DNA of 64,000 nt from Deferribacteraceae bacterium (GTDB lineage Bacteria; Chrysiogenota; Deferribacteres; Deferribacterales; Deferrivibrionaceae). The first letter of the stretch is position 1. Each line of letters starts with the position of its first letter. The translations under genes and the position numbers were made by a program. The stretch covers positions 1 to 64,000 of the forward strand of contig JAIHAR010000008.1 in assembly GCA_020054865.1 (NCBI GenBank), given 5' to 3'. Positions 1-64,000 of the stretch are shown one piece after another. Under the pieces are notes generated by a model. That model worked only from the letters and a program-made list of their open reading frames with translations, made no database searches and had not been told where the DNA came from.

Positions 1-45
1 CAGGGTATGTTAAAAGAAGACACTTTACTGAGTGAAACAGCATGA
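1..45 (+). CDS. possible C-terminal tail of an upstream gene (partial)
   Basis: Frame 1 is open from the window edge and ends at TGA 43-45, giving a 14-residue tail ending in LLSETA. A second frame also stays open to 35, so the assignment is tentative. Position just ahead of phnC would suit a phosphonate transporter or regulator gene, but the tail is too short to identify. Confidence 0.25.
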   Translation, partial: QGMLKEDTLLSETA

Positions 46-102
46 ATGAAGGAAAATTAAAATCTATGAAAAAAAGTCTTGACAAAAGGGGGTATCTTAG
101 TT

Positions 103-882
103 ATGGATATAATCAAGCTTAAAGATGTAAATAAGATCTTTGTAAAAGGAAATAAAGTGCTTAATAAGATCAATTTGTGTATAAAAGAGGGAGAAAGGGT
201 AGCTCTTATTGGACCTTCAGGATCAGGAAAATCCACTCTTATTAGGATTATAGGTGGTTTTGAGAAAATTGATAAGGGGCTAGACAGTAAAGTAGAGATA
301 ATGGGGGTTGACAGGCAAAGAGATGGCAAATTGCTTCCTGAGTCCAAAAAAATAAATAGTGAAATAGGTATAATATTTCAGCAATTTAATCTTGTTGGAA
401 GATTAAAATTGTTAACTAATGTTTTAATTGGAAGACTTAACAAGACTTCCAATTTAAATTCGTTTTTTTATGTTTTTGACAAAAAAGATAAATTAATTGC
501 TCTTGAAGCACTTGATAATGTGGGTATGCTTGAGTTTGCACACCAGAGAGCTTCAACTTTGTCCGGAGGTCAGCAGCAAAGAGGGGCTATAGCAAGAGTT
601 CTTGCTCAGGAAGCTAAAATTGTCCTTGCTGATGAACCAATTGCTTCACTCGATCCTGCATCCTCAGAAAGAGTAATGAAAAACTTGATAAAGCTTAATG
701 AAAAACATAAAAAAACACTTCTGGTATCTTTACATCAGTTTAGTGTTGCAAAGAAGATGTTTGATAGAATTATTGCTATGAAGAAAGGGGAGATTGTATA
801 TGATGGCTCACCAAAAGATATCAAAAAAAAAGATTTAATAGAGATTTACGGTGTATATGACGCTGATGAAATGCTTACGTAA
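103..882 (+). CDS. phnC: phosphonate ABC transporter ATP-binding protein PhnC
   Basis: ATPase expected to energise uptake of phosphonates or related phosphorus compounds with PhnD and PhnE, which are not visible and may lie upstream. The 259-residue protein has Walker A GPSGSGKST at 37-45, a Q-loop at about 92, the signature LSGGQQQR at 153-160 and Walker B IVLADE at 173-178. I chose the ATG at 103 because AAAGGGGG ends ten bases before it; an upstream TTG at 79 would place the ribosome site inside the gene. It is followed after 11 bases by phnG, so it heads the visible C-P lyase operon. PhnC identity rests on sequence style plus context. Confidence 0.9.
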   Translation: MDIIKLKDVNKIFVKGNKVLNKINLCIKEGERVALIGPSGSGKSTLIRIIGGFEKIDKGLDSKVEIMGVDRQRDGKLLPESKKINSEIGIIFQQFNLVGRLKLLTNVLIGRLNKTSNLNSFFYVFDKKDKLIALEALDNVGMLEFAHQRASTLSGGQQQRGAIARVLAQEAKIVLADEPIASLDPASSERVMKNLIKLNEKHKKTLLVSLHQFSVAKKMFDRIIAMKKGEIVYDGSPKDIKKKDLIEIYGVYDADEMLT

Positions 883-893
883 CTGGAGGTAGA

Positions 894-1313
894 ATGAATA
901 ATAGAAAGGATTTAAATTTTTTACTTCAAGAATGTAGTTTTAAATCATTAAAAAAAGTATGCGACGAAGTAACTAATTCTCACAAAATTGAAATAGTTGA
1001 GAAACCAAACTTATACACTGTTTTAGTCCCAGTCAAAGATCCGATTTCAGGTGGTAGTTTTTATGTAGGTGAAGTTTTGACCACAAGGTGTATTGTTAGG
1101 ATAGATGAAAAACATATGGGATGGGCTATGGTTTATGATGAAAACTATGAGATGGCTAATTATGTTGCCATATTAGATGCTGCCTACGGAGCCGGTTTTT
1201 TTATAGAAAAGATCGACAACTTACTTGCTGAAGGAAGGAACAATTTCGTCCTTAAGAAGAGATATATCAATCAATATGCTCATTCAACTAAGGTAGAATT
1301 TGATTTGATGTGA
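894..1313 (+). CDS. phnG: C-P lyase complex subunit PhnG
   Basis: Small core subunit of the PhnGHIJ carbon-phosphorus lyase complex. With PhnI, L and H it helps form ribose 1-methylphosphonate 5-triphosphate from ATP and a phosphonate. At 139 residues it has the family's usual length and a recognisable central stretch, GEVLTTRCIVRI, followed by an alanine-rich helix near residues 90-105. GGAGG lies just before the ATG. It sits between phnC and phnH in the standard order. There are no catalytic residues to check, since the family's role is structural and partly unresolved. Confidence 0.93.
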   Translation: MNNRKDLNFLLQECSFKSLKKVCDEVTNSHKIEIVEKPNLYTVLVPVKDPISGGSFYVGEVLTTRCIVRIDEKHMGWAMVYDENYEMANYVAILDAAYGAGFFIEKIDNLLAEGRNNFVLKKRYINQYAHSTKVEFDLM

Positions 1314-1320
1314 GGTTAAA

Positions 1321-1851
1321 ATGATAAAGTTTGATATTGAAAAAATAAATAGAGAAAACTTCAGGAAGATTTTAAAAGGATTCTCATATCCAGCCACTAA
1401 GTCTGATATTGAGCTTTTTATGAATGACATCCAGCTCACCTTCGGAGTGCTATTTTTATATTCAAATGTTACGTATTACATTGAGAATGATGAAAAATTT
1501 GAGGTTATCAAAAGCATTACCAATGCTGAAAAGGTATGCCTGGATGAAGCTGATTATGTGTTTCTATCAGAATTTACAGATACAGAGTTTACTAAATGCA
1601 AAATAGGTAACATTTTAAATCCAGAAAAATCTACTACAGTTATAATGATGGGAGCAAACTCTACAATAAATGTAAAGTTAAATGGTCCTGGAATTGAAAA
1701 TGAAAAGTTTGTTGATCTTCCTTTAACAGAAAAATTCGTTGAAAATTTCAGAAAAATAAACGGGAATTTTCCGCTGGGGTTAGATTTTATAATTTATGAC
1801 AATAAAAATAGCTTTTTTGTTTTAACAAGAACCACAAAATTGGAGGTATAA
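1321..1851 (+). CDS. phnH: C-P lyase complex subunit PhnH
   Basis: Subunit of the PhnGHIJ core complex; PhnH dimers have a PLP-transferase-like fold without cofactor in the known structure. This 176-residue copy is slightly short for the family and diverged, but the N-terminal FRKILKGFSYP segment and the position between phnG and phnI fix it. GAGG precedes the ATG. Its TAA stop is directly abutted by the phnI start codon, implying translational coupling. Confidence 0.88.
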   Translation: MIKFDIEKINRENFRKILKGFSYPATKSDIELFMNDIQLTFGVLFLYSNVTYYIENDEKFEVIKSITNAEKVCLDEADYVFLSEFTDTEFTKCKIGNILNPEKSTTVIMMGANSTINVKLNGPGIENEKFVDLPLTEKFVENFRKINGNFPLGLDFIIYDNKNSFFVLTRTTKLEV

Positions 1852-2886
1852 ATGGGATATGTTGCTGTCAAAGGTGGCGAAAAAGCAATAAAGCACGCAA
1901 TATCTTTTTATGATAAATTTCTCGATTTTTTTGAAAATGAAGGTATTGACAAAAAAAACTTTTTTGTAATTCAAGAGATACTAAGTGAGTCATCACTCTA
2001 TTCAACTAATGTCACCACAAATATATTTCATAAAATTGGTGGAGACAAATTTGCTAGCTCATTTTTTATGAGATCCTTTAGAAGTAGTTGTAATAATATA
2101 AATGGGAAAAGAGCCATAGATGTTAATAAATTGAGAATAATCAGAAAGATATCATCTGCTTTTAAAAATGTTCCAGGAGGTCAGATTTTAGGGCCTTCTC
2201 TTGATTATCTTGTGAAGGTAGTGGGTACACTTGAAAGCGTAGATAATTTCAACATAGAGAGCTTTCCTGATACAGACATTATTTCTGATTCAATTTTGGA
2301 AAGTTTTAGAGAAAAAAATCTGGTTAAAACTTTACCTAAAGAAGAAGACCCTTTTGATATTACGAAAATATTTCCAGAACCACCTTACAAAAGAAGCGCA
2401 GTTTTACAGATGATGGCACGAGGTGAAACAGGTTCACTGCTTGCATTCGCATACACATCTATGAGAGGATACGGTGATGTTCATCCTACAATAGGTGATT
2501 TACGTGTTGGCTTTGCTGAAATATATTTAGAACATCCTTTTATTGGTGAAGAAGTAAAAGTATGCGAGATACTTTTAACTTCATGTGAAATTTTGTCTAA
2601 GTTTGAAAAGCAAGAGGATGGTAGAGTAAAACTTACTTCAGGGTTTGGCGCTTGTTTTGGATTTAACGAAACAAAAGCTATATCAATGGCTATAATTGAT
2701 TCTGCTCTGTACAATTCAAGTTATACGAATAATTCTCAGGACATTGCAAGTAACTTTGATATTATTATGAATCATATAGACTCTATAGAATCAGTAGGAT
2801 TTGCTAATCACTACAAATTACCTCATTATGTTACTTTTTTATCTGACTTAAAAGTCTTTGAAAACGTTTTAAAGGGAGGTAACTGA
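1852..2886 (+). CDS. phnI: C-P lyase complex subunit PhnI
   Basis: PhnI is the nucleosidase-like component that, with G, H and L, attaches the phosphonate to the ribose of ATP while releasing adenine. The protein (344 residues) begins with the family hallmark VAVKGGEKAI and has the conserved MARGETGSLLAFAYTSMRGY and DVHPTIGDLRVG blocks in the middle. The ribosome site GGAGG lies in the last codons of phnH. A GGAGG is followed by phnJ five bases after the stop. Length and motifs agree with an active subunit. Confidence 0.96.
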   Translation: MGYVAVKGGEKAIKHAISFYDKFLDFFENEGIDKKNFFVIQEILSESSLYSTNVTTNIFHKIGGDKFASSFFMRSFRSSCNNINGKRAIDVNKLRIIRKISSAFKNVPGGQILGPSLDYLVKVVGTLESVDNFNIESFPDTDIISDSILESFREKNLVKTLPKEEDPFDITKIFPEPPYKRSAVLQMMARGETGSLLAFAYTSMRGYGDVHPTIGDLRVGFAEIYLEHPFIGEEVKVCEILLTSCEILSKFEKQEDGRVKLTSGFGACFGFNETKAISMAIIDSALYNSSYTNNSQDIASNFDIIMNHIDSIESVGFANHYKLPHYVTFLSDLKVFENVLKGGN

Positions 2887-2891
2887 TTGTT

Positions 2892-3722
2892 ATGACATAT
2901 GCTTTTTTAAACGAAGATTCAAAAAAAGAAATAAGACGGGCAATTTTGAAAGCGATATCTATTCCAGGCTATCTTGTCCCTTTTGCTTCCAGGGAGATGC
3001 CGGTTGCAAGAGGTTGGGGGACCGGTGGCATTCAGATAACCCTAAGCATAATTAAGGAAGATGATATTTTTAAAATAATTGACCAGGGTTGTGATGGAAG
3101 TGTCAATGCTGTAACTTTACGAAATTTTATAAAATCGACTACTATAGTAAAAACTACATTTGAAACTGATAAAAGCACTCTGATTCAAAGCAGACACAGA
3201 ATTCCTGAAATACCCTTAAAGGAAAATCAGATATTGGTCTTACAGGTTCCATATCCTGATGTACTTGTAAATGTTGAACCAGATTATGGGAAAAGAAAAG
3301 TTATGCATGCTTACAGAGATTACTCAAAACTATGGGTCTTGTTGTATGAAGATATAGTAAAATATAGCATTAGCAGATTTGCAAGCAGTTATCCAGTAGT
3401 TGTTAACGACTATTACATTATGGATCCAAGTCCTATCCCTAAGTTTGACATCCCTAAATTGAATAAAAATAGAGGATTAATCTTATTTGGGGCAGGTCGT
3501 GAAAAGATGATCTATGCTGTTCCTCCATATACTAAAGTAGAGCCTTTGGTTTTTGAAGATTTGGGTTTTGAAGTGGAAACTTTTAACAATATTTCATGCC
3601 ATAGGTGTGGTGCTACAGGTGTATTTATGGATGAAATAGTCAATGAGATAGGAGAAAAAAAGTACTACTGTAACGATACAAGTTATTGCGATTTGATTTT
3701 GAATAGAAAGTCGGAGGAGTAA
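2892..3722 (+). CDS. phnJ: C-P lyase PhnJ (radical SAM-type carbon-phosphorus bond cleavage)
   Basis: Catalytic subunit that cleaves the C-P bond of ribose 1-methylphosphonate 5-phosphate, using an iron-sulfur cluster, S-adenosylmethionine and a glycyl radical. The 276-residue sequence keeps the IPGY glycine (Gly26, matching E. coli Gly32), the RGWGTGGIQ block and the C-terminal cluster cysteines C236, C239, C260 and C266 (C-x2-C-x20-C-x5-C). The segment FGAGREKMIYAVPPYT is also typical. All residues that I can place as essential are present. It is followed immediately by phnK with no gap. Confidence 0.97.
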   Translation: MTYAFLNEDSKKEIRRAILKAISIPGYLVPFASREMPVARGWGTGGIQITLSIIKEDDIFKIIDQGCDGSVNAVTLRNFIKSTTIVKTTFETDKSTLIQSRHRIPEIPLKENQILVLQVPYPDVLVNVEPDYGKRKVMHAYRDYSKLWVLLYEDIVKYSISRFASSYPVVVNDYYIMDPSPIPKFDIPKLNKNRGLILFGAGREKMIYAVPPYTKVEPLVFEDLGFEVETFNNISCHRCGATGVFMDEIVNEIGEKKYYCNDTSYCDLILNRKSEE

Positions 3723-4553
3723 ATGCCGAAAATTTTAGAGATTAATTCACTGTCAAAGATATATGGGAAAGGTTGTAGTTATTGCAATAAAATTATTTAT
3801 GAAAAGAGTGAAGAGAGTATCTGCCCGGAATGCAATAGTGTCTTAGCACTTAAAGACATAAGCTTTAGTATAAAAAAGGGAGATAGGTTTGGGATAGTAG
3901 GAGAAAGTGGTAGCGGAAAATCTACCTTATTAAAAATATTATATCTGCTTGAAACTCCTACAACAGGAGATGTTATAATTTATGATAATTCCGCCCCAAG
4001 ACATATGTCAAATATCAGTATTAATCAAGTTAATTACTTTCAAAATAATATAATGTCTTTTATCAGGCAAAACCCTTATCAAGGGCTAAATTTTAATTTT
4101 ACAGCCAGCGGTAATGTCGCCGAAAGAGTGATTGCTAAAGGGAATCAAAATTTTAACAGTGTTAGAGAGATTTCCAATAGTTTTCTGTCAAAAACCGGAA
4201 TTTTAAAAAACAGATTTTATGACTTACCTTCACAGTTTAGTGGTGGTCAACAACAAAGGATACAAATTGCTAAAGCTCTTGCAAGTAACCCTCAGATTAT
4301 ACTTTTAGACGAGCCAACAACAGGGCTTGATTTGACAATACAGGCGGTCATTTTAGACCTTTTAAAAGCTCTGTATGAAGAATACGGATTTACTATGGTA
4401 GTTGTTTCTCATGATCTTGGTATTATTAAACATTTAACAGATATTTGTATTGTTATGAAAAATGGCAGCATTGTAGAATTTGGTCTTACGGATCAAATAC
4501 TTCAAGATCCACAACATCCATACACCCAATCTTTGATTTCTAGTATGCTGTAG
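3723..4553 (+). CDS. phnK: C-P lyase ABC-type ATPase PhnK with Cys4 insert
   Basis: ABC-family ATPase that binds the PhnGHIJ core; it is not a membrane transporter component. Walker A GESGSGKST is at 60-68, the signature FSGGQQQR and Walker B IILLDEP follow in order. Near the N-terminus four cysteines (C18, C21, C34, C37; C-x2-C-x12-C-x2-C) form a zinc-ribbon-like insert that E. coli PhnK lacks; I recall similar inserts in other bacterial PhnK proteins, but could not check. GGAGG lies in the end of phnJ, and the ATG directly follows the phnJ stop. Confidence 0.93.
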   Translation: MPKILEINSLSKIYGKGCSYCNKIIYEKSEESICPECNSVLALKDISFSIKKGDRFGIVGESGSGKSTLLKILYLLETPTTGDVIIYDNSAPRHMSNISINQVNYFQNNIMSFIRQNPYQGLNFNFTASGNVAERVIAKGNQNFNSVREISNSFLSKTGILKNRFYDLPSQFSGGQQQRIQIAKALASNPQIILLDEPTTGLDLTIQAVILDLLKALYEEYGFTMVVVSHDLGIIKHLTDICIVMKNGSIVEFGLTDQILQDPQHPYTQSLISSML

Positions 4554-4563
4554 AGGTGGAAAC

Positions 4564-5250
4564 ATGTTAAGTATGAAAAACGTATCAAAAGATTTTGTTA
4601 TACATAATCAAGGCGGTATAAAGATTACTCCTATTAAAGATATTACATTTGAGGTGAAGCGAAATGAAATATTTTGTCTTACAGGCCAAAGTGGGACGGG
4701 AAAGTCAACAATTTTAAAAATGATATATGGGGCTTATAGAGTAACTAAGGGTAATATATATCTTAAAATAAATGGGGAGAAATATAATATTTCGGATTGT
4801 CAAATCTATGAAATTTTGGAGATAAGAAAGAAATACATAAGTTATATTTCGCAGTTTCTTCAGATTCTTCCAAGGACAACAGCTTTACAGTACGTTTCAG
4901 CACCATTGTTAGAAAAAGGAGCAGACAAAAAGGAAGCTGAAGAAAAAGCTAAAGAGATGCTTAGTTTTTTTAATATTAAGAAAAAATTATTTAATCTTTC
5001 ACCTTTGAGCTTTAGCGGTGGTGAGCAACAAAGAGTAAATATTGCAAGAGGATTGATTGAAAATAAACCACTACTTTTACTAGATGAACCTACAGCTTCA
5101 CTAGATGTAAAAAACAAAGAAAGAGTAATCAAAAAAATAAAACAGTACAAAGAAAATGGTGGAACTTTAATAGGCATTTTTCATGACGAAAAATTGAAAA
5201 AAGAGCTTTCTGATAGGATTTTTGATGTTAAAAATAACAGATATCTGTAA
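4564..5250 (+). CDS. phnL: C-P lyase ABC-type ATPase PhnL
   Basis: Second ABC-type ATPase of the C-P lyase system; PhnL stimulates the first step with PhnG, H and I. The 228 residues carry Walker A GQSGTGKST (41-49), signature FSGGEQQR and Walker B LLLLDEPTAS. Length is normal. The ribosome site GAGGTGG is a few bases ahead of the ATG. It lies ten bases after phnK in the usual K-L-M order. Confidence 0.93.
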   Translation: MLSMKNVSKDFVIHNQGGIKITPIKDITFEVKRNEIFCLTGQSGTGKSTILKMIYGAYRVTKGNIYLKINGEKYNISDCQIYEILEIRKKYISYISQFLQILPRTTALQYVSAPLLEKGADKKEAEEKAKEMLSFFNIKKKLFNLSPLSFSGGEQQRVNIARGLIENKPLLLLDEPTASLDVKNKERVIKKIKQYKENGGTLIGIFHDEKLKKELSDRIFDVKNNRYL

Positions 5251-5264
5251 AATTGGAGGCCATA

Positions 5265-6434
5265 ATGTATGCTCTAAGGAGTAAAAGTGTATTTGTTGAT
5301 GGAAAATTTATCCCTGCAGATTTATTAATAGAGGGAAGTATTATTATTGAAGTTTCAAAATATGGTTCTTATGATAAAGTAATTGACTTTGAAAATAGAA
5401 AAATTTTACCTGGAATTGTAGATTTACATTGTGATGGTATTGAAAAAGAGATTGAGCCTCGCCCAGGAGCATTATTTCCGCTGGATATGGCAATAATAGA
5501 ATTTGACAAAAAACTTGCATTGCAGGGTGTTACAACAATTTTTCACGGAATAAGTTTTGAGGATGAAGAGTTACAAAAGGTTAGAACTAATGAATATGCT
5601 AGGGAAATTGTTGAAAGAATCCATTTTATGCAAAATAATAACACCACTCTTGTTGATAATTTTATTCATTTACGCTTTGAAATAACAAACCATCAAGGGA
5701 TACCGTTAATTAAAGAACTAATTGCTGATAAAAAAATAAATATACTTTCGATTATGGATCACTCTCCCGGACAGGGACAGTTTAAAACCCTTGAATCCTG
5801 GAAGAAGTATCATTTAAATACTTATGATTTGAAAGAGAGTGAAATCGGAAAATATTTAAAAGAAAAATTTTCCAGAAGAAAAATGGGGTATGTAGAGGAA
5901 TTAACAAAATTTGCAAAAGATTATGGTATTGTGCTTTTAAGCCATGATGATGACTGTAAAGAAAAGTTAAATACTTTAAGAGCATTAGGCGTTAGTATTT
6001 CTGAGTTTCCTTTGAGTCTTGATGTTGCAAAAGATGCAAAAGATATGGGTATGGGTGTCGGAATGGGTGCTCCAAATGTTGTAAGAGGGGGAAGCCAAAG
6101 CGGCAATATAGCCGCAAGGTTGCTTATCGAGGAAGGAGTCTGTGATTATCTTTGTAGCGATTATCATCCAAGTTCAATGCTGCTTAGCCCTTATAAATTA
6201 AGGGATGAAATTAATTTGCCAATTGAGAAGGGGTTTGAGATGATTACCAGTATACCTGCAAAATTAATTGGTTTAAATGACAGAGGAACGATTAGTAAAG
6301 CGAAGCTGGCAGATATAATCGTTGTTGACGAATCTTTTTACCCCAGGGTAGTTTTTACTGTGAAAAAAGGGAATATAATATATAATTCTTACGATTTAAA
6401 AAGTACTTATAAAAAAATTTTTTCCATTACTTAA
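5265..6434 (+). CDS. phnM: PhnM, ribose 1-methylphosphonate 5-triphosphate diphosphatase
   Basis: Amidohydrolase-superfamily enzyme that removes diphosphate from the triphosphate intermediate, giving the PhnJ substrate. The 389-residue protein shows GIVDLHCDGIE (first metal motif), a central LSHDDD, GAPNVVRGGSQSGN, and CSDYHPSSM near the C-terminus, all typical of PhnM. I use the ATG at 5265, with GGAGG five bases upstream, rather than the TTG at 5253 which would include that site. Confidence 0.95.
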   Translation: MYALRSKSVFVDGKFIPADLLIEGSIIIEVSKYGSYDKVIDFENRKILPGIVDLHCDGIEKEIEPRPGALFPLDMAIIEFDKKLALQGVTTIFHGISFEDEELQKVRTNEYAREIVERIHFMQNNNTTLVDNFIHLRFEITNHQGIPLIKELIADKKINILSIMDHSPGQGQFKTLESWKKYHLNTYDLKESEIGKYLKEKFSRRKMGYVEELTKFAKDYGIVLLSHDDDCKEKLNTLRALGVSISEFPLSLDVAKDAKDMGMGVGMGAPNVVRGGSQSGNIAARLLIEEGVCDYLCSDYHPSSMLLSPYKLRDEINLPIEKGFEMITSIPAKLIGLNDRGTISKAKLADIIVVDESFYPRVVFTVKKGNIIYNSYDLKSTYKKIFSIT

Positions 6435-6436
6435 AA

Positions 6437-6949
6437 ATGAAAAAGATAATTTTAATTGTAGGCCCAAGTGGCTCCGGCAAAGATTCACTGATAAAATATG
6501 TTTCGGATAAAATAGATATTAATGTAGTCAAAAGATACATAACCAGAAAACCGGATAACAATGAATTCAACTACTTTGTTGATATGCATGGATTTGAAGT
6601 ACTGACAAGATCGGGCTTTTTTGTTAGTACATGGGAAGCTTATGGCAATTTTTACGGTATACCTATTCACTTTTTAAAGAACGGAAAAAACATTATCTCT
6701 GTATCACGGACAGCAATTCAGGATTTTGAAAAGAGATTTAATGATGTAATTACTGTTTTAGTTACTGCAGATAAAGAAACCGTATTAAAAAGGCTAAATT
6801 TGAGAAAAAGAGAAGATCAAAATCAGATTGAACAAAGATTAATGAGACACACGATAAATTATCAGGCAAAAAATACGGTAGTTTTTAAGAATGAAGATTC
6901 ATTTGATGTAGCTAAAGAAAAATTTTTAAAACTTATTGAGGGTTTGTGA
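6437..6949 (+). CDS. phnN: PhnN, ribose 1,5-bisphosphate phosphokinase
   Basis: Kinase that turns ribose 1,5-bisphosphate into PRPP, the exit from the C-P lyase pathway. The protein (170 residues) is guanylate-kinase-like with P-loop GPSGSGKDS at 9-17, followed by the YITRKPDNNEFNY substrate segment. It starts two bases after the phnM stop and has no clear Shine-Dalgarno site, so translation is probably coupled. Its TGA stop overlaps the phnP ATG. Confidence 0.92.
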   Translation: MKKIILIVGPSGSGKDSLIKYVSDKIDINVVKRYITRKPDNNEFNYFVDMHGFEVLTRSGFFVSTWEAYGNFYGIPIHFLKNGKNIISVSRTAIQDFEKRFNDVITVLVTADKETVLKRLNLRKREDQNQIEQRLMRHTINYQAKNTVVFKNEDSFDVAKEKFLKLIEGL

Positions 6950-7674
6950 TGGATATCAGATTTCTTGGTACATCGGACAGTAGTGGCATTCCTGTTCATA
7001 ACTGTAACTGTGAAATATGTGGTTTATACCGCAAGCTTGAGAAAGTTGAGAATTCGGTTTGTGCATATATAGAAACAGAAAATGGAGAAATAATCCTTAT
7101 TGATTGCGGAATAGACAATATTTCCATCATTTTTGATGGAAGAAAGATAAAGGCTGTTTTTCTTACACATTTTCATCCGGATCATGCTCTTGGTTTGCTC
7201 AAATTAAGACATAGTTTAGATAAAATTGTATGCTATCATCCTCATGATGAAGAAGGTTTTGCTGACTTATACAAGCATAAGAAGAGTATAACTTATATTG
7301 AAAATAGACCTTTTGAACCGATAGAAGTAAATAATATTCATTTTACCCCAGTTCCGTTAGTTCACTCAAAGAATACCACAGGGTATCTAATTGAATTTGA
7401 GGGTAAAAAAACCGCATATCTTACTGATTGTGCAAGAATTGAGCATAAAACATTATCATTTTTGAGAAATAGCAACATTGATATATGTTACATAGATGCC
7501 TGCTTATCCCCAGAGGATTGTATAGGCAATCATCTGAATTTCATAGATGCTTCTAAAATTATCGATAAAATTTCGCCAAAAGAAGCATATTTGATTCATT
7601 CAAACCATAAGACTCTGGAATACATAAAAAAGAACGGTATAAAGCTCAGGTACGATTACTTAACTTTTTATTAA
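6949..7674 (+). CDS. phnP: PhnP, cyclic phosphate phosphodiesterase
   Basis: Metallo-beta-lactamase-fold hydrolase that opens ribose 1,2-cyclic phosphate 5-phosphate made by PhnJ. The metal motif T-H-F-H-P-D-H is at 73-79 and the structural zinc cysteines (C19, C21, C24) follow an N-terminal FLGTSDSSGIP. Further motifs VPLVHSKNTTGY and LTDCA match the family. The ATG at 6949 overlaps the phnN stop (TGATG); a GTG one codon earlier is a less likely start. The next gene converges three bases away, so this ends the operon. Confidence 0.93.
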   Translation: MDIRFLGTSDSSGIPVHNCNCEICGLYRKLEKVENSVCAYIETENGEIILIDCGIDNISIIFDGRKIKAVFLTHFHPDHALGLLKLRHSLDKIVCYHPHDEEGFADLYKHKKSITYIENRPFEPIEVNNIHFTPVPLVHSKNTTGYLIEFEGKKTAYLTDCARIEHKTLSFLRNSNIDICYIDACLSPEDCIGNHLNFIDASKIIDKISPKEAYLIHSNHKTLEYIKKNGIKLRYDYLTFY

Positions 7675-7676
7675 CA

Positions 7677-8723
7677 TTAAATATTACTTTTCATAACCTT
7701 AAACTTTATAGTTGAGTATGTTACTTTACTAACACCTGTGTAGAGAAAGGATATTACAAATATTGCTATAAGCAAATATTTTAATTTAGATGCTTCATTA
7801 ATACCATTTAGTATATTAAAGTCTGCTGAATTTGAAGTATTAAATAAAAGTGAAATTATAATAGAGTAAATTATATTAATTATTGAAAAATATTGATAAG
7901 TTGATACTTTTTTATTGCCTCTGAAGTCATTTCTTAAAAATTCAGATAAAAATCTGAATAAATTAATAACAATAACTGATGTTAAGAATGCTGTCTTTAT
8001 ATACCCCTGAGAGTAAAAAATGATAGCCAATATTCCTGTCAGATTAAACAGTATCGATGCAACCGATTGAACCGGAATTGTTTTTACATTTTCACAACCA
8101 CTTTCATATGAAATCTTTTTGGTTTTACCCTCAAAAACAGTATAAAACTTTTCAAATATTTTTTTGATAGGACCTTTGAAATCCGAAACTTTTTTTCCGT
8201 AACAACAGCCAAAGCTTAAGCAAGCAAGCCTGCCTATACCTTCTCCTGTTATGTAACTTATTGCAAGTGAAGATAAAACAACAAAAGATTCATTCAGAGC
8301 AATATCAATATTTTTTGTGATAAGATATGATGTAATCAAAACAACAAATGGTGCCGTAATACTTCCCACAAATGAAGCTCCGGAAACTGTGAAAGTATTC
8401 TTTTTGTTTTCAACAAGTCTTGCCATAAGTTTTGAGGCAGGCATACAGATGCTTAAAATTATCAAAACAGAAAAGAGAACTGTTTTGAAAGAAATATTGT
8501 AACTCATTGTTAGTGTTAAAAATAAAGCGGTAGAAAAGGAATAAGATATTGCATTTAATAAACCATAATATGTGATATTTATTCCATACCATTCACCTGT
8601 TCGAGATTTTTTAAACGGTATTATGGCTAAAAACTGGTATTTTTCTCCTGGAAAATTTTTTATTCCAAAATATAGTAATATGCCTGTAAAAAAAATATAA
8701 ATAATTAATAGCAAAAAAGACAT
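7677..8723 (-). CDS. polytopic membrane protein, distant prolipoprotein diacylglyceryl transferase (Lgt)-like
   Basis: The 348-residue protein has many membrane segments and three Lgt-like signatures: GEGIGRLACLSFGCCYGK at about 160-177 (Lgt has GRLGCFLNGCCYG), IPVQ at 217-220 (Lgt PTQ), and FRFLSEFLR at 256-264 (Lgt FRF-x2-EF-x-R). The Lgt HGG segment seems replaced by FVGS (118-121), so the family's conserved histidine is missing. It is longer and more diverged than ordinary Lgt. It is the last gene of a minus-strand trio with a decarboxylase and a large unknown protein, one base after the former. It may be an Lgt paralogue acting on another substrate; lipoprotein maturation proper is less likely. 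Confidence 0.6.
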   Translation of the reverse strand: MSFLLLIIYIFFTGILLYFGIKNFPGEKYQFLAIIPFKKSRTGEWYGINITYYGLLNAISYSFSTALFLTLTMSYNISFKTVLFSVLIILSICMPASKLMARLVENKKNTFTVSGASFVGSITAPFVVLITSYLITKNIDIALNESFVVLSSLAISYITGEGIGRLACLSFGCCYGKKVSDFKGPIKKIFEKFYTVFEGKTKKISYESGCENVKTIPVQSVASILFNLTGILAIIFYSQGYIKTAFLTSVIVINLFRFLSEFLRNDFRGNKKVSTYQYFSIINIIYSIIISLLFNTSNSADFNILNGINEASKLKYLLIAIFVISFLYTGVSKVTYSTIKFKVMKSNI

Positions 8724-8724
8724 T

Positions 8725-9717
8725 TTAACCTCTCCTGTAAGCTATTGTACTTCTCACCTCTACCCTTGTTTCCACTTTTACATCTTTTAAATTTAAACTG
8801 TATCTTGATGGCACATCGGCTCTTTTTGAGTTAGTAATTAAATCTTCACAGAGATCGATTTTATCCTTTTCAAATAGTAAAATTGTAGTGCTGCTACCCG
8901 GTCTGTATAAACTTTTTGGTTGTCCCTTTTTCAGAAACATTCCTTTAGTAGGAATTACTGGATTATCATAGTTTTCTTCACTATAACACTGAGCTATTTC
9001 ACCTATCATCATTGCCGCAACTTCTACCATTGCGATTTTACCTATTTTGCTACCATTTTCAATATCAGTGTTGATAATAGTAATAACCCTTTTATTTTTT
9101 GAATAAGGAGTGGCTATTATGTTTACAACATGAGGGTTACATGAGTGATATAGCCCATCTATTTGATAAATATCTTCCAGAATTCCCGAAACAGGCATAT
9201 GATTGTAATGATATTCATCCGGAGTGAGTCTGAAAATGGTAAAGTCTCCACCATTAAAAATTTTTTCGTAATTTTCGTTTTGCAAAAGTTCTTCAAAACA
9301 AAAAAACTTATTTTTTATGTAAAAGATAGATGTTTCACTCAGTGATCCAATCAAAACCTTTGCATCGCATGGGCTTACTATTGCTCGATAATCATTGTCC
9401 ATGTATCTGAAATTTTTAAAGTCGATTTTTCTTTCAAAAATATCCCTTACAGTTTTAAAGCTGGAAAGAGAATCGATACATTCGTTTAAATTTATATTAA
9501 GTTCTTTGATTATTTTGTTTATTCTAAATTCGGGAAGAGGAATATCGTATTTTATAAAACCTAAAAAATCTGTAACCCATTTCTTTGTGGCCTGGTTTAA
9601 GATATATGAACTTTTCTCCCTATTTTCTGAATAAATTTTTTTGATGAGTCTGTCTGCAAAAAGTTTTTCTTCAACTACGCTATTATTTTTCCTTTCGATG
9701 TAGCAGTGCTTTTGCAT
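8725..9717 (-). CDS. phosphatidylserine decarboxylase-like proenzyme
   Basis: Pyruvoyl-type decarboxylase. Phosphatidylserine decarboxylase normally makes phosphatidylethanolamine at the membrane. The 330-residue protein retains SPCDA (D118), the RLTPDEYHYNHMPVSG block (H170, H173) and the self-cleavage site PGSST (G274-S275), so autoprocessing into alpha and beta chains is expected. About 35 residues follow the usual end. It lacks a clear membrane anchor. AAGGA precedes the ATG, and the start overlaps the upstream gene by 43 bases. It could be the cell's main enzyme, but its cassette and C-terminal extension suggest a specialised relative. Confidence 0.75.
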   Translation of the reverse strand: MQKHCYIERKNNSVVEEKLFADRLIKKIYSENREKSSYILNQATKKWVTDFLGFIKYDIPLPEFRINKIIKELNINLNECIDSLSSFKTVRDIFERKIDFKNFRYMDNDYRAIVSPCDAKVLIGSLSETSIFYIKNKFFCFEELLQNENYEKIFNGGDFTIFRLTPDEYHYNHMPVSGILEDIYQIDGLYHSCNPHVVNIIATPYSKNKRVITIINTDIENGSKIGKIAMVEVAAMMIGEIAQCYSEENYDNPVIPTKGMFLKKGQPKSLYRPGSSTTILLFEKDKIDLCEDLITNSKRADVPSRYSLNLKDVKVETRVEVRSTIAYRRG

Positions 9718-12008
9718 AAATTTTCCTTATTGTTTTTTATATATGAAACCAACAGAATAGTTTTTATTACAAATTTAATTTCTTTCAATGTTAGTCTGGA
9801 TTTTTCAAATTTTTCCCTGATATCGACTATTTTTTTTATAACCACAGTATCTTTGAAAACCTGATTGAAAAGTGTTCTTATTTCTTTATTTGAAAAATCT
9901 ATTTTTAATATCTCTTCCGTCAAAGAGAAAAAGCCTTCTTTTATGTGTCTAATTCTAAGTTCTTCCCTGTAAAATATTTCCATATCTTTGTTAAACTTTT
10001 CTGCCACAATATCTACAGGATTTGTTTTTTTATTTTTTTTCAGTACTTCTTTTATAATTTTATTTACCCCTTGTTTTTCAGGGTTAATAAGCCTTAAATA
10101 AAGATCTTTTAATGTTTCTTCGAAATAAATGTTAATATAATTATCTTTAAAGTCAGCTTCTATTTTTTTAAAAAGGGCTAAACGGTAATCTTCCAACTTA
10201 ACTCTTATATAGCCTTTATATCTGTTACTTTTTCTGATCTCTTTACAATGTTTAAGTATTGATAACAGAAACCTGTTAGGTGTGTTTTCCTTTATATATA
10301 CCGTTGGAATTCCTATTGCCGACGCATATAATAATTGTCTTCTTTCGCTTTCAACAGCCCTTTCATCAGGTATTGATGCATGGGTTATATTGTCTTCTCT
10401 TATATATTTAAAGGCAAGAGAAATAAGTAAGGCAAAGAGGTTAGCTGCATGTTTTAAGTCATGTTTTAATGAATAGAAGTTACTGAAAATTCTAAGTTCA
10501 AATCCGCAAAATCCGGCTTCTTTAAAGTATCTACCTTTTATGGGTGCATAAAAAGACATATCAGAGTCAAAAATCCCCATTTCTTCCAGTGCCAGCTTTA
10601 GCTTTTTTTGATTTTCTAAATTTCCATTAAATCCTGATTCGTTTTCCGTACTAAGTAGTGCAACAAAATAATCTATTAATCTATAGTCCGGAATAAAATC
10701 CCCTCTTTGAAAGAAAAGCTTTTCAAGAATAAGGTCAACGAAATAAGGGCCTTTAGGCTGAATTCTATTGAAAAATATGGTTTTTCTTATTCCTTTCTTT
10801 TTCCATCTTCTCCAGAGCATTCTAAGGTGAGTATAATCAAGTTCGTGAGGTAGAAAGCCCAATATTTTTTCAGGGTGAAAATCTTTATAAGGAGCTCTGT
10901 AAGGTGATGCGGAATATATACCTATAAAAAGTGGCAAAAAGTGTTCCATTATTTTAATGGCAAGATCTATATAGTATTTTTCAGTCTTTTCCATTGAGAA
11001 ATTAAAATGGGCCTTAAAACTTTCTGTTAATAATTTGCTTCCAATAGAAAGGTGTATTCCGTTGTTTGAAAGTGCTGTGTTTGAGGTATCAGGCAGTATA
11101 ATGAGGTTATTTCTGATAATTCCGGCATCTTTTAACGAACTCAAAATGTTTAGCCTGCTTCTGGATAATACTTTATGGCATTTTATCATATACTCTTTTT
11201 TCTTTCTCCCCTCATTCCACCCTGAAAGGCAGGGGCTTATAAAAAGTTCCCTATAAAAAGTATCCGATACTAATGAGTTAAGGTCTTTCTGGAAAGTAGG
11301 AGTCAGAGGTGATTTGAAAATTACAACTTCCTGCCCTGATTTTGACAGTTCAAATTTTTCGTTTGAATAATAGCATAGAAACTGAGTCATCAGAAATCTG
11401 ATGGATGTTTCGTTTGCAATATTCTCACCAAGATTATCATCGTCGTCACTTATGTAAAATGATAAAGTTTCTGGAGATGTATTATCATTTATATATTTCG
11501 AACTGATCTTTTTTGCTTCTTCAAAAATTGCCTCGGGAAGATCGCTCAGATTGCTTACCACATCAATAAGAGCAAGATTTAACAGATAGCTTACAGGTAA
11601 CCTTAACTTTTCAACCCCTTTAAAATTAACATAACAGTCTGCATAATCATCTCTTAATTCAGAATTAACATCAGACTTATTTTCCAAAAAATCCTTTTTT
11701 ATTTGATCTTTTGCATAATCTGACAAAACATTTTCGTCCAACAAAACCCAGCTGTTTTCCCAAAAATGCTTATTTGTATTTTTTATAAGATTATCCAATT
11801 GTTTGATCCTATTAAAATCTATTTCACCTGTTTCATATCTCCTTGATAAGTTTTTATAAAAAGTAGAACTTAAGATTTTGTTTACAAGGTCGATATTATC
11901 CCATTTCCCCTTGACGCCAGCCTGAAGTTCTGTTTCAGCACCTGCGGTAAAATCTCCAGGGGAAAACATCTGATTGCACCCAAAAAGCTTGTTGTCAAAT
12001 TTTGTCAT
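9675..12008 (-). CDS. large protein of unknown function with faint glutamate-cysteine-ligase-like motifs
   Basis: I do not firmly recognise this 777-residue soluble protein. Near the N-terminus GAETELQ (23-29) resembles the G-x-E-x-E strand of glutamate-cysteine ligases and glutamine-synthetase-fold enzymes. NNGIHLSIG (H319) and GFELRIFSN (E504, R506) could be later ATP and metal-site strands of the same fold. The last 200 residues are lysine-rich and helical. No Shine-Dalgarno site is visible at the ATG. It is first in an overlapping trio with a PSD-like decarboxylase and an Lgt-like membrane protein. A peptide-bond-forming ligase is my inference, not something the sequence proves. Confidence 0.5.
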   Translation of the reverse strand: MTKFDNKLFGCNQMFSPGDFTAGAETELQAGVKGKWDNIDLVNKILSSTFYKNLSRRYETGEIDFNRIKQLDNLIKNTNKHFWENSWVLLDENVLSDYAKDQIKKDFLENKSDVNSELRDDYADCYVNFKGVEKLRLPVSYLLNLALIDVVSNLSDLPEAIFEEAKKISSKYINDNTSPETLSFYISDDDDNLGENIANETSIRFLMTQFLCYYSNEKFELSKSGQEVVIFKSPLTPTFQKDLNSLVSDTFYRELFISPCLSGWNEGRKKKEYMIKCHKVLSRSRLNILSSLKDAGIIRNNLIILPDTSNTALSNNGIHLSIGSKLLTESFKAHFNFSMEKTEKYYIDLAIKIMEHFLPLFIGIYSASPYRAPYKDFHPEKILGFLPHELDYTHLRMLWRRWKKKGIRKTIFFNRIQPKGPYFVDLILEKLFFQRGDFIPDYRLIDYFVALLSTENESGFNGNLENQKKLKLALEEMGIFDSDMSFYAPIKGRYFKEAGFCGFELRIFSNFYSLKHDLKHAANLFALLISLAFKYIREDNITHASIPDERAVESERRQLLYASAIGIPTVYIKENTPNRFLLSILKHCKEIRKSNRYKGYIRVKLEDYRLALFKKIEADFKDNYINIYFEETLKDLYLRLINPEKQGVNKIIKEVLKKNKKTNPVDIVAEKFNKDMEIFYREELRIRHIKEGFFSLTEEILKIDFSNKEIRTLFNQVFKDTVVIKKIVDIREKFEKSRLTLKEIKFVIKTILLVSYIKNNKENLCKSTATSKGKIIA

Positions 12009-12216
12009 GGGAATGAGGTAGACAATTTATGTTATAAAAACATTAAAATTATGTTAAATATTTGAAAAAAGAGCTACTTGTTTTAACCGTTGAAATATCC
12101 GGCTGCTGTTTCACCATTTTCGGGGAGCAATATTTTAATTAAAACACTTTTTTGTAAAAAAATGTTAATTTTTTTTTAAATATTGCAAAATTTTAAGCCA
12201 GCTTTTATAAGTAATC

Positions 12217-12870
12217 ATGGAAAAAATAAAGGTATATTTCATAGAACAAAAACAGTTACTGCTTTATATTGAACTGATAATCTTTTTTGTTTTATTTCCT
12301 CTTATAGGAGTATTTAGCTTTAAGAAAATTTACCCTCTACCTTATATAATTATCGGAGGTATTTTGTCTTCTATCTATTTGTGCAAAAAGCGTTCTTTTC
12401 GTGTGAGTAAGTTTAGTTTTTTAAATGTCAAAAAGTATTTACCTGAGATGCTTTATCGCTTTTTCTTGCTTTCGATATTATCATTGATCACTACATTTAT
12501 TTTTTGGAAAGATGACCTTTTCTTGTTCATAAATAAAGGTTTTTATTTTTGGGTTAGTTTAGTGGGAATTTATTCTCTTGCAGCTGTTTTACCTCAGGAA
12601 ATCATATATAGAAAATTTATGTTTGAAAGGTATGCCCTGGTTTTCAGTGAAAAAACAATATTTCATATAAGTAGTTTGGTCTTCGGGTTTGGGCATATTA
12701 TTTATCAAAATATTATTTCCTTTACTCTGGCTTTAATCGGTGGATACATATTTTCTTACACATATTTAAAGACAAAAAGTTTGTTTTTGGTTACGCTGGA
12801 GCATATATTGTATGGGAGCATGTTATATACGATAGATATTGGAAAATTTTTTGTTATGAATATATTATGA
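12217..12870 (+). CDS. CPBP-family intramembrane protease-like protein
   Basis: Membrane protein of 217 residues with about six hydrophobic segments. The CPBP (CAAX protease and bacteriocin-processing) motifs are PQEIIYR at 126-132, FGFGH ending at H160, and EHILYG at 195-200. The usual first glutamate of EE-x3-R is Gln127, a variant I recall in a PQEIIYR subgroup. The likely role is cleavage of membrane peptides, but the substrate is unknown. It is divergent from the cassette to its left and is followed by ABC transporter genes 10 bases downstream. No clear ribosome site. Confidence 0.75.
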   Translation: MEKIKVYFIEQKQLLLYIELIIFFVLFPLIGVFSFKKIYPLPYIIIGGILSSIYLCKKRSFRVSKFSFLNVKKYLPEMLYRFFLLSILSLITTFIFWKDDLFLFINKGFYFWVSLVGIYSLAAVLPQEIIYRKFMFERYALVFSEKTIFHISSLVFGFGHIIYQNIISFTLALIGGYIFSYTYLKTKSLFLVTLEHILYGSMLYTIDIGKFFVMNIL

Positions 12871-12880
12871 GGGTTATATT

Positions 12881-13501
12881 ATGAAATTATTTTCTTTTGT
12901 TTTTTTTATAATCTTATCAATCAACCTGTATGCCTATAAAATGGCTTCACTGGCAAACCCTAATGTGATTTCTATGGCTGTAATGATTGAAAAGGGGTAT
13001 ATAAACGCTGAGTTTGTTCCGGTTACAGGAGATATCTCTTCTCTTGTGGGCCTTATAAAGTCGAACAAAGTCGATGTGATAGCGGTAAATTATGAAGCAG
13101 CGGAAAAAATATCAAAGTTAACCGGCTGGATTTATTCAGGCTCGACTATCAGCAGAGCAGTTTATATTATCACAAATAAATCGATTGACAATAAAGATGT
13201 TTTAGAAAATAGGAAAATAGTATCATCGTTTAGAGGAGGTTCTCCTGATATATTATTTCAAAAATTAAATCTAAAAAATCAACCTACATATACAGATATG
13301 CAAATCGCCGTTCAGCTTTTTTTAAAGGGAAATTTTGATACAATAGTTTTACCTGAGCCGCACGTCAGTAACCTTCTTTTAAAACTGAGTAAGCTGCAGA
13401 AAAATTATTATGTATATGATATCATTGATTTTATTGGTAAAGATTTCAGATTCCCTATCAACGCACTTTTATGCAAGATAAAGAAACGGATAAAGCTTTG
13501 A
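12881..13501 (+). CDS. ABC transporter substrate-binding protein (NMT1/NitT-TauT type), N-terminal part of a frameshifted gene
   Basis: Begins with a signal peptide (FVFFIILSINLYA) and reads as a periplasmic binding protein of the nitrate/taurine/thiamine-precursor class up to PINAL. The frame then leaves the conserved sequence and stops after nine unrelated residues. Adding one T to the TTTT run at 13467-13470 would join it to the downstream frame, giving a protein of about 260 residues. GAGGG precedes the ATG. The partner permease and ATPase follow. Either a real one-base deletion or a sequence error; ligand unknown. Confidence 0.7.
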   Translation: MKLFSFVFFIILSINLYAYKMASLANPNVISMAVMIEKGYINAEFVPVTGDISSLVGLIKSNKVDVIAVNYEAAEKISKLTGWIYSGSTISRAVYIITNKSIDNKDVLENRKIVSSFRGGSPDILFQKLNLKNQPTYTDMQIAVQLFLKGNFDTIVLPEPHVSNLLLKLSKLQKNYYVYDIIDFIGKDFRFPINALLCKIKKRIKL

Positions 13502-13665
13502 AAGAAGCGCTAATAAAAAGTGTTTATTTCGTAAATCAAAATCAGGCAGAGGCAACTAAGATTTTTGAAAGATATTTTAGAAATTATTTTGAACTGAATT
13601 TCCCTTTTGAAGCTTTTAATAATGCTATAGAATCGGGGAGACTAAAATTCGAATATTCTAAATGA
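13471..13665 (+). pseudogene. C-terminal fragment of the frameshifted substrate-binding protein
   Basis: Sixty-four residues (MQDKETDKALKEALIKSVYF onward) that look like the last helices of the binding protein begun at 12881, in the +1 frame. The ATG at 13471 has no ribosome site and the sequence has no signal peptide, so independent translation is unlikely. The TGA stop overlaps the ATG of the permease gene, as expected for the original stop in an intact operon. Confidence 0.65.
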
Positions 13666-14393
13666 AATTAAAAATAACATTTCTGGCGTTATTTTTATGT
13701 TTGTGGCAGATTTTATCTCTGTTTTTTGAAAACTATGTTTTACCATCCCCTTACACGACTTTATTGGCCATTTTTAGAATGATAGACTACAACCTTTTCA
13801 ATGCAGTGTTTGTATCATTTTTCAGACTATTTTTAGCTTATGTTTTATCTGTTATGATATCTATTTTCTTCTCTGTTTTTTCGCAATTTTCAAAAAATAT
13901 TGGTGCATTGATAGAAACAGTAATGTCATCAATTATAAAGGTTCCAAATATTGCCTATCTTACTATTTTTATGCTAATTATAGGGGTTGGAAGTTATACA
14001 GTAATGGCTACCATTGCGATTACGATTATCCCCGCAACAACACTTGCATTTATTGCAATTTTAAAACAATTGGATGAAAATATCCTGGAAGTGACAGAAA
14101 TCTTTGAAGTTATTTATTTCAAAAGAGTTTTTTATTTGTATCTACCGATGATATTTGAAAGTTTTTATCCTGTATTTCAGATGAGTTTTTCGCTTGGATT
14201 TAAAGTTATGGTTATGGCAGAATTTATAGCTGGTATGGATGGGCTTGGCTATAAACTTGTCGAGAAAAAGATTTCATTTAATATAGATGAGCTCTTTGGT
14301 TACGTTGTAATAATGACTTTTACTGGAATTTTCTTTCAAAAATTGTTAGAAGTCATTTATTTGAAGATAAAAGATGTGCATAGTAGAATTTAA
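13662..14393 (+). CDS. ABC transporter permease, NitT/TauT type
   Basis: Inner-membrane permease of 243 residues with about six hydrophobic segments, starting with an N-terminal VLPSPYTT segment typical of SsuC/TauC-like permeases and containing the cytoplasmic coupling region around AEFIAGMDGLGYKL. It overlaps the binding-protein stop by four bases and the ATPase start by 20 bases, so the three form one unit. The substrate cannot be told from sequence; nitrate, sulfonates and pyrimidine precursors are all used by this class. Confidence 0.82.
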   Translation: MKLKITFLALFLCLWQILSLFFENYVLPSPYTTLLAIFRMIDYNLFNAVFVSFFRLFLAYVLSVMISIFFSVFSQFSKNIGALIETVMSSIIKVPNIAYLTIFMLIIGVGSYTVMATIAITIIPATTLAFIAILKQLDENILEVTEIFEVIYFKRVFYLYLPMIFESFYPVFQMSFSLGFKVMVMAEFIAGMDGLGYKLVEKKISFNIDELFGYVVIMTFTGIFFQKLLEVIYLKIKDVHSRI

Positions 14394-15087
14394 AAACGTT
14401 TCTTTCAAATATAGCGAATATAACATAATAGATAACCTTTCTATAAAATTTTCTAAAAATAGATTCGAAGGGATATTAGGCCAGAGTGGTATCGGAAAAA
14501 CAACATTAATAAAGCTGATCTTAGGGATGCTAAAGCAGGATAAAGGGGAGATTGTAAGAAATTTTAAGAGAACAGGTGTAATGTTTCAGGCTGATACATT
14601 GATTGAGAATTTATCTGTTTTAAAAAATATGCTTTATGTTACAAACGATAAGAGGAGCGCCATGAAGTTTCTTCAAATGGTTGGTTTAAATGATTTTACA
14701 CATTTTAAGGCAAAACATTTAAGTAAAGGTATGAAAAAGAGGGTAGAAATAGCAAGGGCACTTTGTATATATCCTGAACTTGTCGTAATGGATGAGCCGT
14801 TTGGTAATCTGGATTTGCTCACTAAAATAAATCTGGCTTCAAAAATAAAATTTCACCTCAATGAGTTAGAAACATCTTTTATTTATATTACTCACGATAT
14901 TGAAGAAGCTTTGACCATCTGTGACAATATCACAGTATTTTATGAAAAACCCTTAAATATTAATTTCAAAAGATACATTGATGTGCAACATAAAAATAAG
15001 TCAATATTAAGTAAAGAAATTAAAGAATTTATAATAAGAACATCAAACAGATATCCTGATTTTAAGTCGAACAACATATTTTTTTGA
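14374..15087 (+). CDS. ABC transporter ATP-binding protein, NitT/TauT type
   Basis: ATPase partner of the preceding permease. The protein (237 residues) has Walker A GQSGIGKTT at 36-44, a signature changed to LSKGMKKR, Walker B LVVMDEPFGNLD and the switch histidine in YITHDIEEAL. The start ATG lies inside the permease gene. The signature's second glycine is kept while the first is lysine, a common variant in this group. It is the last gene of the operon; an AT-rich 80-base gap with a promoter follows. Confidence 0.85.
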   Translation: MCIVEFKNVSFKYSEYNIIDNLSIKFSKNRFEGILGQSGIGKTTLIKLILGMLKQDKGEIVRNFKRTGVMFQADTLIENLSVLKNMLYVTNDKRSAMKFLQMVGLNDFTHFKAKHLSKGMKKRVEIARALCIYPELVVMDEPFGNLDLLTKINLASKIKFHLNELETSFIYITHDIEEALTICDNITVFYEKPLNINFKRYIDVQHKNKSILSKEIKEFIIRTSNRYPDFKSNNIFF

Positions 15088-15108
15088 ATAAAAACCTTAA
15101 AATAATCC

Positions 15109-15152
15109 TTGACAATTTAATATATATTCATAATTTAACGAATATATATTAA
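15109..15152 (+). promoter_or_regulatory. promoter with overlapping perfect dyad
   Basis: TTGACA (15109-15114) and TAATTT (15131-15136) are 16 bases apart. A perfect 13-bp inverted repeat, TTAATATATATTC (15117-15129) and GAATATATATTAA (15140-15152), separated by 10 bases, surrounds the -10 box. AAAGGAGG and the ATG at 15168 follow. The geometry suggests an operator that controls the cluster downstream; which regulator binds is unknown. Confidence 0.6.
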
Positions 15153-15167
15153 TAAAAGGAGGTAGTT

Positions 15168-15365
15168 ATGCCAGGATTTGACAGAAGAGGGCCAGACGGT
15201 GAAGGTCCAAAAACAGGCAGAGGGCTTGGTAAATGTGGTGGTAATGTACAGATAAATGAAAATTTTGGTGCTGAAAGACCTATGAGAAGAAGGTTAAGAG
15301 ATGCTAACTGCGACTTGCCTCATCAGGGAAGAGGGCGTGGTAGAGGCACATGCAGGCACGTTTAA
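15168..15365 (+). CDS. DUF5320-family small glycine/arginine-rich protein
   Basis: Sixty-five residues with the family pattern MPGFDRRGPDGEGPKTGRG at the N-terminus, then an Arg-rich middle and three cysteines. Function is unknown. Such proteins usually sit beside MinD-type ATPases and NifX-like proteins, as here. AAAGGAGG is ideally placed before the ATG. It is the first gene behind the dyad-overlapped promoter. Confidence 0.8.
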   Translation: MPGFDRRGPDGEGPKTGRGLGKCGGNVQINENFGAERPMRRRLRDANCDLPHQGRGRGRGTCRHV

Positions 15366-15374
15366 GGTAGTAAG

Positions 15375-16208
15375 ATGAATATCTCTATTGTTAGTGGTAA
15401 AGGTGGTGCAGGAAAGACCACCTTTACCATTTTGTTTGCGAAATATTTGGTAAGTAAAGGGAAAAAGGTTTTGATTAATGATTTGGACGTTGAAGAGCCA
15501 AATGTAAATCTATTTCTAAATAAAAAATTGGATTACGATGAAGTATATATCTATATCCCTGAGCATATTAAAGAAAATTGTATCTCCTGTAAAGAGTGTG
15601 CGGAAAAATGTTTATTTAATGCATTGGTAGTAGCAAAGGATTTTTGGCTTGTTTTGCCTGAATTATGTCACTCTTGTAAGCTCTGTGAATATGTGTGCAA
15701 ATATTCGGCTATTAAGGGCAGCAAAAGGGTTATAGGTAAAATAGGGCAATCTTTTGATAAAATGCTTCATTTGCTGGAAGGCAGATTAAATATAGGTGAA
15801 TCTCTAACAACGGCTTTGATAAAACAGGTTATAGGTAAATCTTTAAAAATAAAAGATAATTATGATGTCATAATTATGGATTCGCCACCTGGGACATCCT
15901 GTCCTGTGATTCAAGCTTCAAAAGATGCTGATAAAATAATCGTAGTTGCTGAGGATACACCGTTTGGGTTTAGTGACTTTGTTGTTTTAAGCGATATGCT
16001 AAAAGAAATAGGTAAAGATTATTACCTTGTAATAAACAAATATATTGATGGTGAAGGGTATTCGGAATTTGCCAGTAAAAATAATGTTAAAGTACTTGGC
16101 AAAATTCCTTATGATATAAATCTGGCAAAGAATTATTCTTTTGGTGATGTAGAAGATATCGACACCATTGATTTTGATAATATTTACAATACATTGTTGG
16201 AGGGATGA
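15375..16208 (+). CDS. MinD-superfamily P-loop ATPase with two [4Fe-4S] ferredoxin motifs (first copy)
   Basis: Soluble ATPase of 277 residues with deviant Walker A GKGGAGKTT near the N-terminus. A ferredoxin insert starts around residue 70, with CISCKECAEKC and CHSCKLCEYVC motifs that should hold two [4Fe-4S] clusters, and the DSPPGTSCPV switch segment follows. Genes of this kind, in pairs with NifX-like proteins, form the orange-protein-type clusters of anaerobes and are thought to act in metal-cluster assembly or cell division, but no reaction is established. It overlaps the second ATPase by four bases. Confidence 0.87.
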   Translation: MNISIVSGKGGAGKTTFTILFAKYLVSKGKKVLINDLDVEEPNVNLFLNKKLDYDEVYIYIPEHIKENCISCKECAEKCLFNALVVAKDFWLVLPELCHSCKLCEYVCKYSAIKGSKRVIGKIGQSFDKMLHLLEGRLNIGESLTTALIKQVIGKSLKIKDNYDVIIMDSPPGTSCPVIQASKDADKIIVVAEDTPFGFSDFVVLSDMLKEIGKDYYLVINKYIDGEGYSEFASKNNVKVLGKIPYDINLAKNYSFGDVEDIDTIDFDNIYNTLLEG

Positions 16209-17083
16209 CATTGAAAGAGATAGTTGTGGTAAGCGGCAAAGGTGGTGCTGGTAAATCTACGATAACTGCTGGATTGTCATATTTTCTGAAAGAAAATGAT
16301 ATACTTGTGGATGCGGATGTGGATGCACCAAACTTAAAAATACTGCTTGAGCCTGAATTAATAAGAGAAGAAGACTTTTATTCGGGAAAACAATTTAAGA
16401 TAGAGCAAGATTTTTGTATTATGTGCGGTAGATGTTATCAGGAATGCAGTTTTGAGGCGATAGAAATAGTAAATTTAAACTACGTCATTGACGATGTAGC
16501 TTGTGAGGGGTGTGGTTTATGTCAATTTTTATGTCCTGTAAATGCGATTTCGGTTAGCGATAAATTAACCGGTAAAAAGTATGTTTCGAAGACCAAATAC
16601 GGCTTTAACATGGTGCATGCCCTGCTTAATCCGTCAGAGGAGAATTCTGGTAAGCTGGTTGCTGAAATTAAAAAGATTGCAAAGAATCTGGCAAAAGAGC
16701 AAAACTCTTCTACAATAATTGTAGATGGGCCTCCTGGTATTGGTTGTAGTACAATATCAGCTATTTCCGGGAGCGATATACTACTTTTGGTGGCTGAGTC
16801 GACTATTTCAGGTCTTCATGATATGGAAAGATTAATTGAATTGACAAAAAATTTTAAGGTTAAAAGAAAGGGGTTTATAAATAAATTTGGACTGAATCAC
16901 AGTATTGACGAAAAACTTGTTAATTTGTTTGAAAGTAAAGAAATAGAAATTGTGGGATACTTGACTTATTCGCAGAATATTCCTCAATATTTAAAAAAGA
17001 GAGTTAATTTGCCTGAACATATTGATGGATATAAAAAATTATTTGAAGGTTTATACAATAGGCTTATGGAGGCAGTAGGATGA
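16205..17083 (+). CDS. MinD-superfamily P-loop ATPase with two [4Fe-4S] ferredoxin motifs (second copy)
   Basis: Paralogue of the preceding gene, 292 residues, with GKGGAGKST, ferredoxin motifs CIMCGRCYQEC and CEGCGLCQFLC, and the DGPPGIGCSTI switch. The pair probably forms a heterodimer, as MinD-like ATPases dimerise across the nucleotide; this is inference. ATG overlaps the stop of the first copy (ATGA), and its own stop overlaps the next start in the same way, so all are translated together. Confidence 0.87.
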   Translation: MTLKEIVVVSGKGGAGKSTITAGLSYFLKENDILVDADVDAPNLKILLEPELIREEDFYSGKQFKIEQDFCIMCGRCYQECSFEAIEIVNLNYVIDDVACEGCGLCQFLCPVNAISVSDKLTGKKYVSKTKYGFNMVHALLNPSEENSGKLVAEIKKIAKNLAKEQNSSTIIVDGPPGIGCSTISAISGSDILLLVAESTISGLHDMERLIELTKNFKVKRKGFINKFGLNHSIDEKLVNLFESKEIEIVGYLTYSQNIPQYLKKRVNLPEHIDGYKKLFEGLYNRLMEAVG

Positions 17084-17421
17084 AGATATTGGTAACAGCT
17101 CTGGAGAAAAATGAAAACAGACTCATGGATGTAAGATTTGGCAGAGCTTTGTATTGGTATATTTTCGATACTGAGAAAAATGAGTCGTATTTCATAGACA
17201 ACAGCCGGAGTGAAAATTTTGAACATGGTGCTGGAATGCAGGCTGCAGCAAATGTTATAGATGAAGGGGTGGATGTAATAATAACAGGCTCAGTAGGACC
17301 GAAAGCTTTCAATATTATTAAGAACAAGGGGATTAAAGTATATCGCGGTAATCCTGAAAAAAGTGTAATTGAAAATTTGAAAGATTTTGAGAAGAATATT
17401 TTAGAAGAGCAAATAAATTAA
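17080..17421 (+). CDS. NifX/NifB-like dinitrogenase iron-molybdenum cofactor-binding family protein (first copy)
   Basis: A 113-residue protein of the NifX/MTH1175 fold, which in known members binds iron-molybdenum or molybdenum-copper clusters. The DVRFGRALYWYIFD start, the GAGMQAA segment and the IITGSVGPKAFNII motif are typical. No nitrogenase genes are nearby, so a role in nitrogen fixation is not indicated. It belongs to the same translation-coupled operon as the two ATPases. Confidence 0.85.
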   Translation: MKILVTALEKNENRLMDVRFGRALYWYIFDTEKNESYFIDNSRSENFEHGAGMQAAANVIDEGVDVIITGSVGPKAFNIIKNKGIKVYRGNPEKSVIENLKDFEKNILEEQIN

Positions 17422-17435
17422 AGAGGTGGTTTGAT

Positions 17436-17786
17436 ATGAAGATTGCTTTGCCATTGTTAAGTAAAGATTTGGTCAGTGACCATTTTGGACACAGTAAGAT
17501 GTTTTTGATAGCGGAAACTGAAGGGGATAAGATTGTAAACGTAAATTACTATGATGCACCAAAACATGAATTTGGCTCATTTCCTGTGTGGCTTATTTCG
17601 ATGAATGTCAATGTCCTGCTTTGTAAAGGGTTAGGACACAAGGCTGTTGAGATTTTGAATTCAAAAAATGTTGAAGTGTTCCCAGGGGTGACCGAAAATA
17701 ATCCGATTGATGCTATCAATACCTATCTTGCTGGTAAAGTGGAAAAATCTGACGCATTTTGTTCAGGTGGGGATAGCTGCCATTAA
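17436..17786 (+). CDS. NifX/NifB-like cofactor-binding family protein (second copy), CSGGDSCH tail
   Basis: The 116 residues follow the same family: SDHFGHSKMFLIAE near the start and LLCKGLGHKAVEIL in the middle. The C-terminus ends in CSGGDSCH, a cysteine/histidine tail that could bind metal. GAGGTGG lies just ahead of the ATG. It is the last gene of the cluster; the transglycosylase gene follows after 51 bases. Confidence 0.84.
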   Translation: MKIALPLLSKDLVSDHFGHSKMFLIAETEGDKIVNVNYYDAPKHEFGSFPVWLISMNVNVLLCKGLGHKAVEILNSKNVEVFPGVTENNPIDAINTYLAGKVEKSDAFCSGGDSCH

Positions 17787-17837
17787 AACTGATTGGAAAT
17801 AGTTATAAATCAATGTATAATAACAGCAAGGAAATTT

Positions 17838-18737
17838 ATGAAAAAGGCTGCTCTCTTTGCTGTTATTTTTTTTGCCGTAATACAGTTTGCCGGCGCAAAT
17901 GAGATTATCCCTGAATATATTGCCAGTACATACAAAATTCCTCCCTTTTATGTTAAAGAAGTTTTAGGAAAGGCAAAAATAGATGAATCTGTCCTTGATA
18001 AGATAAATAATCAAACTGAGCAAAAAGAATGGGACGAATACAGGAAGATATTCTTAAATTCTGATAAAATCAGGAAAGGAAAATATTTTTATAAAAAATA
18101 TAGGAAGTTATTGCTAAAGGCCAAAAGAAGATACAATATTCCGGCTGAGATAATTGCAGCTATTATTGGTGTGGAGAGTGATTTCGGAAAGTATGTGCCA
18201 AAATTTAGGGCCCTTGATTCCCTCTACACTCTTGCCACAAAGTTTAACAGAAGAAGCGAATATTTTACAGACGAACTGGGTAACTTTATCAAATACTCAT
18301 ACGTTTATAAATTAAAAGCCGAAAATATAAAATCATCATACGCCGGTGCAATAGGGATACCGCAATTTATGCCATCAAATATCTTAAAATATGCAGTCGA
18401 TTTTAATGGGGATGGCAGAATAGATTTGGAAAACAGCATAGCTGATGCGATAGGTAGTGTGGCAAATTATTTAAATAAAAACGGCTGGAAAAGTGGGGAA
18501 GCTACCGCGGTGATGGTGAAAAATGCTGACAGACAGCAGGATAATTTTGTAAAGGTGCAGACGTTGCGGAAAAAAGGTGTTATTTTCCCTTTTAATATCA
18601 AAAAAGGTGAAGTGAAGATTGTTAAGTTTGACGTCAGTTATTGGGCGACATTTAAAAACTTTGACGTACTCAAAAAATATAATCCAAGTGATAATTATGC
18701 ATTGTCAGTATTGCTTTTATCAAAAGAACTCAGATAA
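17838..18737 (+). CDS. MltB-type lytic murein transglycosylase
   Basis: Secreted enzyme that cleaves peptidoglycan glycosidic bonds to give anhydromuramoyl ends. I start at the ATG 17838 (AAGGAAA upstream), giving 299 residues with a signal peptide of about 20 residues cleaved near AGA-NE. The transglycosylase domain has the catalytic glutamate in GVESDFGK (E113), then a SYAGAIGIPQFMPSN motif and NGWKSGE. Dinucleotide spacing suggests readthrough from the preceding cluster. No lipobox is visible, so it is soluble periplasmic rather than lipid-anchored. Confidence 0.86.
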   Translation: MKKAALFAVIFFAVIQFAGANEIIPEYIASTYKIPPFYVKEVLGKAKIDESVLDKINNQTEQKEWDEYRKIFLNSDKIRKGKYFYKKYRKLLLKAKRRYNIPAEIIAAIIGVESDFGKYVPKFRALDSLYTLATKFNRRSEYFTDELGNFIKYSYVYKLKAENIKSSYAGAIGIPQFMPSNILKYAVDFNGDGRIDLENSIADAIGSVANYLNKNGWKSGEATAVMVKNADRQQDNFVKVQTLRKKGVIFPFNIKKGEVKIVKFDVSYWATFKNFDVLKKYNPSDNYALSVLLLSKELR

Positions 18738-18766
18738 TCTTACAAATTTTTTGGGGTAAATAAGCA

Positions 18767-18785
18767 AAAAAATGTTGCATTTTTT
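18767..18785 (+). terminator. weak A/T hairpin after the transglycosylase gene
   Basis: AAAAAATG (18767-18774) and CATTTTTT (18778-18785) can pair around TTG, ending in a T-run. The stem has only two GC pairs, so this is a weak candidate terminator. Confidence 0.35.
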
Positions 18786-18836
18786 CTTAAATATGTATAT
18801 TTCCATATATATAGTTATGAGGATATAAGGTGTTTT

Positions 18837-19790
18837 ATGTCTGAAAATTCTTGCGTTAAATTTTTACCTGTTTCGGTTTTTGCAACAGTAATGGGGCTTA
18901 TGGGAGTTACTCTTGCATTTGAGAGGGTGGGAAAAATTTTTCACCTGAATGTTCATAGTGTCTATGTTTTATTGTTAGTAATTGTTAATATATGGTTTTT
19001 GTTTTTGAGCGGAACGTATCTTTTAAAATTTCTGAAATTTCCTGAAGAAGTCAGAAAAGATTTTTCTCATCCTGTTAAGCTCAATTTTATACCAACATTT
19101 TCCATAAGCTTGATACTGTTTTCCATTGGTTATTTTGAGATAAGTAAAACAGTTTCGCTTATATACTGGATATCAGGTGTTATTATCCATATGCTCTTGC
19201 TTTTTTATATTATAAATAAATGGTTTTTTCATGATTTTAAGATAAATGTAAAAAATCCGGCGTGGTTTATACCTGTTGTGGGGCCAATTCTTGCTCCTAT
19301 AAGCGGAGCTGCTTTTTCTATTGAGGCTTCCTGGTTTTTTTATAGTATAGGTATAGTTTTGTGGCTTCCAATTTTTTCAATACTTCTTTACAGAGTAATT
19401 TTTAATGATCCTTTACCTCCAAAGCTATTACCTACACTTTTTATTATGATTGCTCCTCCTGCTGTTGGTTTTATTTCCTATATTAAACTGAGCCAGCAGC
19501 TTGATAATTTTTCGAGGGTTTTGTTTTATTTTGGCGTTTTTGTTTTTATGCTCCTTTTAACTTTTTACGGAAGATTTTCAAGACTTCAATTTTTTCTGTC
19601 CTGGTGGGCCTATACATTCCCTATGGCTGCATTTACCATCAGTATAGTGCTATATTTTCATCTGACACATTTTGTGTTTTTCAAGTATTTTGCGCTACTT
19701 GCATTTATGCTTACGCTGGCAGTTGTGCTTATTGTGTTGGTTAAGTCGTTTAAAAGCTTCCTAAAGGGAGAAATCTGCGTGGAGGAATAG
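18837..19790 (+). CDS. TehA/SLAC1-family (TDT) anion channel-like carrier
   Basis: Integral membrane protein of 317 residues with about ten hydrophobic segments. The opening FLPVSVFATVMGLMGVTLAF and the middle NPAWFIPVVGPILAPISG are typical of the tellurite-resistance/dicarboxylate (TDT) family, whose members are anion channels or carriers such as TehA and SLAC1. The substrate cannot be told. It stands alone between the transglycosylase and the Rrf2 gene. The start has no strong Shine-Dalgarno, only AAGGTG six bases upstream. Confidence 0.82.
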   Translation: MSENSCVKFLPVSVFATVMGLMGVTLAFERVGKIFHLNVHSVYVLLLVIVNIWFLFLSGTYLLKFLKFPEEVRKDFSHPVKLNFIPTFSISLILFSIGYFEISKTVSLIYWISGVIIHMLLLFYIINKWFFHDFKINVKNPAWFIPVVGPILAPISGAAFSIEASWFFYSIGIVLWLPIFSILLYRVIFNDPLPPKLLPTLFIMIAPPAVGFISYIKLSQQLDNFSRVLFYFGVFVFMLLLTFYGRFSRLQFFLSWWAYTFPMAAFTISIVLYFHLTHFVFFKYFALLAFMLTLAVVLIVLVKSFKSFLKGEICVEE

Positions 19791-19805
19791 ATTTATTAAA
19801 AATTA

Positions 19806-19854
19806 TTGACAAAAATTTTTTGCAATTGTATTGTTTACCTGAGAGGTAAACAAT
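19806..19854 (+). promoter_or_regulatory. rrf2 promoter and perfect operator palindrome
   Basis: TTGACA (19806-19811) and TATTGT (19829-19834) are 17 bases apart. A perfect inverted repeat, ATTGTTTACCT (19830-19840) and AGGTAAACAAT (19844-19854) around GAG, overlaps the -10 box, the likely transcription start, the ribosome site GAGAGG and the first bases of the ATG. Occupation would block both transcription and initiation, a pattern expected of autoregulation by the Rrf2 protein encoded next. The leader would be only about a dozen bases. Confidence 0.72.
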
Positions 19855-20272
19855 GTCTTTTATAAAGAGAGAAGCTGACTATGCAATCAGAGTTGCTGCC
19901 TTTCTTGCGGGCCAAAACAAAAAGGTCAAAATTGACCATATCTGTGAAAAATTATTTTTAAATAAGCCTATTGTTATAAAAATCATACATCAACTTTCAA
20001 AATGTGGTATAATAGTAACTGAGACAGGTAAATATGGCGGTGTTTCCTTGAATCCTGATTGCGTTGATTTGAGTTTATTGGATATTTTAAAGTGTATGGG
20101 ATTTGTGAACTCGATTAATATTTGTGTTGACCAACCTGAAAAGTGTCAGCTTAATCCTATTTGTAATATCACTGTATTTTTTAAAAAGATTCAGGATGAT
20201 GTTGAAGAAAGGTTGAAATCAGCAAAACTGAAAGATTTTGTTTTTAGTGAGGAAAGTTTAAATATTTTGTAG
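19853..20272 (+). CDS. Rrf2-family transcriptional regulator with three cysteines
   Basis: Winged-helix DNA-binding protein, 139 residues, of the Rrf2 family (IscR, NsrR, RirA relatives). The helix-turn-helix covers about residues 25-65, including KYGGVSLN. Three cysteines C91, C98 and C104 (C-x6-C-x5-C) match the place where relatives bind an iron-sulfur cluster and sense nitric oxide, iron or redox state; which one is not predictable. GAGAGG lies in the operator palindrome. It is the first gene of the cbb3 oxidase operon, which it probably controls. Confidence 0.85.
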   Translation: MSFIKREADYAIRVAAFLAGQNKKVKIDHICEKLFLNKPIVIKIIHQLSKCGIIVTETGKYGGVSLNPDCVDLSLLDILKCMGFVNSINICVDQPEKCQLNPICNITVFFKKIQDDVEERLKSAKLKDFVFSEESLNIL

Positions 20273-20282
20273 GAGGTAGTTT

Positions 20283-20312
20283 ATGGAACAGTACCGTTAA
20301 GATTACGAAACG
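20283..20312 (+). other. lost N-terminus of ccoN: in-frame TAA at codon 6
   Basis: AGGAGG (20272-20277) is ideally placed for ATG 20283, in frame with ccoN. The reading is M-E-Q-Y-R-stop-D-Y-E-T-V then KGF. CcoN proteins commonly start with a similar Tyr-Asp-x-Glu-Thr-Val segment, so the TAA at 20298-20300 probably replaces a sense codon such as TAT or TAC. Either a real nonsense change or a base-call error. Confidence 0.65.
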
Positions 20313-21701
20313 GTGAAAGGTTTTATTTTGTCCGCCATTTTCTGGGGTGTAATAGGACTTGTTGCTGGTCTCTGGATTTCAGCCCAGATGTGGGATGCTG
20401 CTTTGAATCTTCCGCCATATTTCAGTTTTGGAAGGCTCAGGACATTTCATACCAATGTGTTGGTATATGGGCTTGGAATTGGTGCTGAATTTGGTGTGTT
20501 TTACTATCTTGTTATAAGGCTTACAAAAAGACCGCTTTTGTTCCCAAAGTTGGCGAGATTTCATTTGTGGCTGTTTAACATAGGGGTTGCAATTGCGGGT
20601 ATTACGCTTTTGCTTGGCTGGACACAGTCATTGGAATACGCAGAATTTGAGTGGCCAATTGATATTGCAATCGTGATTCTATGGGTAATTTTTGCTATCA
20701 ATATTATGGGCACAATTTTCAAGCGCAAAGAGCAGCAGATGTATATTTCATTGTGGTATATTATTGCTACAATTATAACTGTTGCAATTCTTTACATTGT
20801 GAATAACCTATCTATTCCGGCGGGGCTTGATAAATCCTATCACCTGTTTGCAGGTGTCAATAGTGCCAATGTACAGTGGTGGTATGGTCATAATGCCGTT
20901 GGCTTCCTATTTACTACTCCGATTCTTGCAATGTTTTACTATTTCTTGCCAAAGTCAACCGGATTGCCGATATACAGTCATAGACTATCAATCATTTCGT
21001 TTTGGTCATTGATATTTGCTTATCTCTGGACCGGTGCACACCATCTTGTCTATACTCCGCTTCCAGACTGGATACAGACACTTGGTATAGCATTTACACT
21101 CTTTTTAATTGCTCCTTCCTGGGGGAGTGTTGTAAATGGATATTTTACTGTTGAGTCAGACTGGTCTGTTATGAAAAACAATTATCTTACAAAGTTTTTT
21201 ATAGCAGGTATTACTTTTTACGGATTGCAGACCATTCAGGGCCCATCTCAGGGTATTAGGGTTATAAGTTCTTTAATTCACTATACAGATTGGGTTCCAG
21301 GCCATGTGCATATGGGGACAATGGGCTGGGTTACAATGGTGATATGTGCTTCGGTTTACTATATAATTCCTCATATTTATAAAACTACAATTTACAGTGA
21401 AAAACTTGCAAATGCTCATTTCTGGATTGTTCTTATTGGACAGCTTGCTTTTTCCATTACAATGTGGATTACCGGTGTTCAGCAGGGCGCAATGTGGAAG
21501 ATGACTAATCCTGATGGAACATTGAAGTATACTTTTATGGAAGGGCTTCTTAGAAACTATCCTTACTGGCAAATGAGAACACTGGCTGGTGTAGTATTTG
21601 TAGTGGGGATGCTTCTTTTTATTTACAATGTTATGATGACAATTAAAAAAGGTAAGGCTGAGCTTGAAGCAAAAGTTGAGCCTGCTACCGCAACTGCTTA
21701 A
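20313..21701 (+). CDS. ccoN: cbb3-type cytochrome c oxidase subunit I CcoN
   Basis: Heme-copper oxidase catalytic subunit that reduces oxygen to water in the inner membrane. The 462-residue frame has about twelve hydrophobic segments, including RTFHTNVLVYG (low-spin heme ligand), GHNAVGFLFTTP (copper ligand histidine) and PGHVHMGTMGWV. The open frame begins at GTG 20313, but the ribosome site and true N-terminus lie upstream behind an in-frame TAA. If translation starts only here, the first cytoplasmic residues are missing while the first membrane segment remains. Otherwise it looks complete. Confidence 0.88.
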   Translation: MKGFILSAIFWGVIGLVAGLWISAQMWDAALNLPPYFSFGRLRTFHTNVLVYGLGIGAEFGVFYYLVIRLTKRPLLFPKLARFHLWLFNIGVAIAGITLLLGWTQSLEYAEFEWPIDIAIVILWVIFAINIMGTIFKRKEQQMYISLWYIIATIITVAILYIVNNLSIPAGLDKSYHLFAGVNSANVQWWYGHNAVGFLFTTPILAMFYYFLPKSTGLPIYSHRLSIISFWSLIFAYLWTGAHHLVYTPLPDWIQTLGIAFTLFLIAPSWGSVVNGYFTVESDWSVMKNNYLTKFFIAGITFYGLQTIQGPSQGIRVISSLIHYTDWVPGHVHMGTMGWVTMVICASVYYIIPHIYKTTIYSEKLANAHFWIVLIGQLAFSITMWITGVQQGAMWKMTNPDGTLKYTFMEGLLRNYPYWQMRTLAGVVFVVGMLLFIYNVMMTIKKGKAELEAKVEPATATA

Positions 21702-21712
21702 AGGGGGAAAAT

Positions 21713-22654
21713 ATGTCTGAGAATAAAAAACTTTACAGCAATGCATTAATATTTTCTCTTGCTGCGGCGATTACGGTTCTGATTGGAACAATTGTTACGA
21801 TGTTTTTGCCGATGTTTACCGAAGGGATGCATCCGAAACTGAAAGAATTAAAACCATATACTGCCTTGCAGCTTGCAGGACGTGATATTTATCAAAGAGA
21901 AGGGTGCGTAAATTGTCATACACAGACAGTCAGGCCATTAAAGTCTGATGTACTGATGTATGGAGATTATTCAAAAGCCGGTGAATTTGCTTACGACAGG
22001 CCATTTTTATGGGGTTCCAAAAGGACAGGTCCAGATCTTGCAAGAATTGGGGGCAAATATCCTGATGACTGGCATTATCAGCATATGACCAATCCACAGG
22101 CATTTTATGAAAAATCTAATATGCCAAAGTATGCCTTTTTAAATGATAGAAAAGTTGCAGTTGAAAAAACAATTTCTCATATGAAAGCACTTGGATTCCC
22201 ATATACAGATGCAGATATTGAACAGCTAAAAAACAGCACAGAAATGGATGCGATAGTTGCCTACCTGCAGTCAATTGGAGCAGCAGTTGCCAAAAAAGCG
22301 ATACTTCAAATTGATGAATCAATGGTTGAAGAGGTTAGCCCTTTTGCAGGCAACAAAGATGCTGTTTTAAAAGGGGAAAGACTTTACAAAGCGGAATGTG
22401 CAGGATGCCATGGTCAAAATGCCGAAGGCAATATTGGCGGCTCACTCGTGGATTATGCCGCTGCCGAAAATCCTGACAGAGACATTTATCTGACAATTGC
22501 AAATGGGTTTGAAGGTGCAATGCCGGGCTTTGCGGCAGCTTGCAAATCAAACTTCTTTGTTACATATCCGCGTTTGAAGGTGCAATGCCGGGCTTTGCGG
22601 CTATCTATGACAAAAAAGAAATCTGGTCGCTGGTGGAGTACATTAAGAGTTTAA
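21713..22654 (+). CDS. ccoO: cbb3 oxidase CcoO fused to a CcoP-like cytochrome c domain, C-terminus scrambled
   Basis: Membrane-anchored c-type cytochrome subunit. Residues 1-200 are CcoO, with an N-terminal anchor, heme motif GCVNCHTQTVRP and Met ligand in SNMPKYAFL. A second cytochrome c domain follows (CAGCH, Met in GAMPGF), like part of CcoP. After the first GFEGAMPGFAA the frame is lost: a 65-base insertion separates two identical 29-base copies. Removing it would restore an ending like GAMPGFAAIYDKKEIWSLVEY and a stop at 22660-22662, next to the following gene's AGGAGG. The present stop is 22652-22654. The final helix is missing or replaced. Confidence 0.85.
   Translation: MSENKKLYSNALIFSLAAAITVLIGTIVTMFLPMFTEGMHPKLKELKPYTALQLAGRDIYQREGCVNCHTQTVRPLKSDVLMYGDYSKAGEFAYDRPFLWGSKRTGPDLARIGGKYPDDWHYQHMTNPQAFYEKSNMPKYAFLNDRKVAVEKTISHMKALGFPYTDADIEQLKNSTEMDAIVAYLQSIGAAVAKKAILQIDESMVEEVSPFAGNKDAVLKGERLYKAECAGCHGQNAEGNIGGSLVDYAAAENPDRDIYLTIANGFEGAMPGFAAACKSNFFVTYPRLKVQCRALRLSMTKKKSGRWWSTLRV
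22508..22601 (+). repeat. 29-bp direct repeat flanking 36 bp (65-bp offset)
   Basis: Positions 22508-22536 and 22573-22601 are identical over 29 bases. They are separated by 36 bases with no obvious relation to the gene. The offset of 65 is not a multiple of three, so it shifts the ccoO frame. Only the second copy leads into the sequence expected for the C-terminus. Confidence 0.9.
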
Positions 22655-22671
22655 AAAAGTAGGAGGCTTAA

Positions 22672-22860
22672 ATGTACAAAGAAGAATTTGATGATCTTGA
22701 AAAATTTGAAAGGGAAGATACAAAGCATAAGTTACCTTTAGGATGGTTAATCCTATTTATTGGACTTATAGTATTTGGTATCTTTTATACTTATATGTAC
22801 ACACCTGCATTTACAGGTTGGTCACAGAGTAAAGTTTTTGAAGAGTCAATGAAAAAATAA
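22672..22860 (+). CDS. ccoP: CcoP N-terminal-like cbb3 oxidase subunit (FixP_N type), no heme domain
   Basis: Sixty-two residues: a charged N-terminus, one membrane helix (LPLGWLILFIGLIVFGIFYTYMY) and a short tail with GWSQ. This matches only the N-terminal anchor of CcoP; the diheme part is absent, and a cytochrome domain is fused to CcoO instead. It may therefore supply the CcoP anchor only. AGGAGG, overlapping the intended ccoO stop, precedes the ATG. Confidence 0.75.
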   Translation: MYKEEFDDLEKFEREDTKHKLPLGWLILFIGLIVFGIFYTYMYTPAFTGWSQSKVFEESMKK

Positions 22861-22868
22861 TAAAGTTT

Positions 22869-22893
22869 GAAGGGGCTAAAAATTTGCCCCTTC
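22869..22893 (+). terminator. GC-rich hairpin inside the cbb3 operon
   Basis: GAAGGGGC (22869-22876) and GCCCCTTC (22886-22893) form an eight-pair stem with a nine-base loop, directly after the ccoP-like stop. No T-tract follows, so it is more likely an attenuator or transcript-stability element than a complete terminator. Confidence 0.45.
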
Positions 22894-22915
22894 TTACTGC
22901 TAAGCGGAGTAAAAT

Positions 22916-23062
22916 ATGCCGAAAGACTTGCTTGCATATCTTATTTTCGGATTTTCACTGGTAGCGCTTTTTGTGTGGATAATTTTTCACTACTATTCAA
23001 AAAAAAGGCATGAGAAAGTGGAATCTATAAAATACAAAATTTTACAGGATGATGATGAGTAA
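22916..23062 (+). CDS. small CcoQ-like membrane protein
   Basis: Forty-eight residues: MPKDLLAYLIFGFSLVALFV, then a charged tail ending in DDDE. One membrane helix followed by a basic then acidic tail recalls CcoQ (FixQ) or CcoS, but the CcoS proper is downstream at 24784. It overlaps the ccoG start by eight bases. GCGGAG lies ahead of the ATG. Confidence 0.65.
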   Translation: MPKDLLAYLIFGFSLVALFVWIIFHYYSKKRHEKVESIKYKILQDDDE

Positions 23063-24269
23063 CTTTCAGTCATACAGGCGAGTTGTCAGAATTTTTCTGA
23101 TAGTTACTGCGATAGTTTTGCCTTTTATAAAGATAAACGGCAATCACTTACTTATATTTGATATTTACACATTTGAGTTTCATATATTCGGGCTTGTTTT
23201 GCAGATAAATCAGTTTTTGCCTCTTCTGGCACTGGCGTTGTTTATTACTTTTTTATTTTTATATATAACAGTAACTTTTGGCAGAATATGGTGTGGCTGG
23301 CTTTGTCCTCAGTCTGTTTCAATGGAAGTTACATCATTTATGGATAAATTTTCAAAAAATGCCATATCTATTAAGGTGTTAAAATTAATTTTAGTTTATT
23401 TCATATCTCTGCTTATTGCAGCAAACATTTTGCTGTATTTTATTCCATATGAAATATTTTTTAAAAGTTTAACCGGTGAGCATTTCAGTAGAGGTATTTT
23501 TATATCTTTGATGGTACTTGGTACTTTACTTTTTTTAAATTTCTGGCTTGTCAGGTACAGATTTTGTGCGACCGTTTGTCCATATTCTATGCTTCAATCG
23601 ATGCTTTTTGATAAACATACCCTTGCCGTATGGATGATTCCGGAGACGCGTGATGAATGTATTAAATGTATGGCCTGTGTAAAAGTTTGTTCAACGGGTA
23701 TAGATATAAGGCAGGGGCAAAATTCTGCTTGTATTAATTGTGCCAAATGTATCGATGCCTGTGCCGATGTTATGGCAAAAAAAGGGAAAAAGTCGCTTTT
23801 TGCATATAGATTTGGTGAGAACAACATAAAGAATTTTACAAGATTTTCATCGATTGTTTCAATGTTTCTGGCAATAGTTTCTTTTGTAGTTTTTATATTG
23901 GTGGCTTTTAATACAAAAAATGTGCAGGTAGAAGTTATTCCTTACAAAAAGTTTCTTCCGAGATATGTTGGTGATTTTGCTGCAAACGGGTTTATTCTGG
24001 TAGTTGAAAACAGCGATAATGTAAATAAAAAAATAAAAATTGAATTAAGAGATATGACAGAATATGAAATTACCCCCGACAGCATGTTTGAGGTTGGTGC
24101 AGATTCGAAGAAGGATTTTACGTTTTTTATAAAGATTAAAAAGAATATTGTTGAAGGCAAGCCGATTTTGAATCTCAAAATGAGAATTTTGAATATTACA
24201 GATAACAAAGAGGAGATTAAAGATTTGAGCTTTAGAAGACCATTTGATTCAAAGGGGAAAAAACAATGA
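23055..24269 (+). CDS. ccoG: CcoG (RdxA/FixG) cbb3 oxidase assembly protein
   Basis: Membrane-bound polyferredoxin thought to reduce copper for oxidase assembly. The 404 residues contain about five hydrophobic segments, CGWLCPQSVSMEV, YRFCATVCPYSMLQ, then ferredoxin motifs CIKCMACVKVC and CINCAKCIDAC, and a C-terminal immunoglobulin-like domain after the last helix. Three consecutive ATGs occur at 23049-23057; I use the third, five bases after AGGA. Confidence 0.92.
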   Translation: MSNFQSYRRVVRIFLIVTAIVLPFIKINGNHLLIFDIYTFEFHIFGLVLQINQFLPLLALALFITFLFLYITVTFGRIWCGWLCPQSVSMEVTSFMDKFSKNAISIKVLKLILVYFISLLIAANILLYFIPYEIFFKSLTGEHFSRGIFISLMVLGTLLFLNFWLVRYRFCATVCPYSMLQSMLFDKHTLAVWMIPETRDECIKCMACVKVCSTGIDIRQGQNSACINCAKCIDACADVMAKKGKKSLFAYRFGENNIKNFTRFSSIVSMFLAIVSFVVFILVAFNTKNVQVEVIPYKKFLPRYVGDFAANGFILVVENSDNVNKKIKIELRDMTEYEITPDSMFEVGADSKKDFTFFIKIKKNIVEGKPILNLKMRILNITDNKEEIKDLSFRRPFDSKGKKQ

Positions 24270-24688
24270 GAATGATGCTGGGGCTTGTCTTACTGGGGTT
24301 ATTGCTGCTTGGCTCATCGTTTTATTTTGGAATTAAATACTTTGATGGGAAGGTTGAAGAAAAACCTTATGAAGAGGCAAGTTTATACGACATGAAAAGG
24401 GAAATTGTGGAAAAAAATCATTTGAGCCTTGAAATATTGAATATCGAAAAATTGGACAATAAGTATAAGATTTGTTTTACCATAAACGGAAATATTGAAA
24501 GACCATTCCCCATTGAGGGTGTGGAAATACTCAGGCCGGCAGGCAAAGATGTAATAAGGCCTGACATAAGAGTCAGAGAAAAAATCTGCAGTGTCAATGT
24601 GCCTTTAAGTCAGGGCTACTATATTTTGAAGGTATTTTTAAGGATGAAAGAGATTGTAAGTCTTGAGAAGACAATTTCAATAAAGTAG
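24266..24688 (+). CDS. ccoH: CcoH/FixH-like assembly protein
   Basis: A 140-residue protein with one N-terminal membrane segment (MMLGLVLLGLLLLG) and a periplasmic FixH-like domain. Its place between ccoG and ccoS/ccoI is the standard position of ccoH, which helps copper transfer or complex assembly. The start overlaps the ccoG stop (ATGA). Sequence similarity alone would be weak, so context carries the assignment. Confidence 0.78.
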   Translation: MRMMLGLVLLGLLLLGSSFYFGIKYFDGKVEEKPYEEASLYDMKREIVEKNHLSLEILNIEKLDNKYKICFTINGNIERPFPIEGVEILRPAGKDVIRPDIRVREKICSVNVPLSQGYYILKVFLRMKEIVSLEKTISIK

Positions 24689-24697
24689 GAGGCAGTT

Positions 24698-24781
24698 ATG
24701 AAGAAAGGGACAATTATTATGATTCTGTCAATTATAGCAATGTTGGTTATACCTTTATTGATTGCGTTAAGTATAAAATAA
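24698..24781 (+). CDS. 27-residue single-pass membrane peptide in the cbb3 operon
   Basis: MKKGTIIMILSIIAMLVIPL then LIALSIK: two lysines followed by one long hydrophobic helix. AGGAGG is seven bases before the ATG and the stop is two bases before ccoS, so translation is well supported. I do not recognise it. Size and place suggest a small oxidase subunit or assembly helper. Confidence 0.65.
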   Translation: MKKGTIIMILSIIAMLVIPLLIALSIK

Positions 24782-24783
24782 TT

Positions 24784-24927
24784 ATGGGTTCACTCTTTTT
24801 TTTGGTACCGCTTAGTCTTTTGCTCGGTATTATTGTGCTTATTTTGTTTTTCTGGGCGGTGAAAAATAAACAGTTTGACGATGTAGAAGGGCCTAAATAC
24901 AGAATGTTAGATGACGACGACGAATAA
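24784..24927 (+). CDS. ccoS: CcoS-family cbb3 oxidase assembly protein
   Basis: Forty-seven residues: MGSLFFLVPLSLLLGIIVLI, FWAVKNKQFDDVEGPKYRML, and an acidic tail. The F-W-A-V...Q-F-D-D-x-E-G-P pattern is the CcoS hallmark. CcoS works with CcoI in cofactor insertion. It overlaps the ccoI start by 17 bases. Confidence 0.9.
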   Translation: MGSLFFLVPLSLLLGIIVLILFFWAVKNKQFDDVEGPKYRMLDDDDE

Positions 24928-27352
24928 TTTGACCCAGTGCAGTCACTGTTTGTTAAAATTTAACAAAAATACTGCAATAGTAGAAAAAGAAGGTGAGGAG
25001 GAACTTCACTTTTGCTGCCCGGGCTGTCAAAGTGTTTATCATTTGATAAAGGATGGTGGTTTTGGCGGTTTTTATAAAAAGAGGAGAGATTACAAACCAG
25101 GACCACCTGAGCTTTCTGTTGTAAGCGATGATCTGTTTATTGATGATGTATTAAAGCATGATGATTATTATGAATTGGAATTTATTGCCACCAATATCAG
25201 GTGCGCAGCCTGCATCTGGCTTATAGAAAATTATCTTTCAAAACTCGAGGGTATAAAATACGTGAGAGCAAATTATGCTACTCACAAAGTGAAGGTCCAT
25301 TGGGATTTCAATAAAATATCATTAGACAAAATCCTTAATGGTATTGCTGAATTGGGATACACCCCAATGCCGGTTTCTGCCATGTCATCTTCAGATTACT
25401 TTGTAAGTTTGAAAAAGTCATACTTTTATAAATTCGCTATCGGTGCATTTTTTACAATGCAGATAATGATTTATTCGGTTGCTTTATATGCGGGGTATTT
25501 TCAGGGAATAGATAACAATCTTAAATTAATGTTTAGAATTATTGCAATGATTCTTGCTACGCCTGTTGTGTTTTATTCCGGCTTGCCTTTTGCAGTAAAC
25601 TCAATAAATTCTCTGAAAAATCGAACTTTAAATATGGATGTGCTGGTATTTCTCGGCTCATATTCAGCATACTTTTACAGTCTTTACGGAATATTTACGG
25701 GTGGGGAGATATACTTTGACACATCGGCAATGATAATTACCCTTATTCTGCTTGGCAGATATATTGAAACAGAGGCCAAGATAAGAGCATCAAAGGAGAT
25801 ATCCCTTTTGTTCAATCTTCAGCCAAGGCAGACAAAGATAATTAAAAATTTTGATGAAGAAAATTACAAAACGGGGAAATTAAAACCTGTAATAGTTAAA
25901 ACTTCTTCGGTGAAAAAAGGTGATTATGTTGAGGTTTTGCCTGGAGAAAATATTCCGGTGGACGGTGTTGTGGTTTATGGGACATCTGAAATAGATGAGT
26001 CTATGTTTACCGGAGAAAGTGTACCTGTGCATAAAAGGTCAGGAGATTATGTGATTTCCGGTACTTTTAATTTAAATGGAACACTTATTTTTAAGGTTCT
26101 TGAGGAGCCTGGAAAATCATCTCTCAATAAAATTGCAGAAGCAATAAAAAAGGCACAGGAGAGCAAGTTTTATTTTCAAAAACTTGCAGATAGGATTACC
26201 TCTTTTTTTGTGCCTTCTGTAATTGCAATCTCGTGCATCACATTTTTATACTGGTATTATTCAGGCGCTAAATTTGTGGATGCTTTTTTAAATTCCGTAT
26301 CTGTCCTTGTAATTGCCTGCCCATGTGCTATGGGGCTTGCAACCCCTCTTGCAATATTGATAGCCACTTCAACTGCCTTTAAAAAAGGTATTCTTATTAA
26401 GGAAGGCTCTATCCTTGAAAATATTTCAAAGGTTAAAAGTGTCTTTTTTGATAAGACAGGCACAATAACGGAAGGTATTCCTTCTATTGTAGAAATAAGG
26501 GCATATGATTTTTCAGATGTTCTCAAAGTAGCAGCTTCTATTGAGCGTTTTTCCAGACATATTCTGGCAAAATCCATTGTCAATGCTTATAAAGATGATT
26601 TTTTGGAGATTGAAAATGTAAAAGAAATTCCAGGCCTAGGGATGGTAGGTTATACTCCTGACAAAAAAATTGTTGCAGCCGGGAATTTGGCACTCCTTGA
26701 CAATCTCAATATCAGAGCAGATAAGCAGATTTTGAATGATTTCAATACATCTTCCCGCAAAGGTTATACAAATATCTTTGTCGTCTATGATAAGAAAGTT
26801 ATTGGAATAATATCGATGTTTGATAGGGTAAAGGATAAATTTGATGAAATTTATCAGTTTTTGTTGATGAAAAATATCGATATGACTGTACTGACCGGGG
26901 ATACAAAAAGCACAGCAGAAGCAGTTTTAAAAAATTATCCGGCGCTAAATATTTTAAGTTCATTAACCCCTTCAGAAAAGGTTGAGTATGTTAAAAATAA
27001 TCTGAATAAGTTTCCAATAATGATAGGGGATGGGATAAATGATGCACCAGCCTTAAAGCAGGCTTTTATCGGAATTGGGATGGGTAAAGGTACTGAAATA
27101 GCCCTTGAAAGTGCTGATGCGGTATTTTTAAACAGCAATATTTTACTTTTAAAAGATTTTTTTAAAATTGCCTCAAAAGCAAGAAAAATTATAATGGAAA
27201 ATCTTTTCTGGGCTTTTTCCTATAACTTTATTGCCATACCACTGGCAGTCAGCGGAAAAATTCACCCGGTATTTTCTGCAATTTTTATGAGCATAAGTTC
27301 TCTTCTGGTGGTATTTAACTCACTAAGGATTAAAACCTTATCCCTGAAATAA
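24911..27352 (+). CDS. ccoI: CcoI-type copper P-type ATPase
   Basis: Heavy-metal P1B ATPase supplying copper for the cbb3 oxidase. The order is an N-terminal Cys-rich domain (CSHC, HFCCPGC), an HMA-like domain with CAAC, about eight membrane helices with CPCAMGLATP, the phosphorylation site FDKTGTIT, and GDGINDAPAL near the end. At 813 residues the length is normal for the Cys-rich CcoI/FixI type. It overlaps the convergent gene at 27330 by 23 bases, so the operon ends here. Confidence 0.92.
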   Translation: MTTTNNLTQCSHCLLKFNKNTAIVEKEGEEELHFCCPGCQSVYHLIKDGGFGGFYKKRRDYKPGPPELSVVSDDLFIDDVLKHDDYYELEFIATNIRCAACIWLIENYLSKLEGIKYVRANYATHKVKVHWDFNKISLDKILNGIAELGYTPMPVSAMSSSDYFVSLKKSYFYKFAIGAFFTMQIMIYSVALYAGYFQGIDNNLKLMFRIIAMILATPVVFYSGLPFAVNSINSLKNRTLNMDVLVFLGSYSAYFYSLYGIFTGGEIYFDTSAMIITLILLGRYIETEAKIRASKEISLLFNLQPRQTKIIKNFDEENYKTGKLKPVIVKTSSVKKGDYVEVLPGENIPVDGVVVYGTSEIDESMFTGESVPVHKRSGDYVISGTFNLNGTLIFKVLEEPGKSSLNKIAEAIKKAQESKFYFQKLADRITSFFVPSVIAISCITFLYWYYSGAKFVDAFLNSVSVLVIACPCAMGLATPLAILIATSTAFKKGILIKEGSILENISKVKSVFFDKTGTITEGIPSIVEIRAYDFSDVLKVAASIERFSRHILAKSIVNAYKDDFLEIENVKEIPGLGMVGYTPDKKIVAAGNLALLDNLNIRADKQILNDFNTSSRKGYTNIFVVYDKKVIGIISMFDRVKDKFDEIYQFLLMKNIDMTVLTGDTKSTAEAVLKNYPALNILSSLTPSEKVEYVKNNLNKFPIMIGDGINDAPALKQAFIGIGMGKGTEIALESADAVFLNSNILLLKDFFKIASKARKIIMENLFWAFSYNFIAIPLAVSGKIHPVFSAIFMSISSLLVVFNSLRIKTLSLK

Positions 27353-27983
27353 TAAAAAATATTCCAAGTGTCAGCATTATTAAAAAGCTCAATATCCTGA
27401 AAAGAAACCTAACTTTAAGAATAATATTCCCGAATATAGAAACTAAAAGCATTGAAAATGTAGTGCCAATTCCAAAAAGCGCCATTGAAAGTGCCGATTT
27501 ATAGACATTTGAAAGCGAAGTTACGCCAATCAATGCCCCATAAAGCAGCCCACATGGAAGAAATCCCAAAATTAATCCCATTATAAATGGTGAATTAAAT
27601 TTTACTTTTGAAATTATTGTGCTGATTTTTCTGGTGATAGAATTGTCTTCAAGCCTTGAAATGACTTTCATGCCGAGAATGTCAAATATCCCATAAAAAA
27701 TAAGAAATAATCCTGCTATGATAGACAACGCTTTTTGAAAGATAACAATATCTGAGAAAAGGGTGGTTATATTTGTGGTAAGTCCGAAAACAGCTCCAAG
27801 TATTGAGTAAGTAATTGTTCTGCCTATGTTGTATTTTATTTGAGGGATTAAGAATTTCAGGTAGCCAGGTGAGTTGGGGGCAAATTTGCTTGAAATAAAC
27901 AGCACAAAAGGGTTGCACATAAAAATACAGTGCCCAAACCCTCCAAAGAATCCCAGTGACAAAAAACCTAAAAGTTCCAACAT
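27330..27983 (-). CDS. UreH/TauE-SafE-like membrane protein with conserved cysteines, copper-oxidase associated
   Basis: Polytopic membrane protein of 217 residues with two internally similar halves: GGFGHCIFMCNPFVLF near the N-terminus and LGFLPCGLLYGAL in the second half, and about six helices. Such sulfite-exporter/UreH-type proteins often lie beside ccoGHIS and are proposed to move copper or reductant for oxidase assembly. It runs against the operon and overlaps ccoI by 23 bases. The transported substrate is not known. Confidence 0.75.
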   Translation of the reverse strand: MLELLGFLSLGFFGGFGHCIFMCNPFVLFISSKFAPNSPGYLKFLIPQIKYNIGRTITYSILGAVFGLTTNITTLFSDIVIFQKALSIIAGLFLIFYGIFDILGMKVISRLEDNSITRKISTIISKVKFNSPFIMGLILGFLPCGLLYGALIGVTSLSNVYKSALSMALFGIGTTFSMLLVSIFGNIILKVRFLFRILSFLIMLTLGIFFIISGIRF

Positions 27984-28103
27984 ACAAAACGTTTAACACT
28001 AAACAGAATGAAATTCAATTAAATTATTCAAGACTAATTTTTGCTTGCTTTAAAAGAAACAAATGTTTAATCTGCTTCATATAAAGTTTTTTCTGAGGTA
28101 ATT

Positions 28104-28349
28104 GTGCAGATTGACTACAATTTTTTCATATTTATTTTTGCATTATGTTATAGTGTGTTTTTTGTAATTTTGACTATTGCTCTTAGAAACAGCAAATACA
28201 GAAAAGTCTTGAGATATGTTTCTATTGTTTATAAAGGTTTCAGTTATTATAATGCCAGGGGTATTTTAAAAGGTGCGATATGGGCGTTTGTAGATGGCAT
28301 CATTACCGGTGTAATTGTAGCCTTTATTTTAAGGTTTGCTTTTTCTTAA
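28104..28349 (+). CDS. small two-helix membrane protein of unknown function
   Basis: Eighty-one residues from a GTG start with GAGG six bases upstream. Two hydrophobic helices are at about residues 6-26 and 58-80, separated by a basic, tyrosine-rich loop. The GAIWAFVDGIITGVIVAF ending recalls small bacterial membrane proteins with a glycine-rich second helix, but I cannot name a family. It overlaps the next gene's start by 70 bases. Confidence 0.6.
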   Translation: MQIDYNFFIFIFALCYSVFFVILTIALRNSKYRKVLRYVSIVYKGFSYYNARGILKGAIWAFVDGIITGVIVAFILRFAFS

Positions 28350-28990
28350 TATTTGTTTTCTTTAAGCAAACTGTCAATGGAGAAGTAATCAGCAAGTTTG
28401 AGAGTAAAAATGAAATTGCAATTACATTTGATGCCTGCGAAACAAAAACTCCTGCCTATTTTGATGAGAAGATTTTGCATTTTATTGTAGAAAAACAAAT
28501 TCCTGTAACAATCTTTGTGAATGAAAAGTTTGCCTTGAGAAATTTGAACATGTTAAAAAAGATTGGTAAATTTGATTTTATAGAGATAGAAAACCATTCG
28601 GCAAATCACTACCAGTACATGCAAAAACTTGATAATGAAACAATTGTTGAGGAAGTTTTGGCAAACGAGAAGTTTTTGTACAAAAATTTGGGTATAAAAA
28701 CAAAATTTTTCAGATTTCCCGGATTTAATTATGACAGAAGGGCTGTTGAAGTAGTAGAATCGCTAAAATATAAAATTATCCATGCAAATCTTATAAGTGG
28801 TGACCCCGACAAAAATATCACTGCTGAAAAAATGAGCAAATATATAGGGCATAATTTACGCCCGGGTGATATATTGATATTTCATATAAATGGCAGGGGT
28901 TACAATACTCACAAAGCATTGCCTGAGATATACAACATAATTAAAAACAGAGGTTTTACTCCTGTCAGGCTTGATAAGGTTGTCAGGTAA
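28280..28990 (+). CDS. secreted polysaccharide deacetylase (NodB-like)
   Basis: Carbohydrate esterase family 4 type, deacetylating a glycan such as peptidoglycan or exopolysaccharide. Of 236 residues, about 18-33 (FFLIFVFFKQTVNG) look like a signal peptide or anchor. Motifs: ITFDACET (first metal motif, with the second Asp of TFDD changed to Ala), ENHSANH (H-x3-H), RFPGF and DILIFHING. The ATG at 28280 overlaps the preceding gene by 70 bases and no later in-frame ATG, GTG or TTG exists, so this is the only canonical start compatible with a signal peptide. No ribosome site is obvious. Confidence 0.78.
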   Translation: MGVCRWHHYRCNCSLYFKVCFFLIFVFFKQTVNGEVISKFESKNEIAITFDACETKTPAYFDEKILHFIVEKQIPVTIFVNEKFALRNLNMLKKIGKFDFIEIENHSANHYQYMQKLDNETIVEEVLANEKFLYKNLGIKTKFFRFPGFNYDRRAVEVVESLKYKIIHANLISGDPDKNITAEKMSKYIGHNLRPGDILIFHINGRGYNTHKALPEIYNIIKNRGFTPVRLDKVVR

Positions 28991-29777
28991 TATTTAATAA
29001 CTTTTTTGCATTTTCTGAGAAAATTTTCTCTTTGTCATCATCTGTCAAAAATTTGAAAGATGAAAGTATTTCAACATAGTTTTTCTGGTTGCACCAGGGG
29101 GAATCGGTGGCAAATAGAAATCTTTCGATGGGGTGTTTGCCAAAAAATTTTTTTATATCTTCTTGTGGCATTTTATCAAGACAATATGCAGTGTCAAAAT
29201 ATATATCTTCTCCAAGCAGGTATTCTTCAACCTCATCATACATTTCAAAACTTCCCATATGTGCAGCGACTATTTTTAAATTTTTAAAATTTTCTCTGAT
29301 CTTTTTAATCCTTTCAGGTGTTGCATGATATGGGGGAGGATAGCCAATATCAATTCCGCAATGAAATACTATAAAAAGATTAAAGGATTCACATAAATCA
29401 TAAATATCAAAAACAGCTTTATCATCTATATAAAAATTTTGATAGTCAGGGTGAAGTTTTAGCCCTTTTACCCCTTCAGATTTATATTTCTTTAAGTATT
29501 CTTCGATATTTTCAGACTCTGGGTGAATACTTCCAAGCGGCAGTATTTTGTCCGACCTGATTTTTTTACAAAAATTAAAAATGTTGTCAGATTGTTTTGG
29601 GCTTGTAGCAATGTTGCAAATTACTGAGACATCCACGCCTGATTTTTCCATTGATTCCAAAAGACCATTTAATGTCCCGTCGGTGAAAGGAGATATCTTT
29701 CCTTTTTCAGACAGGAAGTTAAGAGCACTTTCAGCCAAATGATCAGGGAAAATATGAGTGTGGAAGTCTATAATCAT
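28983..29777 (-). CDS. amidohydrolase-2 family metal-dependent hydrolase
   Basis: TIM-barrel hydrolase of 264 residues with IIDFHTHIFPD at the start (H-x-H metal motif), KGLKLHPDYQNFY in the middle, FIVFHCG and LKIVAAHMG, then LFATDSPW near the end. The pattern fits the ACMSD/amidohydrolase-2 family. Substrate unknown; such enzymes work on small organic acids, and the usual catalytic Asp is in ATDSPW. It overlaps the convergent deacetylase by eight bases and is last in a minus-strand run after the RND efflux genes. Confidence 0.82.
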   Translation of the reverse strand: MIIDFHTHIFPDHLAESALNFLSEKGKISPFTDGTLNGLLESMEKSGVDVSVICNIATSPKQSDNIFNFCKKIRSDKILPLGSIHPESENIEEYLKKYKSEGVKGLKLHPDYQNFYIDDKAVFDIYDLCESFNLFIVFHCGIDIGYPPPYHATPERIKKIRENFKNLKIVAAHMGSFEMYDEVEEYLLGEDIYFDTAYCLDKMPQEDIKKFFGKHPIERFLFATDSPWCNQKNYVEILSSFKFLTDDDKEKIFSENAKKLLNIT

Positions 29778-29779
29778 AC

Positions 29780-31147
29780 TTAGTTTATCCCCATAGCTTT
29801 ATATAAAAAGACCTGCTGTTTGAGATATTCTTTATTCAAGTTTATTATCTCAATATTTAAGTTCTCAATATTTCTTTCGGCATCAATTACATTTATGTAA
29901 TCAATAAGGCCGTTTTCATATTGACTTTTTGCAATATTTAAAATTTCGTAGTAATCCTGAAGCAATCTTTTTTGTATCTGAATTTTTTTGCTTATATTTT
30001 CAAGCTGTATAAATGCTTCATGGATTTCCTTAAATGCATTTTTTACCGTATAAATGTAGTTTATTAATGCCTGTTTTTGCCTGGAGTTTGCTACCTTGAC
30101 ATTTGCCTTTATTCTGCCAAAGTCAAATATTGGAGCTGTTAGACTGCCTCCAATATTCCAGAATTTTGCCGAGGACTGCATGAGATTTGAAAGTTCGTAA
30201 CTTTCAAGACCTAAAGAGCCGGTGAGAGAAATTGAGGGGAAATATGCTGCTTTTGCCACACCTATTTCAAAGTTTGTTGACTTCAAATTTTCCTCAGCGC
30301 TGATAATATCAGGTCTGTTTTGAATGATTTCCGATGGCAACATTGGTGGAAGTTGTATCGGGGAAGGTAAATTTGAACAGCTTATTTCCTTTGAATTGAA
30401 TATTTCATCAGGCTGTTTGCCTGTAATAAATGAGATGGTGTTTTCAAGCACTTTTTTGCTTCCGAGAATATTTTCAAGTGTGAGGTAGGAGCTATTTAAT
30501 TTTGCTTCTTCCTGCTTGAGAATGAGGTTGCTTACAATTCCATTTCTAAACTGTTTTTGTCTGTATTCATAACTTTTTTTGTAATTATCAACTATACTGT
30601 TAAGTTTGTTTATCTGCAGGTTTAATGCACATATTTCAAGATACGTGGAGATGGTATCGGAAATAAGTTTAAGTTTTACTGTATCAGCATAACTTTTTTG
30701 AGCAAGAAGCAGTGATAACTGAGATTTGCTTTTATTTTTTAGCTTTCCAAATATGTCTACTTCAAAGACAGCAGATGCTGAAAGTTTGTAATCGTTTGTG
30801 TTTAATCCTTTTCCGGTCACGGATGCCTCATCACTTGTCTGAAATCTGCTTACGGAGCCACTGCCATTTATTGACGGGTAGAGATTTGCTTTTGATAGAT
30901 TAAAGGCTGCTTCAAGCTCATTTATCTTTTCATAGGCAATTAAAAGATTATCATTATTTTTCAGCGATTCTTCTACAAGTTTTTCAAGATTTTTATCTTT
31001 AAAATCTTCCCACCATTTTTTATTAATCATTGTATTCGTTTTGTTGTCTGCTTCAGGCAGATTTATTACGGGCCTTGAATATTTCGGCGCAAAAGAACAG
31101 GATATTATTGTAAGTGATAATATTATAATTGAGATTCTTTTCATCAT
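29780..31147 (-). CDS. RND efflux outer-membrane lipoprotein (NodT/OprM type)
   Basis: TolC-like outer-membrane channel of 455 residues. The N-terminal MMKRISIIILSLTIISCSF is a lipoprotein signal with Cys near 17. The body has two halves of long coiled helices (around 40-230 and 250-450), with the GGSLTAPIFDFGRI segment typical of the family. It lies one base after the pump gene, so MFP, pump and channel are one operon controlled by the TetR gene. Confidence 0.88.
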   Translation of the reverse strand: MMKRISIIILSLTIISCSFAPKYSRPVINLPEADNKTNTMINKKWWEDFKDKNLEKLVEESLKNNDNLLIAYEKINELEAAFNLSKANLYPSINGSGSVSRFQTSDEASVTGKGLNTNDYKLSASAVFEVDIFGKLKNKSKSQLSLLLAQKSYADTVKLKLISDTISTYLEICALNLQINKLNSIVDNYKKSYEYRQKQFRNGIVSNLILKQEEAKLNSSYLTLENILGSKKVLENTISFITGKQPDEIFNSKEISCSNLPSPIQLPPMLPSEIIQNRPDIISAEENLKSTNFEIGVAKAAYFPSISLTGSLGLESYELSNLMQSSAKFWNIGGSLTAPIFDFGRIKANVKVANSRQKQALINYIYTVKNAFKEIHEAFIQLENISKKIQIQKRLLQDYYEILNIAKSQYENGLIDYINVIDAERNIENLNIEIINLNKEYLKQQVFLYKAMGIN

Positions 31148-31148
31148 A

Positions 31149-34100
31149 TTACTTCCTTTTAAATATCATTTTTATTCTAATTACCATGTAGTAAAGCCAA
31201 GGGATAAAAAATGTGCCAATGAATGTTGCTGCTACCATCCCCCACACTACTGTATGACCGATAATGTGTCTGCTGTTGGCACCGGCGCCACTGCTTAAAA
31301 TGAGCGGTACAGTCCCTGCAATAAATGCAAATGATGTCATCACAATAGGTCTGAATCTGATTTTTGATGCCTCAATAACTGCATCTAAAATATTCATTCC
31401 CATCTTTTTGTATCTTTCTTCGGCAAACTCTACAATTAGAATTGCATTTTTTGCTGCAAGACCAATCAATGTAATAATTCCAACCTGAAGATAAATATCA
31501 TTTTCCAACCTGAATAAAAATACTCCTAATATCGCTCCAAAAACTGCAAATGGGATTGATAAAATAATGGATATGGGTGCCATCCAGCTCTCATAAAGAG
31601 CCACAAGGATAAGAAGCACAAAAATCACTGAGAAAATGTAGGCAGTGCTTCCTGATTGTTTTACCCGTACCTCCTGGAATGATGTGCCAGCCCAGGCTGT
31701 GGTATAGCCTTCAGGCAAGACCTCTTTTGAAACCTCCATGATTGCGTTCATTGCATCCCCGGAGGAAAATCCAGGCTTTGGGTCACCTAAAATTTTTGCA
31801 GCGGGAAACATATTAAATCTTTCCACTACTGATGCAGAGACTATTCTTTTTAACGATATGAGTGAGCTTAGAGGGACAAGTTTACCTGTGTTTGATCTTA
31901 CAAAAATATTTCTGTAATCGTCAATATTATCTCTAAACTCTTCGCTTGCTTGAATATTAACGTGGTATGTCTTTCCAAAAAGGTTGTAGTCATTTACATA
32001 CCCTTTTGCAAAAGTCAGCTGTATTGTAGAGTAAATGTCAGAAATAGAAACACCGAGTGCTTTTGCCTTTTCTCTGTCTACTTCTATCTTGTATTGAGGT
32101 ACATTAGTATTTAGCGTAGAACGTACCCCCATTAACTCTTTTCGCTGATTGGCTTTTGCAACAATTTCCTGAACATATTTATTTAATACTTGTATGTCAG
32201 CACCTGTTCTATCCTGGACATAAAGCTCAAACCCACCTGTCATACTCATCCCTATTATCGGGGGAGGGTTTACTGTAAAGATTAAAGCTTCTTTACTTGC
32301 AGAAAACTGCCTCATAAAATTTGCTGCAAGTGCCATTGACGATTCATCTTTATTTTTCCTTTCGCTCCAATCTGTCAATTGGGAAAAAGTAATGGCTGCA
32401 TCTGTCTTGTATGAGAAGGAGGATAAATCAAGACCTACAATAGATAATTCTTCTTTTACATATTTGTTTGCCAAAAGCTGTTTTTCTACCTCATTGTTAA
32501 TTACATCACTTGTCCTTTTTAGAGAGGAGCCCGGCATAAGATAAGTTAATGTAAATATTGAGCCTTTGTCTTCTATAGGGACAAGACCTGTTGGCAGGAG
32601 TTTGTATATTTTATATGAGGCAAAAATAACAATTCCAAAAACAAGTACGTTTATTATTGCCATCTTTATGATGAGTTTTACACCTTTAGTAAATCCATTT
32701 GTAGCTTTTTGGAAAAATGCTTGAAACAGCCTGATAGGTAAAATCGGTTTTTTTTCTGTTTCCCTCAAAAACATTGCACAAAGTGCAGGGGTAAGTGTCA
32801 AGGCGACAATACCGCTTAATATCATTGATATTGATATAGTGACGGCAAACTGTTTAAACATCTCACCGCTAAACCCTTGTATGAAGGAAGCAGGGATAAA
32901 AACAGCAGATAATACGAGCACAATTGCAATTATTGGTGTAGTGATTTCTTCCATTGCCTTAATTGTAGCCTCTTTTCTGCCCAATTTTTCTTCACGCATA
33001 ACTCGCTCTACGTTTTCGATAACAACAATAGCATCATCCACCACAAGCCCAATAGCAAGTATAAGTCCGAAAAGGGTGAGCAGGTTGATTGAAAATCCTA
33101 ATGCGTAAAGTCCTGCAAATGTACCGATTACGGAAACAGGGATTGCAAGCAGAGGAATAAATGTAGCTCTGAAACTACCAAGGAAAATGTAAATTACAAA
33201 TACTACCAATACTACAGCTATCAAAAGTGTCAAAATTACTTCATGTATGGATTCATTTATAAAAACCGTAGGATCGTAAGGCACATGAAATTTTATATCT
33301 GCTGGGAATGATTTTGACAGCTCATTAATTTTTTCATCTACCGCTTTTGCAACCTCAAGAGCATTGGCTCCTGGAGCAAGAAATATCCCCATCGGGATAG
33401 CTGGCTGATTGTTGTAGTATGCATTTACATAATAGTTTTCAGACTCAAGCTTTATATCTGCCAAATCTTTTAACCTGATAGATGAGCCGTCAGGGTTTGA
33501 GCGGATGATGATATTTTCAAAATCTTTTATTGTTTTAAGTCTGCCTTCCCCTTTTACTGTGTAGCTAAATGATGATTCTTTGGATAAAGGCTCTTGAGAT
33601 ATACCTCCTCCTGGATTTTCTTCATTTTGGGATGAAATTGCTTGATATACTTCTAATGGTGTCAGGTTATAAGATGCAAGTTTATCAGGCTTTATCCAAA
33701 CCCTTACGGCATATTTTTTTTCACCAAATATTACCGCATCGCCGACACCTTTAATCCTTTTGATATCATCAAGAACATTCATCTGGATATAATTGCTGAT
33801 TTCTGTATCTGACCTTTTTCCCCCTTCTGACACAAAAGCATATGCTTTCAAAAGGTCAGGCGTCCTTTCTCTAACCTGAATCCCCTGTCTTCTGACCGCT
33901 TCAGGAAGCAGGTTGAGTGCAGTCTGGATTCTGTTATTTATATCTACCTTTGCAATTTCAGGGTCAGTCCCTATTTCAAAATAAGCACTGATGCTTAAAA
34001 TACCTGAAGAAGCCGTACTTGTCATATAAATTAAATCATTAACACCGTTTATAGCCTCTTCAAGGGGGGCAGCAACTGTTTTTGAAATAGTATCGGCATC

Positions 34101-34259
34101 TGCTCCCGGGTAAATTGCTGAAATATCTATCAGTGGCGGGGTTAGGGTGGGATATTCTTTAACCGGTAGATTTTTCAAAGCTATAAGCCCTAACAAAATT
34201 ATTGTTATTGCAATAACAGTTGAAAACCTTGGCCTTTCTATAAAAAATTTAGAAAACAT
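31149..34259 (-). CDS. RND multidrug efflux transporter, HAE1 type
   Basis: Inner-membrane pump of 1036 residues with 12 helices and two large periplasmic loops. The opening is [30 protein letters not shown] contains the paired aspartates of the proton relay, and a second-half [15 protein letters not shown] matches. Such pumps export hydrophobic drugs, bile salts or solvents; the substrate is not predictable. It is preceded three bases away by the adaptor gene. Confidence 0.93.
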
Positions 34260-34261
34260 AG

Positions 34262-35338
34262 TTAGTTAACCTCTTTAATTACTTTGTCAATTACGACTTT
34301 TGTTCCGGGTTTTACCTTGAAAAAGTTATTTGTAATTACCTTGTCATTCGGTTTGAAAGGACCTTGCACGAAATAAAAATCATCTTTACTTTCTATAATT
34401 TGAAGCGGCCTTACCCCTACGACATCATTTTCAACCACAAAGCAGATTGTCCCCATAGGATTTTGCAAAACTGCTTTTTGAGGGATTTTGACAAGATTTT
34501 TGGAAGTGACACTTTTAAAGTTTACCCTTACAAATATACCCGGAGTTAATAATTTGTCTTTGTTGTCAATCAAACCTCTGAATTTTACCGTAGATGTAGC
34601 TTCATCGACTTTTGAATCCACAAAGGTAATTTTACCGTTTAAGTTTTCAAACCCGGATAATGTTAGATTAACATTAGAAAAATCCCCAAGGTCATTTTTA
34701 AGGTTGGAAAAATCTTTGTCGGGTAATGAAAATTCCACATATACCTTTGTGCTGTCCGTAATGGTTACTACAGGTGTCCCCGGTGTGACAAAGTCGCCTA
34801 TATTTACCATTTTCAGCCCCAAATATCCTTTTTCGGTAGCCAATATGTTGGTATAATCAAGGTTAATTTGAGCTTTTTTAAGCTGGCTGTTTATTAGTGC
34901 TATATTTGATTTTGCCTGCTCAAGAGCAAATTTGGCATTGTCAAAATCTTGTTTACTTACAACGTTTTCTTTGAAAGATTGACTTACCCTTTCAAAATCT
35001 GCTTTTGCTTTTTCAAGCTGAACTTTTGCAACATCAAGTTGTGATTTGATAATTTCCACATCACTTTTGTAAATTTCATCGTCGATTTTAAAAAGGGGTG
35101 CACCCTTTTCAACAAATTCACCCTCTTTGAAGGATTGATTTAAAATAGTGCCTGATACTTTTGCAACGACTGTTGCCACATTATATGCTTTGACTTTTGC
35201 GGGGTAAGTAGCCTCAAAAACATATGGCTTAAACCCGCTGATTTCAAAGACATCCACGTGTGGTGCTGGCATCTCTTGTGCGTTTGCAGCCACTAAAAAA
35301 AGTAGTAAAAAGCTTGTGATGAATAATTTTTTTAACAT
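34262..35338 (-). CDS. RND efflux periplasmic adaptor (membrane fusion protein)
   Basis: Adaptor linking the pump to the outer-membrane channel, 358 residues. A signal peptide ([16 protein letters not shown]) is followed by a lipoyl/barrel-sandwich half with [19 protein letters not shown], a helical hairpin around residues 85-150, and a beta-barrel with KIPQKAVL. No lipobox Cys is visible, so it is soluble or loosely anchored. It sits between tetR and the pump gene. Confidence 0.9.
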
Positions 35339-35350
35339 ATATCCTCCGGG

Positions 35351-35926
35351 TTATTTAATTCCGTTGATTAAAAAATCTATTTTTTTTGAAAACATTTTTC
35401 TGAAATTGCTTAAATTTATATCATCATTCTTTATAATGACAGTATCAAGAAAATAACCGAAAATCAGATACCAGATTGTTTTTGTAATGATGATCAAATC
35501 CTCTTCGGAAAAGTTTGATAACTCTTTCTTGGATTTAAGAAACGTAATTAGTGTATTATCAAGGGCGTTGCACATATTGTTGTGACTTTCTTTAACTTTC
35601 TGCGGATATCTGTCTACTTCCGAGAAGAAAATTTTTATTGCACCTTTTTTCATAATGAGTTTTTTTATATTTTCAGTTGCTATCTCAAGAAGGGTATCTT
35701 TTAAACTGAGATTCTCGAGTTTTGGAATCAAGTTTTTTAAATCCGGCAAAAAGGATTTACTCTGTATAACCTCTTCAAAAATGCTCTCCTTTGAACCAAA
35801 ATGCCTGAAAAGTGTGACTTCAGAGACACCTGCGTGAAGGGCAATCTTTTTTGTTGTTGTGCCGAGGTAGCCTTTTTGTGAAAAAAGACCAAATGCCGCA
35901 TCGACTATTTTTTCCTTTGTGCTCAA
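35351..35926 (-). CDS. TetR-family transcriptional repressor of the efflux operon
   Basis: DNA-binding protein of about 191 residues. The N-terminal helix-turn-helix spans KIALHAGVSEVTLFRHFGSK, followed by a ligand-binding helical domain. I start at TTG 35926 because GGAGG lies five bases upstream; the upstream ATG at 35938 would contain that ribosome site. An 18-bp palindrome overlaps its promoter. The efflux genes follow in the same direction with a 12-base gap, so repressor and pump are probably co-controlled. Confidence 0.85.
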   Translation of the reverse strand: MSTKEKIVDAAFGLFSQKGYLGTTTKKIALHAGVSEVTLFRHFGSKESIFEEVIQSKSFLPDLKNLIPKLENLSLKDTLLEIATENIKKLIMKKGAIKIFFSEVDRYPQKVKESHNNMCNALDNTLITFLKSKKELSNFSEEDLIIITKTIWYLIFGYFLDTVIIKNDDINLSNFRKMFSKKIDFLINGIK

Positions 35927-35940
35927 ATATACCTCCATAG

Positions 35941-35983
35941 TGTAAGTAAGCACTTACATATAAAAACGTGCACAAAAAGTCAA
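35941..35983 (-). promoter_or_regulatory. tetR promoter and palindromic operator
   Basis: On the minus strand, TTGACT (35983-35978) and TATGTA (35960-35955) are 17 bases apart. The perfect palindrome TGTAAGT-AAGC-ACTTACA (35941-35958) overlaps the -10 box and the likely start. A bound repressor would block its own operon; this resembles AcrR/TetR-type operators. Confidence 0.7.
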
Positions 35984-36075
35984 GCTGAAAATCGTATGTA
36001 TTAAATTTCAAGTATACATTTGACTTATAATAAAAAAATATATATTTTAGGCTCATTAATCAAAAGGGGTGTATT

Positions 36076-36261
36076 ATGTCTGTAAATAAAGAGTTGCTTG
36101 ATATTTTGGCTTGCCCAAAGTGTAAAGGGGATGTCAGGCTTTCAAAAGACGAGAAAAATATTGTCTGTGATTCATGCAAGTTGCTTTATGAGATAAAGGA
36201 AGATATCCCGGTTATGCTTATCGACGAAGCAAAAGAGGTAGAAAACAGCCTTGAGTATTAG
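36076..36261 (+). CDS. Trm112/YcaR-like zinc-ribbon protein
   Basis: Sixty-one residues: LLDILACPKCKGDVRL, then IVCDSCKLLYEI, then IPVMLIDEA. The C-x2-C pairs and the YEI-x3-IPVML ending are typical of the Trm112/UPF0434 family. The bacterial role is not settled; in lipid-A-producing cells it is often near lpxK or kdsB. Here it precedes a heptose kinase, also in lipopolysaccharide synthesis. GGGGTG precedes the ATG. Confidence 0.85.
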   Translation: MSVNKELLDILACPKCKGDVRLSKDEKNIVCDSCKLLYEIKEDIPVMLIDEAKEVENSLEY

Positions 36262-36262
36262 C

Positions 36263-37246
36263 ATGGACAATTATATTAAAATCATTGAAAGTTTTAAAAA
36301 TCTCAAAATACTTGTAATTGGCGATTTGATGCTGGATGTTTTTCTCTATGGTGATGTTGAGAGAATATCTCCTGAAGCCCCTGTCCCTGTTGTCAGGGTT
36401 TTAAATATTATGCATCTTCCCGGAGGAGCAGCTAATGTTTCTTCAAACCTCAAATCATTGGGTGTAGATGTTACACTTTGCGGTGTTGTAGGGGGAGATG
36501 AAACCGGCAGAAAGTTTAGGCAGATTATTGATAATCAGGGGATTAATACATTTTTTATCGATGATGGGAGAAAGACAAGTATAAAAACAAGAGTGGTTGC
36601 TTCAAATCAGCAGGTTGTGAGGTTTGATGTTGAAGAAAATAAAAAGCTTTCGTCAAAATATGTTGGATATATTGAAAAATTTTTAGAGGATAAAATTAAT
36701 GGGTTTGATGCTGTTATTATATCAGACTATGGAAAAGGGGTTATAACTAAAAAACTTATTGAAAAGGTCAGTGAAATAACAAGGCATCGTAAAATACCGC
36801 TTACAGTTGATCCGAAAATAGAGAATTTCAGGTTTTATAAAGGGGTAACGTGCATTACGCCCAACACTAAAGAAGCCTCTGAGGGCTCTGGAATAAAAAT
36901 CAAAGATTATGAAGCGGTTGTTAAAGCTGCCAGGAAAATAATTAAAATGTTAAATCCCGAAACACTTCTGATTACAAGGGGCAGCAAGGGTATGGCCCTT
37001 TTTGATTCTAAGGGTGAAATTATAAAAGTACCTGCACTTGCAAAAGAGGTTTTTGATGTTACCGGTGCCGGAGATACTGTAATATCGGTTTTTACCTCAT
37101 GTATTGCCGCAAAAGCTTCTTATATTGATGCAGTGAAATTATCCAATCTTGCAGGTTCGATTGTTGTAGGGAAGATGGGCACAGCTACAGTCAGCCCGGA
37201 AGAGTTAATAAATAATCTAAATCTTGTTCTTAAAATGGAGAGTTAA
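36263..37246 (+). CDS. D-glycero-beta-D-manno-heptose-7-phosphate kinase, RfaE/HldE kinase domain
   Basis: PfkB-family sugar kinase of 327 residues in ADP-heptose synthesis for lipopolysaccharide core. LVIGDLMLDVFLYGDVERIS at the start, HLPGGAANVS (substrate site), ITRGSKGMALF and the catalytic DVTGAGDTV motif are all present. It has only the kinase half; the nucleotidyltransferase half of HldE must be separate. I start at ATG 36263 rather than the TTG at 36251, which overlaps the preceding gene. Confidence 0.88.
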   Translation: MDNYIKIIESFKNLKILVIGDLMLDVFLYGDVERISPEAPVPVVRVLNIMHLPGGAANVSSNLKSLGVDVTLCGVVGGDETGRKFRQIIDNQGINTFFIDDGRKTSIKTRVVASNQQVVRFDVEENKKLSSKYVGYIEKFLEDKINGFDAVIISDYGKGVITKKLIEKVSEITRHRKIPLTVDPKIENFRFYKGVTCITPNTKEASEGSGIKIKDYEAVVKAARKIIKMLNPETLLITRGSKGMALFDSKGEIIKVPALAKEVFDVTGAGDTVISVFTSCIAAKASYIDAVKLSNLAGSIVVGKMGTATVSPEELINNLNLVLKMES

Positions 37247-38749
37247 GTGGAGATTTTAACTTCAAGTCAAATGGAGCAAGCTGACAGTTATGCCATTAAT
37301 GAATTAAAGATTCCTTCCATTTTGTTGATGGAAAATGCTGCAATCGCCTTTGCAGATGAGATTGAAAAGGATTTAAATGCTCTGTCCAAAGTTTGTATTG
37401 TTTGTGGAGCTGGAAACAATGGAGGAGATGGGTATGCCGTTGCAAGACATCTTGTAAATAGAGGTTATTTTGTAGATGTTGTATCAATTAATCCTGAGAA
37501 ATTAAAGGGTGACGCAAAAGTTAATTTTGAGATCTTGAAAAATTTGCCGGTCAGAATCATAGATGATTTTTTACATGTAAACTATGGCAATTATGACCTG
37601 GTAGTAGATGCAATATTTGGTACCGGCTTAAACAGAAAAGTAGAAGGTGACCTTGAAAAGCTCATCTTGAAGATAAACACCGAAGCAATAAAAGTATACA
37701 GTATTGATATTCCAAGTGGGTTAAGCGGAAGCACGGGGGAGATTTTTGGTGAGCATATTAGAGCACAAAAAACTGTTACCTTTTGCAGACCAAAAATTGT
37801 GCATGTGCTTTACCCTGCAAAGGCTGCCTGCGGAGATATAGTTGTGAAAAATATATCTATCCCGGACAGTGCTGTTAATTCAACCAGACCGGATAATTTT
37901 CTACTTTCAGGGCATAATGTACCACGTATCATAAGAAGGGGTGTAAATACTCACAAAGGTCATTTCGGACATACAGCAATAATTGCTGGTTCAAAAGGTA
38001 AAGTTGGTGCCGGTATCCTTACCGCAAGGGCCTGTATTTCCACAGGTAGCGGTCTTACCACAGTGGTGACTCCAAAAAATTTTATTAACTCTTTTCATTC
38101 CGCGGTTTCTGAAAGCATGTGCCTTGATGTGGACTCAGAAGATGTTCTTGAAGTTAAAGACCTGCAGAGAGTTGTGGATTTTGTTAAGGACAAGGGGTGT
38201 GTTGCAATAGGACCAGGTCTTGGTACAGCTGAAAGTACTAAGGAGCTTGTGAAGGGGATAATTGAAAACAGTTCAAACAAACTTGTGATAGATGCGGATG
38301 GTATAAATTTGCTTGATGAATCTACCTTTGAAAAACTTGCTTTTCGGACTGTTTTAACCCCACATGTGGGTGAATTTTGCAGATTGTGCAAAATTACAAA
38401 GGATGATTTGGCTAAGGACAGACTAAATATATGCAAAAATTTTGCACTAAAACATTCGGTATCCCTTGTGTTAAAAAGTGCCGATACAATAATAAGTTTA
38501 CCTGATGGTAGAGCTTTTGTATTTAATGAAGGAAGCCCTTCCCTTGCAAAGGGGGGAAGCGGCGATGTCTTGACCGGCATGATAGCATCTTTTATATCTC
38601 AGGGATATCAGATTGAAGATGCTTGTAAGCTGGGAGTGTATATTCATGGCCGTACAGGAGCTTTTCTCCATAGTAGATATAATGAATTTTATCCAAAAGC
38701 ATCAGATATTTGTGATAACTTGTGGGTGGTGATGAATGAATTGCTCTAA
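37247..38749 (+). CDS. nnr: bifunctional NAD(P)HX epimerase/dehydratase
   Basis: Repairs hydrated NADH and NADPH. The 500-residue protein has an N-terminal epimerase domain (YjeF_N, residues 1-205) with CGAGNNGGDGYAVARHL and DAIFGTGLNR, and a C-terminal ADP-dependent dehydratase domain (YjeF_C) with IAGSKGKVGAGILTARA, PGLGTAES and GGSGDVLTGMIA. It starts with GTG after GGAG. It overlaps the tsaE gene by 14 bases. Confidence 0.93.
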   Translation: MEILTSSQMEQADSYAINELKIPSILLMENAAIAFADEIEKDLNALSKVCIVCGAGNNGGDGYAVARHLVNRGYFVDVVSINPEKLKGDAKVNFEILKNLPVRIIDDFLHVNYGNYDLVVDAIFGTGLNRKVEGDLEKLILKINTEAIKVYSIDIPSGLSGSTGEIFGEHIRAQKTVTFCRPKIVHVLYPAKAACGDIVVKNISIPDSAVNSTRPDNFLLSGHNVPRIIRRGVNTHKGHFGHTAIIAGSKGKVGAGILTARACISTGSGLTTVVTPKNFINSFHSAVSESMCLDVDSEDVLEVKDLQRVVDFVKDKGCVAIGPGLGTAESTKELVKGIIENSSNKLVIDADGINLLDESTFEKLAFRTVLTPHVGEFCRLCKITKDDLAKDRLNICKNFALKHSVSLVLKSADTIISLPDGRAFVFNEGSPSLAKGGSGDVLTGMIASFISQGYQIEDACKLGVYIHGRTGAFLHSRYNEFYPKASDICDNLWVVMNELL

Positions 38750-39161
38750 AAAGTCATCAACCCTTGCCGATACAAAAAGCATCGCAAATAAGGTAGCCGA
38801 TTATTGTATAAAAAATGATAAAAGGGTAATTTTATTGAATGGGGAAATGGGTGCAGGCAAAACAACTTTTACAAAATATTTCGCAGCTGCAATAGGCTTA
38901 AAAGATCAATCCGCAAGCCCGACATTCACCATTTTAAATACCTATGAGTCAGAAAATATAAAACTTTTGCATTTTGACCTTTACAGAATTGATAGTTTGC
39001 AGGAGCTGGAGCAAACAGGTTTTTTTGAATATATTGAAGACGAAGCATTTGTTATCATTGAATGGTCGAATAAACTTGACTTAAAAGAGTATTTCGACGA
39101 AGTTATAGAGATAGAAATTGTCAAGAGCAATACTGAAAGAATTTTTAATATAAAAGGATGA
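38736..39161 (+). CDS. tsaE: TsaE, tRNA threonylcarbamoyladenosine ATPase
   Basis: P-loop ATPase of 141 residues needed to make the t6A modification on tRNAs reading ANN codons with TsaB, TsaC and TsaD. Walker A LNGEMGAGKTTFTKYF, the SPTFTILNTY segment and FDLYRID, then IIEWSNKL are all typical. It overlaps nnr upstream and the next small gene by four bases. Confidence 0.93.
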   Translation: MNCSKKSSTLADTKSIANKVADYCIKNDKRVILLNGEMGAGKTTFTKYFAAAIGLKDQSASPTFTILNTYESENIKLLHFDLYRIDSLQELEQTGFFEYIEDEAFVIIEWSNKLDLKEYFDEVIEIEIVKSNTERIFNIKG

Positions 39162-39370
39162 TGGTGAAACATATGGAGCCTATTTTCTGCCCTTATTGCG
39201 GCAAAAAGAGTCTTGAAGAGCTTGAGCCTACTGAGCTTATGGTGGATAATGACGTTTGGTACATTTTACACTATGAATGCAAAGAATGCTCGGAAATGTT
39301 TGACAGGGTACTTTTAAAAGATGTAGATGTAAATGATTTTGAAGATAATGAAGAAGGTCTCTGGAGTTAG
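39158..39370 (+). CDS. small zinc-ribbon-like protein of unknown function
   Basis: Seventy residues with two C-x2-C pairs (CPYCGKK near the start, CKECSEMF later), typical of a zinc ribbon, and an acidic C-terminus. No named family comes to mind. An internal ATG at 39173 (MEPIFCPYCG) is an alternative start. It overlaps tsaE by four bases, so translation is coupled in this housekeeping operon. Confidence 0.65.
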   Translation: MMVKHMEPIFCPYCGKKSLEELEPTELMVDNDVWYILHYECKECSEMFDRVLLKDVDVNDFEDNEEGLWS

Positions 39371-39371
39371 T

Positions 39372-39614
39372 ATGAATATAGATAACAGCGAGAAGTTCAA
39401 AGCAGTTATTGTCAAGGAAAGCCTTGAGGATATCAATCTATTTCTTGCTGAGCTTGAGCATACCATAGAAAAGTTGACAGAAGATGTTGATGATGAAACA
39501 TATTTTATGCTTCAGTATAAACTTCAGGTTCTGGAGTATAAGATGGCAGACATAAACAGAATTTTAAATGCAACTTTAAATATTGAAGATATTAATAAAA
39601 ATTCAATTTCTTAA
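39372..39614 (+). CDS. small helical protein of unknown function
   Basis: Eighty residues, MNIDNSEKFKAVIVKESLED at the start, strongly acidic and helical throughout with heptad-like leucines, so a coiled coil is likely. I use ATG 39372, with GGAG eight bases upstream, rather than the longer frame from 39333. Located between the zinc-ribbon gene and valS; function unknown. Confidence 0.6.
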   Translation: MNIDNSEKFKAVIVKESLEDINLFLAELEHTIEKLTEDVDDETYFMLQYKLQVLEYKMADINRILNATLNIEDINKNSIS

Positions 39615-39630
39615 AATGAGGTGAGTTTTG

Positions 39631-42258
39631 ATGTGCACTAAAGAGATTCCAACACGAATTGATACAAAGGTTTTTGAAAAAGAGATTTATGAAACCTGGC
39701 TTGAGAAAAAGTATTTTCATGCAGATGAAAATTCAAAAAAACAAAAATATTCTATTGTTATACCTCCGCCAAATGTTACAGGCTCCCTTCATATGGGGCA
39801 TGCTTTAAATAACACGTTGCAGGACATACTTGCAAGATTCCACAGACTTAAGGGCTTTGAAGTATTGTGGCTTCCGGGTACTGACCATGCCGGTATTGCA
39901 ACGCAGAACGTTGTAGAAAAGATGCTTGCAAAGGAGGGCTTAAGCAGACATGACCTTGGCAGAGAAAAATTTATTGAAAGGGTATGGAAGTGGAGAGAAG
40001 AGTCTGGTGGTCAGATTATCAATCAGTTAAAAAGACTTGGGGCAAGCTGTGACTGGGACAGAGAAAGATTTACCATGGATGAAGGGCTTTCCCGTGCAGT
40101 GAGAAAGGTGTTTGTCCAGCTTTATGAAGAGGGACTTATATACAGGTCAAATTACATTGTAAACTGGTGCCCAAGATGTTTGACTGCTTTAAGCGACCTT
40201 GAAGTAGAGCACGAAGAAAAAGACAGCTTTTTGTATTATATTTATTATCCTGTAAAGGGTTTAAATGAAAAAATTTGTATTGCAACTACAAGGCCTGAAA
40301 CCATGCTGGGGGACACTGCTGTTGCCGTTCACCCTGAAGATGAAAGATATAGGCATCTGATAGGCAAAAAGGTAATATTGCCTATTCTTAACAGAGAGAT
40401 ACCGATCATAGCGGATGAATATGTCGAAAAAGATTTTGGCACTGGTGCATTAAAGGTTACACCTGCCCATGACCCTAACGACTTTGAGCTCGGCAAAAAG
40501 CATGGTCTTGAAGAGATAAATGTAATGACTGATTTGGGGATAATCAATGAAAATGGCGGCAAGTTTAAGGGGCTTGACAGATTTGAGGCAAGAAAGCAGA
40601 TAATTGAAGAGCTTGAAAAACTTGGGCTTTTTAATAAGCAGGAGCCTTTGAAGCATAGTGTTGGAAGCTGTTACAGATGCAAATCCGTGGTTGAGCCGAG
40701 AATTTCCATGCAGTGGTTTGTTAAAATAAAGCCTTTGGCAGAAAGAGCTATTGATGTTGTAAAGGATAAAAAGATAAAAATTTTTCCTGAAAGCTGGGAA
40801 AAAACATATTTCGAATGGATGTACAATATCCGTGATTGGTGTATTTCAAGACAGATATGGTGGGGGCATCGTATTCCTGCCTGGTATTGCAATGATTGTG
40901 AGCATATTACTGTGTCTATGGAAGAGCCTTCAGAATGTTCAAGCTGTGGCTCTATGTCTCTTACACAGGAGACGGATGTTCTTGATACTTGGTTTTCATC
41001 GGCACTATGGCCTTTTTCTACGATGGGTTGGCCTGAAAAAACCAAAACTCTTGAAAAATTTTATCCCACATCTTGCCTTGTGACGGGATTTGATATTCTC
41101 TTTTTCTGGGTAGCAAGGATGATTATGATGGGGATGAAATTTATGGATGAAGTACCTTTTGAACATGTTTATATTCATGCCCTTGTAAGGGACCAGTATG
41201 GTCAAAAAATGAGCAAATCAAAAGGTAATGTTATTGACCCTCTTGTTATAATTGACAAGTATGGTGCGGACGCCTTCAGATTTACTCTGGCTGCATTTGC
41301 TGCACAGGGGAGGGATATAAAACTTTCTGAAGACAGGATAGAAGGGTATTACAACTTTATAAATAAAATATGGAATGCATCGAGATTTATTCTGATTAAT
41401 TCGGAAAAAGAGACTTATAGGGATATTTCAGAGTACACACTTGAAGACGAAGATAAATGGATATTGCAACAGCTTGGAAATGTTACTGCCAGTGTAGAAA
41501 AATACATAAAATCATATGATTTCAATGAAGCTGCAACCAGTATATACCATTTCTTCTGGAACAAATTTTGTGACTGGTATATTGAATTTATAAAAGACAG
41601 GATTTTTAACGATAACAACAAAGAGTGTGCAATCGCTGTTGCAAGATTTGTATTGAAAAAATCTCTTATTATTCTTCATCCTTTTATGCCATTCATCACT
41701 GAATATATTTACAAATTTGTTGGTGACCTGGAAAGTATTATGCTTGAGGCATATCCTGAGCCTATTTTGGGATATGAAAAAGAGTATGAAAATATAGAAA
41801 AAGTAATTAAATTGATATCGAAAGTCAGAAATATAAGGGGTGAATATAATGTTTCCCCTTCAAAGGTTTTGAACATTACAATCAAAACTGATGATGAAAA
41901 TGTGAAGTCGACTTTTAGTGAAAAAGAAAACCTGATTAAGAGAATTGCAAGAGTCGACAGAGTAGATTTTACAGCAGTCGATGTGGATAATGCTGCAGTT
42001 AATGTTGCCAAAGATTATTCTGTTTTTGTCCCTCTTGGTGGTCTTATCGATATAGAATCTGAGATTAAGAGACTTGAAAAAGAGAAAATATCCCTTGAGA
42101 AGGATTACAAAGTTTACGGGGGCAAATTGCAGAATGAAAATTATCTCAATAAGGCGCCAAAAGAAGTAGTGGAAAAAGATAAGCTGAAATTTGAGGAAAT
42201 TGTGGTAAAATTAAAAGAGATTGAAAATAGCATCGAGAGGCTTAAAAAGATATGCTGA
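39631..42258 (+). CDS. valS: valyl-tRNA synthetase
   Basis: Class I synthetase charging tRNA-Val, 875 residues. PNVTGSLHMGHALN is the HIGH motif, KMSKSKGNVIDP the KMSKS motif, and GTDHAGIATQ is typical of ValS. The editing domain with TTRPETMLGDTAVAV lies between, and a C-terminal coiled coil (IKRLEKEKISLEKDY) is the ValS tRNA-binding arm. GAGGTGAG precedes ATG 39631. It overlaps nadC by seven bases. Confidence 0.97.
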   Translation: MCTKEIPTRIDTKVFEKEIYETWLEKKYFHADENSKKQKYSIVIPPPNVTGSLHMGHALNNTLQDILARFHRLKGFEVLWLPGTDHAGIATQNVVEKMLAKEGLSRHDLGREKFIERVWKWREESGGQIINQLKRLGASCDWDRERFTMDEGLSRAVRKVFVQLYEEGLIYRSNYIVNWCPRCLTALSDLEVEHEEKDSFLYYIYYPVKGLNEKICIATTRPETMLGDTAVAVHPEDERYRHLIGKKVILPILNREIPIIADEYVEKDFGTGALKVTPAHDPNDFELGKKHGLEEINVMTDLGIINENGGKFKGLDRFEARKQIIEELEKLGLFNKQEPLKHSVGSCYRCKSVVEPRISMQWFVKIKPLAERAIDVVKDKKIKIFPESWEKTYFEWMYNIRDWCISRQIWWGHRIPAWYCNDCEHITVSMEEPSECSSCGSMSLTQETDVLDTWFSSALWPFSTMGWPEKTKTLEKFYPTSCLVTGFDILFFWVARMIMMGMKFMDEVPFEHVYIHALVRDQYGQKMSKSKGNVIDPLVIIDKYGADAFRFTLAAFAAQGRDIKLSEDRIEGYYNFINKIWNASRFILINSEKETYRDISEYTLEDEDKWILQQLGNVTASVEKYIKSYDFNEAATSIYHFFWNKFCDWYIEFIKDRIFNDNNKECAIAVARFVLKKSLIILHPFMPFITEYIYKFVGDLESIMLEAYPEPILGYEKEYENIEKVIKLISKVRNIRGEYNVSPSKVLNITIKTDDENVKSTFSEKENLIKRIARVDRVDFTAVDVDNAAVNVAKDYSVFVPLGGLIDIESEIKRLEKEKISLEKDYKVYGGKLQNENYLNKAPKEVVEKDKLKFEEIVVKLKEIENSIERLKKIC

Positions 42259-43100
42259 ATTTTCTGATACTGGATGACCTGATAAAACTTGCTCTGAAAG
42301 AAGATATAGGGCATGGGGATATTACCACTGAGGCAATTTCACCTTTTTTGAAAGGGGGTGAATACTATTTTCTTGCCAAGGAAAATTTTATTCTTTGTGG
42401 GATTGATATTGTAAAGCGGGTTTTCTGGCATATGAATCAGAATATTGAGGTGGAGTTTAAAAAGAAAGATGGAGAAATGGTCAAAAAAGGGGAGAAATTT
42501 GGGTTTGTAAGGGGTGATTCTAAGTATATTCTTTCTGCTGAAAGGGTATCCTTAAATTTTCTTCAAAGACTTTCAGCAATAGCTACTGAGACCAACAGAT
42601 ATGTAAAAAAGCTTGAAGGGACAAACATCAAAATTCTTGACACGAGAAAAACCACGCCGGGGCACAGAATGCTTGAAAAATACGCTGTAAAGGTTGGTGG
42701 AGGCAATAATCACAGGTTTGGCCTTTTTGACGGAGTAATGTTAAAGGATAACCATATTGATGCAGCCGGTGGTATTAAAAATGCAGTAGCAACTGTAAGA
42801 GAAAATATAGCTTCCACTATAAAAATTGAAGTTGAAACAAGAAACCTTAAAGAAGTAGCCGAAGCTGCTGCTGCAGAGGCGGATATTATTATGCTGGATA
42901 ACTTTGAAATCAAGGATATTCCTAAAGCAAGGGAAATAGCAGGTAAAAAGATAAAATTGGAAGTATCAGGCGGAGTCAACTTGAAAAATATTGAGACTTA
43001 TAAGGAGTTTGATATTGATTATATTTCTGTAGGCAGTCTTACTCACGGTATTAAAAGTGTAGATATAAGCCTAAAATACGGGGGTAAATATGAAAATTAA
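42252..43100 (+). CDS. nadC: nicotinate-nucleotide pyrophosphorylase (carboxylating)
   Basis: Quinolinate phosphoribosyltransferase of 282 residues that makes nicotinate mononucleotide in NAD synthesis. Motifs: ALKEDIGHGDITTEA, ILDTRKTTPGHRMLEKYAV, NHRFGLFDGVMLKDNH, IKIEVETRNL and SGGVNLKNI. Normal length. Start overlaps the valS end; the end overlaps the next small gene by 11 bases. Confidence 0.96.
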   Translation: MLNFLILDDLIKLALKEDIGHGDITTEAISPFLKGGEYYFLAKENFILCGIDIVKRVFWHMNQNIEVEFKKKDGEMVKKGEKFGFVRGDSKYILSAERVSLNFLQRLSAIATETNRYVKKLEGTNIKILDTRKTTPGHRMLEKYAVKVGGGNNHRFGLFDGVMLKDNHIDAAGGIKNAVATVRENIASTIKIEVETRNLKEVAEAAAAEADIIMLDNFEIKDIPKAREIAGKKIKLEVSGGVNLKNIETYKEFDIDYISVGSLTHGIKSVDISLKYGGKYEN

Positions 43101-43353
43101 TGACATTGAAAGAGCGAAGAGATTGGCCCGTACCATTGCAACTGATATTTTTCTCTACAACAAGGATAAGGTTGAAGAAGGGATAAAGAATGATAACCTT
43201 TTTGAAGTGATTGATGAGGAGATAAAAGAAGGTAGAAAGCTTTTTCTTGAAAAGGTAGATACTTCCGTTATTAAAGAAAAAATTTTTGACATGACTATCA
43301 ATGATATTATTGTAGCAAAATACAGCAAGGATATTCGGTCAGATATCTGGTAA
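43090..43353 (+). CDS. small conserved-looking protein of unknown function
   Basis: Eighty-seven residues, with an opening RAKRLARTIATDIFLYN then KVEEGI and EEIKEGRKLFLEKV. I recall this pattern at the end of some deltaproteobacterial and Deferribacterota proteins, but no function. Highly charged and helical, with no membrane segment. Translation is coupled to nadC by an 11-base overlap. Confidence 0.65.
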   Translation: MKINDIERAKRLARTIATDIFLYNKDKVEEGIKNDNLFEVIDEEIKEGRKLFLEKVDTSVIKEKIFDMTINDIIVAKYSKDIRSDIW

Positions 43354-43354
43354 G

Positions 43355-43873
43355 ATGTCAAAACCGAAGCTTTTTGGCCCGAAAAACTTACTGGTATATT
43401 TAATTGTAGCCTATCTTTTTTATTTTTTGTATTCATATCGTTTAAACTCACCGCTGCCGGTTTCTTCCAGGATACCTGATACCATTTTGTATACGCTCAA
43501 CGGCGAGAAATTTTTGCTTAATGACTACAGGAGTAACAAGTTTCTTATATTTTTTGATAAAGCAAGTGTCTATTCCCCTTATTACTTAAAGGTTATTCCT
43601 GATTTAAAACTGATTGCTGAAAGCTTTAATATTGACATTTTCCTTATTTTTAAGAAACCTGTTGATGTTGAATTACTGAAAAAAATTTTGCAGAAAAATA
43701 AATACAAACTGCTTGAAAATATAACTTATAGTGCTAATATAAGTAAACTTGCTGATGATTATGGAATAAGGAGCTGGCCTCATTTTTATATGATTAACTC
43801 TGATAACAAGGTTGTTTACCAGGCTAAGCTTCCATCGGTCAGAGCAATTAATGATATTTTAAGGAGATATTGA
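43355..43873 (+). CDS. membrane-anchored thioredoxin-fold protein lacking the CxxC pair
   Basis: The 172-residue protein has an N-terminal membrane anchor (residues 11-28) and a TlpA/thioredoxin-like domain with a later cis-Pro-like SWPHFYMI. At the place of WCxxC it reads SVYSPYY (71-77), so both redox cysteines are absent and no other cysteine occurs. A redox reaction is therefore unlikely; binding or assembly is possible. Stop overlaps the trxB start. Confidence 0.7.
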   Translation: MSKPKLFGPKNLLVYLIVAYLFYFLYSYRLNSPLPVSSRIPDTILYTLNGEKFLLNDYRSNKFLIFFDKASVYSPYYLKVIPDLKLIAESFNIDIFLIFKKPVDVELLKKILQKNKYKLLENITYSANISKLADDYGIRSWPHFYMINSDNKVVYQAKLPSVRAINDILRRY

Positions 43874-44829
43874 TGGAGCAGTTTTTTAACTACGATGATT
43901 TAAAAGATTTGTACGATATAGCTATTATCGGTGGAGGCCCTGCTGGTCTTACTGCAGGGATTTATGCCGCAAGAGATAATCTGGATACGATTATTCTGGA
44001 GAAAAATTTCCCTGGTGGACAGGTTGGAATTACAGAGATTATTGAAAATTATCCGGGGTTTCCTGATGGAATAATGGGTGGGGACCTGGCTGAAAAGATG
44101 TTTTTACATGCGAGAAAATTTGGTGTACAGGTTAAAAACGGGATATGCGGGAAAATAGAAATTGACGGAAAATATAAAATTATTCATCTTGAACACAGTG
44201 TACATAAGATAAAAGCCAAAAGTATAATTTTCGCAACAGGTGCCAAACCTTTGCACCTTGAAGTGCCCGGAGAAAATAAATTTCTTGGAAGAGGTATCTC
44301 TTTTTGTGCCACCTGCGACGGGGCATTTTATAAGGATAAAGTTGTGGCAGTTATTGGCGGTGGTGACTCGGCTGTTGAGGAAGGTAATTATCTTACAAAG
44401 TTTGCAAAAAAAGTATATATTGTTCACAGAAGAGATAAGCTGAGGGCTGCAAAAATATTACAGGATAGGGCATTTAAAAATCCTAAAATAGAATTTATTT
44501 ACAATTGTGTAGTCAAAGAAGTAAAAGGGGAAGAGAAAATTAATGCTATTACATTGCACAATCGAGTTGAGGAAAAAGATTTTGATTTGCCAGTGGACGG
44601 AGTGTTTGTTTTTATAGGATGGACAGCTGATACTGAGCTTCTTAAAGGTATGGTGGATATGGATGATTCGGGGTTTATAAAAACTGACGAGCATATGGCA
44701 ACAAAAATACCTGGAATTTTTGCTGCCGGTGATAACAGGCTGAAAGAGCTAAGACAGGTTGTGACTGCTGTTGCAGATGGTGCTATTGCTGCAAAATCAG
44801 CTGAAAAATATATTGAAGAGAATTTTTAA
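43873..44829 (+). CDS. trxB: thioredoxin reductase-like flavoprotein
   Basis: NAD(P)H-dependent FAD flavoprotein of 318 residues that reduces thioredoxin. FAD motif IIGGGPAGLTAGIYAARD, redox motif CATCDGAFYKDK, NAD(P) motif VIGGGDSAVEEGNYL and the GIFAAGDNR end are all there. AAGGAG precedes ATG 43873. Whether thioredoxin or another partner is reduced is not shown; no thioredoxin gene is in the window, and the neighbour lacks CxxC. Confidence 0.92.
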   Translation: MEQFFNYDDLKDLYDIAIIGGGPAGLTAGIYAARDNLDTIILEKNFPGGQVGITEIIENYPGFPDGIMGGDLAEKMFLHARKFGVQVKNGICGKIEIDGKYKIIHLEHSVHKIKAKSIIFATGAKPLHLEVPGENKFLGRGISFCATCDGAFYKDKVVAVIGGGDSAVEEGNYLTKFAKKVYIVHRRDKLRAAKILQDRAFKNPKIEFIYNCVVKEVKGEEKINAITLHNRVEEKDFDLPVDGVFVFIGWTADTELLKGMVDMDDSGFIKTDEHMATKIPGIFAAGDNRLKELRQVVTAVADGAIAAKSAEKYIEENF

Positions 44830-44845
44830 AAGAGGGAGAGTGGTT

Positions 44846-45229
44846 ATGAAAAAACTGTTATTTTTTATACTTATTACAACCTTTGTTTTTGTTTCGGGGG
44901 TATTTGCGGATACTTCTGTAAACAGAATTGCTATTGCTACCGACATAGTTGACAGGGAACCTGCAGGGGTTTCAGAAACATTTTCTGCAAATGTGGGGAA
45001 AATTTATTGCTTTACTGAAATTGTTACAGATAAATATCCTACAAAGGTTGTGCACATATGGCTTTATGACAATAATATAATTGCTGAAGTCCCTCTCCAG
45101 GTTAACAGCAATAAGTGGAGGACATATAGCTCCAAAAGGATTTTGCCTAACTGGGAAGGTGAATGGAAAGTAGAAGTTTATGCTGAAGATGGCAAACTTA
45201 TTGGCTCAAAAAGTTTTACGGTAAAGTAA
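44846..45229 (+). CDS. DUF2914-family secreted protein
   Basis: With ATG 44846 (GAGGGAGAG upstream) the protein has 127 residues: a signal peptide (LLFFILITTFVFVSGVFA) and a beta-rich domain with YCFTEI, VVHIWLYDN, SKRILPNWEGEWKVEVY, which is typical of DUF2914. Periplasmic or surface; function unknown. It lies between trxB and rsmI in the same operon. Confidence 0.78.
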   Translation: MKKLLFFILITTFVFVSGVFADTSVNRIAIATDIVDREPAGVSETFSANVGKIYCFTEIVTDKYPTKVVHIWLYDNNIIAEVPLQVNSNKWRTYSSKRILPNWEGEWKVEVYAEDGKLIGSKSFTVK

Positions 45230-45233
45230 CAGC

Positions 45234-46052
45234 TTGGAATATAGAGAAAAAATATTTTTTGTGCCGACACCCATCGGCAATCTTGGTGATATAACATTAA
45301 GGGCCCTTGAAGTACTTAAAAATGTGGATATAGTTTTTTCTGAAGACACGAGGTCTACTTTAAAACTTTTCAACCATTACAACATCAAAAAGCCGATCAA
45401 ATCTTTCCACAAAGACAATGAGCTAAAAACCATTGATACTGTTTTGCAGTACATTAAAGATGGCAAAAGTGTGGCCATTGTAAGTGAGGCTGGTATGCCC
45501 TGTATTTCAGACCCTGGCAGTGTACTTACAAATAGGCTCAGTGAAGAAAAAATTGATTTTCAGGTGTTGCCAGGTGCGACAGCTTTGACAGTAGCACTGC
45601 TAAAATCAGGTTTTCCTACAAACAACTTTTATTTTAAAGGCTTTTTAAGCCATAAAAAAAACGATAAATTAAATGAGATTGAGTATTTGAAAAGTATCAA
45701 TTCCACAATTATTGTTTATGAATCGCCACACAGGATAAAAGAAACCCTTTTTCTTCTGTTTAAGAATTTTGACAAAATATGTGTTTTAAGAGAGCTTACA
45801 AAGATTTATGAAGAAAAAATTTACATAAATAGTGAAGAAGATATTGAAAATATTATTTTAAAGGGGGAGTTTGTAATAGTCATTGACAACAATTATAAAG
45901 AGGAAACAGAAACCACCAAATATAATCCACTAAAATTGATAGAAAAATTAAAACAGGAAAAATTTTCCAATAAAGATATTTTGTCATTGATGAAGGTGCT
46001 TGGTTTTAAAAGAAATGAAATATATCCCTTATTAACTGACTTTAAAGAGTAG
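45234..46052 (+). CDS. rsmI: 16S rRNA 2'-O-methyltransferase RsmI
   Basis: Methylates C1402 of 16S rRNA. Of 272 residues, FVPTPIGNLGDITLRALE at the start, SEDTRSTLKLFNHY, VSEAGMPCISDPG, LPGATALTVALLKSG and YESPHRIKETL are all classic. It begins with TTG 45234, four bases after the preceding stop, with no obvious ribosome site. It is the last gene of the long plus-strand operon and overlaps the convergent gene by 11 bases. Confidence 0.93.
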   Translation: MEYREKIFFVPTPIGNLGDITLRALEVLKNVDIVFSEDTRSTLKLFNHYNIKKPIKSFHKDNELKTIDTVLQYIKDGKSVAIVSEAGMPCISDPGSVLTNRLSEEKIDFQVLPGATALTVALLKSGFPTNNFYFKGFLSHKKNDKLNEIEYLKSINSTIIVYESPHRIKETLFLLFKNFDKICVLRELTKIYEEKIYINSEEDIENIILKGEFVIVIDNNYKEETETTKYNPLKLIEKLKQEKFSNKDILSLMKVLGFKRNEIYPLLTDFKE

Positions 46053-46557
46053 CAAAATTTAAAACAGATGCCGCAATAAGAAAAATAGTGGCAGCAATCA
46101 AGAAAGCAATAAATATTTTTTTTCTGGAGTTGATATCCTTTATTGTAATTTCTGATATTTTTTCATTGTTGCTATCAGGTGCATTTTTCTTCAAAGCTTC
46201 CAAAATTTCGTCAAATTTTTCAAACATTGATGATAAAAATCCATACTTTTCATTATCTGAGATTATAAATATGTATCTCCCTTTTAATTTTAGCGGAGTA
46301 ATATCTTCAATCTTATCAAACTCAATTTTCCTTTTACCGGTTAACGATTTGATTGTGATGCTGTTTTCATCAATTTCAACTTTTTTCCCCAGCAAATTAA
46401 CTATATTAAAAATTATAAAAAGTATGAGAAAACCTATGATTATAAACTTTATATTATTGCCGCCGATTAATACATGGGAAAAAGCAAAAATAAATGAGGC
46501 TGCCAGGAGAATAACAAGCAGTGAGATATACACTTTTTCAATTTTATAAATCTTCAA
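46042..46557 (-). CDS. membrane protein with PH-like domain
   Basis: A 171-residue protein: two N-terminal helices (ISLLVILLAASFIFAF and FIIIGFLILFIIFNI), a middle beta-rich part (KKVEIDENSITIKSLTGKRKIEFDKIEDI) like bacterial PH-type domains, and a third helix at the C-terminus. Function unknown. It overlaps the TPR gene by 14 bases, so it is the last gene of the long minus-strand run. Confidence 0.6.
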   Translation of the reverse strand: MKIYKIEKVYISLLVILLAASFIFAFSHVLIGGNNIKFIIIGFLILFIIFNIVNLLGKKVEIDENSITIKSLTGKRKIEFDKIEDITPLKLKGRYIFIISDNEKYGFLSSMFEKFDEILEALKKNAPDSNNEKISEITIKDINSRKKIFIAFLIAATIFLIAASVLNFATL

Positions 46558-49285
46558 TGATTATCTCCAGTGATAATTTATTTAAAAAATCTTTATCCAT
46601 CGTAAGCATATTTATAATATCATTTTTAAGATTTTTAAAGTTTGAATTTTTAAATGACAAAATTGCATTGGCCGCAATCCCTCTAAAATCATAAGGATAG
46701 CTTTCGATAAAACTGTTTACCTGTCGTATTAACCTTTTTTCATTAAAATATTTAAGAAAGTAAAGAATTTTGTAGTACTCCGTGTAAATGTCTTTTGTTT
46801 TAACCTTTTCAAGTGCAGTCATTGATGCTTCCGCATTGATTTTGTCATTTACCACCATAAAATAATACATTGAGGTCTTGTATAAGTCACCGCTTTTAAA
46901 ATACTTTCTCGAGAATGTTTGAAGCAACCTAAAGGCATTGTCATAATTTCCTGACAAGATATTTCTATAAATATCTTCTTTCAGCGAAGGTGCATTTTCA
47001 AGATAATTAAAGGGATATTTCAGGCCGTTTGAAGCCATAATATTGGCTATCATAGTGTTGTAGCTTAAATCTTTTGAGTCGATAATTTTTGTTTCATCTT
47101 TTTGAATTATCGTTATAAGGTTATAAATTTCTTTGTTTCTGAAAATATTGAGATTTTGAATTTCGCTGAGGTATTTTTTGTCATTATCTTTAAGATAATA
47201 TGCAAGGTTTACAATATACCTGTAAAACTCGGTCTCATCAGCTTTAGTTATCAACTCGTCAAGCACTTTTGAGTATCTGCCAAGCCCAATTTCAGCATAA
47301 TATTTTGCAACTTCAAAATATGGGAGAAATTTTTCGTTGTTTGCGAGCATTATTTCATAGTTTGAGATGGCAAGACCATATTGATTCAAGCTTCTTGTAG
47401 TGTCACCGTTTATTTTGAGGATGATTGCTTTGCCAAGATAGGCCTGAAGTGTAAACCTGTTAAATATTGTTGCTCTGTCAAAATATTCATATGCTAAATT
47501 TTTTTCCCCAAGATTCAAGTATGAAAGACCGATATTATAAAGAATTATTGAGTTGTTTTTCAGATTTTCGTCTGCATTTTTGAAATGTTGTAAAGCTTTG
47601 ACATAGTCGTAATCAATAAAGGCCATAACCCCTTTGTTATTTTCATCTATTGCTGTTGCAAATTGAACTGATTTTTTTAGTTCTTCAAGGGCTTTTCTGC
47701 TTTCTTTTTCCTGTAGTAGCTTGTAGCCAAGAGCCAAAAAATCAAGCATTTCATCGGGATTAATAATTATGGGTGTAAGAGAAAGTCTTAAGGTATCTTC
47801 AAAATTTCCATAAAATGGAAATGATAGGTCAAAATCATTCAGGACGGGCTTTATGTTTATACTTATCTCAGGCTTTTTCTTGAAAATTTTTATATTTGCC
47901 TGAAATGCATCTGCAATCTCAATTATCTTGTTTTGTTCTTTTAAATTCCAGTAAGCTACAAATTCATACCAGAGCTTTTCAGGAGCATCATTGTCTATAT
48001 ATTTTGTGTATTCAAGGGCATTTTTGTATTTTTTCATTTTTATAAAGTAATAGGATACAAGCAGATAATAATCACTGTTTTTAAGTTCTTTAACTTTATC
48101 AAGATAATTCTTTGCTTCCTGATAGTTTTTGTTTTTTAGATAGTAAAGACTTTTTAAGAGATTTGACAGGTCAGCATTAAAATTCCCACCAAATATCACA
48201 TTTTTTGCAAAATTAACTTTATTTAGTCTAACAAGATAATGCCAGACATACTTATATATAATTTCATTATCATAAATATTTTTGTATGCATCATTAATTG
48301 TTTTCGTTCCTTCTTCTATATCATTTAGTTCATCATGTATTTTATATTTAAGTAGATATGCTTCTTTTAACAAAGGATTCCCTTTTATCAGGGCTGCAAG
48401 TACACTGATTGCTCTGTCGTAATCACCGCTTTTGTATAAAGCACTGGCATATTTCAATTTGTAAAATTCAGTATCCTCAATTTTGAGAAGGTTTCTGTAA
48501 GTTTCTGCGGCAAGAATAAAATCATTCATTGATTCAAAGTTTTTTGCAAGAATCTCATATGCTTCAACAGTATTTTTTTCATTAAGGGCGTTTTTTGCAT
48601 AAAAAATAGACTTTTTATAATCTCTTGTGTTGTAGTAGCTCAATGACAGGTTGTAATACTCATTGTAGCCTTTGTTTTTTACTGATTCGAGCGTATCTAT
48701 TGCTTTGTCATACTCACCAATGCTTAAAAGGTATGTTCCAAATGAACTTTTATAAAAATCTGTGTCTTGTGCTTTATCTTTTGACCTTTCCAGATAATAA
48801 AACGCTTTTGCTGTATTCCCTTTTTTTAGATAAATATTGGCAGCATTTATCAAAAGCTTTGAAGAGTTATATTTATCTTCTATCTCGTGTATTATTTTCT
48901 CAGCCTTATCAAGCTCATTAAGCTGGATAAGTGATGCTGCAAGATTTACGTACGCCTCAGTGAATGTGTTATCAAGCTCATAGGCCATCTGGAAATATTT
49001 TTTACTTTCTTCATAATTTTCCAGTAAAAAATAGCTTACGCCGATGTTATAAAATGCCGCGGCCTTGTTTTCATTAAGCCCTTTTTCGTAGTAACTTATT
49101 GCTTCATCAAATTTTCCGTTCAAAAAAAGAGAGTTACCCTTTGATAACTCAGGTGTTTTTGCGACAACAACCGATTCTATTGGCTTTTGTTCAGAGATAT
49201 TGTCTTTTGAAATTTCCTTTTTTTTATCAGAGCAGGCAACAGAAAGCACCAAAATTGACAAAGCTATAATTATAGTTTTTTTCAT
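46544..49285 (-). CDS. large TPR-repeat lipoprotein
   Basis: The protein (913 residues) starts with a lipoprotein signal, MKKTIIIALSILVLSVACSD, with the lipid Cys at 18. The rest is tetratricopeptide-like helical repeats, for instance AAFYNIGVSYFLLENYEESK near residue 75 and ILYNIGLSYLNLGEKNLAYE near 585. Such proteins act as scaffolds at the outer membrane or in secretion, but I cannot assign a partner. It precedes the PH-like membrane gene. Confidence 0.75.
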   Translation of the reverse strand: MKKTIIIALSILVLSVACSDKKKEISKDNISEQKPIESVVVAKTPELSKGNSLFLNGKFDEAISYYEKGLNENKAAAFYNIGVSYFLLENYEESKKYFQMAYELDNTFTEAYVNLAASLIQLNELDKAEKIIHEIEDKYNSSKLLINAANIYLKKGNTAKAFYYLERSKDKAQDTDFYKSSFGTYLLSIGEYDKAIDTLESVKNKGYNEYYNLSLSYYNTRDYKKSIFYAKNALNEKNTVEAYEILAKNFESMNDFILAAETYRNLLKIEDTEFYKLKYASALYKSGDYDRAISVLAALIKGNPLLKEAYLLKYKIHDELNDIEEGTKTINDAYKNIYDNEIIYKYVWHYLVRLNKVNFAKNVIFGGNFNADLSNLLKSLYYLKNKNYQEAKNYLDKVKELKNSDYYLLVSYYFIKMKKYKNALEYTKYIDNDAPEKLWYEFVAYWNLKEQNKIIEIADAFQANIKIFKKKPEISINIKPVLNDFDLSFPFYGNFEDTLRLSLTPIIINPDEMLDFLALGYKLLQEKESRKALEELKKSVQFATAIDENNKGVMAFIDYDYVKALQHFKNADENLKNNSIILYNIGLSYLNLGEKNLAYEYFDRATIFNRFTLQAYLGKAIILKINGDTTRSLNQYGLAISNYEIMLANNEKFLPYFEVAKYYAEIGLGRYSKVLDELITKADETEFYRYIVNLAYYLKDNDKKYLSEIQNLNIFRNKEIYNLITIIQKDETKIIDSKDLSYNTMIANIMASNGLKYPFNYLENAPSLKEDIYRNILSGNYDNAFRLLQTFSRKYFKSGDLYKTSMYYFMVVNDKINAEASMTALEKVKTKDIYTEYYKILYFLKYFNEKRLIRQVNSFIESYPYDFRGIAANAILSFKNSNFKNLKNDIINMLTMDKDFLNKLSLEIIIEDL

Positions 49286-49320
49286 GTAAGTTTTATCGGC
49301 AAAAAAACCAAAAAATTTAG

Positions 49321-50601
49321 TTAATTATTTTCAAGGTCAATCATTTCGATTCCGGGGAGATACTCTTTTGTGACAATTTTTTTCATATTGTTTATCTTGT
49401 TTGTTATCTCACTTATCTTTTCTATATTTTTCTCCAATGCTTCAAATATTTTTTTTAATTGTTCATTATTGTCTTTTAAAAAATTTCTTTTAAGTAGCTC
49501 GACATTAAGGGAGATTGAACAAAGCGGATTATTTATTTCGTGATTCACACTTACGGCAAGTTTTGCAAGAGTAGAAACCTTTTCATGTTCAATAAGCTGC
49601 TGTTGAGTTTTTTTCAGGTTTTCAATGGATTTTAGAAGCTCTTCATGAAGCTTGAGATTATCTATAGCAATAGCAGTGTGTTCAGAGATGAAAAAGATAT
49701 ATGATTCGTGTTGGGCAATTTCACTCTTATCACCTGTCTTAAGGGATATCGTGATAGTGCCAGAGACCTTATTCCTTGATATTAATGGGAATTTTGCAAA
49801 GCCGTAAGGAAAATAAGGAGTTACTTTTGAATCTCTATACCAGTCATCTTCAAGAGGGTTTTCAACATATACTGGAACCTTTTGTTCAAGAAGAGTGTTG
49901 GCCCAGGGAGCATCTTTTAAGTCTTTTAAATCGAAAGTCAAATTTTTTAATGTGTCATAGCTGATGTTGTATGTTCCGAATACGGTTTCCTTAAAATCAT
50001 CAATGAGTGTCAATACTATTATTCTGTCATGAAATTTTTCACTCAGATATTTCAATGTAATATCAACTATTTCATCAAGATTTCGCCTGAGGCTTATCTC
50101 TTTTACAAATTTTTGAATTGTTTTAAGCGTCCTGATATGCTCATTAAGGTTTTTCTTTTCTTTTTCCAGCTCTTCTGTTTTTCTTAAGAGACTTTTATTG
50201 GTTTTTTCCAGATCTTCACTTAAGCCTTTAATCTTTTCAAAGGTATATACATTATCTATTGCGCCCATTATTGATTCTTCAAATTCGCTTTCTAAATATC
50301 CTATGGGGAGATAATCATAAAAACCTGACCTTAGAAGAGCTCTTGCCCTGTCAAATTCTTTGTCGCCTATGTAGATAAATGAAGTATTGCAACCTTTGCT
50401 TCTTAAGTCGTCTATTGTCTCAATTGGGCTGTTTAACAGTTTGGAATTTAATATTGCCACAACTATCTTTTCTTTAATTAATATATTCTTAAACTGAATT
50501 AGATCACTTACAAATATAAACATCAGGTTGTTTTTTTTGCATATTTCAGAAACAACCTTTATTTCACTTATTTCATCAGATAATAATAATACCGGAATCA
50601 T
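49321..50601 (-). CDS. pseudo-receiver/GAF/HisKA protein without an ATPase domain
   Basis: Signalling-like protein of 426 residues: an N-terminal receiver-like domain (1-115) whose usual phospho-Asp position reads AILNSKL; a coiled coil at about 120-160; a GAF domain at 165-320; and a C-terminal dimerisation/phosphoacceptor helix with SVNHEINNPL (His354). The protein ends about 70 residues later and has no HATPase domain, so it cannot phosphorylate itself. It could be a phosphorelay dimer or an adaptor for another kinase. It overlaps rnhA by four bases. Confidence 0.72.
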   Translation of the reverse strand: MIPVLLLSDEISEIKVVSEICKKNNLMFIFVSDLIQFKNILIKEKIVVAILNSKLLNSPIETIDDLRSKGCNTSFIYIGDKEFDRARALLRSGFYDYLPIGYLESEFEESIMGAIDNVYTFEKIKGLSEDLEKTNKSLLRKTEELEKEKKNLNEHIRTLKTIQKFVKEISLRRNLDEIVDITLKYLSEKFHDRIIVLTLIDDFKETVFGTYNISYDTLKNLTFDLKDLKDAPWANTLLEQKVPVYVENPLEDDWYRDSKVTPYFPYGFAKFPLISRNKVSGTITISLKTGDKSEIAQHESYIFFISEHTAIAIDNLKLHEELLKSIENLKKTQQQLIEHEKVSTLAKLAVSVNHEINNPLCSISLNVELLKRNFLKDNNEQLKKIFEALEKNIEKISEITNKINNMKKIVTKEYLPGIEMIDLENN

Positions 50602-51002
50602 TTGACTTTGCTACCCTCTGATGCTTTTTTGGCAAGTTTGTCGGCATGTGTATTCAAATTTCTCGGGATATGTTTGATTTCATATTTTAAATCCTTTAAA
50701 ATTAAGATTACTTCATCATAAATCTTTTTCAAAGCCTCATTTCTTACCTTGTATTCTCCTTTTATCTGTTTTACAATAAGTTCAGAGTCAAGAAGTATTT
50801 CTACAAATTCAGGTTTTAATGTTTGAATTTTTTTCAAAGCAAATAAAACACCTGAGTATTCGGCTACATTGTTTGTTGCAACTCCGATTGATTTTGATGC
50901 TTCGGCAACCAAATTGCCGTTTTCATCAAAAATTACAAAACCATATCCTGCAGGGCCCGGGTTGCCGCTTGATGCCCCGTCTGCAAAAATTTTATATTTC
51001 AC
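50598..51002 (-). CDS. rnhA: ribonuclease HI-like protein
   Basis: Degrades RNA in RNA-DNA hybrids. The 134-residue protein keeps the four acidic residues D8 (IFADGASSGNPG), E48 (NNVAEYSG), D72 (LLDSEL) and D121 (HADKLA). It is shorter than E. coli RNase HI and lacks the basic handle, a form common in bacteria and archaea. It sits two bases after the zinc-ribbon gene. Confidence 0.88.
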   Translation of the reverse strand: MKYKIFADGASSGNPGPAGYGFVIFDENGNLVAEASKSIGVATNNVAEYSGVLFALKKIQTLKPEFVEILLDSELIVKQIKGEYKVRNEALKKIYDEVILILKDLKYEIKHIPRNLNTHADKLAKKASEGSKVK

Positions 51003-51004
51003 GG

Positions 51005-51718
51005 TTATTCACTTTCTTCAAGAAAGTATAAAAATCTCTGGCAGTTGGGACATTGTTGAATGCTTGTATTCTTTTTTACCTCCACATAAAGTTGCGGTGG
51101 TATTTTCATATAACATCCTGTGCAGGTTTCCTGTTCAACTCTTACGATAGCCAGGTTGTTTCTCACTTTTCGTATGGTTTCATATTTTGACAGGTACTGT
51201 CTTTTAATATTGGAAGCAGCAATCTGCCTTTCTTCCTTAAGCTTTGTGAGTTGTTCAATTTTATCTTTGTCTGCCTCGTTTTTTTCTTGTTTGAGTTTAT
51301 TAAGCTCTTCTTCAATTTTTGCAAGCTCCCCTTTTAAATCTTCTGTTTGTTTGGTTAGATTCTCAAGATTGTCTGACAACTCAAGTACTTTGTATTCGAG
51401 AGTGTTAATCTCTTTTTTCAACGTATCAAGCTCTTTAAGTACGGCCTCATATTCCTTATTGTTTTTTACTGTGGAAAGCTTCTTCTGGGCATTTGTAAGA
51501 AGTTTTTTCTTTTCTTCATATTCTTTTTCAGATTTTAACTTCTCTTCTTTAGTTTGAACTAAAAGAGTGCTTAATTCTTCAAATTTTTGATTTTTAGTGT
51601 CGAACTCTTCTTGAAGTTTTAAAATATTACCGGGGACAACGGCCAAAAAGTTTTCTATATCAAAGATTTGGTTGTCAATTTTCTGTAATACTCTTAAGTT
51701 TTCAAGCTCTTGCAGCAT
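51005..51718 (-). CDS. C4 zinc-ribbon coiled-coil protein (CT398/DUF164-like)
   Basis: The 237 residues are mostly a long coiled coil (about 30-175), then a C-terminal zinc ribbon CTGCYMKIPPQ ... CPNCQR with two C-x2-C pairs. This is the CT398/DUF164 type found beside nif3-like genes and linked in some bacteria to sigma-54 or flagellar function; its real role is unsettled. It lies two bases after the nif3-like gene. Confidence 0.82.
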   Translation of the reverse strand: MLQELENLRVLQKIDNQIFDIENFLAVVPGNILKLQEEFDTKNQKFEELSTLLVQTKEEKLKSEKEYEEKKKLLTNAQKKLSTVKNNKEYEAVLKELDTLKKEINTLEYKVLELSDNLENLTKQTEDLKGELAKIEEELNKLKQEKNEADKDKIEQLTKLKEERQIAASNIKRQYLSKYETIRKVRNNLAIVRVEQETCTGCYMKIPPQLYVEVKKNTSIQQCPNCQRFLYFLEESE

Positions 51719-51720
51719 AA

Positions 51721-52824
51721 CTACCTCCAGTTTTTTATACTATTTTCTTCATTAATTATTATAGCTTCTATGTTGAATTTGCTTTCTATGACTTTCTTCA
51801 AGTATTCCATAAAAACTTTTTCAGTGGCATAGTGCCCTGCATCTATAATAGTTACCCCTGCTTCTTCAGCGTCAATTGCGTCATGATGTTTCATGTCGCC
51901 GGTAAGCAGTATTTTTATATTTTTCTTTTTGCAGTTTTTCCACAAAGATGCCCCGCTTCCCGTTACTACCGCAAATGTGTCAAAGTATAGGGTGTCGTCT
52001 ATGAAGTTATATCTGATTTCACAATTTAGCTTTTTAGAAACTTCTTTCATAAACGTTTTTACGTCTGTTCGATTTTTTAATTTACAGATTCTTCCAAGGC
52101 CATAATTTTTACCAATTTCCAGAGGGTAAACATCATAAGCAACTTCTTCATAAGGGTGTGTATCTACAACATTTTTAATCAGTTTTTCGAGATTTTTTTC
52201 ACTTACAATCGTTTCAAGTCTTGATTCTTTAACTTCTTCAAGTTTCCCCATTTTTCCTATAAATGGGTTTGTGTTTTCTCCTGGCTCAAATGTGCCTTTC
52301 CCTGTGCTGCGAAATGTGCATTTTTTGTAATTTCCAATCTGGCCGGCACCGGAAATATCTATTGCTTCAATAATTTTATTTTCATAGCCAACAGGCACAT
52401 AAACTGCAAATTTATAATATTTTTCTTTGCCTTCATCTATAAAATTATCAACAATGATTGCATTTAGCTTTTCTGCCAGAAAATCGTTTAAACTGTAATT
52501 AGCCAGGTCAAAATTTGTATGATATGAAACGATATTCAGCCTGTTTTGTATTGCAATAAGAATTTTGTCAGAAAGCAAATCCCCTTTTATTATATTTTTT
52601 ACCTTTCCAAAAAAAAGGGGGTGATGAGTTATCAGTAACTCACACCCCTTATCGATTGCTTCCTGGATTACCTTTTTAGTAGGATCTAAAGCCAGGGCAA
52701 CTTTACTGACCTTATCATAACCAACTATTATTTGTCGGTTACTGTTGTCCCATTCATATTGTCTTGATAGATCCGAGAATTCGTTTTCAAAGAATTTTAA
52801 TATATTTATAATTTCAACTGACAT
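51721..52824 (-). CDS. Nif3-like dinuclear metal-centre protein with YqfO-type insert
   Basis: Nif3/YbgI-type protein, annotated in databases as GTP cyclohydrolase 1 type 2 homologue, though activity is uncertain. Metal ligands: LLITHHPLFF, SYHTNFD and DAGHYATEKVF. Between the halves (about 130-240) is a PII/CutA-like domain with YVPVGYENKI and THPYEEVAYD, giving the longer YqfO form of 367 residues. I start at ATG 52824; the TTG at 52845 is less likely. The tRNA lies upstream. Confidence 0.87.
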   Translation of the reverse strand: MSVEIINILKFFENEFSDLSRQYEWDNSNRQIIVGYDKVSKVALALDPTKKVIQEAIDKGCELLITHHPLFFGKVKNIIKGDLLSDKILIAIQNRLNIVSYHTNFDLANYSLNDFLAEKLNAIIVDNFIDEGKEKYYKFAVYVPVGYENKIIEAIDISGAGQIGNYKKCTFRSTGKGTFEPGENTNPFIGKMGKLEEVKESRLETIVSEKNLEKLIKNVVDTHPYEEVAYDVYPLEIGKNYGLGRICKLKNRTDVKTFMKEVSKKLNCEIRYNFIDDTLYFDTFAVVTGSGASLWKNCKKKNIKILLTGDMKHHDAIDAEEAGVTIIDAGHYATEKVFMEYLKKVIESKFNIEAIIINEENSIKNWR

Positions 52825-52860
52825 ACCATTCCAATGTTGGCACAAAGTGCCTTAAAAAAA

Positions 52861-52934
52861 TGGGCCAACCAGGAGTCGAACCTGGGACCTACCGGTTATG
52901 AGCCGGTGGCTCTAGCCAACTGAGCTATTGGCCC
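52861..52934 (-). tRNA. tRNA with CAT anticodon (Met, elongator type)
   Basis: On the minus strand a 74-base tRNA begins GGGCCAATAGCTCAG and ends TTGGCCCA. Acceptor pairs GGGCCAA/TTGGCCC, D-arm TAGCTCAGTTGGCTAGAGC, anticodon loop CTCATAA and TTCGACTC T-loop are all complete. CCA is not encoded; a T-run follows. CAT could be Met or lysidine-modified Ile; the anticodon stem does not have the three GC pairs of an initiator, so elongator Met is my choice. Confidence 0.9.
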
Positions 52935-52990
52935 TTATTCCCAAAACGGACTGTTATATTAATATTTTTTTTCCATTTGTCAACAAAATT

Positions 52991-54796
52991 TTATTCAAAA
53001 AATGTTTTTAAAATTCTGCTTCTTGTAGGGTGTCTAAGCTTTCTTAAGGCTTTGGCTTCAATCTGTCTGATACGCTCCCTTGTAACATTGAACCTTTTAC
53101 CTACCTCCTCAAGCGTATGATCAGATGAGCAGTCAATTCCAAACCTTAGTCTAAGTACGCTGGCTTCTCTCGGAGATAGAGTATCAAGAATGTGTTTTGT
53201 ATTTTCTTTTAATTTTAAATAGGTTACTTCATCAAGTGGGTTTTTGGCCTTCTTGTCTTCTATAAAATCTCCCAGATTGCTATCCTCATCCTCACCAATG
53301 GGAGTTTCAAGGGAAACGGGCTCCTTGGCTATTTTGAGCACTTTTTTAACTTTATCAACAGGTATTTCCATTTTTTCAGCAATCTCTTCCGGTGTAGGCT
53401 CTTTTCCTGTTTCGATATGAAGCTGTCTTTGTATCTTAAGCATTTTATTTATGGTTTCAATCATGTGGACAGGTATTCGTATTGTCCTGGCCTGGTCGGC
53501 AATTGCCCTTGTGATGGCCTGTCTTATCCACCATGTGGCATAAGTTGAAAACTTGTAGCCCCTCTGGTATTCAAATTTTTCAACAGCTTTCATCAGGCCG
53601 ATATTGCCTTCCTGAATAAGATCCAGGAATTGTAACCCTCTGTTTGTATATTTTTTGGCAATACTTACCACCAGTCTCAAGTTTGCTTCTATTAATTTGG
53701 ATTTTGCTTCTGATGCCTCTCTTTCACCTTCAATAAGACTTTCGTAGATAACTTCAAGCTCAGTTTTATCAAAACCAAGACTTTTAAGTTTCTTTTCGAT
53801 TATATTTTTTGATTCTTCGAGCTTTTTTATTAAAAGCTCTGAATCTTTTTTACCAAGATGCACGCTTTTTGCCTTTTCATAAATTTCATTATTGGCAATT
53901 TCAAATATATCTGTATCAGGGTTTATCTTCAAAATATTAAAAACTCTCAATGCGGATGCTTCAGCATCTTTAATTTCTTCATAGGTAAACTTAATCTGGT
54001 TTGCAATTTCGCATATCTTATTGTAATTAACTTTTATTGACAAAAGCTTATTGGCTATTTCCTCAATTGTTTCCTGAACTTCCTGTTTTAAAGTGAGAAT
54101 GTTGTCTATGCTGGTGCCGGTAGATTTCATCTTTTTGATTTTGGCTATATTGTTTTTAAGTTTTTCAACTATCTCTTCAAAAATGGCAGCATATTGTTCT
54201 CTTATTTGAGCCTCTTTTTCGTCCTTAAAGTTTTTTATCTCTTCCTCTTCCATCTCTTCAAAATCTATATCTGAATCGTCAAGATCGAGATCATCATCAA
54301 GATTTATAATATCCTTTAATCTTAATTCACCATTTTTGATATTTTCAGATATTTCCATAATTTCCTGGGCTGTCATGGGAAAGGAGAGGACACTTTTTAT
54401 AACCTTTCTTTGCCCTTCTTCAATTTCTTTGGCTACCTCAACCTCTTCTTCACGGCTCAAAAGAGGGATATTACCCATCTCCCGCAAGTACAATCTTACC
54501 GGGTCATCCGTTGCAAGGGATTCTTTTTCTATCTCTTCATCATCGCTTACAAGCTCTGAGTCAGAATCTTCTATATCATCTTCGTCAGGCGGTGTGAAAA
54601 TAGTGCTTTTTTTGTTTTTGTTGTCAATTACATCGATTTTGAGTTGAGCAAGCAACATCATCACTTCATCCAAAAGTTCAGAGGTTAGCACATCCTCAGG
54701 GAGGATATCATTGATTTCATCGAAAGTAACAAAACCGTTCTCTTTCCCTAAAGCTATTAATTGTTTTACTTCAGGGATTTTAATTTTCTTAGCCAT
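52991..54796 (-). CDS. rpoD: RNA polymerase primary sigma factor (sigma-70)
   Basis: Housekeeping sigma factor of 601 residues. Region 1.1 is at the start ([20 protein letters not shown]), 1.2 at [20 protein letters not shown], a long acidic nonconserved insert, region 2 with [20 protein letters not shown], and region 4 with [28 protein letters not shown] precedes the start, and dnaG ends three bases upstream. The tRNA gene follows 57 bases downstream. Confidence 0.97.
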
Positions 54797-54799
54797 AAA

Positions 54800-56497
54800 T
54801 TAAACCTCCGAAAGCCTGACACTGATTTCTTTTTGTCTGTTTAATATATCTTGTATTTTTTTTAATGTTTCCATTGACTGCGATGGTGATAAATTCTTGG
54901 CTGACAGAAAGTTGATTAGCTTTCTCCTTTCCTGGTCAAGAAAATTGTCAACTATTTTATATTTATTTACGAGTGCAACTTTATAGTAGTCCTTTATATC
55001 AACAAACTTAGCTGTCATATTGGATATAGCTTCCCCGTAATCTGTGTCATTGAAAAGAGCAACGATATTACCATCATTATTTAAAATTTCAACAATTTTT
55101 TTAAAAATATTTTTATTTCTTTCATTCAAAAACATGTTTTCGTTAATATCTACCAGTAGCGAGTCGGCTATGTCTTCCGGGAGATTTAAAAGAGCAACCA
55201 AAAAAAACTCTTCACATAAATAGGAAATATCTGTTGCTTTTCTCTTTTTTTCATAAGTCTTTTGAGAATTAAATTCTGCATAAAGTATTTCTTTGTCAAT
55301 ATTAAATATTTTCGTTAATTGTTCTTCGTAGTAGTTCTTGCTAAAAGGGTCCTGTATTTTTTGTACTTTGCCGAAAAGTGTTTTTATATTTTGTTTTTTT
55401 TGCAGGTTATTTTCCGAATTCTTATACATTTGCGTAAAGAGAAAAATTAGGATATCTTGTTTTTTTTGCAATAGTTTTTTGAAATTTTCCGGATTTTTAC
55501 TTACAAATGTGTCCGGATCTTCACCTTTTGGCAAAAACACCACATTGGGGAAAAAATTTGATGCTATGCAGTTATCTACAGCCCTGAAAGTGGCATTCAA
55601 GCCTGCATTGTCCCCATCAAAAATTATAACACCTTCGTCGGAAAACCTTTTCAAAATTGCAGTTTGCTCTTTTGTGAATGAAGTACCCATCGGAGACACA
55701 ACGTTTTTATAACCTTCACTATAAAGTCTTATTGCGTCAAAAAAGCCCTCAACAATAAAGGAAAACTTGTTTTCTTTTATGTATTTTTTTGCAAGGTTAA
55801 GATTATATAAAGTTTCTCTTTTTTTAAAAAATTTTGATTCAGGGGAATTTACGTACTTTGGCATTGACCCGTCAAGGCTTCTTCCTGAAAAGGCTATTAC
55901 TTTGCCCGACTCATTTTTTATAGGGATTATCAGTCTTCCTGCAAATCTGAAAAAAAGCCTGCCTTCCTTCTTGTAAAAATTCCCACTGTCATATAATTCA
56001 CCAAGCGAAAAATTCTTAAGGAGATAGGAGATATCAAAGTGCGATGGGACATAACCTATATCAAATTCGTCAATTGTATCCGTGTTAAAATTCCTTTTTA
56101 AAAGGTATTCCATTGCAAATTTATTGGCAGATGAAAAAAGGGCCTTTTTTGCTTCTTTTATAATATATTCATTGATGGACAAAAACTCTTTTTTCCCTTT
56201 AATCTCTTCTTTTTTTACTTCGATACCGTATTTTTCTCCTAAAAATTCAACTGCTTCTACAAAGTCAAAGTTATGTATTTTCATTATAAAACCTATTGAG
56301 TTTCCGGAAGCGCCGCATCCGAAGCAGTGAAACAGGCCTTTATCTTCGCTTACGCTAAACGAAGGTGTTTTTTCGTGATGAAAAGGGCAAAGCCCCATAT
56401 GATTTCTTCCGCTTCTCTTTAAGTCCACATACTGAGATATAAGCTCAACTATATTAACACGCTCTAAAATTTCTTCCCTAACGCTGTCAGGAATCAT
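54800..56497 (-). CDS. dnaG: DNA primase
   Basis: Makes RNA primers for replication; 565 residues. The CHC2 zinc motif is C37, H40, C58, C61; the RNA polymerase domain has FAGRLIIPI, and the Toprim site has VEGFFDAIRLY and FDGDNAGLNA. The C-terminal helicase-binding part is present but diverged. The start overlaps the hydrolase-like gene by four bases. Together with rpoD it forms a macromolecular-synthesis operon without rpsU. Confidence 0.95.
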   Translation of the reverse strand: MIPDSVREEILERVNIVELISQYVDLKRSGRNHMGLCPFHHEKTPSFSVSEDKGLFHCFGCGASGNSIGFIMKIHNFDFVEAVEFLGEKYGIEVKKEEIKGKKEFLSINEYIIKEAKKALFSSANKFAMEYLLKRNFNTDTIDEFDIGYVPSHFDISYLLKNFSLGELYDSGNFYKKEGRLFFRFAGRLIIPIKNESGKVIAFSGRSLDGSMPKYVNSPESKFFKKRETLYNLNLAKKYIKENKFSFIVEGFFDAIRLYSEGYKNVVSPMGTSFTKEQTAILKRFSDEGVIIFDGDNAGLNATFRAVDNCIASNFFPNVVFLPKGEDPDTFVSKNPENFKKLLQKKQDILIFLFTQMYKNSENNLQKKQNIKTLFGKVQKIQDPFSKNYYEEQLTKIFNIDKEILYAEFNSQKTYEKKRKATDISYLCEEFFLVALLNLPEDIADSLLVDINENMFLNERNKNIFKKIVEILNNDGNIVALFNDTDYGEAISNMTAKFVDIKDYYKVALVNKYKIVDNFLDQERRKLINFLSAKNLSPSQSMETLKKIQDILNRQKEISVRLSEV

Positions 56498-57036
56498 TTA
56501 TTAATCTCCTCAGTTATCAGATTTGCAAAGTATTCAGGGAATTTAAGAAAAGGTGCAAATCCACCCTCTTCAAAGAGGTGAACCCTTGGAAAATCGAGCA
56601 GATCTACTATTTTTAGTGCATCATCTGTACTGAAAAGTTTGTTGTCAATTCCATAGATTAGATGAAATTTGCATTTAAATTTTTCTTTTTTCAGGAAGTA
56701 CTTTTTCCCTTTTAATTTACTAAAATCTATGTTTTCATTTAAATCTTTGACATCAATCCCAATCTTTTCGGCTATTTCCTTTAAACAAGCACTTGCTGTC
56801 CATGCTAAAAATCTGTCAAAATCAAGATAACAAGAAATTAAAAATACATCTTTTAAATAAGAACTATTTTCAATCAATTCAAAAAGTTTGAAGCATCCGC
56901 TGCCAAATCCTATAAGACATTCATAATTTTCGATTTTTGTATCTTTGTGAAATTCAATGTCCATAAAGGGGGAAAGCGCTTCCTTGATTTTATTTTTTTT
57001 AATAAAAACGTCTTCAAAAAACAAAAATTTATTCAT
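56494..57036 (-). CDS. alpha/beta-hydrolase-like protein, possibly inactive (BioG/BioH-like)
   Basis: A 180-residue protein with a nucleophile-elbow-like LIGFGSGCFKL (S46) and a C-terminal EEGGFAPFLKFPEYFANLI, which in active hydrolases reads GHAPFL; the catalytic histidine is replaced by Phe here. It is short and has no lid domain. It could be a degenerate BioG/BioH-type esterase for pimeloyl-ACP, or a binding protein. It is first in the run and overlaps dnaG by four bases. Confidence 0.55.
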   Translation of the reverse strand: MNKFLFFEDVFIKKNKIKEALSPFMDIEFHKDTKIENYECLIGFGSGCFKLFELIENSSYLKDVFLISCYLDFDRFLAWTASACLKEIAEKIGIDVKDLNENIDFSKLKGKKYFLKKEKFKCKFHLIYGIDNKLFSTDDALKIVDLLDFPRVHLFEEGGFAPFLKFPEYFANLITEEINK

Positions 57037-57087
57037 GTAAGCTAATCTATGGACATTCTTTATTTTTTCAAATATTATTTTTACACT

Positions 57088-58032
57088 ATGCTGGAAATTA
57101 GAAATTTAAATGTAATTTTAGAAAATATCAACAAAAGATTTTATATCTTAAGGGATATTTCTTTTTCTTTGGAAAAAAAGGAAATCCTGGGTTTAGTCGG
57201 TGAGTCAGGTAGTGGTAAGACTATTTTGGGTAAGACAATCCTTGGACTAATTAAAAGCCCGCTGAGAAAGATTTCAGGAGAAATTTACTTTAAAGAGGAA
57301 AAAATCAATGAAGAAAATATAAAAAATATTCGGGGTAAAAAAATTTCAATGATTTTTCAAAACCCCACTGCTTCTCTTAATCCGGTTTTTACTATTGAAA
57401 ACCAATTGATAGAAACTATTAAAAACTCAGCTCGAGGCATAACATATTCTGAAGCAAAAGAAAGAGCTGTCAATTTGCTTAAGAAGGTTGAAATTGACAA
57501 TCCTTTGCACAGATTAAAAAATTATCCGCACAATCTAAGTGGAGGTATGAATCAGAGGGTGATGATTGCCCTTGCTCTTGCTTCCAATCCTGAAATATTG
57601 ATAGCTGACGAGCCTACCACAGCGCTGGATGTTACCGTCCAGGCAAACATTATAAATCTTCTGAAAATGCTTAACTCTGATATGGGATTAAGTATAATTT
57701 TTATTACACATGATTTAAGTCTTATAAAAAAGATTGCAGACAGGGTTGCTGTTATTTATGCCGGTGAGATAGTGGAAGTTATTGAAAAAGATAGGCTTAT
57801 TGCTGAAAAATTCAGACACCCTTATTCAATGTTACTGAACAAATGTATCCCTGGACTACACAGCAGGGAAGAAAAACTCACAACGATTCCCGGTGAAATT
57901 ACTCAGAATACTGAAGAATATGAAAATAAATGTATTTTTTATGAAAGATGCCCGGTGAAAATTGAGATATGCCGTAACAAAAAGCCTGTTTTTAAATCCG
58001 GTTGCAAATGTTTTAATCCTGTATCTCAATAA
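57088..58032 (+). CDS. OppD/DppD-type peptide ABC transporter ATP-binding protein (orphan)
   Basis: ATPase of the oligopeptide/nickel transporter class, 314 residues from ATG 57088. Walker A GESGSGKT, NLSGGMNQRVMIALALA signature, Walker B ILIADEPTTALD and a C-terminal cysteine-rich tail with CIFYERCPVKIEICRNKKP, which in OppD/DppD binds an iron-sulfur cluster. No permease or second ATPase is nearby; the neighbours are unrelated. The ATG at 57049 would add 13 unusual residues; neither start has a clear ribosome site. Confidence 0.85.
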   Translation: MLEIRNLNVILENINKRFYILRDISFSLEKKEILGLVGESGSGKTILGKTILGLIKSPLRKISGEIYFKEEKINEENIKNIRGKKISMIFQNPTASLNPVFTIENQLIETIKNSARGITYSEAKERAVNLLKKVEIDNPLHRLKNYPHNLSGGMNQRVMIALALASNPEILIADEPTTALDVTVQANIINLLKMLNSDMGLSIIFITHDLSLIKKIADRVAVIYAGEIVEVIEKDRLIAEKFRHPYSMLLNKCIPGLHSREEKLTTIPGEITQNTEEYENKCIFYERCPVKIEICRNKKPVFKSGCKCFNPVSQ

Positions 58033-59110
58033 GCTGAAGGTTTGCAACATCTATTACACTTTCATCTTTTAATTTGAATATATCCCCCGCCTGCCTGATT
58101 AAAATTTTATTATCTTTTTTAAGTTTCAAATAACCCTCCATAATGAAAAATTTCTTGCCTTCAAGTTTTTTTACATCATTTATATCTTCCAAAAATATAA
58201 AACTGTCAGAAAAGTTTTCAGGAAAAATTTTTGAAAGTATTTTTCCAAAATATTGCCCCTTTTTTAGCCAGAATCTTATCACAAATATTTTATAATTTAA
58301 AATACATGCGCCTAATTGAAGGTAAAAAAGATAAAAGATAAAAATAACATACAGCCAGTATAGGCTGAATATCAATAACCCTATTTGTCCGTAAAGCATT
58401 TTGTAGATATTTATGTCGATAAAAGAGAAGTATATTTTGTTTAATGCAAATACCGTGAATGTGAATAGAAGTGAAATTGTAAAGGATAGCCAAAGTTTAA
58501 GCTTTTTGCCCGAAAGAATATAGTAACTTAAAAATACAGAAACGAAAAATATTAAAACAGGTGCCAAAAGAAGCTTTTGAGAGAGGGCTATAAATTTTGT
58601 CAAATCAATATTTAAAAAATTAAAAAAGAAGTTATGAACAAATATCAGGCTAAATTTCAATACGAGAGCGAAGATTAGGACTGCAAGACCTGATATGTTC
58701 AGCAAAAACGGCAGCAATAATCCCACTATTTTTTTTTGCCTTATATTCAATATGTTAACAAATGAAATATTGAGACTTTTTGAAAATAAAAGTGAAGTTA
58801 AAATGACTGAAAGAATTCCCGAAATACCTAGTGACAGAATATCCGCCTTTGAAGACTGTTCTATTATTTTGTATAAATAAAGCACAACATCTTCATTCAG
58901 GTTTGAAAGTGATGTTAAAATTTGAAAAAGAAGATTACTGTTTGAAAGTGCAATAAAATTTGAAATAGTAAGCAGTATCAAAAAGGCCGGTACAAGTGAT
59001 AATATAAAATAAAATGTCAGCGCTCCAGCATTTAGCAGAATGTTATTTTGATTTGCCGAGTAAATTGCAAGCAGAATGATTGAAAATAATCTTTTAAGAT
59101 AATTCATCAT
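58013..59110 (-). CDS. YihY/BrkB-family inner-membrane protein
   Basis: Membrane protein of 365 residues with about six helices in the first 270 residues, starting GALTFYFILSLVPAFLILL, which is the YihY/RNase-BN-like family pattern. The last 80 residues are a soluble tail. The family's role is unknown and the old RNase BN name is an error. GAGGT lies ten bases before ATG 59110; the frame continues upstream to 59188 without support. It overlaps the ATPase gene by 20 bases. Confidence 0.8.
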   Translation of the reverse strand: MMNYLKRLFSIILLAIYSANQNNILLNAGALTFYFILSLVPAFLILLTISNFIALSNSNLLFQILTSLSNLNEDVVLYLYKIIEQSSKADILSLGISGILSVILTSLLFSKSLNISFVNILNIRQKKIVGLLLPFLLNISGLAVLIFALVLKFSLIFVHNFFFNFLNIDLTKFIALSQKLLLAPVLIFFVSVFLSYYILSGKKLKLWLSFTISLLFTFTVFALNKIYFSFIDINIYKMLYGQIGLLIFSLYWLYVIFIFYLFYLQLGACILNYKIFVIRFWLKKGQYFGKILSKIFPENFSDSFIFLEDINDVKKLEGKKFFIMEGYLKLKKDNKILIRQAGDIFKLKDESVIDVANLQLIEIQD

Positions 59111-59272
59111 AGCTGATGATACCTCAAAAATTTTTATAAATCCATTTTTATGTGTAAAGATTATACAAGGTGTGTAAAAAATATACATATTTTGAAAGGA
59201 ATTACTGAAATTATCGTGCTATTATTGTGGCATGAAATATGAATATAGTTTTAAAAAAAAGGAGGTATATCT

Positions 59273-60106
59273 ATGAGTTTTAGAAAAATTGTTTCCTTGA
59301 CAACATTGTTGTCTTTTCTTGTGATGTGTTATACGGGACTTATTTTGATTATAGTTCCCGAGGGCAGGGTCGCTTACTGGGCAGGCTGGCAACTTTTGGG
59401 GCTTACGAAATCTCAATACAGTGAACTGCATACTGCAACTTCATTGCTATTTCTGTTAGCTTCAATTCTTCATATTTATTTAAACTGGAAAGCGATTGTG
59501 CAGTACATGAAAAACAAAGCCAAAAATTTTGTTCTTTTTACGCCAAACTTTATCGCTGCACTCATTATAACATCAGCAGTATTCTTGGGAGCATATTATA
59601 AAGTAAGCCCATTCAGTGATCTGTTTATCTGGCAGTCCGATATTGATGATTACTGGGCAGACAGATACGGTGAGCCGCCTTTTGGACATGCGGAACTTGT
59701 GGGTCTGAAAAATTTTACAAAAAAACTTGACCTTGATTTCAATAAGGTTGAAGAGATTCTCAAATCAAATTCAATAGTCTATGACAGTCCCAATGAAACA
59801 ATTCTTCAGATTGCCAAGAAAAACAATATGACACCTCAGGATTTATATTTGAAAATAAAAGATGCAAAAGTGCCCAAGGACGATGAAAAAAGTACAGAGG
59901 ATAAGATTCCCGCTGAAGGCTCAGGACTTGGAAATAAAAGCTTTTCACTCGTAATTGAGAAGTATGGTCTTGACAGGGAAATGGTAGCTAAGAATCTTAA
60001 AAAAGCAGGCGTTGAATTTAATGAAAACAGTCTGATGAAGGATATGGCATCTCAGATAGGGGTTACCCCTATAGACCTTTTTATGATAATGAAGAAGGGG
60101 CGTTAA
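59273..60106 (+). CDS. DUF4405 membrane protein with two similar C-terminal modules
   Basis: The 277 residues have about three membrane helices (residues 5-30, 50-70, 85-105), the middle one with HTATSLLFLLASILHIYLNW, so two histidines could hold heme as in b-type cytochromes. WQSDIDDYWADRYGEPPFGH follows. Two related modules of about 45 residues end the protein (each with N-x-x-x-x-I or M-x-x-x-I-A/G, then MTPQDLYLKIKDA and VTPIDLFMIMKKG). AAAGGAGG precedes the ATG. Function unknown; a terminator overlaps its stop. Confidence 0.72.
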   Translation: MSFRKIVSLTTLLSFLVMCYTGLILIIVPEGRVAYWAGWQLLGLTKSQYSELHTATSLLFLLASILHIYLNWKAIVQYMKNKAKNFVLFTPNFIAALIITSAVFLGAYYKVSPFSDLFIWQSDIDDYWADRYGEPPFGHAELVGLKNFTKKLDLDFNKVEEILKSNSIVYDSPNETILQIAKKNNMTPQDLYLKIKDAKVPKDDEKSTEDKIPAEGSGLGNKSFSLVIEKYGLDREMVAKNLKKAGVEFNENSLMKDMASQIGVTPIDLFMIMKKGR

Positions 60107-60118
60107 GCCCCTTTTTTT
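60095..60118 (+). terminator. rho-independent terminator overlapping the DUF4405 stop codon
   Basis: AAGGGGC (60095-60101) pairs with GCCCCTT (60107-60113) around GTTAA, and seven Ts follow. The stop TAA (60104-60106) lies in the loop. Confidence 0.85.
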
Positions 60119-60734
60119 AAAATATACTTTGATAATCTTTTGATTCAAAATCGGCAACGTACCCTTTGGAAAAATTTATTACTTCATTTAAGCTGATTTT
60201 TCCGTTTATATAATCCACAAAAATATCTTTTGGTATATATATGTCAATTGTTTCAAACTTTTTTGGCTTTAACATTTCGTTGATGTTTTCATATATTCCA
60301 TACGTACCACTTACTAAAAAGCCCATAAAATTATTATCGGCAATAAGTTTTTCACTCTTAACCGATTTTAGTGCAAATACTGCATCTTTGACGAGTTTGT
60401 TTGCCACAAGAAGTCCTCGAACTTTTTTTGAAATATTTTTGCCTGCATCAACATTTTCATGTTCCAGAGAAAGAAACAGCCAAAAGTTGCCGTCCTGATA
60501 AATGCAGTCAATACACGTAGAACCTTTTGTAAATCCAACACCATTTAGTTGAAGCCCAAGGTTATATTCGCCAAATTTTTGCGCTATCCGGTTCAGCTCA
60601 TCGGTGTATTGTGCCTTTAATTGCCTTGTAAAGCTGTTTTGTGGATTGAAGACATAATCTGAATAAGTTACAAACTTTTTGCTACTGCAGGAGATAAACA
60701 CAAAAATTGACATGATTATTAAATATTTTTTCAT
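60117..60734 (-). CDS. lipoprotein of unknown function
   Basis: From ATG 60734 (GAGGTG upstream) the protein has 205 residues: MKKYLIIMSIFVFISCSSKK, with a lipobox Cys at 16, then a soluble alpha/beta region with no motif that I recognise. It may face the periplasm from either membrane. It is 105 bases downstream of the gene at 60840 and separated by a terminator, so it has its own promoter. Confidence 0.65.
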   Translation of the reverse strand: MKKYLIIMSIFVFISCSSKKFVTYSDYVFNPQNSFTRQLKAQYTDELNRIAQKFGEYNLGLQLNGVGFTKGSTCIDCIYQDGNFWLFLSLEHENVDAGKNISKKVRGLLVANKLVKDAVFALKSVKSEKLIADNNFMGFLVSGTYGIYENINEMLKPKKFETIDIYIPKDIFVDYINGKISLNEVINFSKGYVADFESKDYQSIF

Positions 60735-60810
60735 ATAACACCTCTTTGGATAAGGTAAATGAGAGGTGGTCAAAAATCAATAATTAACTTTTCTTATAAA
60801 ATGAAAGAAT

Positions 60811-60841
60811 AAAAAAAAACCGGCAAGTGCCGGCTTTTTTT
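60811..60841 (-). terminator. terminator after the Gly-rich secreted protein gene (bidirectional)
   Basis: CCGGC (60820-60824) and GCCGG (60829-60833) form a stem with loop AAGT, flanked by A- and T-runs on both sides, so it would work on either strand. It ends the minus-strand gene at 60840. Confidence 0.8.
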
Positions 60842-61265
60842 AGTTGTTTGTTTTGAATGGGCCTACTACCTGACCAAAAGGATTTAATCTAAATTGAAAC
60901 TTGTTGCCGGAAGCATCAACTACGTCAGCAAAGTATATTGTCCCTCTTGGCATATCAAATGATTTTACTTCCTGTATTTTGTAGCCTTTAAAATTTTCTT
61001 CAACATACTTTGTAATTTCCTGTGTAGCTTCTTCTTTTGTGAAGCTCTTTGCTTCTGCTGCAAATTGCCCTCTTGGTCCTTTAAAGCCTTTCATACCTCT
61101 TGGACCCATACCAAATCCTCCATAGCCTGGACAGTTGCCGGGACCGAAATTACCCTGATATCCCATGCCGTTACCCATTTTGTAGCCCATACCATATCCT
61201 GGGCCATAAGCATAAACTGATGCTCCTAAAGCTAAGATTGCTGCAAAAACCAATAACTTTTTCAT
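60840..61265 (-). CDS. secreted Gly/Met-rich protein with PepSY-like C-terminus
   Basis: The 141-residue protein has a signal peptide (LLVFAAILALGASVYA), a low-complexity Gly/Met/Pro/Tyr region at about 20-70 (GYGMGYKMGNGMGYQGNFGP), and a C-terminal domain (FTKEEATQEITKYVEENFKGY) that may be PepSY-like. Met-rich stretches can bind copper, but this is inference. A strong AGGAGG and a sigma-54-type promoter lie upstream. Its gene ends in a strong terminator, so it is a single-gene unit. Confidence 0.75.
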   Translation of the reverse strand: MKKLLVFAAILALGASVYAYGPGYGMGYKMGNGMGYQGNFGPGNCPGYGGFGMGPRGMKGFKGPRGQFAAEAKSFTKEEATQEITKYVEENFKGYKIQEVKSFDMPRGTIYFADVVDASGNKFQFRLNPFGQVVGPFKTNN

Positions 61266-61300
61266 AACTGCCTCCTTTGTTGTTTTGTTGCAGATATATG

Positions 61301-61317
61301 AGCATCATGCGTGCCAA
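61301..61317 (-). promoter_or_regulatory. sigma-54-type promoter for the Gly/Met-rich protein
   Basis: On the minus strand TTGGCACGCATGATGCT has GG and GC separated by ten bases, as in -24/-12 promoters (consensus TGGCACG-N4-TTGC), with one mismatch in the second box. The start would be near 61290, 25 bases before the ATG. No enhancer site is identified. Confidence 0.6.
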
Positions 61318-61457
61318 AATATTTGTTAGGTTTAATATGTTGATAATAAAGAATTTAATAAAAAAATCGAAAAAAATATGTGTGAAAAGGTAACACTATG
61401 TGTAATTTTTATACATTTATTATGAATTAAGTTTAAACAACATTCGGCAAAATAGAC

Positions 61458-61486
61458 TTGAAAATGTGTATTAAAAAGGCTAATGA
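61458..61486 (+). promoter_or_regulatory. possible sigma-70 promoter for the methyltransferase gene
   Basis: TTGAAA (61458-61463) and TAATGA (61481-61486) are 17 bases apart, 29 bases ahead of ATG 61515. The match is moderate and the region is AT-rich. Confidence 0.35.
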
Positions 61487-61514
61487 GTGTTTTTGTTAAG
61501 AAAAGGGGAAAGTT

Positions 61515-62342
61515 ATGAACTACATTTACAAAATACTCGATTCAGGTGAAGAGAGAAAGCTTGAGCAACTTGGTGATTTAATAATTGACCGCCCCTGCGC
61601 TCAGGCATTCTGGCCAAAAATGAAAGATGAAAGATTCTGGAATAAGGCAGATGTGATATTTGAAAGAGGTGACAATAATATATGGCACTTCAAAAATAAA
61701 AAAATTGATTCAAAGGTTGTCAAATATCACAAGTATTTTTTCAAACTAAAATTTACAGACTTTGGTCATATCGGAATATTTCCGGAACATAAGACTACAT
61801 GGGAATTGATTGAGAAAAATGCCGTTCAGGGACAGAAAATGATCAATTTGTTTGGTTATACAGGTGGAGCAACTATTGCAGGTGCAGCATCAGGGGCGCT
61901 TGTTACACATGTAGATGCATCACAAAAAATAAATGATTGGGCAAAAGAGAATATTGAGCTTAACAATATTGATGTTAAAAGTGTTAGATGGATTACGGAT
62001 GATGTAATTAAATTTTTAAAGAGGGAAGTGAAAAGGGGGAATAAATACGATGCTTTTGTTATGGACCCGCCCACTTTTGGAAGGGGGAGCAAAGGTGAAG
62101 TTTTTAAAATAGAAAGAGATTTGTCAAAAATTATGGAGCTTGTAGTTGAGCTGATGTCAGAGGATTGCAAATATGTAACTTTGTCATGCCATACTCCGGG
62201 ATTTACGCCAAAAGTGTTGGAAAACATACTATTTTCATACCTCAAAAATAGGGGTGGCAAAATCTTTTGTGAAGAGCTTCTAATCCCTTCTGACACTTTT
62301 GATATCCCGTCAGGGGCTGTTGCCTGCTGGGTTGGCAAATGA
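61515..62342 (+). CDS. class I SAM-dependent methyltransferase, RlmI/RlmK-like
   Basis: Probable RNA methyltransferase of 275 residues. The cofactor part has MINLFGYTGGATIAGA (motif I), VDASQKINDWAKEN (motif II) and the catalytic-type FVMDPPTFGRGSKGE. It matches the RlmI/RlmK class but lacks their N-terminal PUA domain. GGGGAAAG precedes the ATG. It overlaps the pseudouridine synthase gene by four bases, which supports an rRNA substrate. Confidence 0.82.
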   Translation: MNYIYKILDSGEERKLEQLGDLIIDRPCAQAFWPKMKDERFWNKADVIFERGDNNIWHFKNKKIDSKVVKYHKYFFKLKFTDFGHIGIFPEHKTTWELIEKNAVQGQKMINLFGYTGGATIAGAASGALVTHVDASQKINDWAKENIELNNIDVKSVRWITDDVIKFLKREVKRGNKYDAFVMDPPTFGRGSKGEVFKIERDLSKIMELVVELMSEDCKYVTLSCHTPGFTPKVLENILFSYLKNRGGKIFCEELLIPSDTFDIPSGAVACWVGK

Positions 62343-63019
62343 ACATAATTTATTATGACAATCATATTGTAGTTGTTAATAAACCATCAGGTATTCCTAC
62401 CCAAAAGTCCAGGGAGCATTTTGAAAATTTGGAAGATAATATAAGAGATTGGTTAAAAATAAAATTTAATAAGCCTGGCAATGTTTTTCTCCATGCTGTG
62501 CACAGACTTGACCTGCAAACTGGTGGCATTGTGGTTTTTGCAAAAACAGAAAAAGCGCTTAAAAGGCTGAATGAAATCATAAAAGATGGTGAATTTCACA
62601 AAACATATCTGGCAGTAATTGAAAATTCGCCCACAATAAAAAATGGCACTCTTAAGCATTATCTCCTGCATAAAAATCATTTTACTGAGGTTTCTGACGT
62701 TAAAAAAGATGGTTTCAAAAAGGCGTTGCTTGAGTATAGTATTATAGGGGAAAACAATGGTATGTATCTTGCGAAAATAAAACTGCATACAGGTCGTTAT
62801 CATCAGATAAGAGCACAGTTTTCATTTATAGGCTCACCGGTTTTGGGGGATAAAAAATATGGAAGCAAATCAATCTATTCAAAAGATAAAATAGCCCTGA
62901 TTCATAGTGAAGTATCATTTATCCACCCAGTGAAAAAGGAAAAAATAACTTTTAAGGTAGAGCTTCCTGACGAATGGCCATGGAACATATTTGACAGAGA
63001 AGAGAAAGAGAGGCGTTAG
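62339..63019 (+). CDS. RluA-family pseudouridine synthase
   Basis: Converts uridine to pseudouridine in rRNA or tRNA; 226 residues. VVVNKPSGIPTQ at the start, the catalytic Asp in HAVHRLDLQTGGIVVFA, and HTGRYHQIRAQFSFIGSPVLGDKKYG are typical. It has no S4 domain, like RluA, TruC and some RluC-like proteins, so the target position is not predictable. Start overlaps the methyltransferase stop. Confidence 0.88.
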   Translation: MNIIYYDNHIVVVNKPSGIPTQKSREHFENLEDNIRDWLKIKFNKPGNVFLHAVHRLDLQTGGIVVFAKTEKALKRLNEIIKDGEFHKTYLAVIENSPTIKNGTLKHYLLHKNHFTEVSDVKKDGFKKALLEYSIIGENNGMYLAKIKLHTGRYHQIRAQFSFIGSPVLGDKKYGSKSIYSKDKIALIHSEVSFIHPVKKEKITFKVELPDEWPWNIFDREEKERR

Positions 63020-63027
63020 CCCCTCTT
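63006..63027 (+). terminator. hairpin between convergent genes
   Basis: AAGAGAGGC (63006-63014) and GCCCCTCTT (63019-63027) form a nine-pair stem with one mismatch around GTTA; the TAG stop of the plus gene is in it. There is no T-tract on the plus strand, so termination is uncertain. Confidence 0.4.
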
Positions 63028-64000
63028 AATGTTGTTCTTGACGTATTTCTTTTTTAATTTTAGCCAGGCTATAGTAAATTACAAACAAAAGGGCAACAAA
63101 AAGTAACACAAAAATTGTGAATATAGTCCAATTGGGGCTTGCTTTAAGTTCGGAAAGTGAAAAGTATTTGCTGAAATATCCATTTTCAACCACCCTTCTT
63201 ACTATGGTCATACTGCCAATTATTCCCAAAACAACGATACTTAAGTTAGTTATATTTTCTTTGTTTTTGTAAATATAGTAGAGTGAAAGAAGGGTTAATA
63301 CTATTGATATAACAAAAAATAATGTACCTGTTGTACTTTTGCCCATTAACAGCATATAAATGTTTTTTTCATTGGAGAACAAAAACCAGATTCCTACAAT
63401 TATATTTGCGATAGTTGTATAAAAAAATGCCTTTTTGCCAAAATCATACATAGCATTTTTCAATTTTTCCGAGAAATTTTTTCTCAATTTTGAATAGACC
63501 ATTAAGAACAATCCGCTGAAAGCTATTGCAGCCAATACGAAGTGGAAAAAGCGGGGTATAACAGTCTTGGCACTGAAAACTGAAATTTGCTTTGAATAAA
63601 TTTTTGTCCAGAGCTCCGGCTGCATTGAAAGGGCAGTGTTTGTCACAAGTATGAGTGCCACGTAAAGAAAAAGTATTGCAGCAAATATAATAAATACAAT
63701 ACCTTTTCCGCCTGAGTATTTGAGATACCATGGTTTGAACTTGTAAAGGTAGTAAAAATAATATGCGAAAATTATTGCAAGAAGCACAAGTATCCACTTC
63801 CATGAAAGCAGGATGGAAGATGTGTAGAAATAGTTTTCATACATTGTCTGGACAAACAATAAAGGTGCAACACCGGTAGTAATTGTTAAAGAAATGTTGA
63901 ATGTGTTTAGATAGCCTATTTGCTCTGAAATTTCGTTATGAGTTTCACTTGCAAAAACTTTGCTTATATATTTGGAAATTAAAAGGAGTATTGTGCCACC
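63026..64000 (-). CDS. polytopic membrane protein of unknown function (5' end outside window)
   Basis: The frame is open from its stop at 63026 to the window edge at 64000, so the start lies beyond. At least 324 residues with about eight membrane helices are visible; the part reading NTFNISLTITTGVAPLLFVQ lies upstream of the internal TTG and ATG at 63859-63843. I recall similar proteins in deltaproteobacteria beside heme or respiratory genes, but no name. SAKTVIPRFFHFVLAAIAF contains one histidine in a helix. Confidence 0.75.
   Translation of the reverse strand, partial: GGTILLLISKYISKVFASETHNEISEQIGYLNTFNISLTITTGVAPLLFVQTMYENYFYTSSILLSWKWILVLLAIIFAYYFYYLYKFKPWYLKYSGGKGIVFIIFAAILFLYVALILVTNTALSMQPELWTKIYSKQISVFSAKTVIPRFFHFVLAAIAFSGLFLMVYSKLRKNFSEKLKNAMYDFGKKAFFYTTIANIIVGIWFLFSNEKNIYMLLMGKSTTGTLFFVISIVLTLLSLYYIYKNKENITNLSIVVLGIIGSMTIVRRVVENGYFSKYFSLSELKASPNWTIFTIFVLLFVALLFVIYYSLAKIKKEIRQEQH

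Follow-up and report, generated by a model that had tools for sequence, protein, structure and literature searches.

An early in-frame stop in ccoN suggests recent loss of heme-copper oxygen respiration in a Deferribacter-like bacterium

The cbb3-type oxidase gene ccoN carries an in-frame TAA at its sixth codon, and we consider it rather likely that a single-base change very recently created a genuine nonsense codon in a formerly intact gene, in a Deferribacter-like anaerobe whose heme-copper O2 respiration is being lost or is no longer needed. Three separate oxidase lesions speak for a real mutation: the TAA in ccoN, a 65-bp insertion in the fused ccoO–cytochrome c gene (ccoO-c) and a TAA in coxA, the gene of the second heme-copper oxidase. 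The event is most likely ordinary gene decay, which is of a known kind. Selection for O2 respiration would have been relaxed in such an anaerobe; ribosomes starting at ATG 20283 would, as follows from the sequence, make MEQYR only and then terminate, while a small fraction might restart 12–27 nt downstream at GTG 20313 or TTG 20328. The restart product would be a weak residual CcoN, shortened by 10 or 15 residues that lie within or ahead of the first transmembrane helix, with the transmembrane and metal-ligand core intact. Because ccoO-c is frameshifted near its C-terminus and coxA is interrupted outright, heme-copper oxidase activity would probably be little or none.

The window analysed here is a stretch of 64,000 nucleotides on contig C28 of the assembly (features are listed in Table 1). 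Positions 20272–20321 read GGAGGTAGTTT ATG GAA CAG TAC CGT TAA GAT TAC GAA ACG GTG AAA GGT, and the frame of ATG 20283, closed at 20298–20300, is open again until the stop at 21699–21701 on the plus strand. The sequence-only reading had described AGGAGG and ATG 20283 as ideally placed, which agrees with a computed anti-Shine-Dalgarno pairing of -11.6 kcal/mol. It had also held that translation could begin again only at GTG 20313, without a clean ribosome site. The poor quality of that site is borne out (computed pairing of only -0.5 kcal/mol), but not its being the sole restart, as TTG 20328 is preceded by a Shine-Dalgarno-like AAAGG with a computed pairing of -7.6 kcal/mol and would be the better-placed of the two.

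Table 1. Features of the ccoN region and of coxA, with positions in the window unless a contig is given
Feature	Position	Strand	Remarks
Rrf2-family regulator gene	19853–20272	+	Directly upstream of ccoN; intact
Shine-Dalgarno region of ccoN (TAGGAGGTA)	20270–20278	+	Overlaps stop codon of upstream rrf2-type regulator gene; duplex -11.6 kcal/mol
Ancestral ccoN start and first codons	20283–20300	+	Now a 5-codon ORF, MEQYR, ending at TAA 20298–20300
In-frame TAA	20298–20300	+	Replaces a Tyr codon (TAC/TAT in both congeners)
Remaining ccoN frame from GTG	20313–21701	+	462 codons; COX1 family; conserved histidines and invariant columns all kept
TTG, alternative restart	20328–20330	+	SD-like AAAGG ~8 nt upstream
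ccoO (FixO) fused to cytochrome c (CBB3 subunit III) domain	21713–22654	+	Pfam; C-terminus frameshifted by insertion
Second lesion	22507–22601	+	30-bp exact direct repeat (22507–22536, 22572–22601) around 35-bp filler (22537–22571)
Small FixP_N-type gene	22672–22860	+	Pfam; 62 aa; intact
ccoG/FixG-type ferredoxin-like protein gene	23049–24269	+	Intact
ccoI-type copper P-type ATPase gene	24911–27352	+	Intact
coxA, A-type heme-copper oxidase gene	C5 2013–3638	-	In-frame TAA at codon 84

Continued production of the oxidase at useful levels, by termination-reinitiation or by direct initiation at GTG 20313 or TTG 20328, would be compatible with a real mutation and would make the lesion nearly neutral or one that lowers expression; we regard this as unlikely, though not negligibly so. 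The two codons lie 12 and 27 nt past the TAA, the better of them has the AAAGG just described, the residues that would be lost precede the first transmembrane helix, and the downstream coding sequence is fully conserved. However, GTG 20313 lacks a Shine-Dalgarno sequence, the internal AAAGG merely corresponds to conserved Lys-Gly codons that are also present in the congeners, and the co-located frameshift in ccoO-c would harm the complex regardless. No usable report was found in the literature on bacterial restart after early nonsense codons.

Comparison with relatives clearly sets the interrupted start apart. Related genomes and the genome collection supplied 108 other ccoN loci with 94 distinct sequences. 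None of them has a stop at the aligned codon, which encodes Tyr in 89 loci, Gly in 13, Ile in three, Asp in two and Phe in one; the two congeners read CGT TAC GAC and CGT TAT GAC, consistent with the earlier expectation of a tyrosine at this place. Stops flagged within some gut relatives are their normal ends, at the extreme C-terminus of the query. An open in-frame ATG lies upstream of the GTG position in every one of the 108 loci, so that a genuine start at GTG 20313 is ruled out, and the possibility raised by the sequence-only reading that relatives also begin at this GTG finds no example among them. The universal upstream ATG and the lack of any aligned stop mark the ccoN TAA as private to this genome rather than a misread start site. 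They also bear on the idea that MEQYR is a functional leader ORF regulating ccoN: although a strong Shine-Dalgarno sequence precedes the five-codon frame, such a leader occurs in no relative, including the two congeners at 94% protein identity, and its codons align to the conserved N-terminus of CcoN, which makes a regulatory role highly improbable.

The state of the remaining gene speaks against a real mutation: apart from the stop, CcoN is strongly constrained, and nothing but the lesion points to decay. The protein matches PF00115 (COX1) over 426 aa (1.7e-103, 347 bits) and belongs to the C-family, its best relatives being C-family ccoN operons; identity is 94% to the congeners, 84–88% to Calditerrivibrio, which together with other Deferribacterales provides the next relatives, and ~64–88% across homologues from Calditerrivibrio, Seleniivibrio, Nitrospirota and Anaeromyxobacter. 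Judged from these ccoN relatives, from which the genus name is inferred, the host is probably Deferribacter or close to it. All nine near-invariant histidines are kept, in line with conserved heme and CuB histidines, no column that is invariant in other CcoN sequences is changed, and there is no excess of odd substitutions; differences from the ccoN of the congener G001 fall at 42 first, 8 second and 238 third codon positions. Downstream lie FixO with Cytochrome_CBB3, FixP_N, a FixG-type gene and a copper P-type ATPase. The gene thus shares its COX1 match and conserved histidines with the known CcoN of cbb3-type (C-family heme-copper) cytochrome c oxidase and differs in the interruption of its frame, from the conserved start, by a TAA at codon 6 that is found in no other sequence compared. 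As the rest of CcoN is untouched, the stop is either very recent or not real.

No second ccoN was found in this genome, whose assembly is 87.8% complete and may thus leave a copy unassembled. With a disabling change that is absent from 108 relatives and no intact copy in the assembly, ccoN is a candidate unitary pseudogene. As in unitary pseudogenes and in respiratory oxidase loss in oxygen-free lineages, a single-copy gene is interrupted together with companion oxidase genes; in contrast to unitary pseudogenes, the case of ccoN would be very young, marked by the lesion alone, and restart might leave partial function.

A second lesion in the operon, which the sequence-only reading had announced, is indeed present. 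Relative to both congeners the ccoO–cytochrome c fusion gene carries a net insertion of 65 bp, with a 30-bp repeat around a 35-bp filler; past the heme-ligand motif the insertion puts the gene out of frame, so that the final residues of the cytochrome domain are replaced. Within the genome the filler matches only itself (up to three mismatches allowed), and no match was found in viral contigs. Its derivation from a rearranged local copy was rejected, as exact matches in the rest of the sampled sequence reach no more than 13 nt, which is near chance level. The geometry of 22507–22601 resembles a single CRISPR repeat-spacer unit. Contig C32 harbours, at about 1100–4300, a CRISPR array in which a 36-bp repeat occurs more than 40 times; two adjacent spacers, near 2652 and 2728, have overlapping sequences (AAAGAAAAGCAATAACCGGAGAAGT). 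Off-target insertion of a CRISPR spacer was rejected as the source of the 65-bp lesion, since this sole array found has 36-bp repeats and ~40-bp spacers as opposed to 30 and 35 bp, and no array with 30-bp repeats was found in the 1.23 Mb of genome scanned. A scenario in which the two heme-copper oxidases were lost by independent, very young point mutations, with a spacer-like insertion in the cbb3 operon of the kind that a Cas1-Cas2 integrase could make outside an array, is very improbable as a whole, and a Cas1-Cas2-type mechanism of insertion is weakly supported.

The operon differs from a classical one in its ccoP, which is split: ccoO carries the cytochrome c domain as a fusion, and the N-terminal FixP_N segment forms the separate 62-aa gene (21713–22860 for the pair). 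The cbb3 block as a whole (18740–28110 of the window) is placed differently in G001, where it lies at 632–640 kb, and the genes that flank it here are contiguous there (C1 52–91 kb, inverted), more than 500 kb from the block. The arrangement suggests that the block was translocated in one of the two lineages.

In a search for COX1 proteins this genome yielded just two, those of ccoN and of the A-type coxA on contig C5, whose codon 84 is TAA where G001 has Leu. Since coxA is cut deep within the protein, a nearby restart could not rescue it, unlike ccoN. The sequence-only reading had left open four options (sequence error, nonsense mutation, suppression and reinitiation), among which a nonsense mutation is favoured by this nonsense codon in the second oxidase itself, while suppression is unlikely. 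The reading of TAA as an amino acid, by ochre suppression or recoding, is highly improbable, although the frame remains open past the ccoN stop and coxA has the same codon. The two ochre codons stand at different residues, Tyr in ccoN and Leu in coxA, a difference that speaks against a suppressor tRNA; in other parts of the window UAA serves as a normal terminator; and a TTA anticodon is absent among the 33 tRNAs detected, all ordinary, in an assembly that is incomplete and may lack a tRNA. C28:64120–65397 (minus strand) encodes a CydA-like protein that ends in a cytochrome c domain and matches cytochrome bd subunit I only in part; it has counterparts in all four genomes compared and may be the organism's remaining means of handling oxygen.

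The main rival to a real mutation is a wrong consensus in a draft assembly of probably metagenomic origin, the ccoN of the population being intact; we hold this to be possible, though clearly less probable than the nonsense mutation. To gauge how unusual the oxidase lesions are, the proteins encoded in a sample of about 0.93 Mb of G001 were set against 1.23 Mb of this genome, yielding 416 orthologues with 142,392 codons and 15 flagged genes, which were sorted by eye on this partial sample of both genomes. Nine of the 15 are ORF-start artefacts or spurious antisense frames, leaving about six internal lesions: ccoN, the ccoO fusion, coxA, a phage-type integrase, the TRAP transporter gene dctM and a secretin. 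Although the ccoN stop lies near the N-terminus, as the artefacts do, it was retained because the start is conserved in 108 loci. Oxidase genes thus account for three of the about six lesions, with a hypergeometric P of 1.7e-5 for three of six in five oxidase genes. When the two seeding lesions are left out, the P value for hitting an oxidase with any of the four that remain is 0.01–0.05, varying with gene count, so that the pattern is suggestive rather than overwhelming. In the dctM-type gene (C59 6745–8127, minus strand), which is 98% identical to that of the congener, the lesion is an in-frame TGA at codon 373, a Gly in the congener.

Several features of the survey would fit base-calling error: the draft consists of 72 contigs (2.11 Mb, estimated completeness 87.8%), CcoN is otherwise pristine, and a substitution error rate of about 1.9e-4 per base, such as a low-coverage draft could have, would alone yield four point nonsense codons in 142k codons. 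Four is the number found (ccoN, coxA, dctM and the integrase), and all look like transversions, which uniform error mostly gives. Against this, two unlinked oxidase genes are affected and the lesions are concentrated in oxidases, and the structured 65-bp duplication-insertion in the neighbouring gene is not a point base-calling error. A generally frameshift-ridden assembly is ruled out, as the window's remaining conserved genes, about 44, are all intact and no 1-bp frameshift occurs in the 416 orthologues; these observations also stand against consensus error at ccoN.

The literature on Deferribacter offers a context for a genuine, recent nonsense mutation. A 2026 comparison of four Deferribacter species reports ccoN and ccoO in D. 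autotrophicus and D. thermophilus only, and microoxic or low-level O2 respiration has never been tested in Deferribacter (PMC13186404). The partial cbb3 oxidase described for these two species comprises ccoN and ccoO with no classical separate ccoP reported, as is the case here, and the split of ccoP may be the reason why the published survey reports it missing (PMC13186404); in contrast with those species, in which ccoN and ccoO are described as present, both are interrupted in the present genome. A COX1 search identified no second heme-copper oxidase in genomes G002 and G003. Together with the restriction of cbb3 to two of the four Deferribacter species, this suggests that such oxidases are dispensable in the group, and, absence of these oxidases being common there, the genome described here resembles a recent instance of such loss.

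If the lesions were assembly errors, automatic annotation would wrongly list ccoN as starting at GTG or as missing, and coxA as missing. If they are real, both heme-copper oxidases would have been lost very recently in this lineage, which would newly illustrate how an anaerobe gives up oxygen respiration.
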